Assembly: GCA_001787755.1 (NCBI GenBank)
Contig: MFYJ01000013.1
Location: 1 to 64,000, forward strand
Reading direction: 5' to 3'
DNA length: 64,000 bases
Source: Candidatus Peribacteria bacterium RIFOXYB1_FULL_54_35
Lineage (GTDB): Bacteria; Patescibacteriota; Gracilibacteria; Peribacterales; Peribacteraceae
Below the pieces are notes generated by a model, which saw only the letters and a list, made by a program, of their open reading frames with translations, was not told the origin of the DNA and did no database searches. Of the stretch, positions 1 through 64,000 are shown one piece after another. The position numbers and the translations under genes are program-made. How positions within the stretch are numbered: position 1 is the first letter of the stretch; every line of letters begins with the position of its first letter.

Positions 1-105
1 AGCCGTCGCAGCGGCTATGGCCGGCAGGCGGCGGCTGCGCGCGCCTGGGAATCAGCCGCCGCCGGCCGTGCAGCCCAAATCCGTTCGAATTTCGTTCAGC
101 AATCG
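1..105. other. GC-rich leader with hairpin
   Basis: No gene is supported here. An 11-bp perfect stem (27-37 pairing with 53-63) forms a GC-rich hairpin. Read on the minus strand, this stretch would supply 17 sense codons and then a TGA to the recombinase gene if the neighbouring cassette were inverted. Confidence 0.5.
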
Positions 106-183
106 CAGCCAATCAGAACAAACCCCGCGCCGCGCAATGCGGCGCCAGCCTTTTTGTGCTTCCCACTGCAGCGTTTTCCCTGT
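106..183 (+). repeat. 78-bp inverted repeat, left copy
   Basis: This is an exact reverse complement of 1601-1678. It contains a perfect 7-bp stem (GCGCCGC, loop GCAAT, GCGGCGC) followed by CAGCCTTTTTG, which resembles an intrinsic terminator. The right copy reaches the CCA end of tRNA-Gln, so this copy repeats the last bases of that tRNA. The two copies bracket the recombinase gene. Confidence 0.9.
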
Positions 184-238
184 GTGTGCGTCGCGCACAC
201 CCTGCGCACCCGTTTTCTCGTTCCCTCCCTATGACGCC

Positions 239-1756
239 ATGAAATACATACTCTACGCACGCAAATCCACCGAGTCGGAGGAAAGACAAGCGCTCTCGAT
301 CGAAGCGCAGCTCCGGGAGCTGCGGGAATTTGCGGAGAGAGAACAATTGGAAATCGTCGCCTCGCTTTGCGAAGCAAAAACTGCCAAAGAACCTGGCCGA
401 ACCCGGTTCGGCGAAATGCTTTCCATGATCGAGGGAGGTGATGCCGCTGGCATTCTTTCTTGGCATCCCGATCGACTGGCACGAAACAGTGTCGACGGCG
501 GGAGGATCATCTATCTGCTGGACACGGGAGCACTGAAAAACCTTCGCTTCCCTACGTTCTGGTTTGAATCCACACCACAGGGCAAGTTCATGCTCAATAT
601 CGCTTTCGGGCAGAGCAAATACTACGTGGATAACCTGAGCGAGAACGTGAAGCGCGGTATCCGCCAGAAGCTGCACAGAGGCGAGTGGCCCGCACTTGCT
701 CCGGTTGGCTACAACAACAATCTCAAGACGAAGCAAATCGAGGTGGATCCGATGCGTGCGCCACTCGTGAAGAAAGCGTTTGAGCTCTATGCGACAGGCA
801 GCTATGCGCTTCGCGCTCTCTCAAATGTGCTCAAAGAACTTGGTCTGCGCAGCCACAAAGGAAACGTGCTCTCCGTGTCCAGCATCCAGAGACTTCTGCA
901 GAATCCAGCGTACTACGGGATGATCCACCGCCTCGGCGAACTGTACGACGGTGCTCACGAGCCGATCATCACGAAGGCTCTCTTCGACGAGGTGCAGCAG
1001 GTACTTGCGGGAAAATCGCGCAGGAAGAAGCGCAAACGCAAACACGAGTTTCTTTTTTCCGGCCTTTTGCATTGCGGATCGTGCGGCTGCGCGATAACCG
1101 CAGAGAGTCAAAAGGGGCATGCGTACTATCGCTGCACCAAGAAGAAAGAATTGTGTGGCGAAAAGTACCTGCGTGAGGAGGACTTGCTCACGCAAGTCCG
1201 TACCATCGTCGAAAATCTGTCATTGCCGGATGCGTGGGCGGAGAAGATGCTGCGGCATCTTGAGCAGGAAGATGAGAATACACAGAGCATCCGGCAGGAG
1301 AAAACGCGCTGCCTTGCTGCACGGAAAGAGGAACTTGAAAAGAAACTTGATACGCTCCTCGATCTCAAGCTGAACGGAGCACTGGAAACGGATGAGTATG
1401 TGCGAAAGAAGAATGTGCTCCTCAATGAGAAAGCGGACATCGGGCAGAAAATGAAGCAAGTGCAGCGCGGGGATGATGATCGGCTCGAACCGGTACGGAA
1501 ACTCATTCGTGCCAGTCGGGATGCCAAAAACCTGCTCACGGCAGAAAAGATGCCGGAACTTCCGGCATTTCTATCAAGCGTCGGCTCGAACCTTCTTTTG
1601 ACAGGGAAAACGCTGCAGTGGGAAGCACAAAAAGGCTGGCGCCGCATTGCGCGGCGCGGGGTTTGTTCTGATTGGCTGGGGAGGAGGGATTCGAACCCCC
1701 GAATGCTGGGTCCAGAACCCAGTGCCTTACCACTTGGCGACTCCCCAATAGTGTGA
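239..1756 (+). CDS. Large serine recombinase (resolvase/integrase family)
   Basis: Site-specific DNA recombinase that cuts through a serine-DNA link. The N-terminal resolvase domain starts MKYILYARKST, with R8 and nucleophile S10, and has the DRLARN motif near 78-83. A recombinase domain (about 150-260), a Cys4 zinc ribbon (CGSC near 280, then C..C near 300-306) and a coiled coil follow. The start at 239 puts the Ser at its usual depth; the open frame upstream runs into the inverted repeat. The last 26 codons are the antisense of tRNA-Gln, so the present C-terminus is not native. If the cassette between the inverted repeats were flipped, the frame would instead end 17 codons past the repeat. 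Confidence 0.9.
   Translation: MKYILYARKSTESEERQALSIEAQLRELREFAEREQLEIVASLCEAKTAKEPGRTRFGEMLSMIEGGDAAGILSWHPDRLARNSVDGGRIIYLLDTGALKNLRFPTFWFESTPQGKFMLNIAFGQSKYYVDNLSENVKRGIRQKLHRGEWPALAPVGYNNNLKTKQIEVDPMRAPLVKKAFELYATGSYALRALSNVLKELGLRSHKGNVLSVSSIQRLLQNPAYYGMIHRLGELYDGAHEPIITKALFDEVQQVLAGKSRRKKRKRKHEFLFSGLLHCGSCGCAITAESQKGHAYYRCTKKKELCGEKYLREEDLLTQVRTIVENLSLPDAWAEKMLRHLEQEDENTQSIRQEKTRCLAARKEELEKKLDTLLDLKLNGALETDEYVRKKNVLLNEKADIGQKMKQVQRGDDDRLEPVRKLIRASRDAKNLLTAEKMPELPAFLSSVGSNLLLTGKTLQWEAQKGWRRIARRGVCSDWLGRRDSNPRMLGPEPSALPLGDSPIV
1601..1678 (-). repeat. 78-bp inverted repeat, right copy
   Basis: Perfect inverted copy of 106-183. It overlaps the 3' six bases of tRNA-Gln, including CCA. Its hairpin lies just downstream of the tRNA on the minus strand, where a terminator would be expected. 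It also encodes codons near the end of the recombinase frame. Confidence 0.9.
1673..1747 (-). tRNA. tRNA-Gln (anticodon CTG)
   Basis: Minus-strand cloverleaf with acceptor TGGGGAG/CTCCCCA, discriminator G and encoded CCA. The anticodon stem CTGGG/CCCAG encloses TTCTGGA, giving anticodon CTG. The T arm carries GGTTCGAATC. The 3' end adjoins a serine recombinase cassette, a common arrangement for elements integrated at tRNA genes. Confidence 0.95.
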
Positions 1757-1973
1757 AAGACGACCTGAGCACTGGAGATACTCATTCTTGCCCTTCCGTA
1801 GCTCCGCAGAGGCGGAGCGAAGGAGGGTGGCGACTCCCCAATACGCTCTGCAACAAAGTGTACTGTTGCCGAATAGATATGCAAATACCTCGAAAGGATT
1901 TCCCCTCCCCCTTCCTACTTACCCCTTACCCCTTCCCAATGCTACCCTATGCCCGACACTCCTCTCCTCTCCC
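1748..1973. other. Intergenic region with hairpin repeat and low-complexity tract
   Basis: No gene is supported. A 15-bp direct repeat of the antisense tRNA-Gln 5' end (1736-1750) recurs at 1829-1843. A hairpin (GCTCCGC, 1801-1807, with GCGGAGC, 1812-1818) belongs to a dispersed family also seen near 5652, 31476 and 54563. From about 1898 to 1973 the sequence is a pyrimidine-rich array of degenerate CCCCTTACC-type words. Confidence 0.6.
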
Positions 1974-2693
1974 ATGCAGTACGAAATTCTCATGCGTCCC
2001 AGCTACTCGGCACTCCGTTGCGTACTCGATACGGGCGAGGAACTACGCACCGAAACAGGGGCTATGCTCGCAATGGATAACACTGCGAAGATAGAAGGCA
2101 GAATGGAGGGCGGAGCCTGGAAGGCGATAAAGAGGACCATTCTCACCAGCGAGAGCTTCTTCCTGACCACCGTTCGTGCCACCCGACCACAGACTGAGGT
2201 CTACCTCGCTCCCAGAGCGGTGGGAGATATTGAAATCCTGGAGCTCCGGGGAGAGGAGTACATCATGCAGGGAGGCTCATTCCTCGCATCGGAGAAGACC
2301 GTGGATTCCGACGCGCATTTCACAGGGTGGAAAGGGTTTGTAAGCGGCGAGGGTATCTTCATGATCAAAGTAAAGGGAACGGGAAAAGTCTTTGCATCCA
2401 GCTTCGGGGGAATCATTAAAAAGGAAATAGCTCCCCGCGAAACATTTGTCGTCGATAACGGCCACATCGTCGCGTTCCCCGCATCAATCAAATACAACAT
2501 TCAGAAGGTTGGAGACAGCATCTTCAGCATGGTTTCGACGGGAGAGGGCCTCGCTTGTGTGTTTGAAGGTCCCGGAACAATCTACATGCAGAGCCGCAAC
2601 CTCCGCACATTCGCAGAGACGCTCAATCCGTTCCTGCGTGCTCCGGAGCGCTCACAGGGGAAAGGAATTCTCGGGCAGATCTTCGGAGGGTAA
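1974..2693 (+). CDS. AIM24/TIGR00266-family protein
   Basis: A 239-aa all-beta protein of the AIM24 (TIGR00266) family, whose biochemical role is not established. Family features visible are MQYEIL at the start, the FLTTVRAT stretch, the repeated glycine-rich strands (GGSFLAS, GFVSGEGIFMIKVKGTGKVFASSFGGI), FVVDNGHIVAF, and a C-terminus GQIFGG. The start is the ATG giving MQYEIL; the open frame upstream lies in a low-complexity pyrimidine tract. It converges on the SLH gene, with a strong dyad between the stops. No signal peptide is seen, so it is probably cytoplasmic. Confidence 0.85.
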   Translation: MQYEILMRPSYSALRCVLDTGEELRTETGAMLAMDNTAKIEGRMEGGAWKAIKRTILTSESFFLTTVRATRPQTEVYLAPRAVGDIEILELRGEEYIMQGGSFLASEKTVDSDAHFTGWKGFVSGEGIFMIKVKGTGKVFASSFGGIIKKEIAPRETFVVDNGHIVAFPASIKYNIQKVGDSIFSMVSTGEGLACVFEGPGTIYMQSRNLRTFAETLNPFLRAPERSQGKGILGQIFGG

Positions 2694-2707
2694 GCCCTCA
2701 CCCCTAA

Positions 2708-2750
2708 CCCCTCTCCCAATGGGAGAGGGGTGCCCCGCGTACGCGGGGCA
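2708..2750. terminator. Bidirectional terminator-like double dyad
   Basis: Two consecutive hairpins lie between convergent genes: a 10-bp stem (2708-2717 with 2721-2730, loop AAT) and a 20-bp perfect palindrome (2731-2750, TGCCCCGCG core). No long T-run follows, so termination is inferred from position and stability. Confidence 0.6.
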
Positions 2751-2760
2751 GGGAGAGGGC

Positions 2761-5118
2761 CTACTGCGTTCTATACAGCGTCGACTTCACACTCGAGGTA
2801 GTCAGATCCACCCACTGGAACGTAGTTTCTTCGTCATTCCAGGTGATGGGACCGCCGCTCCTGCTCCCCAGTCCGTTTAACTGCGCTTGCAGCGTGCTCG
2901 AGCCGGCGGTGATTTGGGTATTGGTGATATCCGCACGGAGCGCAAGATCAAGCGCACCACCCTGCGTAACAACTGAACTGATGGCGCTGGAAGAAAGACC
3001 GCTGCACGTGACTGTGATGACACCGGTACTGCCTCCGCTGCAGGAAACCGCAACGCCCGGATTCGAGGGGTTGTAGAGTTCAAAGGAAGAGCTGTCGAAC
3101 TGCACATTTGTTGCCGTCACTGAGAACACAATGGATGCGATGACGATATCATTGTAGCCATTGAAGCTGTTCGCATGGGATTTTGCCGTGAACCGGAACT
3201 CTGCAATGGTGGAAAGCCCCGCAGGAATAGGCGAATTGTCCGCATCGGAGTTCTCGTCGCTGATGGAGGAAAACTTGGCAAACGTCACATCGTGCGTCTC
3301 CCCCTGCACAGTACTGTTTGGTCCGGCAGTATCCCTCCCAATGATGATCTCTCCCTCTGCAGTCGCATTGCCATTGTTCTGATTGAGCTCTATGAGCGAC
3401 GCCTCTCCCCATGCCTCTATGGCGGTGTTGCCTGTAGTATTCGCTGCAAGCGCGAGAGCAACACTGTCACCGCTCATGCCCCCTGCAGTATCGGCATTCA
3501 CACGCGCACGTACTTCCAAGCGCTTCTCCGTATCCCGCATGACCAGAAAATCCGTGTCCGCACAGAAGTACCCAGCGGAAACAGTATCGCAGGATGACTT
3601 GCGGGCCGTGGCGAAAGGTGCAGAAGCCCCCTGTTCAAAGAGTTCCAGGGAATCGATACTGTCACTCCCGCCGCTCACGCTGATTTTCGTCACAGCCACA
3701 TCTTCTTCTGCCGCTCTAAGCTTAAAGCGCAGAAGCACATCGCTCAGCTCCCCTGCGAGGAGCTGCCTGCTGCGCACCGGAGAGGAATCTTTTGTGACAA
3801 ACAGACTCCCCTGTGTACCGACAGAGATGAGGCGCGGTGTGTCCGTGTACACGGTAATCCAACAGATGGAAACAAGTTGGCAGGTCACATCGTCCGTTTC
3901 TATGCCAATGACATCTTCACCATCTACCGCATCCACTCCTTCAATGTAATCCGGTTCGCTGATATCGAACTGCAGACTAAAGTCATCCACCGTCCCGCTC
4001 GAGGCTATGTCCCCATGAACTTCCACCCGTGTGTAGAACCCATCACTCACAGGAATACTCAAATTGGCAAACGTGAGATTTCCATTCTGTGGTACTGCAT
4101 TGCCAATGTCCGTTTTCGCGTTTCCATCGCCATCCCTGTCATAGAACAACCGGTAGTTGCGTCCACTATCGAGCGACCCCGCTCCAACGGTGAACTTGAG
4201 CTGTGTGAGGAAGATATCCTGCCGGCCCGCAATGGCATCGAAGGCAAGGAGCAGCACATCCTCCGCACCCCGTGCAATATTCAGCGTCCCGAGCGGCCTC
4301 TGCTCGATGCGGAGAGCACCATGACGTACCGGCTGCGGCACAATGATGCAGATCTCACTGCATCCATCGTCATTCTCCGTATTGCCATCGTCGCATGCCT
4401 CTCCTCTCTCAAGCAGCCCATTGCCGCAGACGGGATCCGGCGTGAAAAGCCCCTGAATCGCATCCTCGAGATCCTGGCGGGAGAGAATCCGCAATTGCTC
4501 CTCTGCAAAATCAGGATCGAGCGCCTGCAGCGGTTGCCCCAAGCGGATGAGCAGCTCCGCAGCCTCCCCCCGGGTGAGCGGGAAGTCCGGAACCAGTGGG
4601 ATGGTGGCAAACACCCCCCGAGACGCGGCAACATCAATGTAGGGATCATACCAATGGCCCGGGGCACGAACATACTGCTGGAGCGGCATCTCCCACGCCT
4701 CCACACTCATCTTCAGCGCTTCGACGAGATTCACCGTACTCTCCCCCCGGAATGTCCCGTCGGGGTACCCCTCGACGATACCAAGGTCTTTTGCGGTGCA
4801 CGCATGCGGGTAGTACCACTGCACCTGGGTGCTAAAATCAAAGAAGCATGCTGTGCTCGTGACATCAAAAACCTCCTCGCCAAAAACCGCCAGCATGAGA
4901 ATTTTCAGGAACTCCGCCCGGTTAATGGGCATGTCTGGTTTAAATGTGCCATCGGCGTACCCCTGCACAATGCCGCGGCTCACGAGCTCCTGGATGGACT
5001 CGCGATAGGGGTGATTTGCAATGTCCTGCAGTGTCACTGCCTCGGCACTGCCACCCAGAACAATAAGGAGCACACCACTCCATAGCATGCGGCGCATAGA
5101 CCTATGATAGCAGATCAT
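2761..5118 (-). CDS. Secreted SLH-domain surface protein with DUF4215-like Cys repeat
   Basis: A 785-aa exported protein. A signal peptide (MRRMLWSGVLLIVLGGSAEA) leads into about three SLH motifs (GIVQGYADGTFKPD, GIVEGYPDGTFRGE and a third near 170-200) that would bind cell-wall polymer. Near 230-258 is a CGNGLLERGEACDDGNTEND segment typical of DUF4215 cysteine repeats. The rest is beta-rich and Thr/Ser-rich with no catalytic motif I recognise. The ATG at 5118 overlaps the upstream stop as ATGA, suggesting coupling; an ATG at 5097 with AGG upstream is the alternative. It may be an S-layer or adhesion component. Confidence 0.85.
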   Translation of the reverse strand: MICYHRSMRRMLWSGVLLIVLGGSAEAVTLQDIANHPYRESIQELVSRGIVQGYADGTFKPDMPINRAEFLKILMLAVFGEEVFDVTSTACFFDFSTQVQWYYPHACTAKDLGIVEGYPDGTFRGESTVNLVEALKMSVEAWEMPLQQYVRAPGHWYDPYIDVAASRGVFATIPLVPDFPLTRGEAAELLIRLGQPLQALDPDFAEEQLRILSRQDLEDAIQGLFTPDPVCGNGLLERGEACDDGNTENDDGCSEICIIVPQPVRHGALRIEQRPLGTLNIARGAEDVLLLAFDAIAGRQDIFLTQLKFTVGAGSLDSGRNYRLFYDRDGDGNAKTDIGNAVPQNGNLTFANLSIPVSDGFYTRVEVHGDIASSGTVDDFSLQFDISEPDYIEGVDAVDGEDVIGIETDDVTCQLVSICWITVYTDTPRLISVGTQGSLFVTKDSSPVRSRQLLAGELSDVLLRFKLRAAEEDVAVTKISVSGGSDSIDSLELFEQGASAPFATARKSSCDTVSAGYFCADTDFLVMRDTEKRLEVRARVNADTAGGMSGDSVALALAANTTGNTAIEAWGEASLIELNQNNGNATAEGEIIIGRDTAGPNSTVQGETHDVTFAKFSSISDENSDADNSPIPAGLSTIAEFRFTAKSHANSFNGYNDIVIASIVFSVTATNVQFDSSSFELYNPSNPGVAVSCSGGSTGVITVTCSGLSSSAISSVVTQGGALDLALRADITNTQITAGSSTLQAQLNGLGSRSGGPITWNDEETTFQWVDLTTSSVKSTLYRTQ

Positions 5119-5513
5119 GCATCGTCACTCGCATATTCCTGCTCTGACTGCTTTTTCTGTGCCTCTGCTTTCTGTTCCTCCCTCTGCATCTCTTCCGAGG
5201 AGAATTTCTCCTGGGCATCCAAAGTATTTTCCTCTTCCATCTGCATGTGCGTCTTTGTCCCAAAGGTTTCCGTTTTTTTCTCTTCCTGACGTGACTGCTG
5301 CAGGCGCTTCGCTTCCGCATCCGCTTCCGCAGAAGCTGGACTCTGATTCTTCCCCACTTGCCTCATGAGCAGAAACTTTTTCAAGTTGAGAAGTTTCCCT
5401 TTGCTTTTCGCCTTCCGTTCACGCGCCTCACGTTTTGCCTGCTCGGGATTTTGGAACGCGCCCTCACCCGAGCGTGAGATAAACAGATCTTCGTCGTCAT
5501 CGCGTATACCCAT
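5115..5513 (-). CDS. Small charged hypothetical protein
   Basis: A 132-aa protein with no family I recognise. It is very rich in Lys, Glu, Gln and Arg, with a predicted long helix or coiled coil (about 22-120) containing RKAKSKGKLLNLKKFLL. It has no signal peptide or membrane segment. Its stop overlaps the start of the downstream SLH gene (ATGA), so the two probably form an operon, which is the main support that it is real. Confidence 0.6.
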   Translation of the reverse strand: MGIRDDDEDLFISRSGEGAFQNPEQAKREARERKAKSKGKLLNLKKFLLMRQVGKNQSPASAEADAEAKRLQQSRQEEKKTETFGTKTHMQMEEENTLDAQEKFSSEEMQREEQKAEAQKKQSEQEYASDDA

Positions 5514-5536
5514 GCCTGTATTCTACCAGAGTTTCT

Positions 5537-5562
5537 ACCACGGCAGTCGCGACTGCCGTGGT
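5537..5562. repeat. 26-bp perfect palindrome
   Basis: The sequence ACCACGGCAGTCG is followed at once by its exact complement, with no loop. It lies upstream of the small charged protein gene. It could be an operator for a dimeric regulator or a cruciform/terminator element; nothing here distinguishes these. Confidence 0.7.
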
Positions 5563-5651
5563 CTACCGCCTGTTCCTCCTGAGTGATAGGCTGGAAGCAT
5601 GCCTGTGTAGCTTCCGCCTCCGCAAGCTTCGGCGGGCAGGCAATTGGACCC

Positions 5652-5675
5652 TCCTTCGCTCCTACGGAGCTTCGG
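5652..5675 (-). repeat. GCTCC/GGAGC hairpin repeat
   Basis: On the minus strand this reads GCTCC-GTA-GGAGC followed by GAAGGAGG. It is one of several near-identical intergenic hairpins in the window; the loop varies while the stem and the 3' flank are kept. Confidence 0.6.
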
Positions 5676-5721
5676 ATGGGCAAGTAGAGCACTGTTCTTT
5701 CCCTCCTCTGTACTCAGTAAT

Positions 5722-5798
5722 GCCCGTGTAGCTCAATTGGATAGAGCACCAGTCTTCGGAACTGGTGGTTGCAGGTTCGAGTCCCGCCGCGGGCACCA
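5722..5798 (+). tRNA. tRNA-Arg (anticodon TCG)
   Basis: Cloverleaf with acceptor GCCCGTG/CGCGGGC, discriminator A and encoded CCA. D arm TAGCTCAATTGGATAGAGCA. Anticodon stem CCAGT/ACTGG around CTTCGGA gives anticodon TCG. T arm GGTTCGAGTC. Confidence 0.96.
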
Positions 5799-5962
5799 TT
5801 CGACTCGTCGCCATTGCTCACGCAACGGCTCCTTGCTCATGGTAAACCATTTTCTCTGAACGAGTCGAATGACTCTGAGTGAGATTTTGCGCAGCAAAAT
5901 CGAATCGAAGAGCCTTCGCTTATGCCAAGCACCGCCAAGCATGTGCGACTGAGGCAAGCCAT

Positions 5963-6175
5963 CTAAAAATGCCTGCCCGTGGAATGATCCTCCCTCCCCC
6001 GGGAACGTGACAGAAGCAGCCGGCTGGCCTCTGCATACACCTCCGCAGAACGGATCTTATTGATTCTCTCCAGCCACTCCCGCGCACGGGAAGCGGCAAT
6101 CCCCGATTCCCCCTCGAGGGTTTCGATGATTTGTCCATCCATGAGAGAACCAATGTCTGCTTGGGATTTCGCCAT
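5963..6175 (-). CDS. Possible small hypothetical protein
   Basis: A 70-aa frame starting MAKSQADIGSLMDGQ with a plausible amphipathic helix (GIAASRAREWLERINKI). The composition looks protein-like, but there is no Shine-Dalgarno and no family match I recognise. It lies divergent from the RAP-domain gene in an otherwise empty 690-bp gap. It could be spurious. Confidence 0.35.
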   Translation of the reverse strand: MAKSQADIGSLMDGQIIETLEGESGIAASRAREWLERINKIRSAEVYAEASRLLLSRSRGREDHSTGRHF

Positions 6176-6491
6176 AGGGAAAGAAAGATGCTGCAGTGTT
6201 CCACCTTTTCCGCCCCTCTTCATCTAAAAGGGAACACAAACAGCAGACATACATTGCTTTTGGCTTCCTGAAGCCATGTATCAGCCCCCTTGATGCCCGA
6301 TCCGCAACAGGCAGACCAAACCTGTCTCTGCGCCATGGAGGAAAACCAACCATTTGTCATTTCTATGCCTTTCCTGTGATTATTTTGGCATTTTCCGATT
6401 ATTGACAAAAATACATAAATATTTTAATATATATCACCTCTTGGCCTCTATTTCCAGTTTCTCTATAAAGAGTCCGCACTCTGATGTCGGC
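6176..6491. other. Intergenic region upstream of the RAP-domain gene
   Basis: No gene is supported from 6176 to about 6400. The 3' part becomes AT-rich and holds the promoter at 6402-6430 and a leader of about 55 nt to the start at 6492. Confidence 0.5.
6402..6430 (+). promoter_or_regulatory. Near-consensus housekeeping promoter
   Basis: TTGACA (6402-6407), a 17-nt spacer and TAATAT (6425-6430), in an AT-rich stretch. The predicted transcript starts near 6437, about 55 nt before the RAP-domain start. It is among the best promoter matches in the window. Confidence 0.8.
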
Positions 6492-8684
6492 ATGAGCGAA
6501 CGGCTGCAGCACCTCTGCAGTACCGGTGTCATGGCTCCTGGTGACCGTACTGCACTGCTCAAGCGCTTCGGGCGCATTGCAGCTGCCCCAAGTGTCGGTA
6601 CCATCCAACGGGAACTCGGCAAACTCCGTGACACGCTTGTTCGCTGTATAGATGCACATCTGTCTTCCCGCTTCACGACCTGCCATGAGCCAGCAGAAAA
6701 CGTACGCGAACTCCTCCTCAGTGATGATCTCGGCGCGGAACCTGGTGAGGTGTTGGATATGGTGCAACCCGATACACCCGCAGAATTTACAGCCTCCGTC
6801 CACGATCTACTCGCTATAGTACAGGCTGTTGAAGAGTTTGAGCGCACATGCCGTAACGGCGGAGTCAAACACATCCGCAGAACCGCAACGAATGCGAGCA
6901 TCGCAATTGCCAACTATGATCGGGAGAGTGCTGATGAACCCGGCAACGACCGGGGAGAGCCTCCTGAGGACAGCGACGCACCCGCTCAAGACAATGGTGG
7001 GCGTGCGGAGCCTGATCATTTTTACAGACTCTCAGGATTCAGAGGAGCAAACGATGCCACCCCCCTCCTCCAGCTCCTCAGCCACACGCAGCCGAGTATC
7101 GAAGGAAGCCCTCTTCTCATTTCCAGAGCCCTCTACATTCTCTCCACAACGCAAGTGAATGGAGCAACAGAGCAGGAACATGCGGCGCGCGTTGAGCGCC
7201 TCTGCATAGCCGGCCAGAGAATGGCTGGCGCATTCAGACCCGCAGCAACAAGCAGCAGCCTTCTTGGCCTCGCCAAAATGCCGTACCCCGTGAACGGACA
7301 ATCAAAACCATTCGTGCTCTCACTCCTGCAGAACACTGTGGAACAATCCAGAACACTCGACGCGGCCACCATACGAACAAGTCTCTGGTCACTCGCGCGC
7401 ATGGGGTACCCCTTCGGGGAAGTTCGTACGTTCGTGGAGTACGCCTGCCGCCAGGGTATCGAGTGCATCCAGGAATTCCACACTCCCCAGACATCCAGCA
7501 ACTGCATCGCTTCACTCGGAGATATGGGTGCCCAAGGCAGTGCCGTGGATGTGTTCGTCGAAGCACTCTGTACACGCGGAGTACAGATACTCGGGCAGAG
7601 GGAACAAAGCTTGAAAATGACCTTCAGTACACAGGAAATAAGCAGCAGCCTGCGCGGGCTTGCCAAAATCGGCACAGGAGGTGAGGCAGTGGATACCTTC
7701 CTACGCCTGGCAACGCAGGAAATGCACAACCAGATGGAAGCTGCAGAGCCACGGCACCTCGCCGGCACCATGCATGCACTCGCAAAGAGGGTAGTGCTCT
7801 GCGGCGACAGACACATCCGACAGTGGGGGGAAACACAGGCATTCTTCGCCGCACTATGTGAACGAGCCTCCGTTACAAGCATGAATGCCCGCGACATGAC
7901 AGAAATCCTCTGGGCACTGGCAACCATGGGGCACTCGTTCACAGATGCATTTGCGGAAGACATGCATCTGTTTGTACGCGCGCTCTGCGGAGAAGCAGCA
8001 ACAAGAATCGCCCAGAATGGTGACTCTGTGAAAATATTCCAACCTCAGGAGATTAGTGTGTGTCTCTGGGCACTCGCTCATCTCGGAACGGAAGGAGAGG
8101 AAGTACAGCAATTCATTGATGCCGCATACGCATACGGTGAGAGGAACATCAGCAATTTCAGCGAACAGAATGCAAACAACAGCTGCTGGGGGCTTGCAGT
8201 GCTCTCCCATAGATACACTGTTCCCAGGCAGGGAAAAGTGTTCCTCGACCGCGCGACCGAACTCCTCGATGCAGATCGTCCCGAGAGCGTGAGGCAGCTC
8301 AACCATGCAAATCTTGCTCTCACGCATACAATCAACATCCCTCTCTACTACAGGGTTTGCGAACAGGATTTCAGGGAACTCTTCGGAAACCGTATGCTCA
8401 CAGGAAGCAAAGAAGATGCACTCGTGCGATGGCTGAGGACGGGAGAGGATGCTCCACACTTTCTGAGCAATATGCCACTGCACGGATTCCAGTGCGATAT
8501 CTTAAGTAACGACACAGAAGTAAATGTGGAAATCGATGGCCCACACCACGAAGACCGCCGGGAGATAGACGCATTCAGAGACAGGCTCCTTGCTGCACTC
8601 GGCATGCAAGTCATACGTATCCCGGAAGAGATGGTAGATGATGTCCGGGATGACATCCGCTCAACACTCCTCCTGCACCAGTAA
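6492..8684 (+). CDS. OPR-like helical repeat protein with C-terminal RAP domain
   Basis: A 730-aa protein. The C-terminus (about 660-730) matches the RAP domain: VNVEIDGPHHEDRREIDAFRDRLL...GMQVIRIPEE, a restriction-endonuclease-like fold associated with RNA. The middle (about 245-600) holds eight or so units of roughly 40 aa with cores such as SLLGLAKM, SLWSLARMG, SLRGLAKIG, ILWALATMG, CLWALAHLG and CWGLAVLS. These resemble octotricopeptide (OPR) repeats of organelle RNA-maturation factors. By family analogy it would bind or process a specific RNA; the target is unknown. The start at 6492 (MSERLQHL) follows a strong promoter. There is no signal peptide. The RAP call is firmer than the OPR call. 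Confidence 0.8.
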   Translation: MSERLQHLCSTGVMAPGDRTALLKRFGRIAAAPSVGTIQRELGKLRDTLVRCIDAHLSSRFTTCHEPAENVRELLLSDDLGAEPGEVLDMVQPDTPAEFTASVHDLLAIVQAVEEFERTCRNGGVKHIRRTATNASIAIANYDRESADEPGNDRGEPPEDSDAPAQDNGGRAEPDHFYRLSGFRGANDATPLLQLLSHTQPSIEGSPLLISRALYILSTTQVNGATEQEHAARVERLCIAGQRMAGAFRPAATSSSLLGLAKMPYPVNGQSKPFVLSLLQNTVEQSRTLDAATIRTSLWSLARMGYPFGEVRTFVEYACRQGIECIQEFHTPQTSSNCIASLGDMGAQGSAVDVFVEALCTRGVQILGQREQSLKMTFSTQEISSSLRGLAKIGTGGEAVDTFLRLATQEMHNQMEAAEPRHLAGTMHALAKRVVLCGDRHIRQWGETQAFFAALCERASVTSMNARDMTEILWALATMGHSFTDAFAEDMHLFVRALCGEAATRIAQNGDSVKIFQPQEISVCLWALAHLGTEGEEVQQFIDAAYAYGERNISNFSEQNANNSCWGLAVLSHRYTVPRQGKVFLDRATELLDADRPESVRQLNHANLALTHTINIPLYYRVCEQDFRELFGNRMLTGSKEDALVRWLRTGEDAPHFLSNMPLHGFQCDILSNDTEVNVEIDGPHHEDRREIDAFRDRLLAALGMQVIRIPEEMVDDVRDDIRSTLLLHQ

Positions 8685-8722
8685 TCCGTCCTGTAGCAAA
8701 GAGATACTATGTTTTAAAAAAG

Positions 8723-8875
8723 GTGACTATCCCTTGAAAGCCAGGTGATGGTTCGAGGCTCGCGGTGTGTCATGGTGAGGTGCTTTTTGTCTCAGCAAAA
8801 AGCCTCGAACCATGCACACCGCTCGCACCTCACCATGACACCTGGCTTCCTAGTCATGAGGGGATAGTTGCGTTA
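8723..8875. repeat. Large interleaved inverted-repeat element
   Basis: The outer arms (ACTATCCC near 8727 and GGGATAGT near 8862) and inner arms (a stretch ending GTCATGGTGAGGTGC near 8783 and GCACCTCACCATGAC near 8824) can fold into a long hairpin. A related element, sharing GGTGACTATCCC and GTCATGGTGAG, lies at about 55909-56062. It contains no coding frame. Confidence 0.6.
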
Positions 8876-8915
8876 AAAAAACACCCGCGCCTGAGCACTT
8901 CAGGAAATGCGGGTG
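8875..8915 (-). terminator. Intrinsic terminator of the histone-like gene
   Basis: On the minus strand, GCACCCGC pairs with GCGGGTG (8909-8915 with 8882-8888), with an inner stem CCTGA/TCAGG, followed by seven Ts (8881-8875). It lies about 20 nt after the stop of the 34-aa basic protein. Confidence 0.8.
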
Positions 8916-8935
8916 CTTCATACGAAGAGAGAAAA

Positions 8936-9040
8936 CTAGCGCCTCCTTGTGGCAGTCCTGCGCTTTGCACGGGCTCTCTTTGTTGTCTTCTTCTTGGCTG
9001 GCTTCCTCTTAGCCGCCTTCCTTTTTTTCTTTGCGGGCAT
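8936..9040 (-). CDS. 34-aa Lys/Arg-rich histone H1-like protein
   Basis: A tiny basic protein beginning MPAKKKRKAAKRK, continuing with PAKKKTTKRARAKRR and ending TATRRR. More than half of the residues are Lys or Arg and most of the rest are Ala, Thr or Pro, as in the C-terminal tails of histone H1 and bacterial H1-like (Hc1/AlgP) proteins. It probably coats DNA or binds RNA. A clear terminator follows at the expected distance, supporting an expressed gene. No Shine-Dalgarno is seen upstream of the ATG at 9040. Confidence 0.75.
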   Translation of the reverse strand: MPAKKKRKAAKRKPAKKKTTKRARAKRRTATRRR

Positions 9041-9264
9041 AAAGTATGGGGGAAGGAAAAAATTAGAAAGTAAGGATTGTTTGAATTGTACTTCGTTTCA
9101 TTGAATGCAAAAGTTTTTTTTTGAAGCGCACAAATCAAAATGTGCTCTATTCGACAAAGGCAAAAATCTGTAGCAGTAAGTTTTCCTCAAGTGCTAGCAA
9201 AAAAAACAATGTGCCGTTCCGGAAGCATTCCAAAAAAAACTGCACAGAATTTTTTTTAAAACGT
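9041..9264. other. AT-rich homopolymer-containing intergenic region
   Basis: No gene is supported. Several runs of 7-8 A or T occur. On the minus strand, a TTCCGGAA-centred weak dyad (about 9211-9232) followed by eight Ts could terminate ribBA. The promoter of the small basic protein should also lie here. Confidence 0.4.
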
Positions 9265-10473
9265 TCACACATGCCGCAACCAATGTCCCATCTTCTCTTT
9301 TTTTGTTCGAAGATACTTCCGCTGACGCAGAGAGAGTGAGGCACATTCGAGCGGAATTTGTTCCACAATATGGAGCCCGTACCCATGGAGACCGGCAATT
9401 TTTTTCGGATTGTTCGTCAGTAACCTGATGTATCCGAGACCGATGTCTTTGAGTATCTGTGCACCTATCCCGTACCGGCGGAGATCTCCGGAAAATCCCA
9501 GTTTCTCGTTCGCTTCCACCGTATCAAAACCCTCGTGCTGCAACGCATAGGCACGCACTTTGTTCGCAAGACCAATACCTCGCCCTTCCTGGCGGAGATA
9601 CAGGAGCACTCCACTTCCTTCCTGTTCTATCTTCTCAAGAGAAAGACCAAGCTGCTCTCCGCAGTCACAATGTCTGGATCCGAATACGTCTCCCGTGAGG
9701 CACTCAGAATGCACACGCACAAGTATTGGTTCCGTACTGGAGATAGCTCCTTTCACAAGAGCAACATGCTCCTGTTTCTGGAGTACGTCGCTATACACGA
9801 TCATCCGCCACATTCCTGTTTCCGTCTCGAGCTCCGTTTCCGCCTCTTTACGGATGAACGTTTCGGCACGGCTCCGAAACGCGATGAGATCTGCAATGGA
9901 AATGAGTGGAATATCATGTTCCCGCGCGAATTCCCTGAGGGCGGGCAAACGCATCATCGTACCATCGTCGTGCATCAGTTCGCTCACCACCGCACCATTC
10001 CGCAAACCCGCGAGGCGACAGAGATCCACCGATGCCTCTGTGTGTCCGGCACGAACGAGTACCCCTCCGTCTTGTGCACGGAGTGGAAAGACATGCCCCG
10101 GTCTGCGCAAATCCTGCGGTTTCGCGACAGTACTCATTGCTGCGAGTACTGTGTGCACTCTGTCTCGTGCGGAAATGCCGGTCGTTACTCCTTCCGCAGC
10201 CTCAATACTCACAGTGAACGGCGTTCCAAAGACAGAGGTGTTCTCCTCCACCATGGGAGGAAGATCGAGTTGATCGGCAATGGTATTGCTGAGTGCAAGG
10301 CAGACAACCCCGCCAGTATGACGGATCATGAATGCCATTTTTTCCTCCACCATGTGCTGAGCAGCAAGGACAAGATCTCCTTCGTTCTCCCGCTCTGCGT
10401 CATCCACAACGATGGCGAAGCGGCCTGCCTGCAACGCGCTTACGGCCTCTGGGATGGGAGCAAATGTCGCCAT
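9265..10473 (-). CDS. ribBA: Bifunctional DHBP synthase / GTP cyclohydrolase II
   Basis: Makes both precursors of riboflavin: 3,4-dihydroxy-2-butanone 4-phosphate from ribulose 5-phosphate, and the diaminopyrimidine from GTP. The N-terminal RibB domain (about 1-205) shows [12 protein letters not shown] and GHTEASVDL. The C-terminal RibA domain (about 215-402) shows the zinc site [20 protein letters not shown], then RQEGRGIG and YGIGAQIL. The 402-aa length is typical of full fusions. ribH and ribE lie about 1.6 kb upstream on the same strand, separated by an SLH gene. The ATG at 10473 has a TATACT box 9 nt upstream. Confidence 0.97.
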
Positions 10474-10542
10474 GCAGGGGAAAGTATAGGCGGGAACGCT
10501 GGATGATAAAGAAAGAAGTGCGGTTTGTGGGCTTGGGGCTTC

Positions 10543-10661
10543 GAGTTTGTAGATTGTAGCTTGTAGTAAGGTGTGTAATTTTCAGGGTGCAAATCTTTAT
10601 AATGCTTAGAGGTTTAATGCTTAAAAGCCTTCTACTAACTACAAGCTACAACCTACAAGCT
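10543..10661. repeat. Self-complementary TAGCTTGTAG word array
   Basis: The left arm (10543-10570) carries tandem TTGTAG words and the right arm (10629-10661) carries the complement (CTACAAGCTACAACC), so the two could pair over a roughly 60-nt loop. Related arrays are at about 18637-18735, 45601-45675 and 60773-60885. The right arm touches the stop codon of the SLH gene. Confidence 0.65.
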
Positions 10662-12012
10662 ATCGCAGCTGAATAGTGTACGTCTTACGGCTCAGCTTGG
10701 AAGCGACGGCACGGCTCACTGCGACATAGTACGTGCCTGGCGGGTAACTGTAACTCTGGCCGCACTCCGGACCAGAGAAGCCGAAGAGATCCACATCAGC
10801 CATGGCATACACAAGGCAACTGATTTCCAGAGGATTCGTCACCTCCACTGTCATACTCGCCTCTGAGGGCACAACGAAAGAATACCAGTCATGAAGATCA
10901 TCCAGCCCAAGGACTGCAGTTTGAGGAATTCGTTCATAGAGACGGCTTGCCTCGCGGAACCCGTCGTTCCCATCGCCCTGCTTCACCGCGGAAGAGACCG
11001 TGAACGTTGCGTCTGCAACAGTCGGCTGGAGTTGCAGCTGGTAGGAACCGGCATTCAGTGCCGTCTGCAGATAGCAACTGCCACCTTCCTGATGGCCGAG
11101 AAAGTATTCGTCTGCAAAACCACTCTCTTCAAGGAGGTAGAGCCTGCAGCTTATCTTGCCCGTACCGGCAGTGACCTCCGTGAATGCCGTTGTGGGAGTA
11201 TCGATGTCAAAGACATATGCAAATGGCTTCTTTCCATCAAATTTCCCGCCCGTCTCAAAAGGAAAACTGACAGAGAGTATATTTGCCGCAGAGGAACTCT
11301 GCTCGCTGCCCTCCGATTGTGCCCCCTCGCTCTCAGAAAGGGCTCGCTCGGAAGACGTCTGCGACGATGAGGACCGCGACTCGAAAAACTCGACATTCAG
11401 CGCGTTGTAAATGTACGCAGCCGCCTCCCCGCGAAGAAGTGCGCTCTCCGGATAGAAGCGGGCCCCCTCCTGCCCAGGAATGGGGAGGATCTCTTTCACA
11501 TACGCCGCGTAGAGGTATTTGGTGTACCACGCGGAAGTGGAGACATCGACGAACTTCACCACATCTTTTGCCTCAGCACTGATCTCCTGCACATCGATGC
11601 CAAACACCGTCATAATCATCTTCAGGGCCTCCACACGGTTCACTTCCTGTGCAGGACGAAAATTGCCGTCAGGATATCCGTTCACATAGCCGTTCGCTGC
11701 CGCATCGCAGACGAAAGACTCGTACCAGCTCTCCGGAATGACATCCCGGAAGCAGCGCACGCTCGAAGGATCCGGCACTTTCCCCTTGGCTTTGTAGAGC
11801 ATTTTGAGGAATGCAGCGCGATTCACCAATTGCTCCGGCTGGAATGTACCATCCGGATTTCCGTCGATGACACCGGCATTCACGAGGGCTTCTATTGCCT
11901 GATAGTGCACAGAACTCACCGGTACATCCGGAAAGAAAATTGAAGCAGCAGCCGTTCCCACGGTGAGCGGGAAGGCAACGAGTACGGCCAGAACCGACCG
12001 GAAGCGTCGCAT
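10660..12012 (-). CDS. Secreted SLH-domain protein with PPC-like C-terminal domains
   Basis: A 450-aa exported protein. The signal peptide (MRRFRSVLAVLVAFPLTVGTAAA) is followed by three SLH motifs: AGVIDGNPDGTFQPEQ, GYVNGYPDGNFRPAQ and a third near 170-205. A Ser/Glu-rich linker (about 212-245) leads to two beta domains with the pattern of bacterial pre-peptidase C-terminal (PPC) domains, including a YSYPPGTYYVAVSRA ending. No catalytic domain is present. It would be anchored to the cell surface. It sits between ribBA and ribH, which looks like an insertion into a riboflavin operon. Confidence 0.85.
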   Translation of the reverse strand: MRRFRSVLAVLVAFPLTVGTAAASIFFPDVPVSSVHYQAIEALVNAGVIDGNPDGTFQPEQLVNRAAFLKMLYKAKGKVPDPSSVRCFRDVIPESWYESFVCDAAANGYVNGYPDGNFRPAQEVNRVEALKMIMTVFGIDVQEISAEAKDVVKFVDVSTSAWYTKYLYAAYVKEILPIPGQEGARFYPESALLRGEAAAYIYNALNVEFFESRSSSSQTSSERALSESEGAQSEGSEQSSSAANILSVSFPFETGGKFDGKKPFAYVFDIDTPTTAFTEVTAGTGKISCRLYLLEESGFADEYFLGHQEGGSCYLQTALNAGSYQLQLQPTVADATFTVSSAVKQGDGNDGFREASRLYERIPQTAVLGLDDLHDWYSFVVPSEASMTVEVTNPLEISCLVYAMADVDLFGFSGPECGQSYSYPPGTYYVAVSRAVASKLSRKTYTIQLR

Positions 12013-12066
12013 AAAAGGGAAGGTTGACGCTTATGCTACCGTTTCCCTCCCACCATTGACAAGGTG

Positions 12067-12546
12067 TCATGAACGAATGCTATGGAGCTTTGCAAGCGAA
12101 TGTAGTACAGCATGCGCAGCTTCTTTCCCCTTGTTGCGCTCTCCCGATATCCGGGCACGAGCAAATTTCAGGTCCTGAACATAGAGAACCTCGAACGCAA
12201 ACGGAATACCTGCACGCAGTTGCACATCCATGATTCCCCGCGCAGTCTGCTCCGCAAGCAGACGTGCGTGCTCTGTTTCCCCTTCTACGATGATGCCAAG
12301 GCCAATGAGAGCATCGACTTTCTTCTCCGTAATCAGGACATGACCGACCAGTGGTATCTCGAATGATCCCGGAACGTAGTGCACCAGAATATTCTCTCCG
12401 CGTATCCCCGCATCAACCAAGAGAGACCTTGCGGCCTCCACCATGGAATCAACCTCCTCTTTATAGAAGGAAGACGCAACTATGCCCACCCTCCACTGGG
12501 TATCGATATATTCCGGCAGTCTCGGAGATTGAGCACGCTGCATCAT
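12067..12546 (-). CDS. ribH: 6,7-dimethyl-8-ribityllumazine synthase
   Basis: Condenses DHBP with the diaminopyrimidine to lumazine, the penultimate step of riboflavin synthesis. The 159-aa protein shows YVPGSFEIPL, GIIVEGETEHARLL (with the catalytic His), and a GERNKGKEAAHAVL C-terminus. The expected assembly is a 5-mer or 60-mer. The ATG overlaps the ribE stop by 4 bp, so the two are translationally coupled. The name ribE is used for this gene in some species. Confidence 0.95.
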   Translation of the reverse strand: MMQRAQSPRLPEYIDTQWRVGIVASSFYKEEVDSMVEAARSLLVDAGIRGENILVHYVPGSFEIPLVGHVLITEKKVDALIGLGIIVEGETEHARLLAEQTARGIMDVQLRAGIPFAFEVLYVQDLKFARARISGERNKGKEAAHAVLHSLAKLHSIRS

Positions 12547-13124
12547 GCGATTCGGGAAGTGAGGGAACGAACATAGCGACCAATGACATCTGTTTCAACA
12601 TTCACAGTGTCGCCCGTTTTTCGCAAGCCAAGGGTTGTGTGCTCCAGCGTGTGTGGGATGAGTGCGACGGAGCACTGAGCTCCCTGCAGAGAGACAACGG
12701 TGAGAGACACTCCATCGAGTGCTATAGATCCTTTGTGCGTCACGGCAGGAACAAGCTCCTCCGGCAACTGAACAACCAGCAGGGCCCACTCTCCATGGCG
12801 CTCTCGGGAGACCACCTTTCCCACCCCCTCCGCATGCCCCTGGACCATGTGCCCCTCAAAACGATCGCCGGCACACAGAGCCCTCTCGAGGTTCACGCAC
12901 TCCCCTTCCCGGATGGTCCCAAGCGTGCTCTTGTTCCGGGTTTCCCCCATCACATCGAATGCCAAAGACTCCGCATCCAGTTTGATCACTGTGAGACACA
13001 CACCTGCTACTGCAATGCTGGAACCCACGGCAATATCCACGAAGGACGCAGGGCGCGAGAGCGTAAGCCTGCCACCACCGACAGAGAGCACTATTGCCGT
13101 TTCCTCAATAATCCCCGTAAACAT
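12543..13124 (-). CDS. ribE: Riboflavin synthase alpha chain
   Basis: Dismutates two lumazines to riboflavin. The 193-aa protein has two lumazine-binding repeats: MFTGIIEE, GVCLTV and HMVQGH in the first; SIALDGVSLTV, IPHTLEHTTLG and VNVETDVIGRYV in the second. The start is the ATG giving the invariant MFTGIIEE; the open frame upstream is not conserved. It is first of a coupled pair with ribH. I saw no FMN-riboswitch-like leader and no ribD in the window. Confidence 0.96.
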   Translation of the reverse strand: MFTGIIEETAIVLSVGGGRLTLSRPASFVDIAVGSSIAVAGVCLTVIKLDAESLAFDVMGETRNKSTLGTIREGECVNLERALCAGDRFEGHMVQGHAEGVGKVVSRERHGEWALLVVQLPEELVPAVTHKGSIALDGVSLTVVSLQGAQCSVALIPHTLEHTTLGLRKTGDTVNVETDVIGRYVRSLTSRIA

Positions 13125-13337
13125 GGGAAGGAAGTATATACCTCCCTCCTGAGAGAAGAGAGAAAGAGAGAAGAGATTCAAAAGCAAAAAGGGAAGCAAA
13201 TGTGTGGAAAGAATCTCTTTTTTCCTCTTCCCTCCCCTCTCTCCCGTGCCCTAGACCCTAGACAAGGGGCTCTTTTTCTGATAAGCTCGAGCTCTCGCTC
13301 GTGCTTCGCGCAGGGCGTTTTTTTTGACCTCTCGCAG

Positions 13338-16247
13338 ATGGACAAGATCGTGATCAAAGGCGCAAAGATGCACAATCTGAAAAATGTGAACGTGGAGATT
13401 CCGCGCAATAAGATGACTGTGATCACCGGGCTTTCTGGTTCCGGTAAGTCCTCTCTCGCATTCGATACCATCTTCGCTGAGGGGCAGAGGCGCTATGTGG
13501 AAAGTTTGTCTGCATACGCCCGCCAGTTCATCGCTCAAATGGAAAAACCGGATGTAGAGAGCATCGAGGGCTTAAGTCCCGCCATTTCCATTGACCAGAA
13601 AACCGCGCCACGGAATCCCCGGTCTACCGTGGGAACTGTGACGGAGATATACGACTACATGCGCCTCCTCTGGGCAAAGGTCGGGAGAGTACATTGTCCT
13701 ATCTGTGGAACTCCTCTGGAGAAACAACCGTCTTCCAAAATTGTCGAAACCATCGCCGCCATGGAAAAAGGTACAAAAATTTTCCTCCTTGCCCCCCTGG
13801 TGGAAGACCGGAAAGGTGAACATATAAAGGTGCTGGAGATGATCCGCCGCGAGGGATTCGTACGCATGAGAATCGACGGGCAGATCGTCACGGTGGACGA
13901 GGATATTTCCCTCGACCCCAAGAAGAAACACACGATTGAAATCGTCGTGGACCGCATGATAGTGCAGGATCTCGAAGTGAAAGAGGGGCAGGTGAATCCT
14001 AACCGCACACGGCTGGCCGACTCGGTGGAGCTGAGCTTGAAGAAGGGAGACGGCTCCATGATTGTCCTCGAAGCGGACACGGGCGCCATACACCGTTTCT
14101 GCGAAGATTTTGCCTGCCCGGACCACCCGGATGTTGAGATTCCGCGCATTGAACCACGCAGTTTCTCCTTCAATTCCCCCCAAGGTGCCTGCAGCACCTG
14201 CCATGGACTCGGAACAATTCTGCAGGTTGACGAGAGAACACTCGTGCCCAATCCCAAACTTTCCCTCGCAGAAGGAGCAATCCACCCATGGACCACCTCT
14301 GCAAGCAGGATGGGATACATGATGAAAATTCTGGATGCAGTTGCGAAGGACGCGGGATTCAGTATGCATAAACCTTGGGACACCCTTCCTAAAGAGGTGC
14401 AGAACATTGTGTTGTACGGATATGAAAAGAAACTGGGCGTTGAGTATGAATCCGCGTCATTCGATGGCACGTACGAAACAATGTACGAAGGAGTCATCCC
14501 TAACCTCGAACGTCGCCACCGGGAAACAGACAGCAGCTACGTTCGGCAGCAGATTGAAGACTACATGCTGGAACTCCCCTGCCACGAGTGCGAAGGGAAA
14601 CGGCTGAAGAAGGAAATACTTGGTGTCACAGTCGGAAACAGAGACATCGTCTCCGTAACAGACATGAGCACTGACGATGCAAAGGCATTCTTCCAGTCAC
14701 TCCTCCCGGAGAGAGAACGCAGAGAGGACATGAGAATATTCAAAGAGATTCCTCCCCTCACTCACTACGAGTACGCCATTGTGAAGAAAGTGCTCCGTGA
14801 GATCATTGCACGGCTCACTTTCCTTGAGAACGTCGGTCTGACATACCTCACACTAGCACGCTCTGCCACCACCCTTTCCGGCGGTGAGGCGCAGCGCATC
14901 AGGCTTGCCACACAAATTGGTTCCGCGCTCCAGGGAGTGCTTTATGTGCTCGACGAACCAAGCATCGGCCTGCACCAGCGGGACAATGCACGGCTCATTG
15001 CCACCATGACCAAGTTACGCGACCTGGGGAATACGGTGATTGTGGTGGAACACGACGAAGAGACAATTCTGCATGCAGATTACCTCCTGGAGATAGGACC
15101 GGGAGCCGGAAAGTACGGCGGTGAGATCGTGGCACAAGGTGAGCCGAAGGATCTGATTGCGAATGAAAATTCGGTCACCGGCCAGTATCTGAGCGGCAAG
15201 AAAGCTATTTCCATCCCCAAGAAGCGCCGAAAAGGCAGTGGGAAACGGATACTTGTCGCAGACGCACACCACCACAATCTGCAACATATCGACGTGGAAT
15301 TCCCTCTGGGATGTTTCATAGGGGTTACCGGCGTCTCCGGATCGGGGAAATCGAGCCTCGTACACGGCATCCTCGCACCGGAATTGCTGCGTGTGCTCAA
15401 TAATGCAAAGAGCAAACCGCAGGATGTCGGCAAGATTGAAGGACTCAACCACTTGGATAAAGCCATCGTGATAGATCAGTCACCCATTGGCCGTACTCCG
15501 AGGAGCAACCCTGCGACCTACACTGGCATCTTCACCGACGTGCGTGATCTCTTTGCAGGCACGCCTGAAGCGAAGCTCCGGGGCTACAAGCCCGGCCGCT
15601 TCAGCTTCAATGTGAAAGGCGGACGATGCGAAGAATGCGAGGGCGACGGATTGAAACGCATTGAAATGCACTTCCTCCCCGATGTGTACGTCACATGCGA
15701 ATCCTGCAAAGGGGAACGGTACAACCGCGAAACACTGGAAGTCACACAGAAGGGGAAAAACATCGCCAACGTGCTCGATATGACCGTACGCGAGTCACTC
15801 GAGTTCTTCTCCGCCATCCCCGCTATCAAGAAGAAACTGCAAACCCTCGAAGACGTGGGGCTCGGGTACATTCACCTTGGACAGAGCGCCACAACTCTCT
15901 CCGGCGGCGAAGCGCAGCGCATCAAACTCGCAACAGAGCTCATGCGGCGTGCAACCGGAAACACGTTCTACATTCTCGATGAGCCGACAACCGGCCTCCA
16001 TTTCGACGACATCGAAAAACTCCTCACTGTGCTTCAGCGCCTGGTCGACAAAGGAAATACTGTTCTGGTCATCGAACATAACCTCGATGTCATTAAATCT
16101 GTCGACTACATCATCGATATGGGACCCGACGGAGGGAACGGCGGCGGCCTCATCGTAGCTACCGGCATCCCTGAAGAAGTAGCAAAGAATACGAAGAGCT
16201 ACACAGGAGAGTATCTCAAGCGCATGTTCGAGAGGCAGAAACGGTAG
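13338..16247 (+). CDS. uvrA: Excinuclease ABC subunit A
   Basis: DNA damage sensor of nucleotide excision repair; it loads UvrB. The 969-aa protein has two ABC modules with Walker A GLSGSGKSS (about 31-39) and GVSGSGKSS (about 665), and signatures LSGGEAQR near 514 and 854. Zinc modules include CSTCHGLG and CEECEGDG...CESCKG. The start MDKIVIKGAKMHNLKNV is the standard UvrA N-terminus; the long open frame upstream overlaps ribE antisense and is discarded. It is divergent from ribE. Confidence 0.97.
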   Translation: MDKIVIKGAKMHNLKNVNVEIPRNKMTVITGLSGSGKSSLAFDTIFAEGQRRYVESLSAYARQFIAQMEKPDVESIEGLSPAISIDQKTAPRNPRSTVGTVTEIYDYMRLLWAKVGRVHCPICGTPLEKQPSSKIVETIAAMEKGTKIFLLAPLVEDRKGEHIKVLEMIRREGFVRMRIDGQIVTVDEDISLDPKKKHTIEIVVDRMIVQDLEVKEGQVNPNRTRLADSVELSLKKGDGSMIVLEADTGAIHRFCEDFACPDHPDVEIPRIEPRSFSFNSPQGACSTCHGLGTILQVDERTLVPNPKLSLAEGAIHPWTTSASRMGYMMKILDAVAKDAGFSMHKPWDTLPKEVQNIVLYGYEKKLGVEYESASFDGTYETMYEGVIPNLERRHRETDSSYVRQQIEDYMLELPCHECEGKRLKKEILGVTVGNRDIVSVTDMSTDDAKAFFQSLLPERERREDMRIFKEIPPLTHYEYAIVKKVLREIIARLTFLENVGLTYLTLARSATTLSGGEAQRIRLATQIGSALQGVLYVLDEPSIGLHQRDNARLIATMTKLRDLGNTVIVVEHDEETILHADYLLEIGPGAGKYGGEIVAQGEPKDLIANENSVTGQYLSGKKAISIPKKRRKGSGKRILVADAHHHNLQHIDVEFPLGCFIGVTGVSGSGKSSLVHGILAPELLRVLNNAKSKPQDVGKIEGLNHLDKAIVIDQSPIGRTPRSNPATYTGIFTDVRDLFAGTPEAKLRGYKPGRFSFNVKGGRCEECEGDGLKRIEMHFLPDVYVTCESCKGERYNRETLEVTQKGKNIANVLDMTVRESLEFFSAIPAIKKKLQTLEDVGLGYIHLGQSATTLSGGEAQRIKLATELMRRATGNTFYILDEPTTGLHFDDIEKLLTVLQRLVDKGNTVLVIEHNLDVIKSVDYIIDMGPDGGNGGGLIVATGIPEEVAKNTKSYTGEYLKRMFERQKR

Positions 16248-16256
16248 GGCCCCCCC

Positions 16257-16385
16257 AAATGGAAAATTAAAAATGAAAAATAAAAAATGAAACGCACAAT
16301 GCTCAGATCATCCGTTGCCTTAATCTCTCATGCATTTTTCATTTTTCTTCTTACCATTTTCCATTTTCAATTTTCTATTCGCAAT
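16257..16385. repeat. Self-complementary AAATGGAAAAT word array
   Basis: The left arm has tandem variants of AAATGAAAAAT (about 16258-16292). The right arm (about 16330-16380) has the complementary ATTTTTCATTTTT and CCATTTTCCATTTTC words. It lies between uvrA and the phosphoesterase gene and matches the architecture of other arrays in the window. Confidence 0.6.
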
Positions 16386-16398
16386 TAGAATAGCACCG

Positions 16399-17364
16399 AT
16401 GTTCCTCCTCTCTCCCCAGATCTTCTTCTGGGACCTCGCCATAGTGCTCCTCATCGCATTCTTCGGATGCACTTCTCTCGGCTGCACCGTATGGATACGG
16501 AGGAAATCGCAGTGCCCCTGCCGGAAGTTCCTGATCTCCGCTGTAGCAACCGTCAGCGCTCTTGCCGGTGCGATCATCGTGTATGGCGCCTTCATCGAAC
16601 CACGGATCATTACCGTGACAGAGCACACCATCGACTTGGAGATCGCAGAGCCGCTGACTATCGCCGTTGTTTCAGACTTTCACGTTGGCCCATACAAGGA
16701 TAAACGCTTCGTTGAAAAGGTCGTCCGGACAATTAACAATAGATTGCCGGATCTTGTGCTCCTCGCTGGAGACTACCTGTACACCGAAGACGCACGTCTT
16801 TCCGATCTCGAACCTCTCGGCAATCTCCGCGCATCTGCCGGAGTGTTCGGCGTGCTTGGGAACCATGACCAGGGCCAGCTCGCAAGCATCTTTGGTAACC
16901 GGTTTTTCACATTCAACCGCGGGGAAGACATTGCGGACTTTCTTGAGTCCTTAGGAATTCAGATGCTCCGGAATGAAAACAGGGTGCTGCCCCTGGGTGA
17001 CAGCTCTCTCGTTATCGCCGGCATAGATGACCTGTGGACTTCCGATGCGGACATAGAGGCTGCACTCAGAGATATTCCTGATTCTGTGCCGGTGATCCTC
17101 CTTTCCCACAATCCGAACGTCGTGCAGGACCCCAGGAGCAGAGCCGCAGACCTCATCGTGAGCGGCCACACGCACGGCGGGCAAGTCCGGCTCCCGTCCC
17201 TGGGATCACTCATCCTGCCTGTCGGGATTCCCCGCAGATTCGAACAGGGCATCATTCCCACCGACAGTGATGCCACACTTCTCGTCACAAGAGGCGTAGG
17301 AGAAACCTGGGGACGTGCGAGGTTTTTTGCCTGGCCTGAGGTTGTTCTTCTTACGGTACAATAA
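16399..17364 (+). CDS. Membrane-anchored calcineurin-like metallophosphoesterase
   Basis: A 321-aa protein with two N-terminal membrane segments (about 8-28 and 42-65), then a phosphoesterase domain with the usual metal motifs: DFHVG, GDYLY, GNHDQ, LSHNP and GHTHGGQ. This is the YkuE/LpxG-like group that cleaves phosphodiester or pyrophosphate bonds of lipid or cell-wall intermediates; the substrate is not evident. The start at 16399 (MFLLSPQIFF) is chosen because the upstream codons lie in a repeat array. The lipoprotein gene follows after 4 bp. Confidence 0.88.
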   Translation: MFLLSPQIFFWDLAIVLLIAFFGCTSLGCTVWIRRKSQCPCRKFLISAVATVSALAGAIIVYGAFIEPRIITVTEHTIDLEIAEPLTIAVVSDFHVGPYKDKRFVEKVVRTINNRLPDLVLLAGDYLYTEDARLSDLEPLGNLRASAGVFGVLGNHDQGQLASIFGNRFFTFNRGEDIADFLESLGIQMLRNENRVLPLGDSSLVIAGIDDLWTSDADIEAALRDIPDSVPVILLSHNPNVVQDPRSRAADLIVSGHTHGGQVRLPSLGSLILPVGIPRRFEQGIIPTDSDATLLVTRGVGETWGRARFFAWPEVVLLTVQ

Positions 17365-17368
17365 GTCC

Positions 17369-18097
17369 ATGCGTTACCCTCTCATCATCATTGGCTCCAT
17401 CCTGGCCGCAGGCTGTACCTCCTCTTCGACAGAGCTCCCACTGGACATCGAAGGTGTTCCTCTGCGCAGGGAAGTTTCCTCCGAGGGAATCACCTGCATC
17501 CTCGAAGGAGAATACCCCCGTGTCCGCGAAGAAGAATCACGCAAAAATGTGGACTCTCTCAACGAAATACTTCACGAAGCACTAAACGATGCATACGTTA
17601 CAGGTTTTCAGGATTGTCCCGCACTCTACCGCGATATGACTGAGCCGGGATCTTCCCTTACGGAAACAACACAATTCGGCTTCCGCGTAGAACTCAATGA
17701 GCAGAACCTCCTGAGCATCACGCATTTCGCTACCCACTACCTGGAAGGAGCAGCACATCCAACCAATGTGCTCCATGCTATAACGCTCGACACCCCCTCG
17801 GGGGAAGAGTACGACCTCGCATCACTCTTCCGCTCAGAATCACCGTACCAGGAACGCATCACTGCAATAGTGGAGAGACAAATGGCGATGGATGATATGG
17901 AGGCATCCCCCGAAGCATGGACGAATTTTGATGAGTGGGTGTTCTACTTCAGGCCAGGCTATCTTGTCATGGGGAATTTCTTCAACGTCCATGCATTGCA
18001 GGCAATGCAAGTTGCCATTTCCCTCGAGGAATTCACAGACATTGCACGGGAGGGCGGCCCCATTCTGCGTCTTTTGGAGGCTACTCCTTCCACTTGA
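17369..18097 (+). CDS. Lipoprotein with RsiV/DUF3298-like domain
   Basis: A 242-aa protein with a lipoprotein signal (MRYPLIIIGSILAAGC; lipobox LAAGC). The rest resembles DUF4163/DUF3298 proteins (RsiV-like): an N-terminal strand-rich part, then HYLEGAAHPTNVLHAITLD and a C-terminal EFTDIAREGGPI. Such domains are often extracytoplasmic sensors or lysozyme-binding modules. The gene directly follows the phosphoesterase and overlaps the convergent thioredoxin-like gene by 17 bp. Family assignment is by pattern only. Confidence 0.7.
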   Translation: MRYPLIIIGSILAAGCTSSSTELPLDIEGVPLRREVSSEGITCILEGEYPRVREEESRKNVDSLNEILHEALNDAYVTGFQDCPALYRDMTEPGSSLTETTQFGFRVELNEQNLLSITHFATHYLEGAAHPTNVLHAITLDTPSGEEYDLASLFRSESPYQERITAIVERQMAMDDMEASPEAWTNFDEWVFYFRPGYLVMGNFFNVHALQAMQVAISLEEFTDIAREGGPILRLLEATPST

Positions 18098-18635
18098 TGG
18101 AACACCCCAGCGCGTTCGCCTCGCGCACGGGTGGTTCCTTCCCCGCTACCAATGCACGGAGCGCATCGTAGAGATTGCGCTGAGAAACAGCGGAAGGCTC
18201 TTCCCAGTTGTCATCCACCCGCCCTTTGTACCGGAGTGTACGTTCCCGGTCGAACACGAAACAATGGGGTGTACACAGTGCGCCAAAGGCCTTGGCAACT
18301 TCCTGCGACTCGTCATAGCAGTACGGGAAGGGATAGCTTTTCTGATCGTGCTTGAGCTTCATCCTCCCAAAGGAATCCTCGGGGTAGCTTCCTGCATCAT
18401 TGCTGTTGATCAGCACAAACTGCGCCCCTTCCTGGTCAAAATCTTTCGCGAGATCGATGAGCCGGTCTTCGTACGCCTGGGCATACGGACAGTGATTGCA
18501 TGTGAACACTACAACGAGAACCGGATCACGAATGAGGGAGGAATCTACCGTGGTCCCATCTGTGGCAGGAAGGGAGAAGGCCGGCAGCACATCCCCGATC
18601 TTCAGTACTGCGGAGTTGTCGTTGATGAGAACCAT
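18081..18635 (-). CDS. Thioredoxin-fold (AhpC/TSA-like) family protein
   Basis: A 184-aa redox protein of the thioredoxin/peroxiredoxin superfamily. It shows IGDVLPAFSLPATDG and VVVFTCNHCPYAQAYEDRL with a CxxC (CNHC), then NSNDAGSYPEDSFGRM and TPHCFVFD with the cis-Pro context. The CNHCPY type of family protein is widespread and annotated as a thioredoxin-family or redoxin protein; the physiological partner is unknown. No signal peptide is seen. It overlaps the 3' end of the lipoprotein gene on the opposite strand. Confidence 0.88.
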   Translation of the reverse strand: MVLINDNSAVLKIGDVLPAFSLPATDGTTVDSSLIRDPVLVVVFTCNHCPYAQAYEDRLIDLAKDFDQEGAQFVLINSNDAGSYPEDSFGRMKLKHDQKSYPFPYCYDESQEVAKAFGALCTPHCFVFDRERTLRYKGRVDDNWEEPSAVSQRNLYDALRALVAGKEPPVREANALGCSIKWKE

Positions 18636-18636
18636 T

Positions 18637-18735
18637 GTAGCTTGTAGGTAGTGGCTGGTAGATGATAGAGAAACGAGACATAGAGTTTACCAATAGAGAG
18701 GTTTTCTCTACAAGCTACAACCTACAAGCTCTAAG
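18637..18735. repeat. Self-complementary TAGCTTGTAG word array
   Basis: The left arm TGTAGCTTGTAGGTAGTGG (from 18638) and the right arm CTACAAGCTACAACCTACAA (from about 18710) are complementary. An inner pair GAGAAA/TTTCTC flanks the loop. It fills the gap between divergent genes. Confidence 0.6.
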
Positions 18736-18744
18736 CTGTACGTT

Positions 18745-19266
18745 GTGAAAAAGCACTTCACCGCCACCGCCTTCATCGTAGATTCGCAGAACCGCACACT
18801 GCTTCTGTGGCACAAGCGGCTGGGGCGCTGGATGCCCCCTGGCGGGCACGTGGATGAGGATGAAACGCCGGAAGAGACAGCGAGACGGGAGTGTAAGGAA
18901 GAGACGGGACTCGATGTGGAGATCGTGGGAGACCCCACTACGCCCATAGGGCTACGAGGGGCAAGTGCGCAGGAAGATCTCTTCGCCGGCAATACACGGG
19001 AAGGAAACATGCTGAAGAAGCCGATCGCGCTCCTGCTGGAGAACATTCCCGCAAGTGAGGAGCGGGGGGAGCCTGCCCACCAGCACATGGATTTCCTCTA
19101 CCTCGCACGCCCTCTGAATGAAGAGCAGGAACTCTCACTCCTCGAGGAAGAGGGAGAAGACATGCGCTGGTTCACGCGGGAGGACATAGAAGCACTCGAT
19201 GAACGCAAAGAAATGTTCTCCAATGTTAAAACGTACATTCTCTCCGTTCTTCCTAAAGGGAAATGA
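18745..19266 (+). CDS. Nudix hydrolase
   Basis: A 173-aa Nudix-family pyrophosphohydrolase. The Nudix box GGHVDEDETPEETARRECKE continuing ETGL fits GX5EX7REUXEEXGU. The start is GTG (18745) giving MKKHFTATAFIVD. The substrate cannot be told from sequence; NDP-X or oxidised nucleotides are typical. It has an insertion rich in charged residues after the box (about 65-115). It converges on the asparaginase-like gene with 3 bp between stops. Confidence 0.9.
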   Translation: MKKHFTATAFIVDSQNRTLLLWHKRLGRWMPPGGHVDEDETPEETARRECKEETGLDVEIVGDPTTPIGLRGASAQEDLFAGNTREGNMLKKPIALLLENIPASEERGEPAHQHMDFLYLARPLNEEQELSLLEEEGEDMRWFTREDIEALDERKEMFSNVKTYILSVLPKGK

Positions 19267-19269
19267 TCT

Positions 19270-20373
19270 CTAATTTCTGAACGGATGCTTCTCAATCATC
19301 TGGCTCACAAAGCCAGCCTGCTCCCGGGTTTCATCGAGGTGAAGATCACGGAAGAGCGATACCCAGTGAGAAAGAAGCATACGGGCTTCTGTGCTCGTGA
19401 ATGCACCGCCATCACTAATGTACGAATAGGGACTCTCCGCTTCCGGCTCGTGGAGATGTTTCCCATTCCCCCCTGACTGCTGGAGCTGAGAACCCACGAG
19501 AATACCCGGTATTGCCATCGCATTGAGCATCCCCAGCACCTGCTCGTTCTCCTTGAAACGACTCTGCCGGTCCCGTCCCCGGGAAGTCCGCAGGACCATG
19601 CCACGGAGCCCCCCGGTTCTCGCCGCTTCCACAGACGAAACAACCTGTCCCGCGGCATCTTCCAGATTAAACGTCTGCACAGAAGGATCTAAGTGGTATT
19701 CCCCCTCCTCTCCTATAGGAAGCTGTTCAGGTTTCCGCTCGTGGAAATACCACTTCTCTCCTTGCTTTCGGGCTATAGATGAGAAGCGAGATTCGAACGT
19801 TGTCGGTTCTCCCCTCCGATAGAGACCCGGGAGGGCAAAGAGCCTCCCCTGGTAAACAACACCTGCCCTGTTTGCCATCTCGGGCTTACTGGAAAGGCAC
19901 ACAGCATCCCTGAACGTACTGAAAGCATCAGTGCGATTATCCTCAGCGGTTCCGCTCGCACAGGCAAGAATGAGTGATTTGTGCGTACGGCTACCTTCCG
20001 GAGGATCCAACTGCAGATTCTCGGAGGGGACAGCTTCGGAGACTGCGGTGGCATAGGCCGGTGCGTGGAACGTGCTCACAAGAGCAATGATATGTTGTCT
20101 TGTCTCGAGCAGCCTCCGTAGAACCCGCACGAAATCTTCAATGCGCTCCGGCGTGACTTCGCTACTCTGAACGAGCTCTCTCTCATACGTTGTCACCCCC
20201 ACTCGATGAAAGCGCCTGCGCAGGTCACGAGACAGGGTGCTGACCATGCCTTTCACCACCCCCTTTGAGGCTTCGTGAGAAGCGTTAGAGCATATGGAGC
20301 CACCCTCACAGAGAACTGCGAGACGCGGTTTTTCGCACAACTCTTCCGGGGGATCAGCGTCTGGAATGTTCAT
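19270..20373 (-). CDS. Divergent asparaginase-like protein
   Basis: A 367-aa protein with the outline of the L-asparaginase fold but eroded catalytic motifs. LAVLCEGGSICSN takes the place of the TGGTI strand-loop, and the HGTDT region reads LVSTFHAPAYATAV. The C-terminal helix (TEARMLLSHWVSLFRDL) parallels the EAAYVKLKWAL helix of the real asparaginase 4 kb downstream. It is probably not an active asparaginase and may be regulatory or have a new substrate. The start is set at ATG 20373 (MNIPDADPP); a TTG at 20439 is possible. Homology is inferred from motif alignment by eye. Confidence 0.55.
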   Translation of the reverse strand: MNIPDADPPEELCEKPRLAVLCEGGSICSNASHEASKGVVKGMVSTLSRDLRRRFHRVGVTTYERELVQSSEVTPERIEDFVRVLRRLLETRQHIIALVSTFHAPAYATAVSEAVPSENLQLDPPEGSRTHKSLILACASGTAEDNRTDAFSTFRDAVCLSSKPEMANRAGVVYQGRLFALPGLYRRGEPTTFESRFSSIARKQGEKWYFHERKPEQLPIGEEGEYHLDPSVQTFNLEDAAGQVVSSVEAARTGGLRGMVLRTSRGRDRQSRFKENEQVLGMLNAMAIPGILVGSQLQQSGGNGKHLHEPEAESPYSYISDGGAFTSTEARMLLSHWVSLFRDLHLDETREQAGFVSQMIEKHPFRN

Positions 20374-20553
20374 AGGATGGCAGAAGTGAGAACATGACAG
20401 GAGAGGAACCAGGAACACACCGGTAGTCCCAAGCACCAATTTGGCAAGGAGTTACAAATTTTACGAATATTTCACCATTTGGCAATCTTTTTCAGGTGAA
20501 AATATCCTTCCGTTTTTGTCTCTTCCATGGCTGAAAAGGAAACCGGAAATCCG

Positions 20554-21840
20554 CTACCTCCTCCTGCCAGCGAGGTACGACTCGTAATCAGCAAACGCAA
20601 GCTGAACATACTCGAGAAGTTTTTTGCCATGATGCCCGTGTACCTGCACTCCCCGGCGCACAGCCTGGGAAACGAGGAGTTTTGCTTCCGGCCGTGCCAG
20701 TTTTCCACCGCTGAGCACCGGGCTCTTCTCTGTGCCTCCGGCCGCCTTATCCAGGTGCTCGCGCATGAGAGCGAAATCACCGCCATAAATAAAACCTCCT
20801 CTCCCACCCTCATCCTCTCCTGAACTGTGCGGCTGCAGAGGATCGCTGATGAGCACGACCGGCACATCCGCTTCCAGCCCGATCTCTGCTGCTTCATTCA
20901 CGCAAGCAAGCTCCTCTTCGCTCTGCCGCAGATTGCTGGAACCCGGAGCCTGCACCACCATAGCATTGAAATCAGTCTTCCTCGGAGACTTTTCTAGTAG
21001 CCCACCTCCCTGCTTGCGGCAGATCATTCCTTCCATGGCCGCCGGGAGATTCCCGTAGTGGGACAGAGGATCAAATCCCCAGCTCTCTATGCCATCCGCA
21101 AGCTCGTACTTATGCTTCATACCACGTGGCAAATGGGCGGGTTCGCTCTCCACGATATGCCAATCACGCTGCGGAGGTCTTTCAGATATACCCATTTGGT
21201 CAAACCGACAGTGGAACGGTTGTGGATCCTTCGTGTCTATTTTTACGAGGCCACGTGGAGGGAACAAAACCCCTCCGCAGTACAAACCTATGCGCCCGCG
21301 CATCTCATCCCTGGTGGAGAGGTAGATGGCATTGGTCAGATTGTCCACCGGTTCACATGCAGGCGGCGGGGATTCATCATACCTCGTTACTGGGAGATCA
21401 GCAGGTGCATGTGTTTGGGACACAACAACGATAATGTTCCGATCCCCAAGCATTTCCCGCGGCACCCCTTCGGCAAGAGCATGCATGAGATACGGAACAT
21501 TATCCGTGCCACTGGCAATGAGGAGATTGGCACCCCTCCTGGTCCTCTTGCGGATGTCCTCCACAGATTGCATGAGCAGACCTACATTCAACTCCGCGCT
21601 GTCAACAATGGGATCTGCTTCCGAATATGCTACAAGATCAACCATGCTCATCACTCTGTCGGGTACCTGGTTCTCGATCAGACTACGAATTTTGCCGGGC
21701 TGCGGAAGCAGCACTCTCTTCCTCCTGCCTCTCCTCGAATCATCTGCCTCATGCTCTTCACAGGAGATTGTCCCTCCGAATACCCGAACCTCGAGAGGAT
21801 GCCGGTGACTGAATCCATTGCTAGACACTAATATAACCAA
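20554..21840 (-). CDS. Divergent asparaginase-like protein, second copy
   Basis: A 428-aa paralogue of the gene next to it. RVFGGTISCEEHEAD matches the N-terminal GGTI loop, LIASGTDNVPYLMHAL matches HGTDTMAYTASAL, and ARPEAKLLVSQAV matches the C-terminal helix. Large insertions (about 160-270) separate the core blocks. It keeps GT and GTD, so it is closer to an active enzyme than the 19.3-kb copy. The start is TTG at 21840, with a GTG at 21828 as alternative. It is divergent from the RSH gene. Confidence 0.6.
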   Translation of the reverse strand: MVILVSSNGFSHRHPLEVRVFGGTISCEEHEADDSRRGRRKRVLLPQPGKIRSLIENQVPDRVMSMVDLVAYSEADPIVDSAELNVGLLMQSVEDIRKRTRRGANLLIASGTDNVPYLMHALAEGVPREMLGDRNIIVVVSQTHAPADLPVTRYDESPPPACEPVDNLTNAIYLSTRDEMRGRIGLYCGGVLFPPRGLVKIDTKDPQPFHCRFDQMGISERPPQRDWHIVESEPAHLPRGMKHKYELADGIESWGFDPLSHYGNLPAAMEGMICRKQGGGLLEKSPRKTDFNAMVVQAPGSSNLRQSEEELACVNEAAEIGLEADVPVVLISDPLQPHSSGEDEGGRGGFIYGGDFALMREHLDKAAGGTEKSPVLSGGKLARPEAKLLVSQAVRRGVQVHGHHGKKLLEYVQLAFADYESYLAGRRR

Positions 21841-21903
21841 GAACTAGACTAATTGTAAATTATAGTACAGAATATACAATCTGTATGACAAGAGCATTCT
21901 CTG

Positions 21904-21909
21904 TATAAT
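21904..21909 (+). promoter_or_regulatory. -10 box for the RSH gene, leaderless arrangement
   Basis: A perfect TATAAT ends 6 nt before the GTG start at 21916, so transcription would begin at or next to the start codon. No good -35 is seen. Confidence 0.6.
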
Positions 21910-21915
21910 TTCACT

Positions 21916-23973
21916 GTGAGCAAGATGAAGTCTCCCCCACCCGGCACACTCCGAGAAGCTGTAGAACTGGCTGAAAAAGCCCACAGAGGCCAAAAAAGGG
22001 CATCAGGGGAACCCTATGTGGAACATCCCAAAACAGTGGCAGAACTCCTGAAATACCTCCACGCAGGAAATGAAACACTCATTGCAGCCATGCTGCACGA
22101 TACGGTGGAAGACACTGATGTCACCCTCAAACAGCTGCAGGAGGAATTTGGACCTGTCGTCTCCAAGCTGGTGGAAGGGGTGACAAAAGTCCAGAAGGTC
22201 GAGAAAGACATCGATCCGCATGAGCGGAGCATGCAATCCATCCACAAAATGTTCGGAGCCATGGGGCGGGATATCCGCGTCATTTTCATCAAGCTTGCAG
22301 ACCGGCTGCACAACATGCAGACCATCGGGCACCTCCCGCAGGAAAAACAGCAGCGTATAGCCCGCGAAACCCTCGATATTTTCTGCCCGCTCGCCAATCT
22401 CCTCGGCATCCGGCTCTGGTATCAGGAACTCTCGGACAGGGCACTCCGAGTACTCGATCCCGCCCAGTACGACCTCCTCGAGCGCAAGAGAAAATCTGCA
22501 ACAGATAAAAATCTCAAGCACCTCCAGAACTGGGTACAGCGCATGCGAACGTACCTCCGCGACAACGGATTTAAAAACTTGAAAATCGTACTGCTCCCCA
22601 GGCATCTCTACAGCATCTGCGAATCGACGCATACGCAAACTGCGCTTCTCCAGCACATTGAAACGTTCTTCCACATTTCTGTCATCACCAGAAACCAGGA
22701 TGATTGTTACTGTGCGCTCAATTACCTGCATCAGTTTGCGTCATCACTCCCCCATCACATCCAGGACTACGTCGCCCATCCCAAAACAAACGGGTACAGG
22801 GCGCTCCACACCACCGTGATGTCGTCTCTCGGTAATCCCATCAAAATTATCATTCAGACCGATGAAATGCATCAGGAAGGACTTTTTGGCGCGGCACTTC
22901 CCTACCAGCAGCACATGGAGAAAAAGTGGCAGCGTCTGCCGACGTGGATCGACCAACTCCTGTCCCTTGAGCACGACACCCAGGATCTGCCCCAGTTCTT
23001 CCAGGCAGTCCAGTCGGAGATTTTCGGCGATCGGTTCCGCGTGCATATCGTAGGCGAGAAACAGAAATTCATTGATCTGCCCAGCCACTCCAGCATGCTG
23101 GATGTTGCATTCCATATTGGAGACAGAAAAGCCATGTACGTGAAGAATGTCATTGCCAACAGTGAGCCTTCGAGCCTGAAACGCATCATCCAGGACGGAG
23201 ATGTGATCGAATATGCGTATGCGAAACACAGGAACCAGCGGAGTGCGGAAGATCTCGTATTCGTCCATACGTCAGCTGCCCAGAAACTCCTCGTGGGGAA
23301 CCTCTGTGCTCTTCCCAGGAGAGAACTCCTGCAACATGGGAGAAAAATCGTCTCCCATACACTCGATGTCACCATGGATCCTTTCCTCTCTACTGCCTGG
23401 AAAAAGGGTATTGCGAACCGCCTCTGCAGCAATAAACGGACCATCGAACACGTCGGATGCGGTCTGCTCAATACGTTCGATCTTCTCGGGGGCCAATGCA
23501 TAGCCTCCGATTTCTTCCTCGTCGATCCGCACCTCTTTCAGTTCACTTCCCGGCTCACGCCGAAGCAGCGAATGCGCTTCATCCTCCGGACAACACTGGA
23601 GAACTTGCGAGATAAACTAGTGATCGGCCAGCAGATTCGCCCAGACGTCATAGACATCCTCTCTATTGATGATGAGGAAATACGACAGCATGCGCACATC
23701 AGAGAACTGGTTCCGCTCACCATTGGAAAGATCGACTTGCTTCAGCACCCATTTCACTTCGCACTGATGTGGTTCTTCGCGCAGGGAAGCAACCCTCTGA
23801 AAACAATTGCGAATCTCCAGAATCTTCTGGATACTCCACTCGAACTCCGGGAGTTCAACCGCTCGTCCCTCACGCTTGGTTTCCATACGGATCGCATAGG
23901 AACCTTGCAAATAGCGTATGAGTACCTCTCCAGCCAGCCAGATATCGAAAGGATTGTCCGTATCTCCCCTTAA
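21916..23973 (+). CDS. RelA/SpoT homologue with intact hydrolase and degenerate synthetase
   Basis: A 685-aa RSH protein controlling (p)ppGpp. The HD hydrolase (about 15-190) keeps H37, H61-D62, E65-D66 and KLADRLHN. The synthetase region (about 205-330) is recognisable (LPRHLYSI, DYVAHPKTNGYRALHTTV) but has lost key positions: the EVQIRT Glu is replaced (IIIQTDEMHQ), and the YDLLAVR Asp region reads FFHISVI. A TGS domain (about 375-435) and a C-terminal ACT-like region (about 600-685) follow. It is expected to degrade rather than make the alarmone. The GTG start lies 6 nt after a TATAAT. Asparaginase follows after 11 bp. Confidence 0.9.
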   Translation: MSKMKSPPPGTLREAVELAEKAHRGQKRASGEPYVEHPKTVAELLKYLHAGNETLIAAMLHDTVEDTDVTLKQLQEEFGPVVSKLVEGVTKVQKVEKDIDPHERSMQSIHKMFGAMGRDIRVIFIKLADRLHNMQTIGHLPQEKQQRIARETLDIFCPLANLLGIRLWYQELSDRALRVLDPAQYDLLERKRKSATDKNLKHLQNWVQRMRTYLRDNGFKNLKIVLLPRHLYSICESTHTQTALLQHIETFFHISVITRNQDDCYCALNYLHQFASSLPHHIQDYVAHPKTNGYRALHTTVMSSLGNPIKIIIQTDEMHQEGLFGAALPYQQHMEKKWQRLPTWIDQLLSLEHDTQDLPQFFQAVQSEIFGDRFRVHIVGEKQKFIDLPSHSSMLDVAFHIGDRKAMYVKNVIANSEPSSLKRIIQDGDVIEYAYAKHRNQRSAEDLVFVHTSAAQKLLVGNLCALPRRELLQHGRKIVSHTLDVTMDPFLSTAWKKGIANRLCSNKRTIEHVGCGLLNTFDLLGGQCIASDFFLVDPHLFQFTSRLTPKQRMRFILRTTLENLRDKLVIGQQIRPDVIDILSIDDEEIRQHAHIRELVPLTIGKIDLLQHPFHFALMWFFAQGSNPLKTIANLQNLLDTPLELREFNRSSLTLGFHTDRIGTLQIAYEYLSSQPDIERIVRISP

Positions 23974-23984
23974 GTGAAGACTGT

Positions 23985-25001
23985 ATGAGTGCATCCAAGC
24001 CATCACTGCTCATCCTGTACTGCGGAGGGACCATCGGCATGCGGCAGGATGTCCGCACCTCCGCACTGCAGCCGAAACTCTCCGCAGAGGAACTCATTGA
24101 GTACGCCCCGTACCTCACGAAAGAATTCAACATCCGGATGCAGACCATTACCAACTTAGACAGCACGAATTTCCAGCCGCACCACTGGGAAGAGATAGCC
24201 GATGCCATCTACAGAGAGTACGACAACTACGACGGCTTTGTAGTGATCCACGGGACAGATACCATGGCATACACCGCTTCTGCTCTCTCGTACGCCCTCG
24301 GGAACCTCGGCAAGCCGGTAATCCTGACAGGCTCGCAGGTGCCGCCGGACATTCTCGGCACGGATGCCGTCTCCAACCTCGTGAATGCCTGCCTCGCCGC
24401 CACCATGGACTTTGCGGAAGTCGCCATCGTCTTTGGAACAGATATTCTCCGGGGAAACCGCAGCATGAAGATTAGCGAGAGCAAGCGCAATGCATTCATC
24501 TCCCCTGTGTTCCCGGAGCTCGGCTCCATCCGCCTGCAGCCCGAGATCACATACCAGTCCATCCCGCGACGGCATGGAGGCCCGCTGGATTTTAAGAATG
24601 CGTTCAAAGGAAACGTTGTTGTCCTCAAGATCACGCCGGGCATACATCCGGAAACTATTTCCGCCATCGTGGATTCCAAGATCGACGGACTCATCTTGGA
24701 ATCCTTCGGCCCCGGCAACATCCCCAACCGCGAGACAAATCTCCTCCCACCTATCAAAAAGGCACGGAAGAAGGACATTCCCGTCCTCATCTCCACGCAG
24801 TGCATCTACGGCACCACCCGCATGTACCTCTATGAAGTAGGACAGAGCGCCATGGACCTGGGTGTGATTCCCACGGGAGATATGACGCCGGAAGCCGCGT
24901 ACGTCAAGCTGAAGTGGGCACTCGGGCAGACAAAGGACGGCAAGGAGATTGAGAAGATATTCGCGAAGAACATTGCAGGAGAGGTGACGATCCCTGACTG
25001 A
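23985..25001 (+). CDS. ansA: L-asparaginase, type I
   Basis: Hydrolyses asparagine to aspartate and ammonia. The 338-aa cytoplasmic enzyme keeps the first catalytic Thr in LYCGGTIGM and the second motif VIHGTDTMAYTASAL, then LTGSQVP and a C-terminal GDMTPEAAYVKLKWAL. The length fits type I enzymes. It lies 11 bp after the RSH gene, so the two may be co-transcribed, linking amino-acid catabolism to the stringent response. A GatD-like amidotransferase role is less likely because no GatE partner is present here. Confidence 0.93.
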   Translation: MSASKPSLLILYCGGTIGMRQDVRTSALQPKLSAEELIEYAPYLTKEFNIRMQTITNLDSTNFQPHHWEEIADAIYREYDNYDGFVVIHGTDTMAYTASALSYALGNLGKPVILTGSQVPPDILGTDAVSNLVNACLAATMDFAEVAIVFGTDILRGNRSMKISESKRNAFISPVFPELGSIRLQPEITYQSIPRRHGGPLDFKNAFKGNVVVLKITPGIHPETISAIVDSKIDGLILESFGPGNIPNRETNLLPPIKKARKKDIPVLISTQCIYGTTRMYLYEVGQSAMDLGVIPTGDMTPEAAYVKLKWALGQTKDGKEIEKIFAKNIAGEVTIPD

Positions 25002-25050
25002 GTACCACTGAAGTAGAGAAAAGGGCGGTAAATGATTCCGGTCTAAAGAT

Positions 25051-25078
25051 TTGACTTATTGTTATTTATAGTTACAAT
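25051..25078 (+). promoter_or_regulatory. Promoter for the 169-aa protein, leaderless arrangement
   Basis: TTGACT (25051-25056), a 16-nt spacer and TACAAT (25073-25078), ending 6 nt before the ATG at 25085. Confidence 0.7.
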
Positions 25079-25084
25079 AGCATT

Positions 25085-25594
25085 ATGACACTTGAGGCTG
25101 AATTAGCAGATGGCGATTCTACAGAGGTGGATATTCCCATGACCGCGGAAGAACGTGCGGAATTGGAGAGGTATGGATTAGGGAGAACGTGTGCCACCAC
25201 AAGCCAGGGACCCCTGAAGGAGAGTAGATTCCAAGCTCGGCGATTTTTTGCACCAGCAACACAGAATGGAGATCCAATTCAGGCACGTTTCAATGACGAT
25301 GAGCTGCGCATGCTTGGCCCGGTGCTTCAGAGAGAATATAGCAAAACAGAACCGCCCATTAGCATCCTTGATCAGTTGCCTACAAGAGTATTCGACCTGC
25401 AACGTATTCTCCGAACAGTGGTGGAATACTGCATGTACAGAGGATGGCTGACACTTGGTGTAGAAGCTTCCCGCAGAATGCAGTCTCCCGACACGCTACA
25501 GCTCTGGGCAAAGTATTTGGATGAAGAGACACGCCCCGAAGAAGCTGCAGAAGTCCGCAGGCTCATCCGTGAAACACTAGGCGGCGATTCGTAG
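25085..25594 (+). CDS. Hypothetical protein
   Basis: A 169-aa soluble acidic protein that I do not recognise. It has no signal peptide, membrane segment or metal motif. The C-terminal half (about 95-165) is predicted helical (FDLQRILRTVVEYCMYRGWLTLGVEA...EEAAEVRRLIRETL) and resembles a tetratricopeptide-like helical hairpin. It has its own good promoter and lies 45 bp upstream of ileS. The promoter and codon use support a real gene. Confidence 0.7.
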   Translation: MTLEAELADGDSTEVDIPMTAEERAELERYGLGRTCATTSQGPLKESRFQARRFFAPATQNGDPIQARFNDDELRMLGPVLQREYSKTEPPISILDQLPTRVFDLQRILRTVVEYCMYRGWLTLGVEASRRMQSPDTLQLWAKYLDEETRPEEAAEVRRLIRETLGGDS

Positions 25595-25626
25595 ACGAAA
25601 ACCATGTAAGAACGGGAGTTTTTCTG

Positions 25627-25632
25627 TAGACT
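25627..25632 (+). promoter_or_regulatory. Possible -10 box for ileS
   Basis: TAGACT ends 7 nt before the ileS ATG, the same spacing as other leaderless-type starts here. The -35 is weak. Confidence 0.4.
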
Positions 25633-25639
25633 CTCCGCG

Positions 25640-28600
25640 ATGTTTGACCCTGTCGACCCCAAGCAGAGCCTCCCGAGTCTCGAAGAAGGAATTCTCCGCT
25701 ACTGGCGCGAGGAAGACATCTTCAAGCGCAGCCTGAAGCAGCGCAGCCGCGGGACGACGAACAAACCCTGGGACAGCCCACAGGGCGGAGACGCTGAGCA
25801 GTACTCTTTCTACGACGGCCCCCCCTTCGCCACGGGGCTCCCCCACTACGGACACCTGCTTGCCGGAACCATCAAGGACGTAATCCCGCGGTACCAGGCG
25901 ATGCGGGGGAAGTATGTAGAACGCCGCTTCGGGTGGGACTGTCACGGCCTGCCGATAGAGAACATGATTGAGCAGGAGAACAACATTAAGAACAAGCAGG
26001 AGATAGAGGAACGCGGCGTCGGCTGGTTCAACGATCTCTGCCGCGCGTCCGTGCAGAGGTACACGAAGGAGTGGCGGGAAATAGTAGAGAGGATGGGGCG
26101 GTGGGTGGACATGGACTGGGACTACCGCACCATGGACCCGGAGTACATGGAAAGCATGTGGTGGGCATTCTCCGAGCTCCACAGAAAAGACCTCTTGTAC
26201 GAGGGGCATAAACCCATGCACATCTGCCCGCGCTGCGTGACCCCCCTGAGTAACTTTGAGGTGACGCAGGGGTACGCGGATATCACGGATCAGTCGGTGA
26301 CGGTGAAATTTGAATTGACCGATGAGCCGGGAACATTCATTCTCGCGTGGACCACAACGCCGTGGACACTGCCAGGGAACTTGCTCCTGGCCATTAATCC
26401 AAGTGTTGAATATATCAAATTCAAGTATAAAAACGAGATACTTATCGTTGCCAAAGAAATTTGGGATCATCGGAAAGAAAGTACAAGCATCCTCCGCCCA
26501 GTGACCTACTCCGGAACGGAGGATTTTGAGGAAATAGCTCATGTGATCGCAAATCCATTTAGCGGGAAGGAACTTGTTGGACTGAAATATAAACCACTCT
26601 TCCCTTACTTCGAGAAAGAGTATGGAGATGCTGCTTTCCGTATCGTAGAAGGAGATTTTGTTTCCACAGATGAAGGCACGGGCGTCGTGCACATAGCTCC
26701 CGGCTTCGGTGAGGATGACTTCAATGTTGGCAAACGGGAAAATCTGAAACTCCTGCAGCACGTCACTATGGACGGCAAGTTCACGGAAGCGGTGAAGGAC
26801 TTTGCGGGCATGGATGTGAAGCCGAAGAACGACCCGATGAAGACGGACAAGATGGTGGCGGACTGGCTGGAGAAAAAAGGAAAACTCTTCAGCAGGGAAA
26901 CCTACAGGCACAGCTACCCGCACTGCTGGCGCTGTGACTCCCCTCTCCTCAACTATGCCACGAGCTCCTGGTTCGTGAAGGTGGAACAGATAAAGGAAAA
27001 GATGCTCCGCAACAACGCCAAGACCGAGTGGATGCCCGCATCGATCCGGGACGGCCGCTACGGGAAGTGGCTGGAGGGAGCGCGTGACTGGGCCATCTCC
27101 CGCAACCGGTACTGGGGCACGCCGCTGCCCATCTGGCGGAATGAACACGGTGATATGGATGTCATCGGCAGCCGCGACGAACTGATGGATGAGAAGCGCA
27201 TCCGCTTCACGAAGATCACTGCACTGCGCCACGGGGAGAGTGAGGGGAACCTCATTCCCATCTATCAGGGAAAGGTTCCGGGTACAAACTTAACGCAGAG
27301 CGGGAGGAAGCAGGCAAAAGAAATCGCCAAGCACTTTAAGAACGAGAAGATCCGGACCGTCTACTGTTCCCCCCTCTCCCGCACCAAGCAGACGGCGGAG
27401 ATGCTCGCGAAGCAGCTCGGCGCAGAGGTGAGAGTGGATGAGCGCCTGCGGGAAGTTTCCTTCGGCGAGTACGAGGGGAAGACCGTGGACTTCTCGGATC
27501 TCTCCTTCCTTAAGGCGCGGCGTGCGCACAAGCTTGATTCCGGGAAACCGGAGAGTATCTACCACTTCGAGGGAATGGAAACATGGAATTCCGTGGCGAA
27601 GCGCATAGAAAGCTTTATGAACGACGTGCTCCCCAGACACAGGAGCGAACACATCCTCGTGGTAACGCATGCAGACCCTGTGCAGAACATCCGTTCGTTC
27701 TTCACGGGACAGGATCCTATGAAACTCTCGCACCAGCCGTACCCGCGCTACCTGCAACCCTACACATTCTTCTGGGACCATGACCGCTGCGAGCAGATGG
27801 ACCTGCACAAGGACAAGGTGGATGAGATCCGGTGGCAGGGATCTGCATGCGAGAAGAGCATGTACGTGACGATGGTACGTCACGGGGAGACGGCATCGAA
27901 CAAAGACCGCGCAATCCAGGGATCACAAATCGATCTGCCTCTGAATGAAAATGGCAGGGAGCAGGCGCGTGATCTTGCGAGGAAACTGAAGAAACAGAAG
28001 TTTGATATCGTCATCTCTTCCGACCTCAAACGTACATCGGAAACCGCCGCCATCCTCTCGAAGGAACTTGGCATTCCTCTCGCACCCCCACTCCCTCTCC
28101 TTCGTGAGAGAGATTTTGGGAAATGGAGCGGGAAGCCGTTCAAAGAGTTCTTGGAAGCACATCCGCCAAAGAATGATGCAGTACAACCTGCCTTCCATCA
28201 CTCACCGACAGATGATTGTGAAAGTCTCTCCGCATTCCTCCATCGCGCTGAGCAGGCAACCGATCAGCTTCTCCGGGATTATGCAGGAAAAAAAGTGCTT
28301 CTGGTCGGGCACGGGGGGATGATGCAGTGCCTCTCCGTGCTCGCAGACAATTTAAGCTACGATGAAGGTGTTGCTGCACGAGTCGGGAATGCAGAGAAGG
28401 TCGAAATTCGCATTGATCCCTACGTGAAGCGCATCCCGGAGGTAGTGGACTGCTGGTTCGAGAGCGGCTCCATGCCCTACGCCCAGCGGCACTATCCCTT
28501 CGAAGTGGGAGACAGAGACCGCAAGACTCCTCCCGCTTTCCCGGCCGACTTCATTGCGGAAGGGCTGGACCAGACCCGTGCATGGTTCTACACGCTGATG

Positions 28601-30025
28601 GTGCTCTCCACCGCCCTCTTCAATGAAACGCCGTTCAGGCATGTGGTGGTGAACGGCATCGTACTGGCTGAAGACGGGAAGAAGATGAGTAAAAGACTGC
28701 GCAACTACCCGGACCCGATGGAGGTGGTGTCGCGCCACGGGGCGGATGCCGTGCGTTTTACGCTGATGAGCAGCCCGGCTGTGCGCGCGGAAGACCTGCG
28801 GTTCTCCGAGAAACTCGTGGAAGAGACCGTGCGGAACGTGCTTCTGCCCTTGTGGAATATCTACAGCTTCTTCATCACCTACGCAAACGCGGCAAAGTTT
28901 GAGCCTGTCGTGAGCAGGACGCACTCCAGCCATCCGCTCGATACGTGGATCCGGGCCGAGATGCAGGATCTGGTGAACAGGATGACGAAGGAACTCAACA
29001 ACTACGACCTCTCCGCCACCTGCAACGAACTCCACGAAACTATCGATGCCATCACGAACTGGTACATCCGCCTCTCCCGCCGCCGCTTTGCCGGCAAGGG
29101 GGCGAGAGACGTAGTGGATTCCACCGGAGACATAGAGGAAGAAGAGCAGCATGATGCGATCGCAACGCTCTACGACGTGCTGCTGACCGTCTCCCAGCTC
29201 CTCGCACCGTTCTGCCCGTACATCACGGAAGCCATCTACTTGAATCTGGTCCCGGAGGAGCACCATTCCATCCATATGACAGACTGGCCGGAACCGCGTG
29301 AGCTCTCGAAGCAGGAAAAACAACTCTTAGCCAAGAACCGCCTGATGAGACTGCTCGTCTCACTGGGCCTCTCCATCCGCGCAGAACAGAAGATTAAGAA
29401 CCGCCAACCGCTTGCGAAAGCAACCGCAGCCCTTCCTCCTTCCCTCCGCAGCACGGTGCGGCTTTTGGAGGAAGACCTCGCACTGCTGCGGCAGGAACTC
29501 AACGTGAAGGAAATTGCCTTCGTCGATGACCCCGGAGCAATCGCAGAGAGCTACGTACAGGTAGATGCAAGGAAGGTTGGTCCACGGCTGGGTGCGCGCG
29601 TGCAGGAAATCATTCAGGCCGGGAAACAGGGGGAATTCGAAGCGGAGGAAGACGGGAGCATCTTTGTGCTCGATGAGCAGCTGGCACCAGACGAGGCAAG
29701 AGTGGTGTACCGGGGCCGGGAAGGCGAGAACATCGCTGCGGACCAGGGTGTGGTGGTGAGTTTAGATACAACGGTGACAGATGCACTCAGGCTCGAAGGC
29801 GATGCGCGCGACCTCATTCGCACCGTACAGCGCCTGCGCAAAGAAACAGGACTCTCCTTCACGGACCGCATCACACTGCAGGTACAGGGTGCAGACGAGC
29901 TTCTGAAACAGTATGGGGAACTCATTGAGCAGGAAACACACTCCTCGCTCGGAAGTGCAGGAGGTGATGATCACACGATGGCACTCGGAGACCGCAAGGT
30001 GACGGTACGCTTCGTGAAGCAGTGA
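25640..30025 (+). CDS. ileS: Isoleucyl-tRNA synthetase with two inserted histidine-phosphatase domains
   Basis: A 1461-aa class I synthetase charging tRNA-Ile, about 400 aa longer than usual. The HIGH motif is PHYGH (about 70) and KMSKR lies near 1015. The blocks around DCWFESGSMPYAQ and FPADFIAEGLDQTRAWFYTL are of the eukaryote/archaea-like IleRS type. Two phosphoglycerate-mutase-like domains are inserted in the catalytic core. The first (about 525-700) has RHGESEGN (R530-H531) and a second His in VVTHADP. The second (about 740-920) has RHGETASN (H748) and LLVGHGGM. Between them lies the IleRS segment DLHKDKVDEI, so these are two separate insertions. Both phosphatase sites look intact. Confidence 0.95.
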   Translation: MFDPVDPKQSLPSLEEGILRYWREEDIFKRSLKQRSRGTTNKPWDSPQGGDAEQYSFYDGPPFATGLPHYGHLLAGTIKDVIPRYQAMRGKYVERRFGWDCHGLPIENMIEQENNIKNKQEIEERGVGWFNDLCRASVQRYTKEWREIVERMGRWVDMDWDYRTMDPEYMESMWWAFSELHRKDLLYEGHKPMHICPRCVTPLSNFEVTQGYADITDQSVTVKFELTDEPGTFILAWTTTPWTLPGNLLLAINPSVEYIKFKYKNEILIVAKEIWDHRKESTSILRPVTYSGTEDFEEIAHVIANPFSGKELVGLKYKPLFPYFEKEYGDAAFRIVEGDFVSTDEGTGVVHIAPGFGEDDFNVGKRENLKLLQHVTMDGKFTEAVKDFAGMDVKPKNDPMKTDKMVADWLEKKGKLFSRETYRHSYPHCWRCDSPLLNYATSSWFVKVEQIKEKMLRNNAKTEWMPASIRDGRYGKWLEGARDWAISRNRYWGTPLPIWRNEHGDMDVIGSRDELMDEKRIRFTKITALRHGESEGNLIPIYQGKVPGTNLTQSGRKQAKEIAKHFKNEKIRTVYCSPLSRTKQTAEMLAKQLGAEVRVDERLREVSFGEYEGKTVDFSDLSFLKARRAHKLDSGKPESIYHFEGMETWNSVAKRIESFMNDVLPRHRSEHILVVTHADPVQNIRSFFTGQDPMKLSHQPYPRYLQPYTFFWDHDRCEQMDLHKDKVDEIRWQGSACEKSMYVTMVRHGETASNKDRAIQGSQIDLPLNENGREQARDLARKLKKQKFDIVISSDLKRTSETAAILSKELGIPLAPPLPLLRERDFGKWSGKPFKEFLEAHPPKNDAVQPAFHHSPTDDCESLSAFLHRAEQATDQLLRDYAGKKVLLVGHGGMMQCLSVLADNLSYDEGVAARVGNAEKVEIRIDPYVKRIPEVVDCWFESGSMPYAQRHYPFEVGDRDRKTPPAFPADFIAEGLDQTRAWFYTLMVLSTALFNETPFRHVVVNGIVLAEDGKKMSKRLRNYPDPMEVVSRHGADAVRFTLMSSPAVRAEDLRFSEKLVEETVRNVLLPLWNIYSFFITYANAAKFEPVVSRTHSSHPLDTWIRAEMQDLVNRMTKELNNYDLSATCNELHETIDAITNWYIRLSRRRFAGKGARDVVDSTGDIEEEEQHDAIATLYDVLLTVSQLLAPFCPYITEAIYLNLVPEEHHSIHMTDWPEPRELSKQEKQLLAKNRLMRLLVSLGLSIRAEQKIKNRQPLAKATAALPPSLRSTVRLLEEDLALLRQELNVKEIAFVDDPGAIAESYVQVDARKVGPRLGARVQEIIQAGKQGEFEAEEDGSIFVLDEQLAPDEARVVYRGREGENIAADQGVVVSLDTTVTDALRLEGDARDLIRTVQRLRKETGLSFTDRITLQVQGADELLKQYGELIEQETHSSLGSAGGDDHTMALGDRKVTVRFVKQ

Positions 30026-30033
30026 AACGGTTT

Positions 30034-30130
30034 GGAATATGGTATGTCGTATGTGGTATGTGGGATGCTCATCTCACTTCTCGATTGTCTTACCTCAGGA
30101 ATTCCCGACATACGACATTCCACATTCCAT
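30034..30130. repeat. Self-complementary TATGTGGTATG word array
   Basis: The left arm GAATATGGTATGTCGTATG (30035-30065 region) and the right arm CCCGACATACGACATTCCAC (30104-30130) are complementary. It lies between ileS and the next gene and contains no coding frame. Confidence 0.6.
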
Positions 30131-30181
30131 AAGGCTGAACCGGACCTAGAGGCGCACCTAAAAAGAATGTAAGCTGAACGC

Positions 30182-30589
30182 ATGGCTTCTGAAGGCGGCC
30201 TTTCCCTCCCGGCCCGCGTGCTGCTGCGCGCAGTGCTGAACATTGTCCTCGTGTGGGTGCTTGCAGAGTACTTCTACGCCTACTTTGAACTCACCGGAGG
30301 CCTTGCAGCATACGTCATAGTGGGTTCGCTCCTCACGCTCATGAATCTCTTCATCCGTCCGCTTCTGGAAGTCATCACGATTCCCATCAAGCTTTTCTTC
30401 GCCACCCTGCTTGCCATCATCATCGTGAACGGCATCTTCGTGGAACTGACGATCTACATCGTGGAACAAATGCAGGACGGCCTCGTGACGCTGGAAGTGC
30501 ACAACAGGCTCTGGGGGTGGGTGGTGGTGGCCACGATCCTGGGCACAGGAAACTGGCTGATGAAGATTGTTCTGAATGCGGGTAGATAG
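30182..30589 (+). CDS. Holin-4-superfamily-like membrane protein (DUF360/PF04020 type)
   Basis: A 135-aa integral membrane protein with about four hydrophobic segments (about 13-32, 40-60, 70-92 and 108-132). The pattern TLMNLFIRPLLEVITIPIKLF...NGIFVELTIYIV is characteristic of the PF04020 family, often labelled phage holin family 4, found outside phages and of unknown function. No phage genes are nearby, so a lysis role is not implied. It is downstream of ileS after a repeat array. Confidence 0.8.
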   Translation: MASEGGLSLPARVLLRAVLNIVLVWVLAEYFYAYFELTGGLAAYVIVGSLLTLMNLFIRPLLEVITIPIKLFFATLLAIIIVNGIFVELTIYIVEQMQDGLVTLEVHNRLWGWVVVATILGTGNWLMKIVLNAGR

Positions 30590-30747
30590 GAGATAGCTGC
30601 ATTAGCTTCATTAGGGCACTTGTTTCTCGGTTCTTTCTGACTGGTTCTTAACGACGAAAGAACCGGCTTGTGCTCAATTAGATGGGAAAAACTCGATTCA
30701 TGAGCACACAATTACTGGTAACCAATATCAAACATAACCATCATTTG

Positions 30748-30753
30748 TAGAAT
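30748..30753 (+). promoter_or_regulatory. -10 box, leaderless arrangement
   Basis: TAGAAT ends 6 nt before the ATG at 30760, in an AT-rich stretch. No clear -35 is seen. Confidence 0.45.
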
Positions 30754-30759
30754 GACAAC

Positions 30760-31173
30760 ATGGCAAACTACTCGTATTCTCAGCTCATCGTCTGGCAGAG
30801 AGCAATGGAATTGGTTGTTGCGTGCTATGAGCTTACAAGCGATTTCCCTCTCAGCGAGCAATTCGGTCTCACGTCTCAGATGAGACGTTCCGCAGTTTCC
30901 ATTCCATCCAATATTGCCGAGGGCCGCTCCAGACGCACTCGGAATGAATTCCTCCATTTTCTGAGAATTGCATTCGGCTCTGGGGCTGAACTCGAAACCC
31001 AGATAGAAATTGCCAAGCGAATCGGCATGGGCAAACTCATTAATCTTTCACAAGTAGAAAACCTACTGGAGGAAGTTATGAAAATGCTGAATACAATGAT
31101 CCGTAGAATTCAACCCCCTCGTGAGATCCGTGATCCTAATGCAGCTAATGAAGCTAGCAAAGCTATACACTAA
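30760..31173 (+). CDS. Four-helix-bundle protein (23S rRNA IVS-type)
   Basis: A 137-aa protein of the PF05635 family. It shows LIVWQRAMELVVACYELT, FPLSEQFGLTSQMRRSAVSIPSNIAEG and a helical C-terminal half. The family was first noted inside intervening sequences of 23S rRNA but is common as a stand-alone gene near repeats; its function is unknown. No rRNA is present in this window. It converges on a small gene with 4 bp between stops. Confidence 0.92.
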   Translation: MANYSYSQLIVWQRAMELVVACYELTSDFPLSEQFGLTSQMRRSAVSIPSNIAEGRSRRTRNEFLHFLRIAFGSGAELETQIEIAKRIGMGKLINLSQVENLLEEVMKMLNTMIRRIQPPREIRDPNAANEASKAIH

Positions 31174-31177
31174 AGAA

Positions 31178-31372
31178 TCACATGGATTTATTCACGATGT
31201 CATTGAGCGCCCATGACATGCCTTTGATCACTGCCTGCACGGGCATCCTGTGGTAGGAAGATACCATGCCGTACTGCTGATTGCCCTTCTCCCAGCCGAA
31301 GACAATGAAGCAGGAAATACCGAGTCCCTTCACAAATGCTTCGCACTTCTTGCGCACTTCTTGTTCATCCAT
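31178..31372 (-). CDS. Small hypothetical protein
   Basis: A 64-aa protein (MDEQEVRKKCEAFVKGLGISCFIVFGWEKG...) with an amphipathic N-terminal helix, a central beta-like stretch (ISCFIVFGWE) and a C-terminal helix (AVIKGMSWALNDIVNKSM). The alternating hydrophobic pattern looks like a folded domain. No family is recognised. It is convergent with the four-helix-bundle gene and tightly packed. Confidence 0.55.
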   Translation of the reverse strand: MDEQEVRKKCEAFVKGLGISCFIVFGWEKGNQQYGMVSSYHRMPVQAVIKGMSWALNDIVNKSM

Positions 31373-31475
31373 AACTCAACAAAGGGAAAGATGGCACCAT
31401 CATACCACCAGTAGTTATCCATGGACTTACGTCTCTGGCAACTCAGGAGATCCAAGAACGACAAACCTCGCCGGC

Positions 31476-31500
31476 CGTAGCTCCTTAGGAGCGAAGGCTG
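31476..31500 (+). repeat. GCTCC/GGAGC hairpin repeat
   Basis: CGTA-GCTCC-TTA-GGAGC-GAAGG: same stem and flanks as the copies near 1797, 5652 and 54563. Confidence 0.6.
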
Positions 31501-31603
31501 GTGAGACTTGCCTCTCCGCATGACAGAGAGAGGAGAGCAACCCCCTCAACGAGTTCTGCAATACCACTTGCCCACAAGTCTTGGTATGATGCATTCCTCA
31601 GCA

Positions 31604-32749
31604 ATGAGGACCCTTTCCACCACACTTGCCCTCCTTGGGGGGCTGCTGCTCTCCGTATCTCCTGCGCACGCCCGTTTCTGGGATGTGCCGGATGATCACA
31701 TGTACGGAGAAGCGATCGACTACCTCATGAGCGAGGGAATCGTGCGCGGCTACCCGGACCGCAGCTTCCGCGCGGATCTCCCTGTTTCTCGCGCAGAATT
31801 CACGAAGATTGTCGTAGGATCGCTCTTCTCGCCCCTGGTGATAGAGAGTTGTGTGGAGAATCTCTCGGGGAACAAAGAAGCTCTCGACGTTATCCGCTTC
31901 GAAGATGTGAGCTACTTAGACTGGTATGGGCCGTACCTCTGCACTGCAATCCTGGCAGAAATACTCAGCGGATACCCCGACGGCACCTTTAAACCGGAGG
32001 ACGGGGTGAATTTTGCTGAAGCAGCCAAAATCCTCGCAAATGCCTATGGAATTTTAAATCCCGAACGCCATAACATCCGGACACAGCAGGAAATCTGGTA
32101 CAAGCCGTATGTGGAAGATCTGCAGGATTTCAATGCCATTCCTCCGACAATCCGGGGGTTTGAGTACCCCATCACCCGCGGGGAGATGGCAGAGATGATC
32201 TTCCGCCTCGCGAATGCGCACATAGGCCAAACCCTGAATTCAAGACGCACGCTCACATACCCGGACCTGGCAGAAACCATCCCACGCACGCCGTATATCA
32301 GCAAAGACTATGGATTTGCCCTCTCATACCCCAAGAATTGGCACGCCCCGTACTTCCAGAAACGGGGCATTGCGCAAGACGGCGTCCCCGTTGTCCGGTC
32401 GGACTGGCGCATCTACTTCGGCTACACGGATGAGCAGTGCCTCGGGCACGGAGACTGCCAGGAACGAAATTTCTACCTCGATGGATACAGCAGAATGAAT
32501 CTTGACCAGCTCATTACCGACTTCTACAACGAGAGCGGCATCACTGTGCTCGAGGACATTCTGGAAGACACATTCTGGACACTCGTGTACGAAGACGCCA
32601 GCCAGGGATGCTCTTCGAAGCGTGCACTCGTCATCGCATCAAAATACGTGTATCGCCTCACGGGACTCTGCGTAACCAACAATGCAACAGAGTCTATCCA
32701 ATTTGACCAACTGCTGCGCTCCTTCTCTCTCATCGAGAAGACACGCTGA
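31604..32749 (+). CDS. Secreted SLH-domain protein
   Basis: A 381-aa exported protein. The signal peptide (MRTLSTTLALLGGLLLSVSPAHA) leads to three SLH motifs: EGIVRGYPDRSFRAD, AEILSGYPDGTFKPEDG and a third near 165-195. The C-terminal domain (about 215-380) contains GFALSYPKNWHAPYF, the signature of PsbP-like/DUF1795-type domains, and four Cys. It is probably a wall-anchored binding protein. The start is the ATG giving the signal peptide; a TATGAT with TG one base upstream (extended -10, 31585-31590) lies 13 nt before it. Confidence 0.82.
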   Translation: MRTLSTTLALLGGLLLSVSPAHARFWDVPDDHMYGEAIDYLMSEGIVRGYPDRSFRADLPVSRAEFTKIVVGSLFSPLVIESCVENLSGNKEALDVIRFEDVSYLDWYGPYLCTAILAEILSGYPDGTFKPEDGVNFAEAAKILANAYGILNPERHNIRTQQEIWYKPYVEDLQDFNAIPPTIRGFEYPITRGEMAEMIFRLANAHIGQTLNSRRTLTYPDLAETIPRTPYISKDYGFALSYPKNWHAPYFQKRGIAQDGVPVVRSDWRIYFGYTDEQCLGHGDCQERNFYLDGYSRMNLDQLITDFYNESGITVLEDILEDTFWTLVYEDASQGCSSKRALVIASKYVYRLTGLCVTNNATESIQFDQLLRSFSLIEKTR

Positions 32750-32938
32750 CACCCAGAACAGATATCCGCCGCTCCGCAACCTGTTATAGGAAAGAACACA
32801 AGTAGCAGCGGTACCTGTGCTTGTGCTGCTCCGCTGAACTGCGAAGGATATTCGCTGCCGTTCAAATGATGAACAGGTTCTGGAGTGCACTTTTGCATGC
32901 CGTTGACGTCATGTAAAGAATGCCAATGATGTTCCCCA

Positions 32939-33466
32939 ATGAGTTTAAGCACTCTTCACGCTGCAGCACGTACGGAAACAGGCGACGGCACTCCTGGAGC
33001 ATCGCAAGGTGGTGATCACCCCGCCACCGATGGGCCCGCTCTGGATGATCTCGGCACCTACATCGTTGAAAGAACGAGACGCGATCCTGATTTCCTGCGG
33101 CGAGTCCCCGCGCACCTCCGCCTGTACGGCGATTGGTACCGTGCAGTTGTCGCACAGGTGCAACAGGCAAACCCTCAGGCAACCATTCCTGAATCAGGCA
33201 ATGAGGCAATACCGAAGAACGGCTCACCATTGGAACACAGCACCGTATTTGTCTTTGAATATTTGCTGTGCCAAGGAGGAGTGGCACTCTGCGATCAATG
33301 CGGCAAGAGAAACTCCATCCGCGGGACAGTCGATCTGAAAGTGGATGATATTCTCACCATCCGTGCCCGCGTGTGCGAGGACATCCAGTGTGCCGGGGGG
33401 AAAGTGTTTGAAGAATTGGATCCTGAGGCGCAACACAGAGCACTCTACAACGGAACACTCGCCTGA
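32939..33466 (+). CDS. Hypothetical protein with Cys pairs
   Basis: A 175-aa soluble protein without a signal peptide. The C-terminal half contains LCDQCGKRNSIRG and RVCEDIQCAGGKVF, four Cys in a pattern that could bind zinc or form a redox site. The N-terminus is low-complexity Gly/Thr. I do not recognise the family. It is flanked by non-coding gaps of 189 and 92 bp, so it is probably monocistronic. Confidence 0.6.
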   Translation: MSLSTLHAAARTETGDGTPGASQGGDHPATDGPALDDLGTYIVERTRRDPDFLRRVPAHLRLYGDWYRAVVAQVQQANPQATIPESGNEAIPKNGSPLEHSTVFVFEYLLCQGGVALCDQCGKRNSIRGTVDLKVDDILTIRARVCEDIQCAGGKVFEELDPEAQHRALYNGTLA

Positions 33467-33558
33467 CAGAGGAACAAATCTCACCGAATGCGTTGCATCG
33501 CTTTCCACTGCGATACCTGTAGAATCTGAGACAATATTTTCTTTTCCACTTCAGATAG

Positions 33559-34806
33559 TTGCGGACGACTACAGCCCTTTCTATCTACATTCTCTGCGGC
33601 AATGCCACATACAACAGAGGTGACCGCGCAAACCTCACCGCACAGCTTGATCTCCTGAGAAGTGTGTATCCGGATGCGCAGATCACCGTTGGCTCCTTCC
33701 GGCCGGAGGTGGACGCACGTTGGTACGATGCAACATTCGTGCAAAGAGGTTGTATACTCAGCGCAAGCCAATGGAAGGCGATGCGCTCCGCGGACATCAT
33801 CATCTGGGGTGGCGGTTCCCTTCTCACGGACCACACGGGCATCCTCTCCATCCCCTACTGGTTCTGCCTCCTGCTGCTCATAAAAATCTTCCTCCACAAA
33901 CCAGTGATGGCCTGGGCACAGGGCCTCGTCATTCACACAATACTCGGTGCGTTCTTCGCAAAAAGAGTGTTTTCTCTTGTGGACATTGCCACCGTGCGCG
34001 ACCACGACAGCTACCTCATAGCCAAAAGGTTATCAGCCAAAAAAGTACAGATCACGGAAACAGCAGATCCTGCTATTTTGCTGGAAGGAACATCTCTCCA
34101 AAAAGGAGAGAGCATTCTCCGGGAACAGGGCATTCCAACCGACAAACCACTTATCGGCGTCACACCAACATTCTGGCCCCTGTACCACCGAACGTATGAT
34201 CTCCTCCCCTATGCAATCGCCAGACGATGGGGACTGAGGAAGCACCGGGGGCAGAAGAAGATCATGGAACTCCTCTCCGCATATCAAGCTTCCATGGACC
34301 TGCTCATCGAGCACCTTAACTGCAACATTCTTCTCCTCCCCCGCTACGCAAATGATCCCTGGCCGGACATCACCTACCTGCGGCAACTCAAACGTTCCTC
34401 AAAACATCCGGAGAGAGTGTATTTGATAGAAGCAGATACCTATGCACCAAAGGAGTACTTCTCGCTGTGGCATCACTTCTCGTGCCTGCTCTCAGGGACG
34501 ATGCATGATTGCATCGTTGCATGCGCTGTTGGCACACCATGCGTACACATCGTCTACGAAAAGAAGGGAGAGGAATTTTCCCGGGCAGCAGGAATGCAAG
34601 ACTATGTCCTTCCGCTCGAGGAGTTCCTCACCCCCCAAGGGCAAGAGAAAGCTGCAGAGCTCGTCCGACGCTGTGTGGCACTCCGCAAGGAGAAGATGCA
34701 AATGAGAGAAGAATGCCGCATGCGTCTGCGCAAGCTTGCGGAAAAAAACCTGGAAATCTTCGATACACTCGTGGAGAGAGCTCTCACCCCTTCTCATGAA
34801 CACTAG
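33559..34806 (+). CDS. Polysaccharide pyruvyl transferase family protein
   Basis: A 415-aa member of the CsaB/WcaK family (PF04230), which transfers pyruvate from PEP to sugars of envelope polymers; in CsaB systems the pyruvylated polymer is the ligand for SLH domains. Motifs seen are CGNATYNRGDRANL, IIIWGGGSLLTDHTG, AQGLV, TVRDHDSYLIAKRL and SGTMHDCIVACAVGTPCV. The start is TTG at 33559 giving MRTTTALSIYILCGN. The 3' end overlaps the GT39-like gene by 11 bp. With four SLH proteins in the window, a role in making their anchor is attractive but inferred. Confidence 0.85.
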   Translation: MRTTTALSIYILCGNATYNRGDRANLTAQLDLLRSVYPDAQITVGSFRPEVDARWYDATFVQRGCILSASQWKAMRSADIIIWGGGSLLTDHTGILSIPYWFCLLLLIKIFLHKPVMAWAQGLVIHTILGAFFAKRVFSLVDIATVRDHDSYLIAKRLSAKKVQITETADPAILLEGTSLQKGESILREQGIPTDKPLIGVTPTFWPLYHRTYDLLPYAIARRWGLRKHRGQKKIMELLSAYQASMDLLIEHLNCNILLLPRYANDPWPDITYLRQLKRSSKHPERVYLIEADTYAPKEYFSLWHHFSCLLSGTMHDCIVACAVGTPCVHIVYEKKGEEFSRAAGMQDYVLPLEEFLTPQGQEKAAELVRRCVALRKEKMQMREECRMRLRKLAEKNLEIFDTLVERALTPSHEH

Positions 34807-36412
34807 CTTTCCAAAGCAGAGGCAAAGAGCGCTCTTCCTGTGGGTAGCAGGAATACTACTGTTCCTTTTGTCGCTATGGCTCGGCTTCTTCCTGTGCAGA
34901 AAAGGCATTTGGATGATCGACGATACACATCTCCATAGCCATAGCCTCTGGATCCTGAAACAGTACGGTCTCATTGGGGAATCCCCCACTCCATCCCTCA
35001 ACGGACAGTGGACTGCCGCGCTTTGGCCACTCATACTCGGCCTCGCGAGCGAGTATGTGTTCGCATCTTTCCCTGACCCTTACATCGTGCGGCACGCGGT
35101 AACCTTCGCACTCCTGCCTGTCACGGTCTTTGGAGTATTCATCATGCTCAGAAAGGCAGGTTTCTCCCGCTCCACATCACTGCTCGGGATTGCCAGCCTC
35201 CTTGGCATCATCCGCTTTGGGGGGCACGCATTTGTGAATCTCCGCGATTTCCCGCACGCAGCAAGTTTTGTGCTTGTAAGCCTGGGACTCTGGCTGCTGC
35301 TGCATCGGCACCGCAGCGTCCAGGAAGGATACAGCCCCCTCACACTCTTTGTACTCGGGAGCATCTCCACCATCCCCTTCCTCACCCGTTCACCGGAATT
35401 GCTCCACTTCTGCCTCATACTCGCAGTGGTGACATTCTACGCGGTTGGAAACACAAAGCTCTCCCCGCCCAAAAGGATCTTGCATGTTCTCATTCCACTC
35501 TTCGCTGGCATATTCACCATTGGCCTCTTCTCACCCATGTTCTGGCACACTCCGGTGTCCGGATGGCTCCAGCCGTTCCGCATTTTCTCCCGGTTCCCAG
35601 CATGGTACTGGAAATTCTATATGTTTGGCATTCCGATGGAACATACAAACCTTCCATGGTGGTACCTGTTTGCATGGATACCAGTCATCGTACAACCAGT
35701 AACTCTCCTCGCAGCATTCTCAGGATGGTACCTGCTCATTTTCCGCAAGAGTATCCCTTCCTGCAATACCACACAGTGGAATCTGCGCTGGGGGAACATA
35801 CGCTTCTCCCTCATGACCTGGCTTACCATAATCATCGTCTCGAGTTGGATTGCCTTCTTCATCATCCGGCCGTATGACTACGGAGAAGATCGCCACATCC
35901 ATTTTCTCTATCCACTCTTCTTCCTTGTGGGAACTCTGGCACTGGATACGCTCACTGTAAAAACAAAATACGCAATCCTTGCGATCATGATGGTATGGAG
36001 CACCGGTGCCTACATATACTGGGGAAAATATTCGTACGTGTACAAAAGCCCGGTCATTCTCAACACAAAACCGGATCAGTTTAACGGGGATTACAGAGGT
36101 GCCTGCATCACAAACGCGATTGACGCACTGCAGGATCATGTCCCTCACGGCGCAACTGTCACCATCTATAACAATCCCATGGAAGTCTTACACCAACAAA
36201 GGAGACCATTGCATGGGACACCACGCAAACGCCAATACCATTTCAGAACTTCAAGGCCGGAAGCCCCTCCCTATGCCTTTATTCAGAAGCACCCCACTCT
36301 GCTGAAAGAAACCAACCTTCTCCAAGACGTCGAAGAAGGCCGTGCACAATTACTCTGGGCGGAATTCATGCCACCTGGCTCCCCCGCATGCGTCATCGCG
36401 TGGTATCCGTAA
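34796..36412 (+). CDS. GT39-like multi-membrane glycosyltransferase
   Basis: A 538-aa protein with about ten membrane segments. After the first segment comes WMIDDTHLHSH, matching the acidic loop (DD/DE) of lipid-linked-sugar glycosyltransferases of the GT39/ArnT/PMT group. A C-terminal extracytoplasmic domain (about 435-538) follows. It would transfer a sugar from a polyprenyl carrier to protein or polymer at the outer face. The start at 34796 (MNTSFPKQRQRA) precedes the first membrane segment. It is coupled to the pyruvyl transferase gene. Confidence 0.75.
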   Translation: MNTSFPKQRQRALFLWVAGILLFLLSLWLGFFLCRKGIWMIDDTHLHSHSLWILKQYGLIGESPTPSLNGQWTAALWPLILGLASEYVFASFPDPYIVRHAVTFALLPVTVFGVFIMLRKAGFSRSTSLLGIASLLGIIRFGGHAFVNLRDFPHAASFVLVSLGLWLLLHRHRSVQEGYSPLTLFVLGSISTIPFLTRSPELLHFCLILAVVTFYAVGNTKLSPPKRILHVLIPLFAGIFTIGLFSPMFWHTPVSGWLQPFRIFSRFPAWYWKFYMFGIPMEHTNLPWWYLFAWIPVIVQPVTLLAAFSGWYLLIFRKSIPSCNTTQWNLRWGNIRFSLMTWLTIIIVSSWIAFFIIRPYDYGEDRHIHFLYPLFFLVGTLALDTLTVKTKYAILAIMMVWSTGAYIYWGKYSYVYKSPVILNTKPDQFNGDYRGACITNAIDALQDHVPHGATVTIYNNPMEVLHQQRRPLHGTPRKRQYHFRTSRPEAPPYAFIQKHPTLLKETNLLQDVEEGRAQLLWAEFMPPGSPACVIAWYP

Positions 36413-36534
36413 TTCCCGGAGTATCCTTACGACTCATTTCGGATGTTCTGTAATTGAACGCACAATTGTCAATGACACCGTTCTCATCTCCATGACAAAG
36501 AAATGCTATAATGATACGAAATTTTGAGAAGTCT

Positions 36535-37152
36535 ATGACACGATACTTTCCGCGAGAGGCAATCATCCTTGGGGCCGGCATCGTGCTCCTGTTCCTGAAC
36601 TGGTTCTCTCCTCTCTTTGAAGAGCCGATGCTCTTCGTACTTTCCACGCTCTTCTACCTCTTCGTCATCCCCATCGCGATTATCTCTCTCTACGGAGGGA
36701 ACCTCAGAGATTTTGGTTTCCGCAAAGAATGGCACTGGCCGTTCTCCTGGAGAATCACCGTACTCACAGGGCTCTTCGTCCTGTCTCTCCTTGTTCTCGC
36801 GTCACTCCTGCCACAGTTTAACAGCTACTACATTGCCAGGCTCCCGGCGAGCAGCGGGTGGAGGGCGTTCTTCATCACTGTCGTCTTCGGGCTGTACCTT
36901 TTCGCATGGGAATTCTTCTTCCGGGGATTTCTGCTCTTCGGACTTGTGCCGCGTTTCGGCGTCTACGCGATCGTCATCCATCTCGTCCTCTTCACAGGCA
37001 TGCACATCACCAAGCCCCCGCTGGAGCTCGTTGCATCTCTGCCGGGAGGGCTCCTTCTTGAATGTGTTGCCTACCGCTGCAGATCGTTCCTCCCCGCATT
37101 CCTCATCCACTGGATGATGAATGTGGTACTGAAAGTGCTGATCGTCATCTAA
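36535..37152 (+). CDS. CPBP-family intramembrane protease
   Basis: A 205-aa protein with six or so membrane segments and the CPBP (Abi/CAAX protease) signature: motif 1 WEFFFRGFLLFG with Glu and Arg, motif 2 FTGMHITKPP with His, and a C-terminal LIHWMMNV. The first Glu of the usual EExxxR is Trp here (WEFFFR), so one of the paired acids is missing. A TATAAT (36507-36512) lies upstream and GAGAAG precedes the ATG at 36535, which decides the start over an ATG at 36511. Confidence 0.82.
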   Translation: MTRYFPREAIILGAGIVLLFLNWFSPLFEEPMLFVLSTLFYLFVIPIAIISLYGGNLRDFGFRKEWHWPFSWRITVLTGLFVLSLLVLASLLPQFNSYYIARLPASSGWRAFFITVVFGLYLFAWEFFFRGFLLFGLVPRFGVYAIVIHLVLFTGMHITKPPLELVASLPGGLLLECVAYRCRSFLPAFLIHWMMNVVLKVLIVI

Positions 37153-37207
37153 TCTGCACAGAGGCTGATTTCTTAGTTTCCGCAGCAGTTACACCTTTTT
37201 TCTGTAT

Positions 37208-37235
37208 TTGAAATATTTAATAAATATGTTATAAT
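37208..37235 (+). promoter_or_regulatory. Promoter of the secreted 128-aa protein
   Basis: TTGAAA (37208-37213), a 16-nt spacer and TATAAT (37230-37235), in AT-rich DNA. The ATG follows 31 nt after the -10 box. Confidence 0.75.
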
Positions 37236-37266
37236 ACTATCTGTATATACATACCCAATCATACGT

Positions 37267-37653
37267 ATGAAGAAACAACATTCCTTTGTTATGGGTGCCT
37301 TCGTGGCAGCCGCGAGCATGGCCGTAGGCGCCGGCACCATGATCCTCGTAAATTCCAGTGATGCGTTCAGCGGCAGCAACCCCAACAGTGCTGCAGACAC
37401 AGAGAATGCTCACATCATCCGCGACTACAACCGCAATGATGTACGCCGCCGCGATGCCGGGGTTTTTGAAACCACCTCGTACGTGAACGACGAACAGCCT
37501 TCACATGCTGCAGCCACAAGTAACCACAACTACACGGTAGGAGAACTCATAGAGCGTTGCTTGGACCTGGGTATCAGCCGCATTCGCCTCTCTCATTGTA
37601 TTTCCAATGCACGCGAGGGGCTCATGTATCAATTCAATCAGGAAAATCGGTAG
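37267..37653 (+). CDS. Secreted or membrane-anchored hypothetical protein
   Basis: A 128-aa protein with an N-terminal hydrophobic segment (FVMGAFVAAASMAVGAGTMILV) that acts as an anchor or uncleaved signal. A polar Asn/Asp/Ser-rich region follows, then a C-terminal helical part (YTVGELIERCLDLGISRIRLSHCISNAREG) with two Cys. No known family. It has its own strong promoter. Confidence 0.65.
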   Translation: MKKQHSFVMGAFVAAASMAVGAGTMILVNSSDAFSGSNPNSAADTENAHIIRDYNRNDVRRRDAGVFETTSYVNDEQPSHAAATSNHNYTVGELIERCLDLGISRIRLSHCISNAREGLMYQFNQENR

Positions 37654-37677
37654 CCACTGCTACACGGTCAGGACAGC

Positions 37678-38001
37678 TCAGGCTGTCCGCCTCTCCGATT
37701 GTTCGCACCGTTCGAATATTTCCCGCAACAGGATTTGTGCCTGTCTCTGCACGTAGCCGGAGCTCCCCGTTGCACCCCGTCCCGTTACAATCAAATCCGC
37801 TGCTTGCTCAGGAGCAACCCCGGGTGCACGCTGCGCATGGAGGAGGAAACTGTATGCCCTTCCCCCGCTCCCTTGAATGAGGATCTCAGGATAGGATCCA
37901 GCAAGATATCCTCTGCGTACGAGATGGGACGGCATGGGTTTCTCTGCCTTCACAGGCGGCAGTGCGTTCTGCCCGTTCCCCTTTTCAGCTGACATCGACA
38001 T
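37678..38001 (-). CDS. Hypothetical protein
   Basis: A 107-aa soluble basic protein, not recognised. The start overlaps the stop of the upstream gene as TAATG, so the two are translationally coupled, which is the main evidence that it is real. It has a glycine-rich centre (ILIQGSGGRAYSFLL) and a C-terminal helix. Confidence 0.5.
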   Translation of the reverse strand: MSMSAEKGNGQNALPPVKAEKPMPSHLVRRGYLAGSYPEILIQGSGGRAYSFLLHAQRAPGVAPEQAADLIVTGRGATGSSGYVQRQAQILLREIFERCEQSERRTA

Positions 38002-38444
38002 TAAGCGGCAAGCTTCTCCCCAACATCCAAACCCACATTCCTGCGCATCTTTTCCTCCGTCTCAACACGGATCCCTGCACCCTCAAGTTCGCGGATGGCA
38101 GTGACTTGCTCAGCAGCGACACCGCGCACAACAAGTTCCGCACCCTCTGCACGAACCTTTCGGTTCTGCAGAAGCAGCTCCCTGACACGCTCTGTTGAGA
38201 GTCCTCCCTCAAGGTTGCCCATTTCAACCGCAACCACGTCGTTCGCCGCAGCTGCAGCATCGACTTTTCTGTTGAAGCGTGCATCGCCAATACTTCCTGT
38301 CATCACAGACACACCACCTTCTCTCTTCAGTGCTCCCGTCGAATCGGTGAGCTGTTCTCCGCTCCCTGCATCCTTTACCTGAATAGTCTGGACAGACTGT
38401 GGTGCTTCATCCTCGGATTCAAGCCTTTCAATCCTTTCTGCCAT
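38001..38444 (-). CDS. Hypothetical protein
   Basis: A 147-aa acidic soluble protein, not recognised. Short strand/helix units (VVAVEMGNLEGGLSTERVRELLLQNRKVRAEGAELVVRGVAAEQVTAI) suggest a small alpha/beta fold. It is first of a two-gene operon, with a promoter TTGACA-16-TAGTAT at 38469-38496. Confidence 0.6.
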   Translation of the reverse strand: MAERIERLESEDEAPQSVQTIQVKDAGSGEQLTDSTGALKREGGVSVMTGSIGDARFNRKVDAAAAANDVVAVEMGNLEGGLSTERVRELLLQNRKVRAEGAELVVRGVAAEQVTAIRELEGAGIRVETEEKMRRNVGLDVGEKLAA

Positions 38445-38468
38445 GGGAAGAGGGGGAAATGCGCAAAC

Positions 38469-38496
38469 ATACTACTGAATAAGGAAAAATTGTCAA
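38469..38496 (-). promoter_or_regulatory. Promoter of the 38.0-38.4 kb operon
   Basis: On the minus strand, TTGACA (38496-38491), a 16-nt spacer and TAGTAT (38474-38469). The leader to the ATG at 38444 is short, about 18 nt. Confidence 0.75.
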
Positions 38497-38551
38497 GTTT
38501 CTATCCATACCAAAGGACCGGTGGGAAATGCCGGTCCTTGGTCTTCTGGGC

Positions 38552-38797
38552 TCACACAGGAGGAGGTTGTCCAAAGTAGCAGTAGGCGAAGAAACCGAAG
38601 GCAATGATTGCGACGGCCGAAGCGAAGAGCCACGTGAACATGGCTCCGCACAGGTCGTCCGACTTCGTCGTATCGCCTCCACCGCACTTGCAGAGCCTCT
38701 TAAGCCTGCAAGCGCAGATAGTTCCCATCGCTGCTGCCACCAGTAGCCCCCCCATGCTTAGCAGCATCCCGAGTAACGCAATGGCTGTAAAACTCAT
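38552..38797 (-). CDS. Small Cys-containing membrane protein
   Basis: An 81-aa protein with two membrane segments (about 4-26 and 53-74) joined by a Cys-rich, positively charged loop (CACRLKRLCKCGGGD), and further Cys at 50 and 73. The loop could bind metal or form disulfides. It has one of the few clear Shine-Dalgarno sequences here (AGGAG about 11 nt before ATG) and a promoter about 140 nt upstream with a structured leader between. Function unknown. Confidence 0.7.
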   Translation of the reverse strand: MSFTAIALLGMLLSMGGLLVAAAMGTICACRLKRLCKCGGGDTTKSDDLCGAMFTWLFASAVAIIAFGFFAYCYFGQPPPV

Positions 38798-38824
38798 CTT
38801 TCTCTCTCCTCTTCTTGGTTACTT

Positions 38825-38873
38825 GTGGTTAGCCCACTGTGCACTCCCTCTGTATGCACACTGAGCTAACCAC
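38825..38873 (-). promoter_or_regulatory. Structured 5' leader hairpin
   Basis: A 9-bp stem (GTGGTTAGC with GCTAACCAC) plus an inner TGTGCA/TGCACA pair lies in the 130-nt leader of the small membrane protein. Further dyads (CTCGTTAGCGAG; TGCAATCA/TGATTGCA) lie nearer the promoter. It could be an RNA regulatory element. Confidence 0.5.
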
Positions 38874-38935
38874 ACGTCCTCGCTAACGAGCATGTGCCCA
38901 AAAGACCGTATGCAATCACTTGATTGCATAGTAAC

Positions 38936-38963
38936 ACTATACAATTATTTTTAATTAGTGCAA
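38936..38963 (-). promoter_or_regulatory. Promoter of the small membrane protein
   Basis: On the minus strand, TTGCAC (38963-38958), a 16-nt spacer and TATAGT (38941-38936). Confidence 0.65.
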
Positions 38964-38967
38964 GTGC

Positions 38968-39228
38968 CTAAGCAGGCAGTACCACTGTCCCCTCCTTCAC
39001 TGGTTCGCCAACCTTCAGGCCCACAACCTGCCCCTTCTTGGCCTTTTTGATCCCCTCATGGTCCACCTGGAGAGAATCCACTGTCTGTGTGAATTCCTGC
39101 TCTCCATGCTGGAAGAGCACTGCATCACCGACTTTGAGCGGTGAAGCGAGTTCCAAGATGGCCACACCGATCTTGTCGTAGTAATGGACTACTTTGCCGA
39201 TGCTTTTCTTGCGAGCTTTTTTGAGCAT
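38968..39228 (-). CDS. EF-Tu-domain-2-like small protein
   Basis: An 86-aa protein that looks like a stand-alone translation-factor beta-barrel: IGKVVHYYDKIGVAILELASPLKVGDAVLFQ, TQTVDSLQVDHEGIKKAKKGQVVGLKVGEPVKEGTVVL. The same pattern occurs in small proteins annotated as translation elongation factor-like and at the C-terminus of U32 peptidases. No GTPase part is present. The start is the ATG at 39228 (MLKKARKKS). It probably binds RNA or protein; its role is unknown. Confidence 0.75.
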   Translation of the reverse strand: MLKKARKKSIGKVVHYYDKIGVAILELASPLKVGDAVLFQHGEQEFTQTVDSLQVDHEGIKKAKKGQVVGLKVGEPVKEGTVVLPA

Positions 39229-39468
39229 ATGCGGTGGGGGGAGAAAGCAATTTTTCACTCTACCCCTCCTCCCAAAAAACCGCCAGCAGTTGGCGCCTTT
39301 TTGTTCACCCTGAGCTCCCCTCCGTAACAAAGCTTCCTGACGCACAGCCGCAGCTTTTCGAAGGCCACAGTCACCTCTCAGGCCCAAATGGAAGCAGCCA
39401 TGCTTTGTCGAACGGGTCAAACTGCAACGCATTGTGCCGGAAGAACGCCCTGCGTATGCTTGGACCTA

Positions 39469-41196
39469 ATGTCGCAAGGTACAGGGAAAAAACCAAAGAA
39501 GACTTCGGCGCCGCTCGAGCGCCTCTCCTTTGCAGTCCTCATGCTCAATCTCTCCATTTTTGCTATCGCTATTCTTATTTCCATCATCTACCTGCAACAG
39601 AGATCGGGGGAAGAGGCGCTCTTCATCACCACCAACATTCTCATTGTAATTCTTGGCAGCATTGGGGTATGGCTGCTCCATTACACCCTCAGTTCCCAGC
39701 AGCAACTCAAACGGGCTCTCGAGAAAAGCGAGGAGGAGTACCGGACGCTCGTCTCCAACATCAATCTTGGCATCTACAGAAACACGGGCGGACCAAAGGG
39801 GAAATTCCTCCAGGCAAACCCCGCCATCGCGAAGATGTGCGGGTACGACTCCGTGGAGGAGTTTATGAAGCTCGCAGTTTCCGATATTTACCAGGACCCG
39901 GCTCAAAGGGCAAAATACATTGAGAAGATTGCGAAGCAGGGACTGGTGAAAGACGAAATTCTCAAGCTCAAAAGGAAGGACGGAACGACATTTCTTGGGT
40001 CAGTCACTGCAAAGGTGAAGTACGACAACAACGGTGACATTGTGTGGATAGACAGTGCAATGGAGGATGTCACAAAGCAGAAGGGATCGGAGGAGAAACT
40101 GCGGGAGGCGAAACGCCACCTGGAAGTAGAAGCCATGAACACGAAGAAGTTTTTACAGGCGGTAGAGAATTCCAGCGTCGCCACTATCATCACGACTCCG
40201 GAACCGTCCATCGTCTACGCAAACCCAGCATGGGAACAGCTCACGGGGCACACAGAAGCAGAAGTGCTCGGTAAAAATCCCAATATTTCAAAGAGCGGCG
40301 ATACGCCACGGAGGGTGTATGAAGAGATGTGGGGGAAAATCCTCAGCGGAGAGGAATTCCACACGGACGAAATTGTGAACAGACGGAAAGATGGCACTGA
40401 ATATGCAGCGGATCTGCGTGTATACCCCATCACAGAGCATGGGAAGGTGCAGTTCCTCGTCGGGCTGCAGACTGATATCACCGCACAGAAGCGCGCGGAG
40501 AGGGCGAAATCAGAATTCGTGTCGCTCGCTTCGCACCAGCTCAGAACACCGCTCACCAACCTGCGTTGGGCGTTTGAAGTGCTGGAGCACGGCAAGATTG
40601 GGAAATTACCGGATGAGATGCAGAAGATTGTTGAGCGGGCGCAGAGTTTCATCACGCAGATGAACCAAACCGTGAGTACGCTCCTCAATATTTCCCGCAT
40701 AGAAGCAGGGAAAATTCAGGTAAGGGATGAGAAGGTGCCCATAGGGCGGCTGCTGGAAGACATTCAGGAGGAATACCAATCAGCCCTGGCAGTGAAGAAA
40801 CAGTCTTTCACGATCAACTGCCCCAAGGAACTCTCCCTGATGACAGACGAGAGCCTCCTGTATGAGATACTCACAAACCTTGTGAGCAACGCGAGCAAGT
40901 ACACACCCGAGAGAGGCTCTGTCACCCTCGAGGTGAAACAGGAGGGGGATGCTGTGAGCATTCGCGTGAGCGATACGGGGTATGGCATTCCTGCAGACCA
41001 GCAGAAGCAGATCTTCTCGAAGTTCTTCCGCGGGGGGAATGTCATCAAACACGAAACGAGTGGTACTGGCCTGGGTTTGTACCTCGTGTATAATTTAGTT
41101 CGCATCCTCTCCGGTTCCATTTCGTTCTCTTCGGAAGAGAACAAAGGCACGACCTTCACGGTCTCTCTACCCTCTACTCCACCCCCCCATAGCTAA
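39469..41196 (+). CDS. Membrane sensor histidine kinase with two PAS domains
   Basis: A 575-aa kinase. Two membrane segments (about 20-42 and 50-72) are followed by PAS domains (about 90-205 and 230-350; GKFLQANPAIAKMCGYDS and SIVYANPAWEQLTGHTEAEVLGKNPNI). The HisKA H-box is SLASHQLRTPLTNLRW with phospho-His near 356. The HATPase has NLVSNASKYTPE (about 471), DTGYGIP and GTGLGLYLV. The start is the ATG at 39469 (MSQGTGKK). It overlaps the receiver gene, so the two form a two-component pair with no DNA-binding output. Confidence 0.9.
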   Translation: MSQGTGKKPKKTSAPLERLSFAVLMLNLSIFAIAILISIIYLQQRSGEEALFITTNILIVILGSIGVWLLHYTLSSQQQLKRALEKSEEEYRTLVSNINLGIYRNTGGPKGKFLQANPAIAKMCGYDSVEEFMKLAVSDIYQDPAQRAKYIEKIAKQGLVKDEILKLKRKDGTTFLGSVTAKVKYDNNGDIVWIDSAMEDVTKQKGSEEKLREAKRHLEVEAMNTKKFLQAVENSSVATIITTPEPSIVYANPAWEQLTGHTEAEVLGKNPNISKSGDTPRRVYEEMWGKILSGEEFHTDEIVNRRKDGTEYAADLRVYPITEHGKVQFLVGLQTDITAQKRAERAKSEFVSLASHQLRTPLTNLRWAFEVLEHGKIGKLPDEMQKIVERAQSFITQMNQTVSTLLNISRIEAGKIQVRDEKVPIGRLLEDIQEEYQSALAVKKQSFTINCPKELSLMTDESLLYEILTNLVSNASKYTPERGSVTLEVKQEGDAVSIRVSDTGYGIPADQQKQIFSKFFRGGNVIKHETSGTGLGLYLVYNLVRILSGSISFSSEENKGTTFTVSLPSTPPPHS

Positions 41197-41548
41197 AACC
41201 GTCTTGATAGCAGAGGACGAAAAATTCCTGACGCAGATGTATGAAATACAGCTGCAGGATGAGAAATTCAAAGTCGTTACCGCACATAACGGCACTGATA
41301 CGATAGAAATTATCGACAAAAAGAAGCCAGATCTCCTCATTCTCGATCTTCTTATGCCGGAAAAAGACGGATTTGAAGTCCTGGAATACATTCATGAGAA
41401 AGGATACACATTCCCTGTCATTGTGCTTACGAACCTCAGTCTGGATATAGACATGGAGAAGTGCAAAGAACTCGGTGCAGTGGACTTTCTCCTCAAGAGT
41501 GAGATGACCACAGAGGGACTCGTGAAAAAGATATACGAGTACCTATGA
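41189..41548 (+). CDS. Single-domain response regulator (receiver)
   Basis: A receiver domain without an output domain. It has acidic pair ED, phospho-acceptor Asp in LLILDLLMP, conserved Thr in VIVLTNLS and Lys in FLLKSEM. The first usual start codon in frame is TTG at 41204, but that removes the beta-1 strand. Five codons upstream is ATA (41189), which would give the typical AKTVLIAEDE N-terminus and overlap the kinase by 8 bp. Initiation at AUA is proposed but not proven. It is probably phosphorylated by the adjacent kinase. Confidence 0.85.
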   Translation: MAKTVLIAEDEKFLTQMYEIQLQDEKFKVVTAHNGTDTIEIIDKKKPDLLILDLLMPEKDGFEVLEYIHEKGYTFPVIVLTNLSLDIDMEKCKELGAVDFLLKSEMTTEGLVKKIYEYL

Positions 41549-41569
41549 GAGCTGCATGTCGCACGACAG

Positions 41570-41613
41570 GAAGTCAGTAGGCAGAAGGCAGTGTAATACT
41601 GCCCACTGACTTC
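41570..41613. terminator. Bidirectional terminator-like dyad
   Basis: GAAGTCAGT (41570-41578) pairs with ACTGACTTC (41605-41613), with an inner stem GGCAGT/ACTGCC around GTAAT. It lies between convergent genes and is built of AGTCAG/GGCAGA words like the other arrays. Confidence 0.6.
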
Positions 41614-41620
41614 TGACTTC

Positions 41621-43165
41621 TCATCCAAGGCTCCTCCGGATTACGGCTGCCTCGACAATGTCGTGCTCCACCGCTTCCGCATCCACCGGATCCTCCTGCA
41701 TGCGATGGAAAATGGTGGATGTGAGATTCCTGTGCACCATGTGGCGCGGCTGCCGCGGACCGAGCGGCGTTCCGAGGTACGCATCGATGGCTTCGATATC
41801 TTTCTTGATTTCCTGAAAGACGTTCTCCTTCCGTGCCGCGAGCTCCACATTCTCGCGGTTCAGGTACTTCCCTGCATGTTCCAGATCTGCCCTGAGTGCG
41901 GGATAGTAGCGGTCCAGGACGGGGAGGAGCCCCTCCTCCCGCACACGTGTAAGCCCGCGCCCCGTGGCGATGAGTTCCGGAGGAACGCCAATGGAATACA
42001 GCGCTGCTGTGAATTTGATCGCACGCGGGAGTTTGACTGTTCCCACTCCCCTGCAGTACCCGAAGAGTCCAATGTGCTGCAACCGCTCCCTCCGTGAGGG
42101 CGTGTACTGCGCGAGGGTATTGATGTGTGATTCCAGCGCTTCAATGCTGGACCCCCAGCAGCTGGTGAAGATTTTGGCCATCTCCTGGAGCTTCACCCGG
42201 TCTTCCTCCGGCACATGCTGCACTGGCCGTTTCGGTGCTTCCCGCTTTATGAGCTCTAGTGCGCGCTCCACCTCTCCTTTCGGATAATCGTACCGGAACG
42301 CAGACTGGATGGAGTACGTGCGCACCCCCGAGTACTGCTCAAGGAATACCTCCGTATACTTGGGATTCACGCTCCCCCGGAATGGAAGGGAGCCTGTGCC
42401 GATAATGGGGAAGACTTCAAAACCCAGTTCCCTGCTGAGCTCATCACTCTTGCTCAGCGCCGCTTTAATGGCGAGCACTGCCGCCACCATCCCCGAGTTA
42501 AGCGCGGGATCCGAGCGGGCAAGGAACACCCGCAACCCTGTTTCCTGCACATTCACTCCATCTTCCAGAAGCACCTTCCAGTACGGCTGTAGAATTCGCT
42601 CAATGCTGAACATGGAATCTATGTCCTCCACGAGCGGCGTCACCCGCACCGCCGAGAGCAGCGCATCGTGCTTCCGGGCGCCGTCGTGAAAAATGTTCCG
42701 ATGGTACTCCGCAACCTGCATGAACGCCTGCCGGACTTTGATGAGCTGATCAGCAGACACAGTCAACGGAAGGAACATCTCCCGCACCGGAGGCACTGGC
42801 GCCCCGATATCCTGCGCAAGATCGCTCAGACTGAGCATGTTCATGAATGCACGGGCCATGCGGTGCATCTTGCCGCCATTGAAGGCCGGAATGCGGAACG
42901 TGAGATGGATTTCTTTCCCCAGAGGCCTCTTCTGCAGCAGCTCCGCGGCCTGTGCATACAGCTTCTCCCCCACCGCTTCATCCACATACTTCCCCTCCCA
43001 GTCCCACATGTACTCGTCTATGGGGAGCTCAGAGAAGAGCGTAATGAGTTCTCCGATTTCATCCTGCGTGGAAATGAATGCAGACCCGTCTGCCTTCCAC
43101 CAGGGCGCAGTCGCATTATCCGGATGCTGCGTTGCCATGGTGGTCGGTGGCCAGTTCATTGGCAT
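41621..43165 (-). CDS. ppcA: Archaeal-type phosphoenolpyruvate carboxylase
   Basis: Carboxylates PEP to oxaloacetate. The 514-aa protein belongs to the short archaeal-type family (about 500 aa, versus about 900 for the bacterial type), shown by MATQHPDNA near the N-terminus, IPIIGTGSLPFRG-like VFPIIGTGSLPFRGSVNP, and SIQSAFRYDYP. In an organism with a reduced metabolism this would feed oxaloacetate and aspartate. The start may be ATG 43165, 43159 or 43138. It is convergent with the receiver gene. Confidence 0.9.
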   Translation of the reverse strand: MPMNWPPTTMATQHPDNATAPWWKADGSAFISTQDEIGELITLFSELPIDEYMWDWEGKYVDEAVGEKLYAQAAELLQKRPLGKEIHLTFRIPAFNGGKMHRMARAFMNMLSLSDLAQDIGAPVPPVREMFLPLTVSADQLIKVRQAFMQVAEYHRNIFHDGARKHDALLSAVRVTPLVEDIDSMFSIERILQPYWKVLLEDGVNVQETGLRVFLARSDPALNSGMVAAVLAIKAALSKSDELSRELGFEVFPIIGTGSLPFRGSVNPKYTEVFLEQYSGVRTYSIQSAFRYDYPKGEVERALELIKREAPKRPVQHVPEEDRVKLQEMAKIFTSCWGSSIEALESHINTLAQYTPSRRERLQHIGLFGYCRGVGTVKLPRAIKFTAALYSIGVPPELIATGRGLTRVREEGLLPVLDRYYPALRADLEHAGKYLNRENVELAARKENVFQEIKKDIEAIDAYLGTPLGPRQPRHMVHRNLTSTIFHRMQEDPVDAEAVEHDIVEAAVIRRSLG

Positions 43166-43320
43166 TCAGCCTAGCATAAAGCTCTCAGATGAATGAAAAA
43201 TCGTGGGAATTCGCGCGTTTGACCGCTGTTGGAATGAACGAATGGACCTCTCTGTTTATCTTGTTGCATCTTCATCCTCAGGGTGTACCCTCCGAGAGGG
43301 GCATAGGAGAACTGTAACTC

Positions 43321-44265
43321 ATGAAAAAACGCATTGGCCTCTATCTACCGGCAAAAGATGTATCTGCACCGAACTTGCACTCCACTGGAGCAGTGCCTCA
43401 GCAGGTGCTCAGTGAATTCTACGCACTTCTGGATAAGGAGGGTTTGGCGTACACAACCAATTTACACCCGATGAATGCAACCGTACGAAATGGAAAGGTC
43501 TACTGTGGCGATGTATGCCTCTCTGACATAGATGTCTTCTTCTGGTACTACCCGATGATCCCGGACAGAGAAGGATATGAGATGAGCATCCTGCGCACAC
43601 TCGCCACCACGACAACCGTCATCCCCAATCCTGAGGGGCTCTACAGGGGCCTCGACAAGCTTACATCACACACGCTGCTCAGGGCTGCCGGCATTCCTAC
43701 CGCAGACTTTGCCCTCTTTCGGTCTGACCAGCTCTCGGAAGCAAAACATCTCCTCCATGCATGGGGCTCCCTTCTCCTCAAGCCTTCGCTTGGGAATCTC
43801 GGGAGGGGCATTGTCCGCGTAGAATCCGAACAACAGTTGCTCGATATCATTCAGTATGCTTCTCCCGCACTGGAGAAACCAACACCAATCTTCATGGAGC
43901 GGTTCGAGCCAAATGACATAGAACAGTGGATCAGCACCACTATCATCGGTGATACGCTCGTGTACGGATACCGGAAAAAGGCGGAAAAAATCGTGGGGGG
44001 TTGGAAAGTCTACGACGAGCAGGGAACGGGCGGCGCCACCGACTACATCGATCCTGCACCAGTCGCAGAGATGGCCATGAGAGCAAAGAATGCACTCGGC
44101 GCAGATATCATCGGGTTCGACTGCATCTACTCCACAGAGAAACAATCGTATCTCATTGTGGATGAGAACACCTTCCCCGGCATGTACGAACACTGCTTTG
44201 CACAGGCAGGGAAAGGAAGCTGGGCAGAACTGTTCTTCTCTTTCCTCATGATACATGTCCGCTAA
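43321..44265 (+). CDS. ATP-grasp ligase (RimK/GshB-like)
   Basis: A 314-aa ATP-grasp protein forming an amide or peptide bond through an acyl-phosphate. It shows GLDKLTSHTLLRAAGIPTADFALF, LLKPSLGNLGRGIVRV (nucleotide lid), and the metal-binding IIGFDCIY...YLIVDENTFPGM. The length matches glutathione synthetase and RimK proteins. AGGAG lies 13 nt upstream of ATG. It overlaps the next gene, a gamma-glutamyl ligase, by 11 bp, so the pair plausibly builds a gamma-glutamyl tripeptide such as glutathione; the substrate is inferred. Confidence 0.82.
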   Translation: MKKRIGLYLPAKDVSAPNLHSTGAVPQQVLSEFYALLDKEGLAYTTNLHPMNATVRNGKVYCGDVCLSDIDVFFWYYPMIPDREGYEMSILRTLATTTTVIPNPEGLYRGLDKLTSHTLLRAAGIPTADFALFRSDQLSEAKHLLHAWGSLLLKPSLGNLGRGIVRVESEQQLLDIIQYASPALEKPTPIFMERFEPNDIEQWISTTIIGDTLVYGYRKKAEKIVGGWKVYDEQGTGGATDYIDPAPVAEMAMRAKNALGADIIGFDCIYSTEKQSYLIVDENTFPGMYEHCFAQAGKGSWAELFFSFLMIHVR

Positions 44266-45601
44266 AAAGCCACTCACTGAAGACGACCTTGTGGCGTATT
44301 TCCTCTCCGGATGCCGCCCCCGGCGGCAGCTCCGCATCGGGATAGAAGTGGAGAAACCCGGCGTGCTGCGCGAAAACGGCCGTACTGTGAAGTACAGCAA
44401 CGGACCGCGCAGCTACAGCGCAGTGGTCGACATGCTTGTCTCAAAATGCGGCTGGGAAATCACAAGAGAGGAAGACGGATACCCCGCAGTCATACGGAGA
44501 GGAAGAACTGTTCTCTCACTCGAAACGAGCGGCGTTATAGAATTCGCTGGCTCTACACACCAGTCCTTGCACGATCTTGCCCTCGAGTACAACCTGCATG
44601 TACACGAACTGCGGGAAATATCCGGCGCACTCGGCATCAAATGGTTGGGATATGGCATTCAGCCTGTGAGTTCCCGCCAGGAACACGAGCTCGTGAAGAA
44701 ACCACGGTACCGGATGGTCATAGAACACTTCGGCCGTGACACACTCTTCGGAAGCTGGACATTCAAATGCAATTCCGTGCAGGTGAATCTTGATTTCACA
44801 TCACGCGTGAACCTGCAGAGGAAATTTTCCCTCCTCACCCGCATTGCACCTGTGCTGACCGCTATGTTCGCGAACTCACCTATTAACCGCGGGAGACTCG
44901 GACATTCCATGTCCATGCGCTCTTCTATCGCACAACGCGCAGTCCCAAAGCGGTATAACCCCCCACGCGAATTCTTCCAGCAGGACTTCACTGTTGAGAA
45001 ATTTGTGCAGTATGCTCTCGATCTTCCTGTCGTCTACATCCAGCGGGAACAGACGTATATCCCCGTGGAGAGAATGACATTCAGAGAATTCATGGAGAGG
45101 GGATACGGGAGATACTCCGCCACACTCGAGGATTTCCTCATACAAATCTCCTTCGTCTACACCGATGTCCGTCTGAAGCGCTACATAGAATTCCGTTCCG
45201 TGGATAATGTTCCCACTCCCCTCGTCCCGGCAGTCGCTGCAACCGTGAAAGGGCTCATGTACAACAGGAAAGGCTGGCAGTTCATCGAAGAACTCACCAA
45301 ACACTGGACATACGAGGAGTACTGTCAGTTCCGCAACGATGTCGCAAAGTATGCGCTCCGTGCAACAATCCATCGTACGTCAGCACTCGATCTCGCTAAG
45401 CAGACTCTGAATGTTGCAACCGAAAATCTCCGTTCACTGGGGCACAGAAACATTGATGAACAGGATGAATCGATCTTTCTGGAACCGATCAAGGAGTACA
45501 TCTTCGTTCATGAGCAGTCTCCCGCAGAATACGTTGCGTCCAAATGGGAAACGGAATGGCACAAGAACATCGGGAAACTCATTGAATGGGCGGAGTACTA
45601 G
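44255..45601 (+). CDS. Glutamate-cysteine ligase-like (GCS2 family)
   Basis: A 448-aa protein resembling the plant/alphaproteobacterial gamma-glutamylcysteine synthetases (GCS2, PF04107). It shows LRIGIEVEKPGVLR at the N-terminus, LSLETSGVIEFAGSTHQSLHDL (the E-x-S-G-x-x-E-x-S block), GSWTFKCNSVQVNLDF, and RYIEFRSVDNVPTPLVPA. It would join Glu to Cys or another amine using ATP. It is coupled to the ATP-grasp gene (11-bp overlap), giving a two-step tripeptide pathway. Confidence 0.85.
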   Translation: MSAKKPLTEDDLVAYFLSGCRPRRQLRIGIEVEKPGVLRENGRTVKYSNGPRSYSAVVDMLVSKCGWEITREEDGYPAVIRRGRTVLSLETSGVIEFAGSTHQSLHDLALEYNLHVHELREISGALGIKWLGYGIQPVSSRQEHELVKKPRYRMVIEHFGRDTLFGSWTFKCNSVQVNLDFTSRVNLQRKFSLLTRIAPVLTAMFANSPINRGRLGHSMSMRSSIAQRAVPKRYNPPREFFQQDFTVEKFVQYALDLPVVYIQREQTYIPVERMTFREFMERGYGRYSATLEDFLIQISFVYTDVRLKRYIEFRSVDNVPTPLVPAVAATVKGLMYNRKGWQFIEELTKHWTYEEYCQFRNDVAKYALRATIHRTSALDLAKQTLNVATENLRSLGHRNIDEQDESIFLEPIKEYIFVHEQSPAEYVASKWETEWHKNIGKLIEWAEY

Positions 45602-45675
45602 ATTGTTGCTTGTAGTACTGCAGCCTTTGATCTTTAGGATTTACTACAAACTACTCATTGCCAGCTATAACCTGG
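45601..45675. repeat. Degenerate self-complementary word array
   Basis: GTTGCTTGTAGTACTGCAGC followed by ACTACAAACTACTCATTGCC: a weaker version of the TAGCTTGTAG array, between convergent genes. Confidence 0.45.
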
Positions 45676-45691
45676 TATTGAAAGTTACTTT

Positions 45692-47194
45692 CTACCCGGT
45701 CTGCTTCCGGAACACCAGCCGGTACGGCACCGGTTGCTGGAACTCCCCCGCACAGGATGGAGGAGTGAAGGTGAAATTATCATTGATATACGTTTTCGCT
45801 GAATCAGTGAGATTGGTCTCCTGCCCTTCACAGAGTACAAGGAGAGGTGTTTCAAACAGCGCTTCGCGAAACCGCTCTTCATACATCTTGCTTCCTTCAA
45901 TGAACCTGTTGAACTGCACGAAGATAGGCCCGTACGGCGAGTGTTTCGTGTACCCGAACGCCCCTGCTCCCTTGTTCACAACATGGAGATACCTCTCCCA
46001 TCCGCAGCGATCCATGACCTCGTCGATGGTCTCCGCAGCACGGACCAACACAGCCCGGCGCTCGCTCCACCATTCCCGCTTCTCCCGGTAATCGATGTGC
46101 TGGTGGAGGAAAACAGCCACAAGAAAGCAGAAGATAGTTAGCCACCCGATGGCGCGTTGCTTGTTGATGAGAAGCACAAAAAGCACAACGAACCCCGGCA
46201 CAGCAAAGACAAAATGATGTGCATAGAAATCTCCACCCGTACCTACGGCGAGGAGGAGGAGATACAAGGCAGCGACGAAGAGAATGAGAGATCTGATGGA
46301 TTGCTTCACAGAAACACACACGTTGCCCGCAACAATGAGAGTAACAGCAATGGCAAGCGCCTGGGAGTAGTAGAACATGTTCAGAAACGTCCTCTGCACA
46401 AGGAGCCCCCGTACAAAGAACGATCCGTTTGCATCCGAGAGCTGGCCCAAGTGATACCCGAACATATGCACCAGATACACAGAAAAGTATGGCCCGAGAT
46501 ACCCGAGGAGCAGGAGAGCAACCAGTCCCACGACACTCGCAATGCCAAGGGGAAGGAGAAAAAACATAATGAAATGGCGCCTCGAGCGCATGAGCAAGAG
46601 TGCAATGGCGAAGAGCACGAGTACGAACGGCTCCTTGAGCCCGACCGCACAGAGGAACAGGAAACTGAGCAGGCCAATGCGCCAACGCTCGCGGTGTTCC
46701 GGCGCACGGTCAAAGAGGACTGTTGCAACGAGACAGAGAGCAGCACCCAGCGGTTCAATGAGTCCCTCCCCGCTGATCGCGAAGGCGTAGACGGTGAACA
46801 CTGACCCCGCAATGATGGATGCAAACTGCCAGAGCGTGCGATGTGGTTGCTCCAGATCCCGCATGCGCGGCTCTGCGAGGAGATACGCACAAACCGGAAT
46901 AGTGAGTACGGATGCTGCCTGGAGCAACTTGAGCAGAAAAGGACCTTTGAAGAGAACGAGAGAGAATGCCGCAAGGAGGAAGACACCCAGCGGTTTGCTC
47001 TCAAAGAGATCCGTGTAGGGAGTGAGCCCGTTCAGAATGCCCCTGCCCACTGCAAGGTACGTGTAGACATCGTCATGGAGGGTACCCTGCAGCTCGAAAA
47101 GGAACCGCTGCAGAACAAGGAACACCCCCCAGAGGGCAGCAACAGCAGGAATGAGAAGCCAAGGATGCCGACGGAGCGTGCCTGAAAGACTCAT
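45692..47194 (-). CDS. GT39-like multi-membrane protein
   Basis: A 500-aa protein with about ten membrane segments and a soluble C-terminal part (about 395-500). The first periplasmic loop carries GTLHDDVYTYLAVGRGILNGLTPYTDLFESKPLG, the DD-containing pattern of lipid-linked-sugar glycosyltransferases. The acceptor is unknown. The start at 47194 (MSLSGTLRRHP) is chosen because the codons upstream run towards the divergent CPBP gene. Confidence 0.75.
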   Translation of the reverse strand: MSLSGTLRRHPWLLIPAVAALWGVFLVLQRFLFELQGTLHDDVYTYLAVGRGILNGLTPYTDLFESKPLGVFLLAAFSLVLFKGPFLLKLLQAASVLTIPVCAYLLAEPRMRDLEQPHRTLWQFASIIAGSVFTVYAFAISGEGLIEPLGAALCLVATVLFDRAPEHRERWRIGLLSFLFLCAVGLKEPFVLVLFAIALLLMRSRRHFIMFFLLPLGIASVVGLVALLLLGYLGPYFSVYLVHMFGYHLGQLSDANGSFFVRGLLVQRTFLNMFYYSQALAIAVTLIVAGNVCVSVKQSIRSLILFVAALYLLLLAVGTGGDFYAHHFVFAVPGFVVLFVLLINKQRAIGWLTIFCFLVAVFLHQHIDYREKREWWSERRAVLVRAAETIDEVMDRCGWERYLHVVNKGAGAFGYTKHSPYGPIFVQFNRFIEGSKMYEERFREALFETPLLVLCEGQETNLTDSAKTYINDNFTFTPPSCAGEFQQPVPYRLVFRKQTG

Positions 47195-47268
47195 CTGTAC
47201 ATTCACAATACCACTCCTTGCTTTTGGGGTGCGAGCGGATCTCTCTATGCAGGAGATCACCGCATCTT

Positions 47269-47274
47269 TACACT
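47269..47274 (+). promoter_or_regulatory. Possible -10 box, leaderless arrangement
   Basis: TACACT ends 6 nt before the ATG at 47281; it helps decide that start. Confidence 0.4.
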
Positions 47275-47280
47275 CATTTT

Positions 47281-47970
47281 ATGCCGCTTCTCCTCACCTT
47301 TCTCACCGCCAGTCTCCCTTTCGTGGCGAAAATCGCCGTGCTCGCGCTCGGACTGCAGGGATACATAGCGCAATCACTGTACAAAGTCTTCCAGGTATTG
47401 GTGCCAGTGTTCTGGAGGAAAAAAGAAGGACGCAGGGGCCTGGCTCTGTTCTGGCCCATCGCAGAACCAATTCCGCATTTGCGCACATGGTTGCTTGCGA
47501 CGGTTGCCGCACTGCTGCTCTCTGGGAACGCCATCGTCGCAGCTCCTTTGATGCTCCCACTGTGGAACATCCGCCCTGAAACCATACGTGCAGGGTTTGA
47601 TGCCCGCTTCTCTGTGAGCTCAGGAGGCGCTGTGGCAGTCGTGCTCTTCCTCTCGTGTGTCAATTCCGCCATTGAGGAGCTGCACTTCCGCGCATGGCTG
47701 GATCCGGCACTCTCCCGCTCTCTGGGCAACGTTCTTGGCATACTGATCTCTGCGCTGGCATTCGGCTGCATGCACGGCCTTATCTTCTACGGCATCCCCG
47801 GAATCGCTCTCACTCCCCTCTTCCTGATTATCGGAGCACTCACGCTCGCCGGTGTCTGCTGGAGCATGCTTACGCGGATGCGGGGAGGAATCCACGCCGC
47901 ATGGTGGAGCCACGCATGCGCCGATACAATCCTGATGCTGTGGGGGCTAAAGTGGCTTGAGTACCTGTAG
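47281..47970 (+). CDS. CPBP-family intramembrane protease
   Basis: A 229-aa membrane protein with the CPBP/Abi protease signature: motif 1 EELHFRAWL, motif 2 FGCMHGLIFYG, motif 3 WWSHACADTILML. Six or so membrane segments. All three conserved motifs are intact, unlike the 36.5-kb relative. The 3' half (47623-47970) is repeated almost exactly at 49460-49807, bracketing the PfkB-like gene. The start is set by the ATG 6 nt after a TACACT box. Confidence 0.85.
   Translation: MPLLLTFLTASLPFVAKIAVLALGLQGYIAQSLYKVFQVLVPVFWRKKEGRRGLALFWPIAEPIPHLRTWLLATVAALLLSGNAIVAAPLMLPLWNIRPETIRAGFDARFSVSSGGAVAVVLFLSCVNSAIEELHFRAWLDPALSRSLGNVLGILISALAFGCMHGLIFYGIPGIALTPLFLIIGALTLAGVCWSMLTRMRGGIHAAWWSHACADTILMLWGLKWLEYL
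47623..47970 (+). repeat. 348-bp direct repeat, copy 1
   Basis: The 3' half of the CPBP gene. It matches 49460-49807 over 348 bp without gaps that I can see, at well over 90% identity by eye. The spacing between copies is about 1.84 kb. Confidence 0.85.
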
Positions 47971-48037
47971 ATTTGTTTCCCCTGAAGAAAGATTGGTTGA
48001 CAACCCACAGGATCCGTTATTAGGATTCTCTCCTTTT

Positions 48038-49384
48038 ATGCCAGAAGTATCTCCTGCCCCGGCTGAAGCCAATGATCGACAAACTGCCAGAGAATGGAGC
48101 ATAGATGACGCACAGAGGGAAACGACAGCTGCTCTGCAAGCAGAAGCAACCATCAGGAATATCGTTATTGACTTCGGAACAACAGCGCTCGATGTTGCAA
48201 GGAAAGGAAGTGAGTTCGAATCAGATCCGTACATGGGAGGACTCGCCTTGGTTGGCCGTGACAATATTGTCATCGGCAGCGGAGAGACATTCATTCAGCC
48301 ACTCAACCTGCCAGACGGACATGCAGGAGGATTAGGTAACGCAGCGAACGCTGCTGGAGAAATCGTGGCAAATGAGAAGCAGGCTGCCGCCGCACAAGCA
48401 GTGGAACAGCTGCAAGAGGAAACACAAACACGCGTCTGGGCCATCATGGCTTACGTTGGGGATGATGATGTGGGTGCGGTATGGAAGGGCAAAATTCACC
48501 CCGAAGTTGATCAAAACGCCATGCCGCCTGCTACAAGTGCTGAAACGAGCGGCCTTTCAGACATCAGAGTAAGACCGAGCGATGGTGACCGCGCAATTTA
48601 TTTCCGTGCAGGTTTGAGCGGGGCAACTGTTCCCCGGGAAGAAGATCTCATTGAAATTGCCAAGCGGCGCCCTATCAACTTCAACATCTCTTACCCTGGC
48701 CTCTTTGCCGAAGGTATGGACAAAGACAAAGGACAAACACTGAGCCGTTTCATAAGACAAGTGCAAAAGGTCTGCCCAATGGTAAGTTTCGATGTCCACG
48801 GCTTCACAGAACTTGAGCACATTGAACCAGCTCTCTCACACGTTGATATGTGGAATGCGAATCTCGGTGAAGCGGCAAAAATATTCCTCGGCGAAAAAAT
48901 CGAAAAACCAGACGATTTGCCCCCTGAAGACAAGCTCGAACTTCTGCGCAGGATCCAAGAAGTTGTGCAGGAAAAATATGTATCGGAAACAACACAACGA
49001 CCAAGGATGTTTACGATTACAGACAAGCGAGGTTGCTTCGTAATGTTCCAATCCACAGATGGCAAGCTGCAGAGCAGCTACTGTGATTCCCCCTGTGCCA
49101 AGATTCCTGCGATCAATAAAACTGGTGCCGGGGATGTCCGATTTGGATTGCAGAGGCTCTACCTCGCCCGAGAAATGGGAGAAGCATGGCAAAACGGTAC
49201 TGTTACTTTTGCAGATGCTGTTGAAGCGGTAAGAATGGGACAGATTGGAGCCACTCTTCAGGTCCAAGGGAAAGAGGCAAAAGCATTCTCTGGGGTGACA
49301 CTCGCTTCAATACACAAAGCCGCAATAAGCGGCAAGAATTACGAAACCATCGCAGATCTCAGAGCTGAATTGCATGCAGTGTAA
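48038..49384 (+). CDS. PfkB/ribokinase-like protein
   Basis: A 448-aa protein with the ends of the PfkB kinase fold. GHAGGLGNAANAA matches the N-terminal GGxxxN motif, and NKTGAGDVRFGLQRL matches the C-terminal DTxGAGD motif with the catalytic Asp. MWNANLGEAAKIF corresponds to the NxxE region. It has an acidic insertion after the first motif. The sugar substrate is not evident. The start is ATG 48038; a TTG at 47957 overlapping the CPBP gene is possible. It lies between two copies of the CPBP 3' half, suggesting arrival by duplication or insertion. Confidence 0.72.
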   Translation: MPEVSPAPAEANDRQTAREWSIDDAQRETTAALQAEATIRNIVIDFGTTALDVARKGSEFESDPYMGGLALVGRDNIVIGSGETFIQPLNLPDGHAGGLGNAANAAGEIVANEKQAAAAQAVEQLQEETQTRVWAIMAYVGDDDVGAVWKGKIHPEVDQNAMPPATSAETSGLSDIRVRPSDGDRAIYFRAGLSGATVPREEDLIEIAKRRPINFNISYPGLFAEGMDKDKGQTLSRFIRQVQKVCPMVSFDVHGFTELEHIEPALSHVDMWNANLGEAAKIFLGEKIEKPDDLPPEDKLELLRRIQEVVQEKYVSETTQRPRMFTITDKRGCFVMFQSTDGKLQSSYCDSPCAKIPAINKTGAGDVRFGLQRLYLAREMGEAWQNGTVTFADAVEAVRMGQIGATLQVQGKEAKAFSGVTLASIHKAAISGKNYETIADLRAELHAV

Positions 49385-49807
49385 GTGGTGAAGACACCAG
49401 GATTTGTGGCGCTAGGACTTCCTCTTCCCCTCATACACAAACGCACTCCCAGAAAGATTGGAGGCGCCGTGGCAGTCGTGCTCTTCCTCTCGTGCTTCAA
49501 TTCCGCCATCGAGGAACTGCACTTCCGCGCATGGCTGGATCCGGCACTCTCCCGCTCTCTGGGCAACGTTCTTGGCATACTGATCTCCGCGCTGGCATTC
49601 GGCTGCATGCACGGCCTTATCTTCTACGGCATCCCCGGCATACCTCCCACCCCCCTCTTCCTCATTATCGGAGCACTCACCATCGCCGGTGTATGCTGGA
49701 GTTTGCTCACGCGGATGCGGGGAGGAATCCACGCAGCATGGTGGAGCCACGCATGCGCCGACGCGCTGCTTATGCTGTGGGGGCTCCACTGGCTGGGGTA
49801 CATATAA
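49385..49807 (+). pseudogene. Truncated CPBP protease copy
   Basis: A 140-aa frame whose last 116 codons duplicate the 3' half of the CPBP gene at 47281, including EELHFRAW, FGCMHGL and HACAD, but without the N-terminal membrane segments. The first 25 codons are unrelated (VALGLPLPLIHKRTPRKI). It is probably a gene fragment, although it keeps the catalytic motifs and an open frame, which suggests the duplication is recent or the product is still selected. Confidence 0.75.
49460..49807 (+). repeat. 348-bp direct repeat, copy 2
   Basis: Second copy of 47623-47970; differences are scattered single bases, many at third codon positions. Confidence 0.85.
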
Positions 49808-50087
49808 CCCCAGAAATACTCCTTTCTCTGGGCAAGTGAAGCTCCACGACCTTGAAAGTCATGGCTTCCCAAATGTTCGTAACGAGCACAACGCGGAACC
49901 CGGCGAAGCAGGATCGCCAACATCGGATCCCGCATTCCTCCACGCCTGCGTGCCGAAACGCACTCCGGCATGCAGGCATGATCTGAAGATCGTGGCTTCC
50001 TGCGAAGTCGGGTGAGAAATGCGAAAGAAGCGAAAATGTTAGGAGAAAGGCCCCCTACGGGATAGGATTTTGCGAATCCTCATAACA
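49808..50087. other. Intergenic region before typA
   Basis: No gene is supported in 280 bp. A GCATGCAGGCATGATCTGAAG stretch and a GTCATGGCTTCCC / GTGGCTTCCTGC pair are seen but do not form a clear structure. Confidence 0.4.
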
Positions 50088-51884
50088 ATGGAAATACGCA
50101 ATCTCGCCATCATCGCGCACGTCGACCACGGCAAAACCACGCTGGTGGATGCGCTCTTAAAGCAGGGCGGCGCGTATGCGGCACACGAGGAGATCCAGGA
50201 GCTCGCCATGGACAGCAACGACCAGGAACGAGAGCGCGGCATCACCATCTACGCGAAGAATACATCGATACGGCACAAAGGCGGGAAAATCAATATCGTG
50301 GATACACCCGGCCACGCGGATTTCGGGAGCGAAGTAGAGCGCATCCTGCGTACCGTTGACTGCGTGCTCCTCCTCGTCGATGCACAGGAAGGCCCCATGC
50401 CCCAGACGAAATTCGTCCTGAAGAAATCGCTGGAACTGGGCCTGAAACCGATCGTGGTGATCAACAAAATCGATAAACCCGCAGCCCGTCCGACGGAAGT
50501 GATCGATGAAGTCTTCGATCTCTTCGTCGCCCTCGGCGCGAAGAACGACCAACTGGATTTTCCCATTATCTACGCGAACGCACGCGAAGGGGTGGCAAAG
50601 CACGCACTCAAAGATGAAAGCAGCGATCTCACTCCCCTCTTCGAGACGATCGAAAAGCACGTCCCTCCCGCTCCGCAGCGGCTGGATGTGCCATTCCGCA
50701 TGCAGCCATGCACACTGGACTATGACAACTACATCGGACGCATGGGCATAGGGCGCGTGTATGAGGGAAAAGCAGCTACAGGCTCGCCTGTCACGATCAA
50801 ATCCCCCGACGGCACAGCACGCACCGGCCGCATCACCAAAATTCTTGTGGCAGAGGGGCTCCGGCGGGTCGAGATCCCCGAAGCGATTGCCGGCGACATG
50901 GTCATTCTCTCCGGCATACCGGATATCGATGTCGGCGAGACCATCACCACCGATCCCGATGCGGATCCGCTGCCTGCCATCGCCATCGACCCCCCGACGG
51001 TTTCCATGACCTTCGGCGTGAACACGTCGCCGTTCGCCGGACGGGAAGGATCGCTCCTCACCACCCGCCACATCCGCGAGCGGCTGGAACGCGAGGTGGA
51101 AACAAACGTTGGGTTGCACGTGAAACAGGTCAGAGGAAAAGATGCCTATGAAGTCTCCGGCCGCGGGGAGCTGCACCTCGCAGTCCTCATCGAAGCCATG
51201 CGGCGGGAAGGATTTGAGCTCGAGGTGTCGCGCCCGCAGGTACTCATGCAGACCGTCGGCGGGGAACGCCGCGAACCAATAGAACAGGTCATCATCGACG
51301 TGCCGGAAGACTGCTCCGGACGCATCATTTCCCTCCTCTCACAGCGAAAAGGAGAGATGGTGCAGATGCAAAGCAAAAAAGGACACGTGCGGATGGAATT
51401 TGATGTCCCGACGAGGGGGCTCCTGGGATTTCGCGGAGAGTTCATCATCGAAACGCGCGGCGAGGGAATCCTCACGCATGCATTCATGGGCTATGCGAAG
51501 CACAAAGGCCACATGCCAGGCCGCACGAGAGGTTCTATCATCTCCATGGAAAACGGTGAGGCGATGGCCTACTCGCTCTGGAAGCTGCAGGAGCGTGGTA
51601 TCCTCTTCATCACTCCGCAGACCCCTGTTTACGAGGGAATGATCATCGGTGAGAGCAGCAAACCGGATGATATGAATGTGAACCCGATAAAGAACAAAAA
51701 GCTCACCAATGTCCGCGCATCGGGAACGGACGAGGCGATGAAACTCATCTCCGTGCAGAAGATGACACTCGAGCAGGCGATAGAATACGTTTCAGATGAT
51801 GAACTTGTGGAGGTGACACCGGAAAGCATCCGCTTGCGCAAAAAGATCCTCAAGGGATACGAGAGGAAGAGATCGGAGAAGTAA
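50088..51884 (+). CDS. typA: Ribosome-associated GTPase TypA/BipA
   Basis: A 598-aa translational GTPase affecting 50S assembly and stress adaptation. The G motifs are AHVDHGKTT (G1), GITIYAKN (G2), DTPGHADFG (G3), NKIDKP (G4) and a G5 near 155. The TypA-specific C-terminus shows [12 protein letters not shown] and [27 protein letters not shown]. The start at 50088 ([15 protein letters not shown]) is standard. tmRNA follows on the opposite strand. Confidence 0.97.
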
Positions 51885-51889
51885 AACAT

Positions 51890-52299
51890 TGGTGGAGATG
51901 CCGGGAATTGAACCCGGGTCCAACGTGTAGAGAACGTGCCCGTACTGTCATGTCTCTTTCGGTACTCCCTGCCATAAGAAAGAGACGAAGAACGGCAGAG
52001 AGGGGTGATGCTGTATGTCTACTGCGTGCACATCAGGGCGCAGTACACCTCGCTGATGACGCCTCATCCCCGTAGCGAGGGTAAGAGGAGAGACGTGTCC
52101 GCGCTGGGCGGACTAAGCGGCCATCGCGTACAGAGGAACCGGACTCAGACGAGCCAGGACACCCTCAGCAATGCGGTTGGCCTTGCTAACAAGATTGTCG
52201 GCAATTATTGGGTGCAACATGTGGGTAACGGGAACCGTTGCCATCCCGAACAGAAGCGATCGAACGCTAGAAATCACGCTGTCGAAGCCTTTCATCCCC
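51890..52299 (-). ncRNA. ssrA: tmRNA (transfer-messenger RNA)
   Basis: Rescues stalled ribosomes by trans-translation. The 3' part is tRNA-Ala-like: T arm CCGGGTTCAATTCCCGG, acceptor CATCTCC, discriminator A and CCA. The 5' end GGGGATG pairs with CATCTCC and is followed by AAAGGCTTCGACAGCG. The tag frame ends LYAMAA and TAG at 52113-52115, resembling the usual YALAA end. The resume codon could be GCC at about 52200 (ADNLVSK..., 29 aa) or at about 52179 (ANRIAEG..., 22 aa). At 410 nt it is of normal size. The open frame over its 5' part is not a protein gene. Confidence 0.95.
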
Positions 52300-52318
52300 A
52301 TCGGTGAATTCGAGATGA

Positions 52319-52340
52319 GCTTGTGCCCATGGGCACAAGC
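52319..52340. repeat. 22-bp perfect palindrome
   Basis: GCTTGTGCCCA followed directly by its complement; about 20 bp upstream of the tmRNA 5' end. Confidence 0.75.
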
Positions 52341-52356
52341 GAGTCCGAAGATCCGA

Positions 52357-52465
52357 TGTCCCGTCGCTCCGAAGGAGCGAGTCGGGACAACTGTAAAGCA
52401 ACCGGATGTTCACGGAACCCCAAGATCCGATGTCCCGCACGATGCGAAGCATCGTTAGCGGGACA
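52357..52465. repeat. Two tandem TGTCCCG hairpins with compensatory inner stems
   Basis: Each unit begins AAGATCCGATGTCCCG. The inner stem is TCGCTCC/GGAGCGA in the first and ACGATGC/GCATCGT in the second, both with a GAA loop, then TGTCCCG pairs with CGGGACA. A third, looser copy lies at about 52490-52538. Confidence 0.7.
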
Positions 52466-52629
52466 ATGGTGAACTACATGCCATTCACTGGACCCGCAGC
52501 TCCGAGGAACGAAGTGACGAGGAGCGCAGCGGGACAAGATGAGGTAAACCCCTAAAGCAGCCCGTGGTTCCAAAGAACTTCCATATTCTACCTCAAAAAA
52601 GCACTTTGGCTCTAGAAGAACCCCTACTT

Positions 52630-54051
52630 TCACTTTTTCCTTGAGAGTGGGAGCGAGAATGACACCGTCGTCCCCTCCCCTTCCTTGCTCTCCACCCAAA
52701 TCCTTCCCCCCGCCCCTTCAATGATGTTCTTCGCAACGAAGAGACCAATACCGTTCCCCATAGGCTTGTATTTGTAGGCATCATCCCCGCGCATAAACTC
52801 CTTGAAGAGATACTGCATATCCTTCTCGGAAATTCCGCATCCATGATCCTGCACGGAAACCACCGCATCATGCTTCCTGCGCTGGGCAGAGATGGTGATG
52901 GTGGTCTCCGGAGGAGAGAACGCACTGGCATTTTCCAGAAGCTCGTTGACCACCGCGCCGATCAGCTTGCTGTCGAGCTGCATGATGACATCCTTCGGTA
53001 TTTCCAACTCCACCACCTGCTTTTTCTGCTCCAGCTTCTTTGAGAACACCTCTATTTCCCTTGTGATGATGCTCCCGAGAGATGCTCTCTCCATGCTATA
53101 AGACAGCCTCCTGCTGTGGACCGTATGCGCCTGCTGGAGATCGTTGTACACGTGTTGCAGGAGAGCGATCCCCTCCTCCAGCTGTTTGCATGCATCCGTT
53201 TCTTTGCAAATGAGATCCCCGTACTTCTCTTTCACGATCTCCATCCACCAGCGGAAAATGGCGAGAGGGGTGCCGAGCTGATGCAGTGCAAGACCCACGA
53301 GCGCGCTGCGCTCCCTGTCTACTTCACGAAGAGTATTCATGCGGTGTATCCACGTCAGAACGAGCACAAAGACACCGAAGAGAATAGTCATCACTGCAAA
53401 GAGGATGATGAGGATGTTGGAGAATGCGCTCTTAGAAATCCTCATGTAGTCCTCTGCGGCCATATCGAGTCCAAGGATGGCAACAGCTTCTCCTGCGCCA
53501 TTGCGGATAGGTGCGTACCCGGAAATGAAAGCACCCCACTGGTCGTTTGTTATTTCTTCATCCACTGTTGCCCGCTCAAATGCCTCATGTTGCATGGCTT
53601 CTATGCCACTTACATCGTACGGATCCCCGGGGTACGAGGGTTCCTCCTCCGGATCGATGATACCGTTTCCGTTCTCATCCCATTCTTCCTCCGAAAGGAA
53701 CGAATCGGCATCCACCACAAACTCAAGCGTGTATGGACCTTCTGCCCGTCTCATGATGTAGGCGAATTTGACATCCGGGATCCCGCTGCGGATACGGTCC
53801 AACCTGTCCACCAGCTCGTGATAGAGCGGCTTTTCCATATCTTCCGGAGAGTGAATGCCCTCCAGCTCCTCACCTTGGAACTGCATGGCTGCCACTGCAG
53901 CTGCCGACCGCAGGCGCTCCCTGACCTCCCTCTCCATCGTCCTTAGCACACGAACGTACTGGACCGAGGCAGCCAGGAAGATGCCAACGACCACAAGCAC
54001 CGCAAGAATGAAGGGAAGCCGTATTTTTTGCTCTGCAGAGGAGGTACTCAT
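52630..54051 (-). CDS. Membrane sensor histidine kinase with EF-hand-like loop in its sensor
   Basis: A 473-aa kinase. Two membrane segments (about 13-33 and 207-230) bracket an extracytoplasmic sensor of about 170 aa. That sensor contains DENGNGIIDPEE (about 126-137), which fits a calcium-binding EF-hand/dockerin loop. The H-box is LALHQLGTPLAIFRWW with phospho-His at about 257. HATPase motifs are NELLENASAFSPP, DHGCGIS and GNGIGLFVAK. The start is ATG 54051 (MSTSSAEQ), just before the first membrane segment. No response regulator is adjacent. Confidence 0.88.
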   Translation of the reverse strand: MSTSSAEQKIRLPFILAVLVVVGIFLAASVQYVRVLRTMEREVRERLRSAAAVAAMQFQGEELEGIHSPEDMEKPLYHELVDRLDRIRSGIPDVKFAYIMRRAEGPYTLEFVVDADSFLSEEEWDENGNGIIDPEEEPSYPGDPYDVSGIEAMQHEAFERATVDEEITNDQWGAFISGYAPIRNGAGEAVAILGLDMAAEDYMRISKSAFSNILIILFAVMTILFGVFVLVLTWIHRMNTLREVDRERSALVGLALHQLGTPLAIFRWWMEIVKEKYGDLICKETDACKQLEEGIALLQHVYNDLQQAHTVHSRRLSYSMERASLGSIITREIEVFSKKLEQKKQVVELEIPKDVIMQLDSKLIGAVVNELLENASAFSPPETTITISAQRRKHDAVVSVQDHGCGISEKDMQYLFKEFMRGDDAYKYKPMGNGIGLFVAKNIIEGAGGRIWVESKEGEGTTVSFSLPLSRKK

Positions 54052-54112
54052 GGTAAATTGTGTCTTTCGTTCTATTCTAGCAAAAATTTGGCATCTGTGG
54101 TAGTCTGAATGC

Positions 54113-54406
54113 ATGGCAAAGAGATCCGGAAACTTCTGGGCAGAGAGCTTAGGGCACTCTCTTGCATGCCTGCAGGACGGCATAGACGACGTGTGCAGGT
54201 GGGGATTTAAGAAGATGCGCTCCGCCAGTGAGAAGAAACTGCCAAAACAGCACAAAGAAGCGAACAAGTACGTGTACGGCCTCAAGAAGCTTGGCAAAGG
54301 AGCACTCGGCTTCCTTGGGAATGCCGGCGATGCGTTCTACGACAAGTACGCGGAACTCAAGAAGGAGGAGGAGAAGGGGGCAGGGAATTACCGGCAAAGC
54401 CGGTAG
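54113..54406 (+). CDS. Small basic hypothetical protein
   Basis: A 97-aa Lys/Gly-rich soluble protein, probably helical, with a glycine-rich centre (LKKLGKGALGFLGNAGDAFYDKY). No family is recognised. The last codons and the stop are part of a TACCGGC/GCCGGTA hairpin. It is divergent from the sensor kinase. Confidence 0.55.
   Translation: MAKRSGNFWAESLGHSLACLQDGIDDVCRWGFKKMRSASEKKLPKQHKEANKYVYGLKKLGKGALGFLGNAGDAFYDKYAELKKEEEKGAGNYRQSR
54389..54405 (+). terminator. Hairpin over the gene end
   Basis: TACCGGC-AAA-GCCGGTA overlaps the last codons of the 97-aa protein. A close relative, CACCGGC-AGA-GCCGGTG, lies at 54689-54705. No T-run follows. Confidence 0.4.
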
Positions 54407-54721
54407 CGTTGAGGAGAGCCCCTGGAAGGGGCTTGCTCGATGTTGTTCCACCTGTCTGATTTCTGTGTTTCCTGTTCCACCTCCACCCCTACCCCCTCCT
54501 CCAGAGGAGGAGGGGAATATTTGTGTGATGTTTTTTGTCCCCCTTCTTCCTACTTGTCCTACCGTAGCTCCGAAGGAGCGAAGGAGGATGGAGGAAGGGG
54601 CTTAGGGGATAGAGGCAGGAGAAAAACAAACACAAACCTACCGTGGAGGAGAACATACACGCCGGAACGGTAGAACACCGGGATGTCTCACCGGCAGAGC
54701 CGGTGGGCGTACTATTTGTTG
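54407..54721. other. Intergenic region with hairpin repeats
   Basis: No gene is supported in 315 bp. It holds AGCCCCT/AGGGGCT (about 54417-54433), a pyrimidine-rich CCTACCCCC tract, the GCTCC-GAA-GGAGC repeat with GAAGGAGG flank (54563-54587) and CACCGGC/GCCGGTG (54689-54705). Confidence 0.5.
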
Positions 54722-54997
54722 TTAGGACATCTTCTTCCAGTCTCTTATGTCTTTGTCGCGGATCGCATCCCGCGCTTTCGCAAAACCTTCTTTGGGCCTC
54801 CCCATGCCTGCTGCGACTTGCTCGAGGTTCGCCGGATCGTCGAGTAGCACGACGAGCGCATCGCGCAGCCGGGTAAGCTCCCCCTCGATCGCAGGATCTT
54901 TCTCGGAATCCGGGTTCATTGCATACTCCGTTTTCTTACGGGCAAGCTCAAGCGCAAGTGCCTTGTATTGCGCGGCGGGATCTCCTTCGGGTGCCAT
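54722..54997 (-). CDS. Small hypothetical protein
   Basis: A 91-aa acidic, helical protein (MAPEGDPAAQYKALALELARKK...). No signal or membrane segment. Its ATG is about 50 bp downstream of the RsbW-like gene on the same strand, so it may be co-transcribed. Family not recognised. Confidence 0.55.
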   Translation of the reverse strand: MAPEGDPAAQYKALALELARKKTEYAMNPDSEKDPAIEGELTRLRDALVVLLDDPANLEQVAAGMGRPKEGFAKARDAIRDKDIRDWKKMS

Positions 54998-55047
54998 AAA
55001 TGGGGAAGAAAGTACTGAAGTCCTTCTCTTAATGCAATCGTCTTCCT

Positions 55048-55716
55048 CTACATCTGCCCCACGGTATCCCAGATGTGAATCGTATTGCCGGGAGGATCGT
55101 GCCGCATGCCGCGGCTCATATCCCTACAAAGCAATAATCCCCTCCCTGTTACCATCTCAAGATGATCCTCATCCGTTGGGTCCGGTACGCTTGCAAGATC
55201 GAACCCGTCGCCCTCATCGACGACCGTCACGCATGCAATCACATCCGCTTCCGTCCTCCCAAGAGCTACCTGCAGACGTGTCTCAATGATTCTCTCCGGA
55301 TCACGGAGATTCCCATGCATCGCAGCATTCTTGTGAGCCTCCTCCAACACTATCCCCATGCGAACGCGCTGAGCTTCAGTGAGCTTCTCCAGCCCCAGCT
55401 CAATCAGTACCTCATCTACCGCACCAAAAAGATCCTCCTGCACGCTCAGGAGATCGGAACCGAGAGGACCCAGGTACTCGTGCCTGTTACTACGAATGAA
55501 CAGGAACACTCTTTCAGTGATTTCTCCCGGAGTTGCATCCTGATCCAGAGAACGAAAGAACCACTCCGCTTCGTCCTTCCAAATCTGGCGCTCACGCTCC
55601 TCTGTCCTTGCTGCAATATCTGCCCGTGCCGCCTCGAGTGCGTCTCCGGTGAGTCCGCCGCTCTTCCAGGAGCGTCTGCGGCTGAACGCCGGATGTACAT
55701 CCAACTCTTCTAACAT
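55048..55716 (-). CDS. RsbW/anti-sigma-like ATPase domain protein
   Basis: A 222-aa protein whose C-terminal half (about 95-222) has GHKL ATPase motifs of the RsbW/SpoIIAB type: N-box VLEEAHKNAAMHGN, G1 VVDEGDGFD and G2 TGRGLLLCRDM. The N-terminal half is helical and charged, with no sensor recognised. Such proteins sequester sigma factors or act as serine kinases in partner-switching; no anti-sigma antagonist or sigma gene is in the window. The promoter lies 7 nt before the ATG. Confidence 0.8.
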   Translation of the reverse strand: MLEELDVHPAFSRRRSWKSGGLTGDALEAARADIAARTEERERQIWKDEAEWFFRSLDQDATPGEITERVFLFIRSNRHEYLGPLGSDLLSVQEDLFGAVDEVLIELGLEKLTEAQRVRMGIVLEEAHKNAAMHGNLRDPERIIETRLQVALGRTEADVIACVTVVDEGDGFDLASVPDPTDEDHLEMVTGRGLLLCRDMSRGMRHDPPGNTIHIWDTVGQM

Positions 55717-55723
55717 TGGATGT

Positions 55724-55753
55724 AATGTATTCCTTACATTCTGGAATTGTCAA
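55724..55753 (-). promoter_or_regulatory. Promoter of the RsbW-like gene, leaderless arrangement
   Basis: On the minus strand, TTGACA (55753-55748), an 18-nt spacer and TACATT (55729-55724), ending 7 nt before the ATG. Confidence 0.65.
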
Positions 55754-56224
55754 TGCCTGGAACACCGCTGAGGGAAGCGGAAAACGACACATCCCGACTC
55801 CATGCTGAAGAGAAAGCCAAAAACTCACTGCCCCTGAACCCGTGCGAAGGATTCCTGGGATACGCCTTTCCTCAGATTGCCTTCGGCTTTGGCACTTTTT
55901 TAGATTAGAGGTGACTATCCCCTGAAGGATAGTAAACGAGAATGTCATGGTGAGCCTGCCTGCCGGGCGTAGCCCGAAGGGCGAAGACTGGACGAACCAT
56001 GACATCGGTGCCATCCTTCGTCAGAGCTCAGGATGACACCTATATGTGGCGGGATGGTCACCCAAAAGAAAAAGAGAGGGATTACAAAAAGAACAGAGAA
56101 AGGAAGAAAGTTTTTTTAGCGGTTCTGCTATTGTAGCTGCCACAATGCCCCCTCGTTCGACCGATGATCTCCGGCCCTTCGACTCACTCAGGGTCTCAAT
56201 GATGATTTTTCCCCGGCATCAGTA
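55754..56224. other. Intergenic region with large dyad element
   Basis: No gene is supported. At about 55909-56062 lies a relative of the 8723-8875 element, starting GGTGACTATCCCCTGAA and containing GTCATGGTGAG and ACCATGACA. A short duplication of the AlaRS 5' region (CGATGATCTCCGGC near 56160 versus AGACGATCTCCGGC near 56240) lies just before the start codon. Confidence 0.5.
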
Positions 56225-58060
56225 ATGCCTCCTACTTCCACAGACGATCTCCGGCAGGCGTACCTGGACTTCTTTCAGGAGAAGGGCCACGCCGTCATAC
56301 CCGGTGCCCCGCTCATTCCGGAGAACGATCCGACCGTCCTCTTCACCACCGCCGGCATGCACCCGCTGGTGCCGTACCTCCTCGGGGAGCCGCACCCGGC
56401 AGGCAAGAGGCTCGTGGATGTGCAGCGCTGCATACGCACACAGGACATCGACGAAGTGGGAGACATCTCCCACCTCACGTGCTTTGAGATGCTCGGCAAC
56501 TGGAGCCTGGGTGACTACTTCAAGGAGGGGGCAATAGAGATGAGCTTCCAGTTCCTCACGGAAGTGCTGGAAATCCCAAAGAACATGCTCGCCGTGAGCT
56601 GCTTTGAGGGGGATGACGATGCACCGAAGGATGAGGGGGCCGCTGCTTGCTGGAAGGAGGTTGGCATTCCCGAGGAACGGATCGCCTTCCTGCCCAAAGT
56701 CGCAAACTGGTGGGGACCCGCAGGCCGGACCGGCCCCTGCGGACCGGACACGGAGATGTTCTACTGGATCGGGAAAGGCAAACCACATGGGAACCCCAGG
56801 GAGAATGAGAAGGACTGGCTGGAGATCTGGAATGACGTCTTCATGCAGTACAACAAGAAGAAGGATGGGACATTCGAGCCGCTCGAGCAGCAGAACGTGG
56901 ATACGGGGATGGGACTGGAACGCACTGCGGCCGTGATGCAAGGCGTGAGCAACGTGTATGAAATTGACACGGTGAAACCGATTCTGGATCACGTCCTCCG
57001 TCTCCATGAAAACGTGGAGGAAGAAGTGGGAGGCCGGCTGAAAGAAGAAACAATCCGCCACGCGCGTATCATTACCGACCATCTCAAAGCAGCGGTTTTC
57101 ATCATTGGAGATGGCATCAAGCCCAGCAACGTGGACCGGGGGTACATCCTGCGCCGCCTCATCCGGCGAGCCATCCGCTCGGCACGGTCCCTCGGTATTG
57201 AACACAGCGGTGCGTTCACTCCCGCAATCGCGGAGACGATAGTGCAGCAGTACGGACACTTCTATGGGAATCTGCACGAGAAGGAGCGGGAAATCCGCGA
57301 TGCGCTCAGCCACGAAGAAATGCAGTTTAGCAAAACGCTCACGGAAGGACTGAAGCAGTTCCAGAAGGCTGTGGAGAAAGCAGGAGACACCATCGACGGC
57401 GAGACGGCATTCCACCTCTACGACACATACGGTTTCCCGATAGAGATGACGCAGGAACTCGCGGCAGAAAACCACATGAAAGTGGAGAAAAAAGGATTTG
57501 AGGAAGCATTCAGGAAACACCAGGAGCTCTCGCGCAAGGGAGCCGAGCAGAAATTCTCCGGCGGACTTGCCGACCATTCTGCCGAAACCACCAAGCTGCA
57601 CACCGCCACCCACCTGCTCAATGCCGCACTGCGCAAAGTGCTGGGAGGGCACGTGTTCCAGAAGGGTTCGAATATCACAGCCGAGCGGTTGCGGTTCGAC
57701 TTCTCGCACGATGCGAAGATGACCCCCGAGCAACTGAAACAGGTGGAGGACCTGGTGAATAAAGCGATTGAGGAAGATCTGCCAATTCGCTACCACATCA
57801 CCTCAGTGGAAGAGGCGAAGAAGGAGAATGCCATCGGTGTGTTCGACGAGCGCTATGAGAGCGAAGTGAAGGTGTACGTCGTCGGCAACGAGAAGATCAC
57901 CTTCAGCCGGGAAATCTGCGGAGGCCCGCACGTGGCGCGCACGGGAATGATCGGGAAGTTCACCATCAAGAAAGAAGAGAGCTCCTCTGCGGGGGTGCGG
58001 CGCATCAAGGCGGTAGTGGAGGGCGGACCGGAGGAGATTGAATTTGCGACGGAAGGATGA
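56225..58060 (+). CDS. alaS: Alanyl-tRNA synthetase lacking the C-terminal domain
   Basis: Charges tRNA-Ala. The 611-aa protein has the class II catalytic core (FFTTAGMHPLVPYL-like VLFTTAGMHPLVPYLLG, FEMLGNWSLGDYFKEGAI, GMGLERTAAV) and the tRNA-recognition region (YILRRLIRRAIRS). The editing domain metal site is HTATHLLNAALRKV with CGGPHV near 580. It stops just after the editing domain, so the C-Ala/DHHA1 part (about 200-250 aa in full-length enzymes) is absent. The ATG at 56225 fits the start of the catalytic domain. Confidence 0.96.
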   Translation: MPPTSTDDLRQAYLDFFQEKGHAVIPGAPLIPENDPTVLFTTAGMHPLVPYLLGEPHPAGKRLVDVQRCIRTQDIDEVGDISHLTCFEMLGNWSLGDYFKEGAIEMSFQFLTEVLEIPKNMLAVSCFEGDDDAPKDEGAAACWKEVGIPEERIAFLPKVANWWGPAGRTGPCGPDTEMFYWIGKGKPHGNPRENEKDWLEIWNDVFMQYNKKKDGTFEPLEQQNVDTGMGLERTAAVMQGVSNVYEIDTVKPILDHVLRLHENVEEEVGGRLKEETIRHARIITDHLKAAVFIIGDGIKPSNVDRGYILRRLIRRAIRSARSLGIEHSGAFTPAIAETIVQQYGHFYGNLHEKEREIRDALSHEEMQFSKTLTEGLKQFQKAVEKAGDTIDGETAFHLYDTYGFPIEMTQELAAENHMKVEKKGFEEAFRKHQELSRKGAEQKFSGGLADHSAETTKLHTATHLLNAALRKVLGGHVFQKGSNITAERLRFDFSHDAKMTPEQLKQVEDLVNKAIEEDLPIRYHITSVEEAKKENAIGVFDERYESEVKVYVVGNEKITFSREICGGPHVARTGMIGKFTIKKEESSSAGVRRIKAVVEGGPEEIEFATEG

Positions 58061-58064
58061 GCGA

Positions 58065-58118
58065 GTAGCGTGTAGCGTTTAGCATTCAGGCTCATTGCTA
58101 ACCGCTCACCGCTCATCG
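58065..58118. repeat. Self-complementary TAGCGTTTAGC word array
   Basis: AGTAGCGTGTAGCGTTTAGC on the left faces TTGCTAACCGCTCACCGCTC on the right around GGCTCA. It lies just after alaS. Confidence 0.5.
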
Positions 58119-58158
58119 CCCCCCCCGCGAAGAGCAAATATTCCAAACACTCAAAAGA

Positions 58159-59334
58159 ATGTACTATGGAAGAGTGTCCCCACGGCATCTGCTCTCCATT
58201 AGCCTCCTTGCGCTGCTGCTCCTACCATGCAGTGCTCTGAGCGCAACAATTACGGAATGGGAGTTTTCCGATGGCGTCTTCCACGAGGGCTGGGAAGCAG
58301 GAGGGAACCCCTCGTTCGAGAGGCGCCCGGATGGACTACTCATCACCACTCTTGCCCAGACACTCTTTGGCCGCTCGATTCAGCTCACCCACCCTATAGA
58401 AGTCATCGCCATCGACTACATGGGGTACGACCCCATCGAGGGGTGGGTGTACTGGCACAAGCCTGGCGACCACCCGGATGATCTCCTGCGTGCACCGTTT
58501 CTGTTCTCCCCCACGGAAGGAATCGGCACAGTGAACGTGGATATGACGAAGTATGACAAATGGAAGCGCAATGCGGATTTCGTTGGCATAGGACTCCCGG
58601 AAGGATCTCAGCTCCTCATCCAGAGAATCAGGCTTATGAGCTGGAGCCCCAGGGAGAAACTGATCGAAGGTCTCAAATCCTTCTGGACGTTCGATGTCCG
58701 CAGACCCTCGTCTGTGAATTTTCTCTGGGGACCGCACATCGTCTGGAATCCCCTCGCCCGGGAGATGATGTTCAGGGTCTCTGCCCCCGCCGCCGAATCC
58801 GTGAACCGGTACTTCTACTACGTCATGGCCGCAGGAATAGCCTGGGCAGGGCTGAAAATCCGGAAGCACCCTGTATCAAAGAAAAAGACGCTTACTGCAC
58901 TGCTCACACTGATGGCAGTTCTGTGGATCTTCTACGATGTCCGGATGGGGAGCGAATTCTTCGGGTATCTGCAGCGCGATTACCGGAAGTACTGGAGCAG
59001 GCCTGTGGGGGAACGCACATTCCGCGAGCGCTCGTACTTTAACGACTTTGCCGCGGCCATCGCTCCGATGGTGCAGGACCGCGAGGAATACATTTTCGTC
59101 GCCACGCACCGCTGGCCGTTCCTCGGCCTCATGCGGTACTACACGTATCCCAGTGTCCCCACCCACCCGTTCCAGGAGGACCGGAACATCGACACATGGG
59201 TCGTGTACGACCGCCCCGACATCATTGTGAACAAGCAAGGGGAACTCGAGAGCGAAGGAGCAGTTCTCTCCTCTCCCGGAACGGTTCTCCATGAATTTTC
59301 TGAAGGAACATTCATCTTCCGCGAACAACCATGA
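58159..59334 (+). CDS. Exported membrane-anchored hypothetical protein
   Basis: A 391-aa protein with a signal-like segment (LLSISLLALLLLPCSALSA), a long extracytoplasmic beta-rich domain (about 30-210; ITEWEFSDGVFHEGWEAGG resembles a carbohydrate-binding jelly-roll start), a membrane segment pair (about 220-260) and a C-terminal soluble domain. No family is recognised. Its stop overlaps the next gene by 4 bp (ATGA), linking it with the GT39-like protein, so the two probably work together at the envelope. Confidence 0.7.
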   Translation: MYYGRVSPRHLLSISLLALLLLPCSALSATITEWEFSDGVFHEGWEAGGNPSFERRPDGLLITTLAQTLFGRSIQLTHPIEVIAIDYMGYDPIEGWVYWHKPGDHPDDLLRAPFLFSPTEGIGTVNVDMTKYDKWKRNADFVGIGLPEGSQLLIQRIRLMSWSPREKLIEGLKSFWTFDVRRPSSVNFLWGPHIVWNPLAREMMFRVSAPAAESVNRYFYYVMAAGIAWAGLKIRKHPVSKKKTLTALLTLMAVLWIFYDVRMGSEFFGYLQRDYRKYWSRPVGERTFRERSYFNDFAAAIAPMVQDREEYIFVATHRWPFLGLMRYYTYPSVPTHPFQEDRNIDTWVVYDRPDIIVNKQGELESEGAVLSSPGTVLHEFSEGTFIFREQP

Positions 59335-60770
59335 AACTCCTGCTGCTCCCCGTCGGCCTGCTCCTCCCCACCGTGTGCGGGTGGCTCGCCCTCACGCTCC
59401 TCGAACGGGATCACCCCGTGCTGCAGTCTCTGGAGCGCTGGACACTCAGCACCGTGTTCGGGCTGACTCTGACCATGTACCTGTCGTTCATCACCCACAT
59501 ACTGGGGATCATACGCTTCACATTCACAGGGTTACTTGCAGTACAAATCGTGACAGTGCTGGTACTGGGGCTCGTGTGGATGCGCATGAGAACCCTGTGG
59601 ACCCCCTCTCCCCTCCCCACTCTCCCTGCCTCTCCCCGACTCCCGCGAGCAGTGAAAATGGTGCTCATCCTCCTCATGGTATGGACAGTACTCAAACTCC
59701 TCGGCGGATTCGCCGTGCTCACCGGCACTCCCCCCTACGAGGATGACGTCTTCAACAACTGGAACATGCGGGGAAAGCTCTTCTTCCTCACGCAGAAGCT
59801 TTCTCTGGAATACGAAGCAGGCAACGAGGCGCTGAGTACCGGCGGGGTGCACTCGTACCCCGTGACAGTACCCCTCACAAAAACCTGGCTTGCGTCGCTG
59901 GCAGGAGAATGGGACGAGGGACTGGTGAACAGCGTGCATTTCGTGTGGTTCCTCGCCTCGCTCTCCCTCGTGTACTGCACGCTGCGACGGAGGCTCTCCC
60001 GTGCATGGGCGCTGATAGGAGCCTATGGGCTCTGCAGTCTCCCGCTGTACTTCCTCCACGGAACGGTGGCCTATGCGGATGTCTTTCTTTCAGTGCACAT
60101 TCTCGCTGCCATCTCACTGCTCTACGGAGCAGTGCAGAGCACAGACCGGCTGCGCAGGCTCTCCTTCCTGCGACTGAGCGCACTCGCCATGGGCCTCCTC
60201 GTCTTCACGAAGAATGAAGGGCTCCTGATGTACCTGCCCGTGCTGGTTCTCCTCGTGCTTGTGAGCCTCTGGTTCCTCCGTAAATCCGGCAAGCTCGAAG
60301 CCCGCGACATCCGCTCCGCGCTGCTCCACTACATAGTCCTCATCGGCATCGTGCTCATTCCGTGGATCCTCTTTAAATGGTTCCACCACCTCAACTTTGG
60401 CAATGCCAAACCCGTCTCAAACCTCACGATTGCCTGGCAACAGGGTGTTGCTAACGCCATCACCATCAACACCTTCTTCGAGGGAAACTGGATCTTCCTC
60501 TTCCCCTTCCTCCTCTGCATGCTCTGCGTGCGCTGGAAAGATGCATTCCGCTCGGAGGCAGTGATCATGAGCGCCCTTCTGCTCATCATTCTGCTCGGCC
60601 AGCTCCCCCTGTACTTCTTCACCGGACTCTCAACAGAGGCAGTGAATCAGACTGGATACGCGAGGGGGCTTGTACAGCTGGCTCCGGTCGCTATCACCTT
60701 ACTCGTTCTCCTCACGAACTCGTGGTTCTCCCAGATACAACTCCAAGGGAAGGATCTGCAAAAAAACTGA
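59331..60770 (+). CDS. GT39-like multi-membrane protein
   Basis: A 479-aa protein with at least ten membrane segments. GTPPYEDDVFNNWNMRGKLFF after the third segment fits the acidic loop of lipid-linked-sugar glycosyltransferases. KNEGLLMYLPVLVL is typical of the same group. Translation is coupled to the upstream gene (ATGA). Donor and acceptor are unknown. Confidence 0.72.
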   Translation: MKLLLLPVGLLLPTVCGWLALTLLERDHPVLQSLERWTLSTVFGLTLTMYLSFITHILGIIRFTFTGLLAVQIVTVLVLGLVWMRMRTLWTPSPLPTLPASPRLPRAVKMVLILLMVWTVLKLLGGFAVLTGTPPYEDDVFNNWNMRGKLFFLTQKLSLEYEAGNEALSTGGVHSYPVTVPLTKTWLASLAGEWDEGLVNSVHFVWFLASLSLVYCTLRRRLSRAWALIGAYGLCSLPLYFLHGTVAYADVFLSVHILAAISLLYGAVQSTDRLRRLSFLRLSALAMGLLVFTKNEGLLMYLPVLVLLVLVSLWFLRKSGKLEARDIRSALLHYIVLIGIVLIPWILFKWFHHLNFGNAKPVSNLTIAWQQGVANAITINTFFEGNWIFLFPFLLCMLCVRWKDAFRSEAVIMSALLLIILLGQLPLYFFTGLSTEAVNQTGYARGLVQLAPVAITLLVLLTNSWFSQIQLQGKDLQKN

Positions 60771-60772
60771 GT

Positions 60773-60885
60773 GAATAGCTTGTAGGTTGTAGCTTGTAGC
60801 TTTGAGTTAAGCCCTAAGCACTAAGGTTCAAGAAATCAATCCTTAAGAAAAAACCAAGCAAGCACCTGAAAGCTGAAAGCCAATG
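60773..60885. repeat. TAGCTTGTAG word array
   Basis: AATAGCTTGTAGGTTGTAGC, then AAGCCCTAAGCACTAAGG and CTGAAAGCTGAAAGCC words. Same family of words as at 10543 and 18637, but the complementary arm is poorly preserved. Confidence 0.5.
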
Positions 60886-60953
60886 AGCTCCGGACGCCTG
60901 TCCACTTCCATTTCTTTGTTTTTGAGGGGCTTCTGCATAGACTGTGGCTCACT

Positions 60954-62192
60954 ATGCCAAGCTACGTCGCATTCCTGGGGCATCAGCCCCATATCAGTAT
61001 CGCAGAACTCGCAGCAGTGGTGCCCGGGTTTACACTGCAGAAACGAGTAGAGAAGAAAGTTGCCATTTTTGAGTCACCTGAACCCCTGAAACCAGAAATT
61101 CTCTCCACGCTCGGCGGGACGGTTGTCCTCGCAGAGAAATTAAGCGACAGTGTGCTTGATATCAGCAACCTCCCCAAAGTGCTCGTGCAGGCACTCGAGA
61201 AAACCCGCGGGAGAAAAGTAACATTCGGTCTGCGCACCGTCGGACTGCCTCCGAAAACTATCCGTAATCTCTATCGCAAATGCAAAGACACATTACGCCA
61301 TGAGGGGAGAGCGAACCGGTACGTGGGCACCGACCGGAAGCCGGCGGCAACGGTGCTCCTGCACGATGCGGGCCTGCTGGATGGCAGCCATGGATGCGAA
61401 CTCACGATCATCGCAGGAGAGGAACTCTTCTGGGTCGGGCGCACCATTGCAGCACAGGATGTGGACTCCTACACCAAACGGGATATGGAGAAACCCGTGC
61501 GCGACACGACGGTGGGTCTGCTGCCGCCTAAGCTCGCACAGATCATGCTCAATTTCGGCCTGTGGCTCGCAAGGGAGAATGGATGTAAAGGCGCATTCAA
61601 GAAGACTCCGCAACTCCTCGTGCTCGATCCCTTCTGCGGCACCGGTGTGATCCCCATGGAAGCTCTCCTGCGTGGATGGCCCGTACTGGCATCGGATAAG
61701 GTCATGAAGGGGGTGAACGGCTGCAGCAAGAATCTCGACTGGCTCCGCAAAGAGGAGAAGATAGCCAAGAAGGACGTGCCGAGCGCCGTCTGGAAGCAGG
61801 ATGCCCTGAAACCCTTCGAACTCAAAAACCCGCCCGACGCCATTGTGACGGAGACGAGTCTGGGTACGCCCCTGAAAGAGCGACCCACCCAGAAGGATGC
61901 CATGAAGGAGAAGACGGAGAATGAAGCGCTGCAGGAAGGATTCCTGCGCAACATCGCAGCGACACTCCCCGGCATCCCCATTGTCTGCACATGGCCTGTA
62001 TGGCGCACGAAGGCGAAGCCCATCTTCCTGGAGAGAATCTGGAAGGTCCTCGGGGAACTCCCGTACGAAGTGGTACTGCCGGTGGAACCGGAAGATCCGG
62101 CGAGGCCAACGCTCTTTTACCGCAGAGAAGACCAGTTTGTCGGCCGCGAGATCGTCCTCCTCAAACCGAAAAAAGCAGAGGAGAAGAAGTGA
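60954..62192 (+). CDS. TRM11/UPF0020-like RNA methylase with altered motif IV
   Basis: A 412-aa protein of the tRNA guanine-N2 methyltransferase (TRM11/TrmG10, UPF0020) type. The N-terminal part is THUMP-like (ISIAELAAVVPGF...). The methylase part has a SAM-binding DPFCGTGVIPMEALLRG (about 225-240) and DKVMKGVNGCSKNL. Where family members have a D/N-P-P-Y catalytic motif it reads DAIVTETSLGTPL. That may change or remove catalysis, or be the variant common in this lineage. It lies upstream of tRNA-Asn. Confidence 0.8.
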   Translation: MPSYVAFLGHQPHISIAELAAVVPGFTLQKRVEKKVAIFESPEPLKPEILSTLGGTVVLAEKLSDSVLDISNLPKVLVQALEKTRGRKVTFGLRTVGLPPKTIRNLYRKCKDTLRHEGRANRYVGTDRKPAATVLLHDAGLLDGSHGCELTIIAGEELFWVGRTIAAQDVDSYTKRDMEKPVRDTTVGLLPPKLAQIMLNFGLWLARENGCKGAFKKTPQLLVLDPFCGTGVIPMEALLRGWPVLASDKVMKGVNGCSKNLDWLRKEEKIAKKDVPSAVWKQDALKPFELKNPPDAIVTETSLGTPLKERPTQKDAMKEKTENEALQEGFLRNIAATLPGIPIVCTWPVWRTKAKPIFLERIWKVLGELPYEVVLPVEPEDPARPTLFYRREDQFVGREIVLLKPKKAEEKK

Positions 62193-62223
62193 GAGAATCG
62201 TTTTCAAACAAGCGTCGTTTGCC

Positions 62224-62229
62224 TATAAT
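62224..62229 (+). promoter_or_regulatory. -10 box upstream of tRNA-Asn
   Basis: TATAAT with TTTTCA at a 17-nt spacing upstream. The transcript would carry a GCACT/AGTGC hairpin (CCCGCACT...AGTGCGGG, about 62254-62288) before the tRNA. Confidence 0.45.
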
Positions 62230-62340
62230 GCCGCAGCGTTGATCTGTTCCTCGGCCCCGCACTATTCGCATGCGCTCAAGTGCGGGACGAGTAACTCAGC
62301 TGCTATCCTATTCTCGTTCGGTCTTTCTCCACTTATACGT

Positions 62341-62415
62341 TCCTCGGTAGCTCAATGGTAGAGCATTCGGCTGTTAACCGAATGGTTGCTGGTTCGAATC
62401 CAGCCCGAGGAGCCA
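62341..62415 (+). tRNA. tRNA-Asn (anticodon GTT)
   Basis: Cloverleaf with acceptor TCCTCGG/CCGAGGA, discriminator G and encoded CCA. D arm TAGCTCAATGGTAGAGCA. Anticodon stem TTCGG/CCGAA around CTGTTAA gives GTT. T arm GGTTCGAATC. Confidence 0.97.
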
Positions 62416-62531
62416 ATTTTCACGAAGTGAAAAATAGAGACAAGGTTGGAAGAATTAATTAGCGTTAGCTTTTCTATACTTTCTACCGCTATCATGCATG
62501 CAAGAGCCATTATCCTTTAACGCTCACTAAT

Positions 62532-62726
62532 ATGCTTGCAGAAATAGGTATCATGGTCGGCTTCTACATAATGACAAGGATGCTGTCATTGGAAAGGACC
62601 AAGGAAGGTAAAGTATCATCCTTTGCTCGTGTTTTTTCCGCTGTAACATTCATTGTTACCGCACTGGTAGTTATAGACCTAGTTATAAGAGGCTTTTCTG
62701 CTTCCGCTGAAATTCCCACCTTCTAA
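62532..62726 (+). CDS. Small membrane protein
   Basis: A 64-aa protein with two membrane segments (about 3-17 and 32-54). No family is recognised. It lies in DNA visibly richer in A+T than the rest of the window, between tRNA-Asn and the last SLH gene, 24 bp upstream of the latter. Confidence 0.55.
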   Translation: MLAEIGIMVGFYIMTRMLSLERTKEGKVSSFARVFSAVTFIVTALVVIDLVIRGFSASAEIPTF

Positions 62727-62750
62727 TTCATTCGTTCATTCCTGATAATC

Positions 62751-64000
62751 ATGAAAAACCGTAATATTCCAATTCTTCTACTTTTGGCACTGTTGCCAAC
62801 AAACGTACAATCTTTGACCAGTGATTTCCCAACTACTTGGAAACATGATGAAAAAGTACAAATAACTGGCAAGAATCTTGAGGGTGATGAACCGTTATAC
62901 AAAGAGTTTTGTATCGCCCCGGCTGCGTTGAAAGATGAAAAGAAATGTTACGAAGAAGATGAATACAATGGGGAAATTGAGTTTGAAACATGGAGCAGTA
63001 GCAAGATTGAATTTTACCCACCCGAAGAAATACCTGCGAATGGTGTGGTGACATTGCACAGAGCCATTAAAGTAGAAAAGTGTTTTGGTTCCGCTGGCTG
63101 TATTGAATCCACTGAGGAAGAAGATATAGAACTGGGTACTTACATGGCAGAACCTTTCATAAAAACCGTAATTGACCTAAATAAAACAGCAAAAGCAGAA
63201 ATATTTCGAAAAGGTGGAAGGTACGAAATACAGGGCACATATTTTGGCGAACGTGGCGATATTTTTCTGGTCACCCCTTATTCTGCACGCAAAGTTGAAA
63301 AAGACGACATAGATGAATGGAGCAGTAACACTATCGTTGTAACATTGAATAAATCAGATGTTGGTGATGCACTGGAAGGCATAAGGATAAACAACACGGC
63401 GCTAGGCTCAGAAACTTGGGAAATATCTGGCCAGAAGTCACAAGCCACAAAGAGCAGTAGCAGCCAACAGAGCAGTGAAGCCACAACAACCAATGTGTCT
63501 GTATTTACGGATATTAGTGCTTCACATAATTACTACCCTGCAATCAGCTGGGCAAAAAATAGCAGTGTTCTACAGGGATACCCCGATGGAACGTTTAAGC
63601 CTGATAGAAAGGTAAACCGTGCCGAATTCCTGAAAATTGTACTTGAAGCTAAGGGCGTTAGCGTGGCTACCAGTAGTACTAGCAGCGGTTTTAGTGATGT
63701 AGACGAAAATGCGTGGTACGCCCCATATGTCCGCTATGCAAAGGAGCAAGGTATTGTTCAGGGATACCCAAATGGAATGTTTAAACCAGAACAGGCAGTG
63801 AACTTCGCTGAAGCTCTCAAGATGGCCTACAACGCCCTAGGTATCACCACAAATGAAATAGGCAGCGACTGGTACGAGCGCTTCCTACAGCATGCAAAAC
63901 TCAACAGCGTATTATTCACATCCGATGCAAGGGTGAGCGAGGATATGAATCGCAAGGATGTTGTATGGATTGTGTGGAAACTGATGACGCACGACGGTGA
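62751..64000 (+). CDS. Secreted SLH-domain protein, 3' end outside the window
   Basis: An open frame of 416 codons with no stop before the window ends. The signal peptide (MKNRNIPILLLLALLPTNVQS) leads to two beta domains with the IPT/TIG pattern (KVQITGKNLEG...WSSSKIEFYPP and YEIQGTYFGERGD...WSSNTIVVTLNKSDVG). A Ser/Gln-rich linker (about 230-245) precedes SLH motifs: VLQGYPDGTFKPDRK, GIVQGYPNGMFKPEQ and a third beginning near 385. The SLH block is C-terminal, unlike the three other SLH proteins here. Base composition is more AT-rich than its neighbours. Confidence 0.85.
   Translation, partial: MKNRNIPILLLLALLPTNVQSLTSDFPTTWKHDEKVQITGKNLEGDEPLYKEFCIAPAALKDEKKCYEEDEYNGEIEFETWSSSKIEFYPPEEIPANGVVTLHRAIKVEKCFGSAGCIESTEEEDIELGTYMAEPFIKTVIDLNKTAKAEIFRKGGRYEIQGTYFGERGDIFLVTPYSARKVEKDDIDEWSSNTIVVTLNKSDVGDALEGIRINNTALGSETWEISGQKSQATKSSSSQQSSEATTTNVSVFTDISASHNYYPAISWAKNSSVLQGYPDGTFKPDRKVNRAEFLKIVLEAKGVSVATSSTSSGFSDVDENAWYAPYVRYAKEQGIVQGYPNGMFKPEQAVNFAEALKMAYNALGITTNEIGSDWYERFLQHAKLNSVLFTSDARVSEDMNRKDVVWIVWKLMTHDG

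Follow-up and report, generated by a model that had tools for sequence, protein, structure and literature searches.

The only isoleucyl-tRNA synthetase (IleRS) detected in the genome of the uncultured Candidatus Peribacteria bacterium RIFOXYB1_FULL_54_35 (one match at E<=1e-20) contains two embedded histidine phosphatases (HPs), each with its full set of catalytic residues. We regard it as a real bifunctional enzyme, in which autonomous HP modules would be kept because they are tethered to IleRS or, elsewhere, to ValRS, and we put the probability of this reading at roughly 0.45. Few enzymes of life are as conserved as tRNA synthetases, and to our knowledge the loops of their cores are not expected to hold whole working enzymes of another kind.

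Domain Organization of the Synthetase

The gene lies in the window, i.e., the whole stretch of 64,000 nucleotides that was analyzed, and forms an open reading frame (25640-30025, + strand) with zero internal stops over 1461 aa. Its features are as follows.

25640..30025, + strand: ileS, type-2 isoleucyl-tRNA synthetase with two embedded HPs, 1461 aa
25841..25855, + strand: HIGH-type motif PHYGH, aa 68-72
26270..26923, + strand: CP1 editing domain, aa 211-428, with TTTPWTLPGN and GEDDF (match to the solved IleRS editing domain 1wk8; motifs)
27209..27775, + strand: HP-A, at site A of the CP2 region, about aa 524-712, with R530, H531, R581, E605 and H677 (PF00300; AF2)
27800..27829, + strand: DLHKDKVDEI, aa 721-730, IleRS segment kept between the inserts (aligned with insert-free IleRS)
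27857..28426, + strand: HP-B, at site B, the tip of the CP2 hairpin, about aa 740-929, with R747, H748, R798, E823 and H891 (PF00300)
28430..28471, + strand: RIPEVVDCWFESGS, re-entry into the synthetase core (alignment, motif)
28682..28696, + strand: KMSKR motif, aa 1015-1019
28940..29416, + strand: anticodon-binding domain PF08264 (Pfam scan)
29486..29953, + strand: C-terminal DUF5915, PF19302 (Pfam scan)

The protein matches TIGR00392 (ileS) with an E value of 9e-252 and 838 bits, well beyond the cut-off of 621.4, and has all the elements expected of an IleRS, namely the HIGH and KMSKS motifs (PHYGH at aa 68, KMSKR at aa 1015), an editing domain (TTTPWTLPGN in CP1, aa 238) and an anticodon-binding domain (PF08264). 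With DCWFESGS also in place, the synthetase is otherwise intact, as the original prediction had it. PF00300 matches the protein twice (whole-protein E value of 1.1e-83, far above chance), with domain scores of 155.6 and 133.5 bits against a gathering score of 21.7. The segment DLHKDKVDEI between the two domains aligns with the DLHKHFVDEI-type segment that joins the flanks in insert-free IleRS, and hence there are two separate insertion points rather than one, which bears out the initial reading.

The best matches in both sequence and fold are type-2 (eukaryote-like) IleRS (TIGR00392; structures 8wnd, 6ldk, 1ile and Priestia IleRS2 8c8v), and the likeness extends over the whole core, the CP1 editing domain, the HIGH and KMSKS motifs and the C-terminal region. 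In contrast, these solved relatives are without phosphatase inserts. An IleRS that likewise contains an additional enzyme domain has its own NCBI model (NF040702), but there the domain is a GNAT and not an HP; the protein described here scores 254.4 against the cut-off of 1999 for that model, and a Pfam scan of it returned no GNAT domain.

Active Sites and Predicted Fold of the Inserts

HP-A and HP-B each possess the full R-H/R/E/H set of branch-1 HPs, in agreement with the two complete active sites proposed at the outset. The AF2 model of the whole protein, with the synthetase and both HPs folded together, has a pLDDT of 90.7 and a pTM of 0.89; HP-A modeled alone reaches a pLDDT of 94.3, and its predicted fold is that of an HP, with a TM of about 0.8 to phosphoserine phosphatase 4ij6 and PhoE 1h2e. 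Judged from sequence, both inserts are complete, active-looking branch-1 histidine phosphatases. Neither reaches the NCBIfam equivalog cut-off of any of the named subfamilies (CobC, PspA, dPGM, SixA, MutT1), the best domain scores being 107.6 for HP-A (dPGM_arch, cut-off 225) and 125.6 for HP-B (CobC, cut-off 162.9).

The inserts share their fold and catalytic residues with PspA/iPSP (4ij5, 4ij6), PhoE (1h2e) and CobC, which, however, are free-standing enzymes, whereas the embedded HPs sit inside a synthetase and below every equivalog cut-off. Mycobacterial MutT1 (NUDIX-HP) and RNase H-HP (PRK07238) likewise combine an HP with an enzyme that acts in nucleotide or RNA metabolism, but these are terminal fusions to a different host, while the HPs of IleRS are insertions into a host domain. 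The connective-peptide insertions of class I synthetases (the CP1 editing domain; the editing domain of LeuRS, an insertion module [PMC13114784]) also occupy loops of the Rossmann core; in contrast to the present inserts, they are ancient editing domains, and PMC13114784 makes no mention of modules of the HP, NUDIX, GNAT or serine-hydrolase kind in CP2, CP3 or other loops. A literature search found no published description of HPs embedded in tRNA synthetase loops and, as had been supposed, no described function for the architecture.

Distribution and Conservation in Patescibacteria

All 49 Peribacteraceae IleRS examined carry HP-A with its five catalytic residues, and 42 of the 49 genomes, single-contig assemblies included, also carry HP-B, whose catalytic set is intact in 42/43 copies from this family. 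The two-HP architecture was also found in independently named Peregrinibacteria/Peribacteria MAGs. Across the class, HPs occur at four discrete core positions (A, h~495; B, ~514; C, ~550; D, ~680) in one to three copies per IleRS, and the restriction to these four positions indicates that the sockets are specific. The catalytic set is intact in 72/72 copies at site A, 46/47 at site B and 30/32 at site D, and in other Patescibacteria classes, where site A is also occupied, in all 16 recovered copies. A trait of one to three HPs is spread across the phylum, well beyond the single genome first read. Outside Peribacteraceae its presence is patchy: in roughly twelve of the class's families, the sampled IleRS contain no HP.

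The original prediction had named an assembly chimera, or relatives that mostly lack the catalytic histidines, as the findings that would speak against it; the counts above argue against both. Recurrence of the architecture in single-contig genomes, independently named MAGs and, altogether, dozens of independent assemblies rules out a chimera. No positions are more conserved than the catalytic residues, and the notion of tolerated, dead spacers is ruled out for sites A, B and D and refuted by conservation for Peribacteraceae; degenerate inserts, the one point in favor of such a notion, are confined to family f10 (G044, G055). Taken together, an artefact or inert spacer is exceedingly improbable.

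Evolution of the Inserts

The dN/dS values of HP-A (0.06-0.20) are similar to those of the synthetase core (0.06-0.15), and those of HP-B are higher (0.17-0.46) and still <1. Purifying selection on HP-A is as strong as on the synthetase, and HP-B is faster-evolving. HP-B has probably undergone five or more losses, and lineages seem to have swapped copies of it, an exchange supported by single-pair identities. The stronger proposal that HP-B alone was exchanged horizontally was rejected, since windows of the ileS core also conflict with the core tree and HP-B does not stand out in the tree test.

Phylum-wide, almost all site-A copies fall in one clade with 98% support and without credible stand-alone HPs, the exceptions being one class copy (L126) outside it and one long-branch stand-alone copy inside it. 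The HPs of ValRS belong to another clade; they are the nearest relatives of the AlaRS HP, although nesting of the latter within them was not upheld (p-AU 0.564). First trees hinted that HP-A and HP-B were independent acquisitions; a common origin of the Peribacteraceae A and B copies was not rejected by the tree test (p-AU 0.545). In 44/49 HP-A an ATG precedes the RHG motif by <=25 codons, but a Shine-Dalgarno-like site was found in only 7 HP-A and 0/41 HP-B, and a nested gene with its own start was discarded.

The turnover of HP-B would fit an arms race, in which the HPs act as a built-in antidote that dephosphorylates the synthetase (or its tRNA) after attack by a kinase-type toxin or phage enzyme. 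Kinases that inactivate synthetases are known, HipA acting on GltX and HipT on TrpS (PMC6581861). However, HP-A evolves slowly, PADLOC gave no match to an anti-phage defence system, and HipA_C kinases were found in 0/40 Peribacteraceae genomes, so that the attacking kinase would have to be of another kind or external. We consider this explanation very unlikely.

Other Hosts and Other Inserts

HP hosts are nearly restricted to IleRS and ValRS, and the HPs of ValRS sit at a loop equivalent to an IleRS one. AlaRS and UvrB contain one embedded HP each, the UvrB of G042 having a serine hydrolase inserted as well. Elsewhere the same sockets hold NUDIX, GNAT, serine-hydrolase or IS200-like transposase domains; NUDIX and HP occur together in the IleRS of families f8, f10 and f14, and in the class GNAT-bearing IleRS have the domain at site C (G040) or beside it (G058). 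A coupling of charging to the removal of phosphate from a nucleotide, an alarmone, or a phosphorylated tRNA or amino acid, as the original prediction proposed, is conceivable. HPs in UvrB and AlaRS, and at four IleRS sites, argue against one rigid catalytic coupling.

This variety of hosts and inserts could mean that a housekeeping HP gene is a mere passenger, lodged in an essential gene where it is harder to lose and unrelated to charging, with CP1, CP2 and CP3 as permissive loops. A stand-alone HP is indeed missing in 29/51 genomes with an embedded HP, but there is no association between the two (stand-alone HP in 22/51 genomes with an embedded HP versus 25/45 without; Fisher p 0.31), and replacement of a missing stand-alone HP was rejected. 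The near-exclusive choice of IleRS and ValRS, with HPs of another clade at the equivalent ValRS loop, is also unexpected for a random passenger, which we hold to be a somewhat unlikely account.

Alternatively, HP, NUDIX, GNAT and serine hydrolase may perform a local clean-up of synthetase by-products or decoys, acting on adenylates, dinucleoside polyphosphates such as Ap4A, or aminoacyl-adenylate-like inhibitors that arise at or bind to class I synthetases. The co-occurrence of NUDIX and HP and the fact that most hosts are synthetases with editing domains are in accordance with this proposal. On the other hand, Peribacteraceae IleRS have HP without NUDIX, UvrB is also a host, and the studied activity of MutT1 is that of its NUDIX domain, the activity of the RHG domain being described as unknown (PMC11784022). 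A simple pyrophosphatase role for the HPs is unlikely because 36/40 Peribacteraceae genomes encode a membrane pyrophosphatase (11/40 have soluble PPase I). As a whole, we judge the clean-up proposal unlikely.

Discussion

The preferred reading, tethered autonomous phosphatases, starts from a sole type-2 IleRS with two HPs in two CP2 loops that sequence, conservation and a confident model suggest are catalytically competent. With its catalytic and editing motifs, and as the only IleRS detected in the genome, the synthetase presumably charges tRNA(Ile) normally. Each HP would act as an autonomous module through the phospho-histidine chemistry typical of the superfamily, as the conserved R-H-R-E-H residues suggest. 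Being physically tied to IleRS or ValRS, the HPs would always be co-expressed with the synthetase and locally concentrated around it, which may be the reason for their retention. The likeliest task would be to clear a phosphorylated small molecule, a by-product or inhibitor, relevant around these synthetases. HP-A would be a long-standing part of IleRS under strong constraint, and HP-B an additional module in the adjoining socket that changes faster and can be dispensed with. We count in favor of tethered modules the invariant catalytic sets, the dN/dS values, HP-A in 49/49 IleRS, the near-exclusive IleRS/ValRS hosts, the specific sockets, the site-A clade and the AF2 model; we count against them the HP in the UvrB of G042, where synthetase chemistry has no part, and the patchy presence outside Peribacteraceae.

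It is tempting, if rather speculative and on balance improbable, to view the IleRS and ValRS of Patescibacteria as modular platforms, whose few fixed sockets hold exchangeable small enzymes, namely phosphatase, NUDIX hydrolase, acetyltransferase and serine hydrolase, which would jointly protect the synthetases by destroying or undoing by-products, inhibitors or modifications directed at them, with HP-A as the old constant and HP-B as the fast-turnover part.

In one of the largest bacterial groups, active-looking phosphatases and other enzymes occupy fixed loops of IleRS and ValRS that serve as sockets for them, one HP being kept at the identical point, with its active site intact, across several classes. 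This points to an unrecognised need tied to isoleucine/valine charging, or to gene carriage inside essential genes, and the embedded enzymes may account for annotation oddities in many such genomes.

An intact IleRS with two embedded phosphatases

The ileS ORF of the window encodes an IleRS, and no other was found in the genome of 1.56 Mb. Its product matched TIGR00392 (isoleucyl-tRNA synthetase) at 838 bits (cut-off 621) and PF00300 (histidine phosphatase branch 1, HP) twice, at 155.6 and 133.5 bits (cut-off 21.7).

25640-30025, + strand: ileS ORF, 1461 aa, uninterrupted
about aa 524-712: HP-A, catalytic set R530, H531, R581, E605, H677
about aa 740-929: HP-B, catalytic set R747, H748, R798, E823, H891

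Both R-H/R/E/H sets are present and the synthetase retains PHYGH, KMSKR and its CP1 editing motifs intact, in agreement with the original prediction of two complete HP active sites within an intact synthetase. Both HPs are probably enzymatically active, and charging by this IleRS would be normal. Two insertions rather than one had also been proposed, and alignment with insert-free IleRS of the class bore this out: these follow the pattern '...PLPIW...CIGS.EELEKLSGKKVTDLHKHFVDEI....CGGEMKRIPEVLDCWFESGS', the window protein reads '...PLPIWRNEHGDMDVIGSRDELMDEKRIR<HP-A>WDHDRCEQMDLHKDKVDEIRWQGSACEK<HP-B>IDPYVKRIPEVVDCWFESGS', and the IleRS segment WDHDRCEQMDLHKDKVDEIRWQGSACEK is thus retained between HP-A and HP-B. 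HP-A therefore takes the place of a short stretch before DLHKH and HP-B that of the tip of the hairpin that comes next; in relatives lacking HP-B this site is a plain hairpin ('WKDRSGNTFRR').

AlphaFold2 predicted both HPs as folded within aa 1-1150 (pLDDT 90.7, pTM 0.89). The top Foldseek matches were IleRS structures. Eukaryotic-type IleRS are the best relatives among solved structures. Modelled alone (pLDDT 94.3), HP-A resembled phosphoserine phosphatase 4ij6 and PhoE 1h2e (TM about 0.8). Because HP-A and HP-B fell below every cut-off of the NCBIfam equivalog models, no substrate can be assigned to either.

Distribution and hosts

Close relatives belong to Candidatus Peregrinibacteria/Peribacteria/Peribacteraceae. 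Among the 49 Peribacteraceae IleRS examined, HP-A is present in all 49 and HP-B in 42, the forms without HP-B occupying at least five places on the core tree. Class-wide, IleRS carry 0-3 HPs, and these occupy four core positions only (h~495, ~514, ~550 and ~680 for sites A, B, C and D); HP-B is in tandem in G268, and the sampled IleRS of some families (e.g., f4, f16, f18, f23, f26) have none. In other classes of the phylum, at least 16 IleRS with a site-A HP and at least 2 ValRS with an HP were counted, a lower bound from a sample of 192 genomes. Hosts are almost exclusively IleRS and ValRS. ValRS of families f6 and f15 hold 1-3 HPs each, mostly in the corresponding loop that follows GH.IPVWY, and an AlaRS (G058) and a UvrB (G042) are single cases.

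The same loops also house other enzymes, namely NUDIX in CP1 near h222 (G042, G074, f10), a PF06821 serine hydrolase at site B in f14 and GNAT at site C (G040), with another GNAT-containing insert nearby in G058. Individual proteins with such inserts are:

L071:2323-6255, aa 383-535 (G041): IS200-like Y1 transposase domain, in frame within the CP1 editing domain of IleRS
L115:2561-5935 (G042): UvrB whose helicase blocks are separated by an inserted HP and a serine hydrolase (PF06821)
L119:2797-5982 (G058): class II AlaRS interrupted by an HP that lacks the acidic catalytic residue
L118:1000-5298 (G058): ValRS of 1433 aa with three HPs at two places
L174:1201-6996 and L087:2863-8079 (TGA read as Gly): two IleRS (1932 and 1739 aa), each with NUDIX, two HPs and serine hydrolase embedded

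An IleRS on a contig labelled Candidatus Lloydbacteria (L146) matches aa 1-832 of the window protein at 56%, by transfer or misbinning. Three D-2-hydroxyacid-dehydrogenase-like proteins (L191, L193, L164) carry an HP at the C-terminus as ordinary terminal fusions.

Conservation, possible exchange and origin

All five catalytic residues occur in 72/72 HPs at site A, 46/47 at site B and 30/32 at site D, and in 16/16 site-A copies of other classes among the matches listed. ValRS HPs have the full set in 11/17 cases, or 15/17 with the variable acidic residue ignored. Across 49 diverse HP-A, the invariant columns are R, H, R, E, H and five more positions. The domains are under purifying selection, with near-pair dN/dS of 0.06-0.20 for HP-A, which is core-like, and 0.17-0.46 for HP-B; mean identity within Peribacteraceae is 0.64 (core), 0.59 (HP-A) and 0.42 (HP-B). 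In several genome pairs HP-B resembles the copy of a more distant genome and differs from that of the closest relative (G243 versus G034: core 0.87, HP-B 0.46; G243 versus G012: core 0.65, HP-B 0.67). This points to replacement of HP-B between lineages, though parts of the ileS core likewise conflict with the core tree.

In a phylum-wide HP tree, one 98% clade holds nearly all site-A copies, the site-C copies, some of those at site D and the one from UvrB; a single ValRS copy and a stand-alone HP on a long branch also belong to it, and one site-A copy of the class (L126) falls outside. A second 98% clade holds most ValRS copies and the AlaRS copy, which is closest to ValRS HPs. For the UvrB HP, the closest is the HP in its own genome's IleRS (identity 0.37). 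For Peribacteraceae HP-B as a duplicate of HP-A versus a separate arrival, common origin was not rejected (p-AU 0.545).

Gene neighbourhood and possible role

21916-23973: RelA/SpoT-like gene, near ileS
30182-30589: small membrane protein, downstream of ileS
23985-25001: asparaginase-like gene
19270-20439 and 20554-21840, - strand: two more asparaginase-like ORFs

RSH homologues adjoin ileS on the opposite strand in about a dozen further Peribacteraceae loci, a possible hint of an alarmone link. The small membrane protein is an ileS neighbour in most Peribacteraceae and in several further families, and the asparaginase-like gene and the two ORFs of this type are neighbours (19270-25001).

Stand-alone HPs are about equally frequent with and without embedded HPs (p 0.31). 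Local clearance of a by-product or inhibitor of the synthetase seems rather doubtful, and pyrophosphate removal as the HP role found no support; an antidote acting by self-dephosphorylation is highly improbable, and HipA-type kinases likewise found no support. The likeliest reading, a tentative one (probability 0.45), is an autonomous phosphatase kept at the synthetase, which would be the reason for the tethering; second comes a mere passenger, which appears unlikely.

A library of 5.39 million papers yielded none linking a tRNA synthetase to an embedded histidine phosphatase. Among catalogued models, the closest in kind is NF040702, which describes GNAT-containing IleRS; the window protein stays below its cut-off. 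The window IleRS is a domain-bearing synthetase, one whose distribution is unusually wide and conserved.
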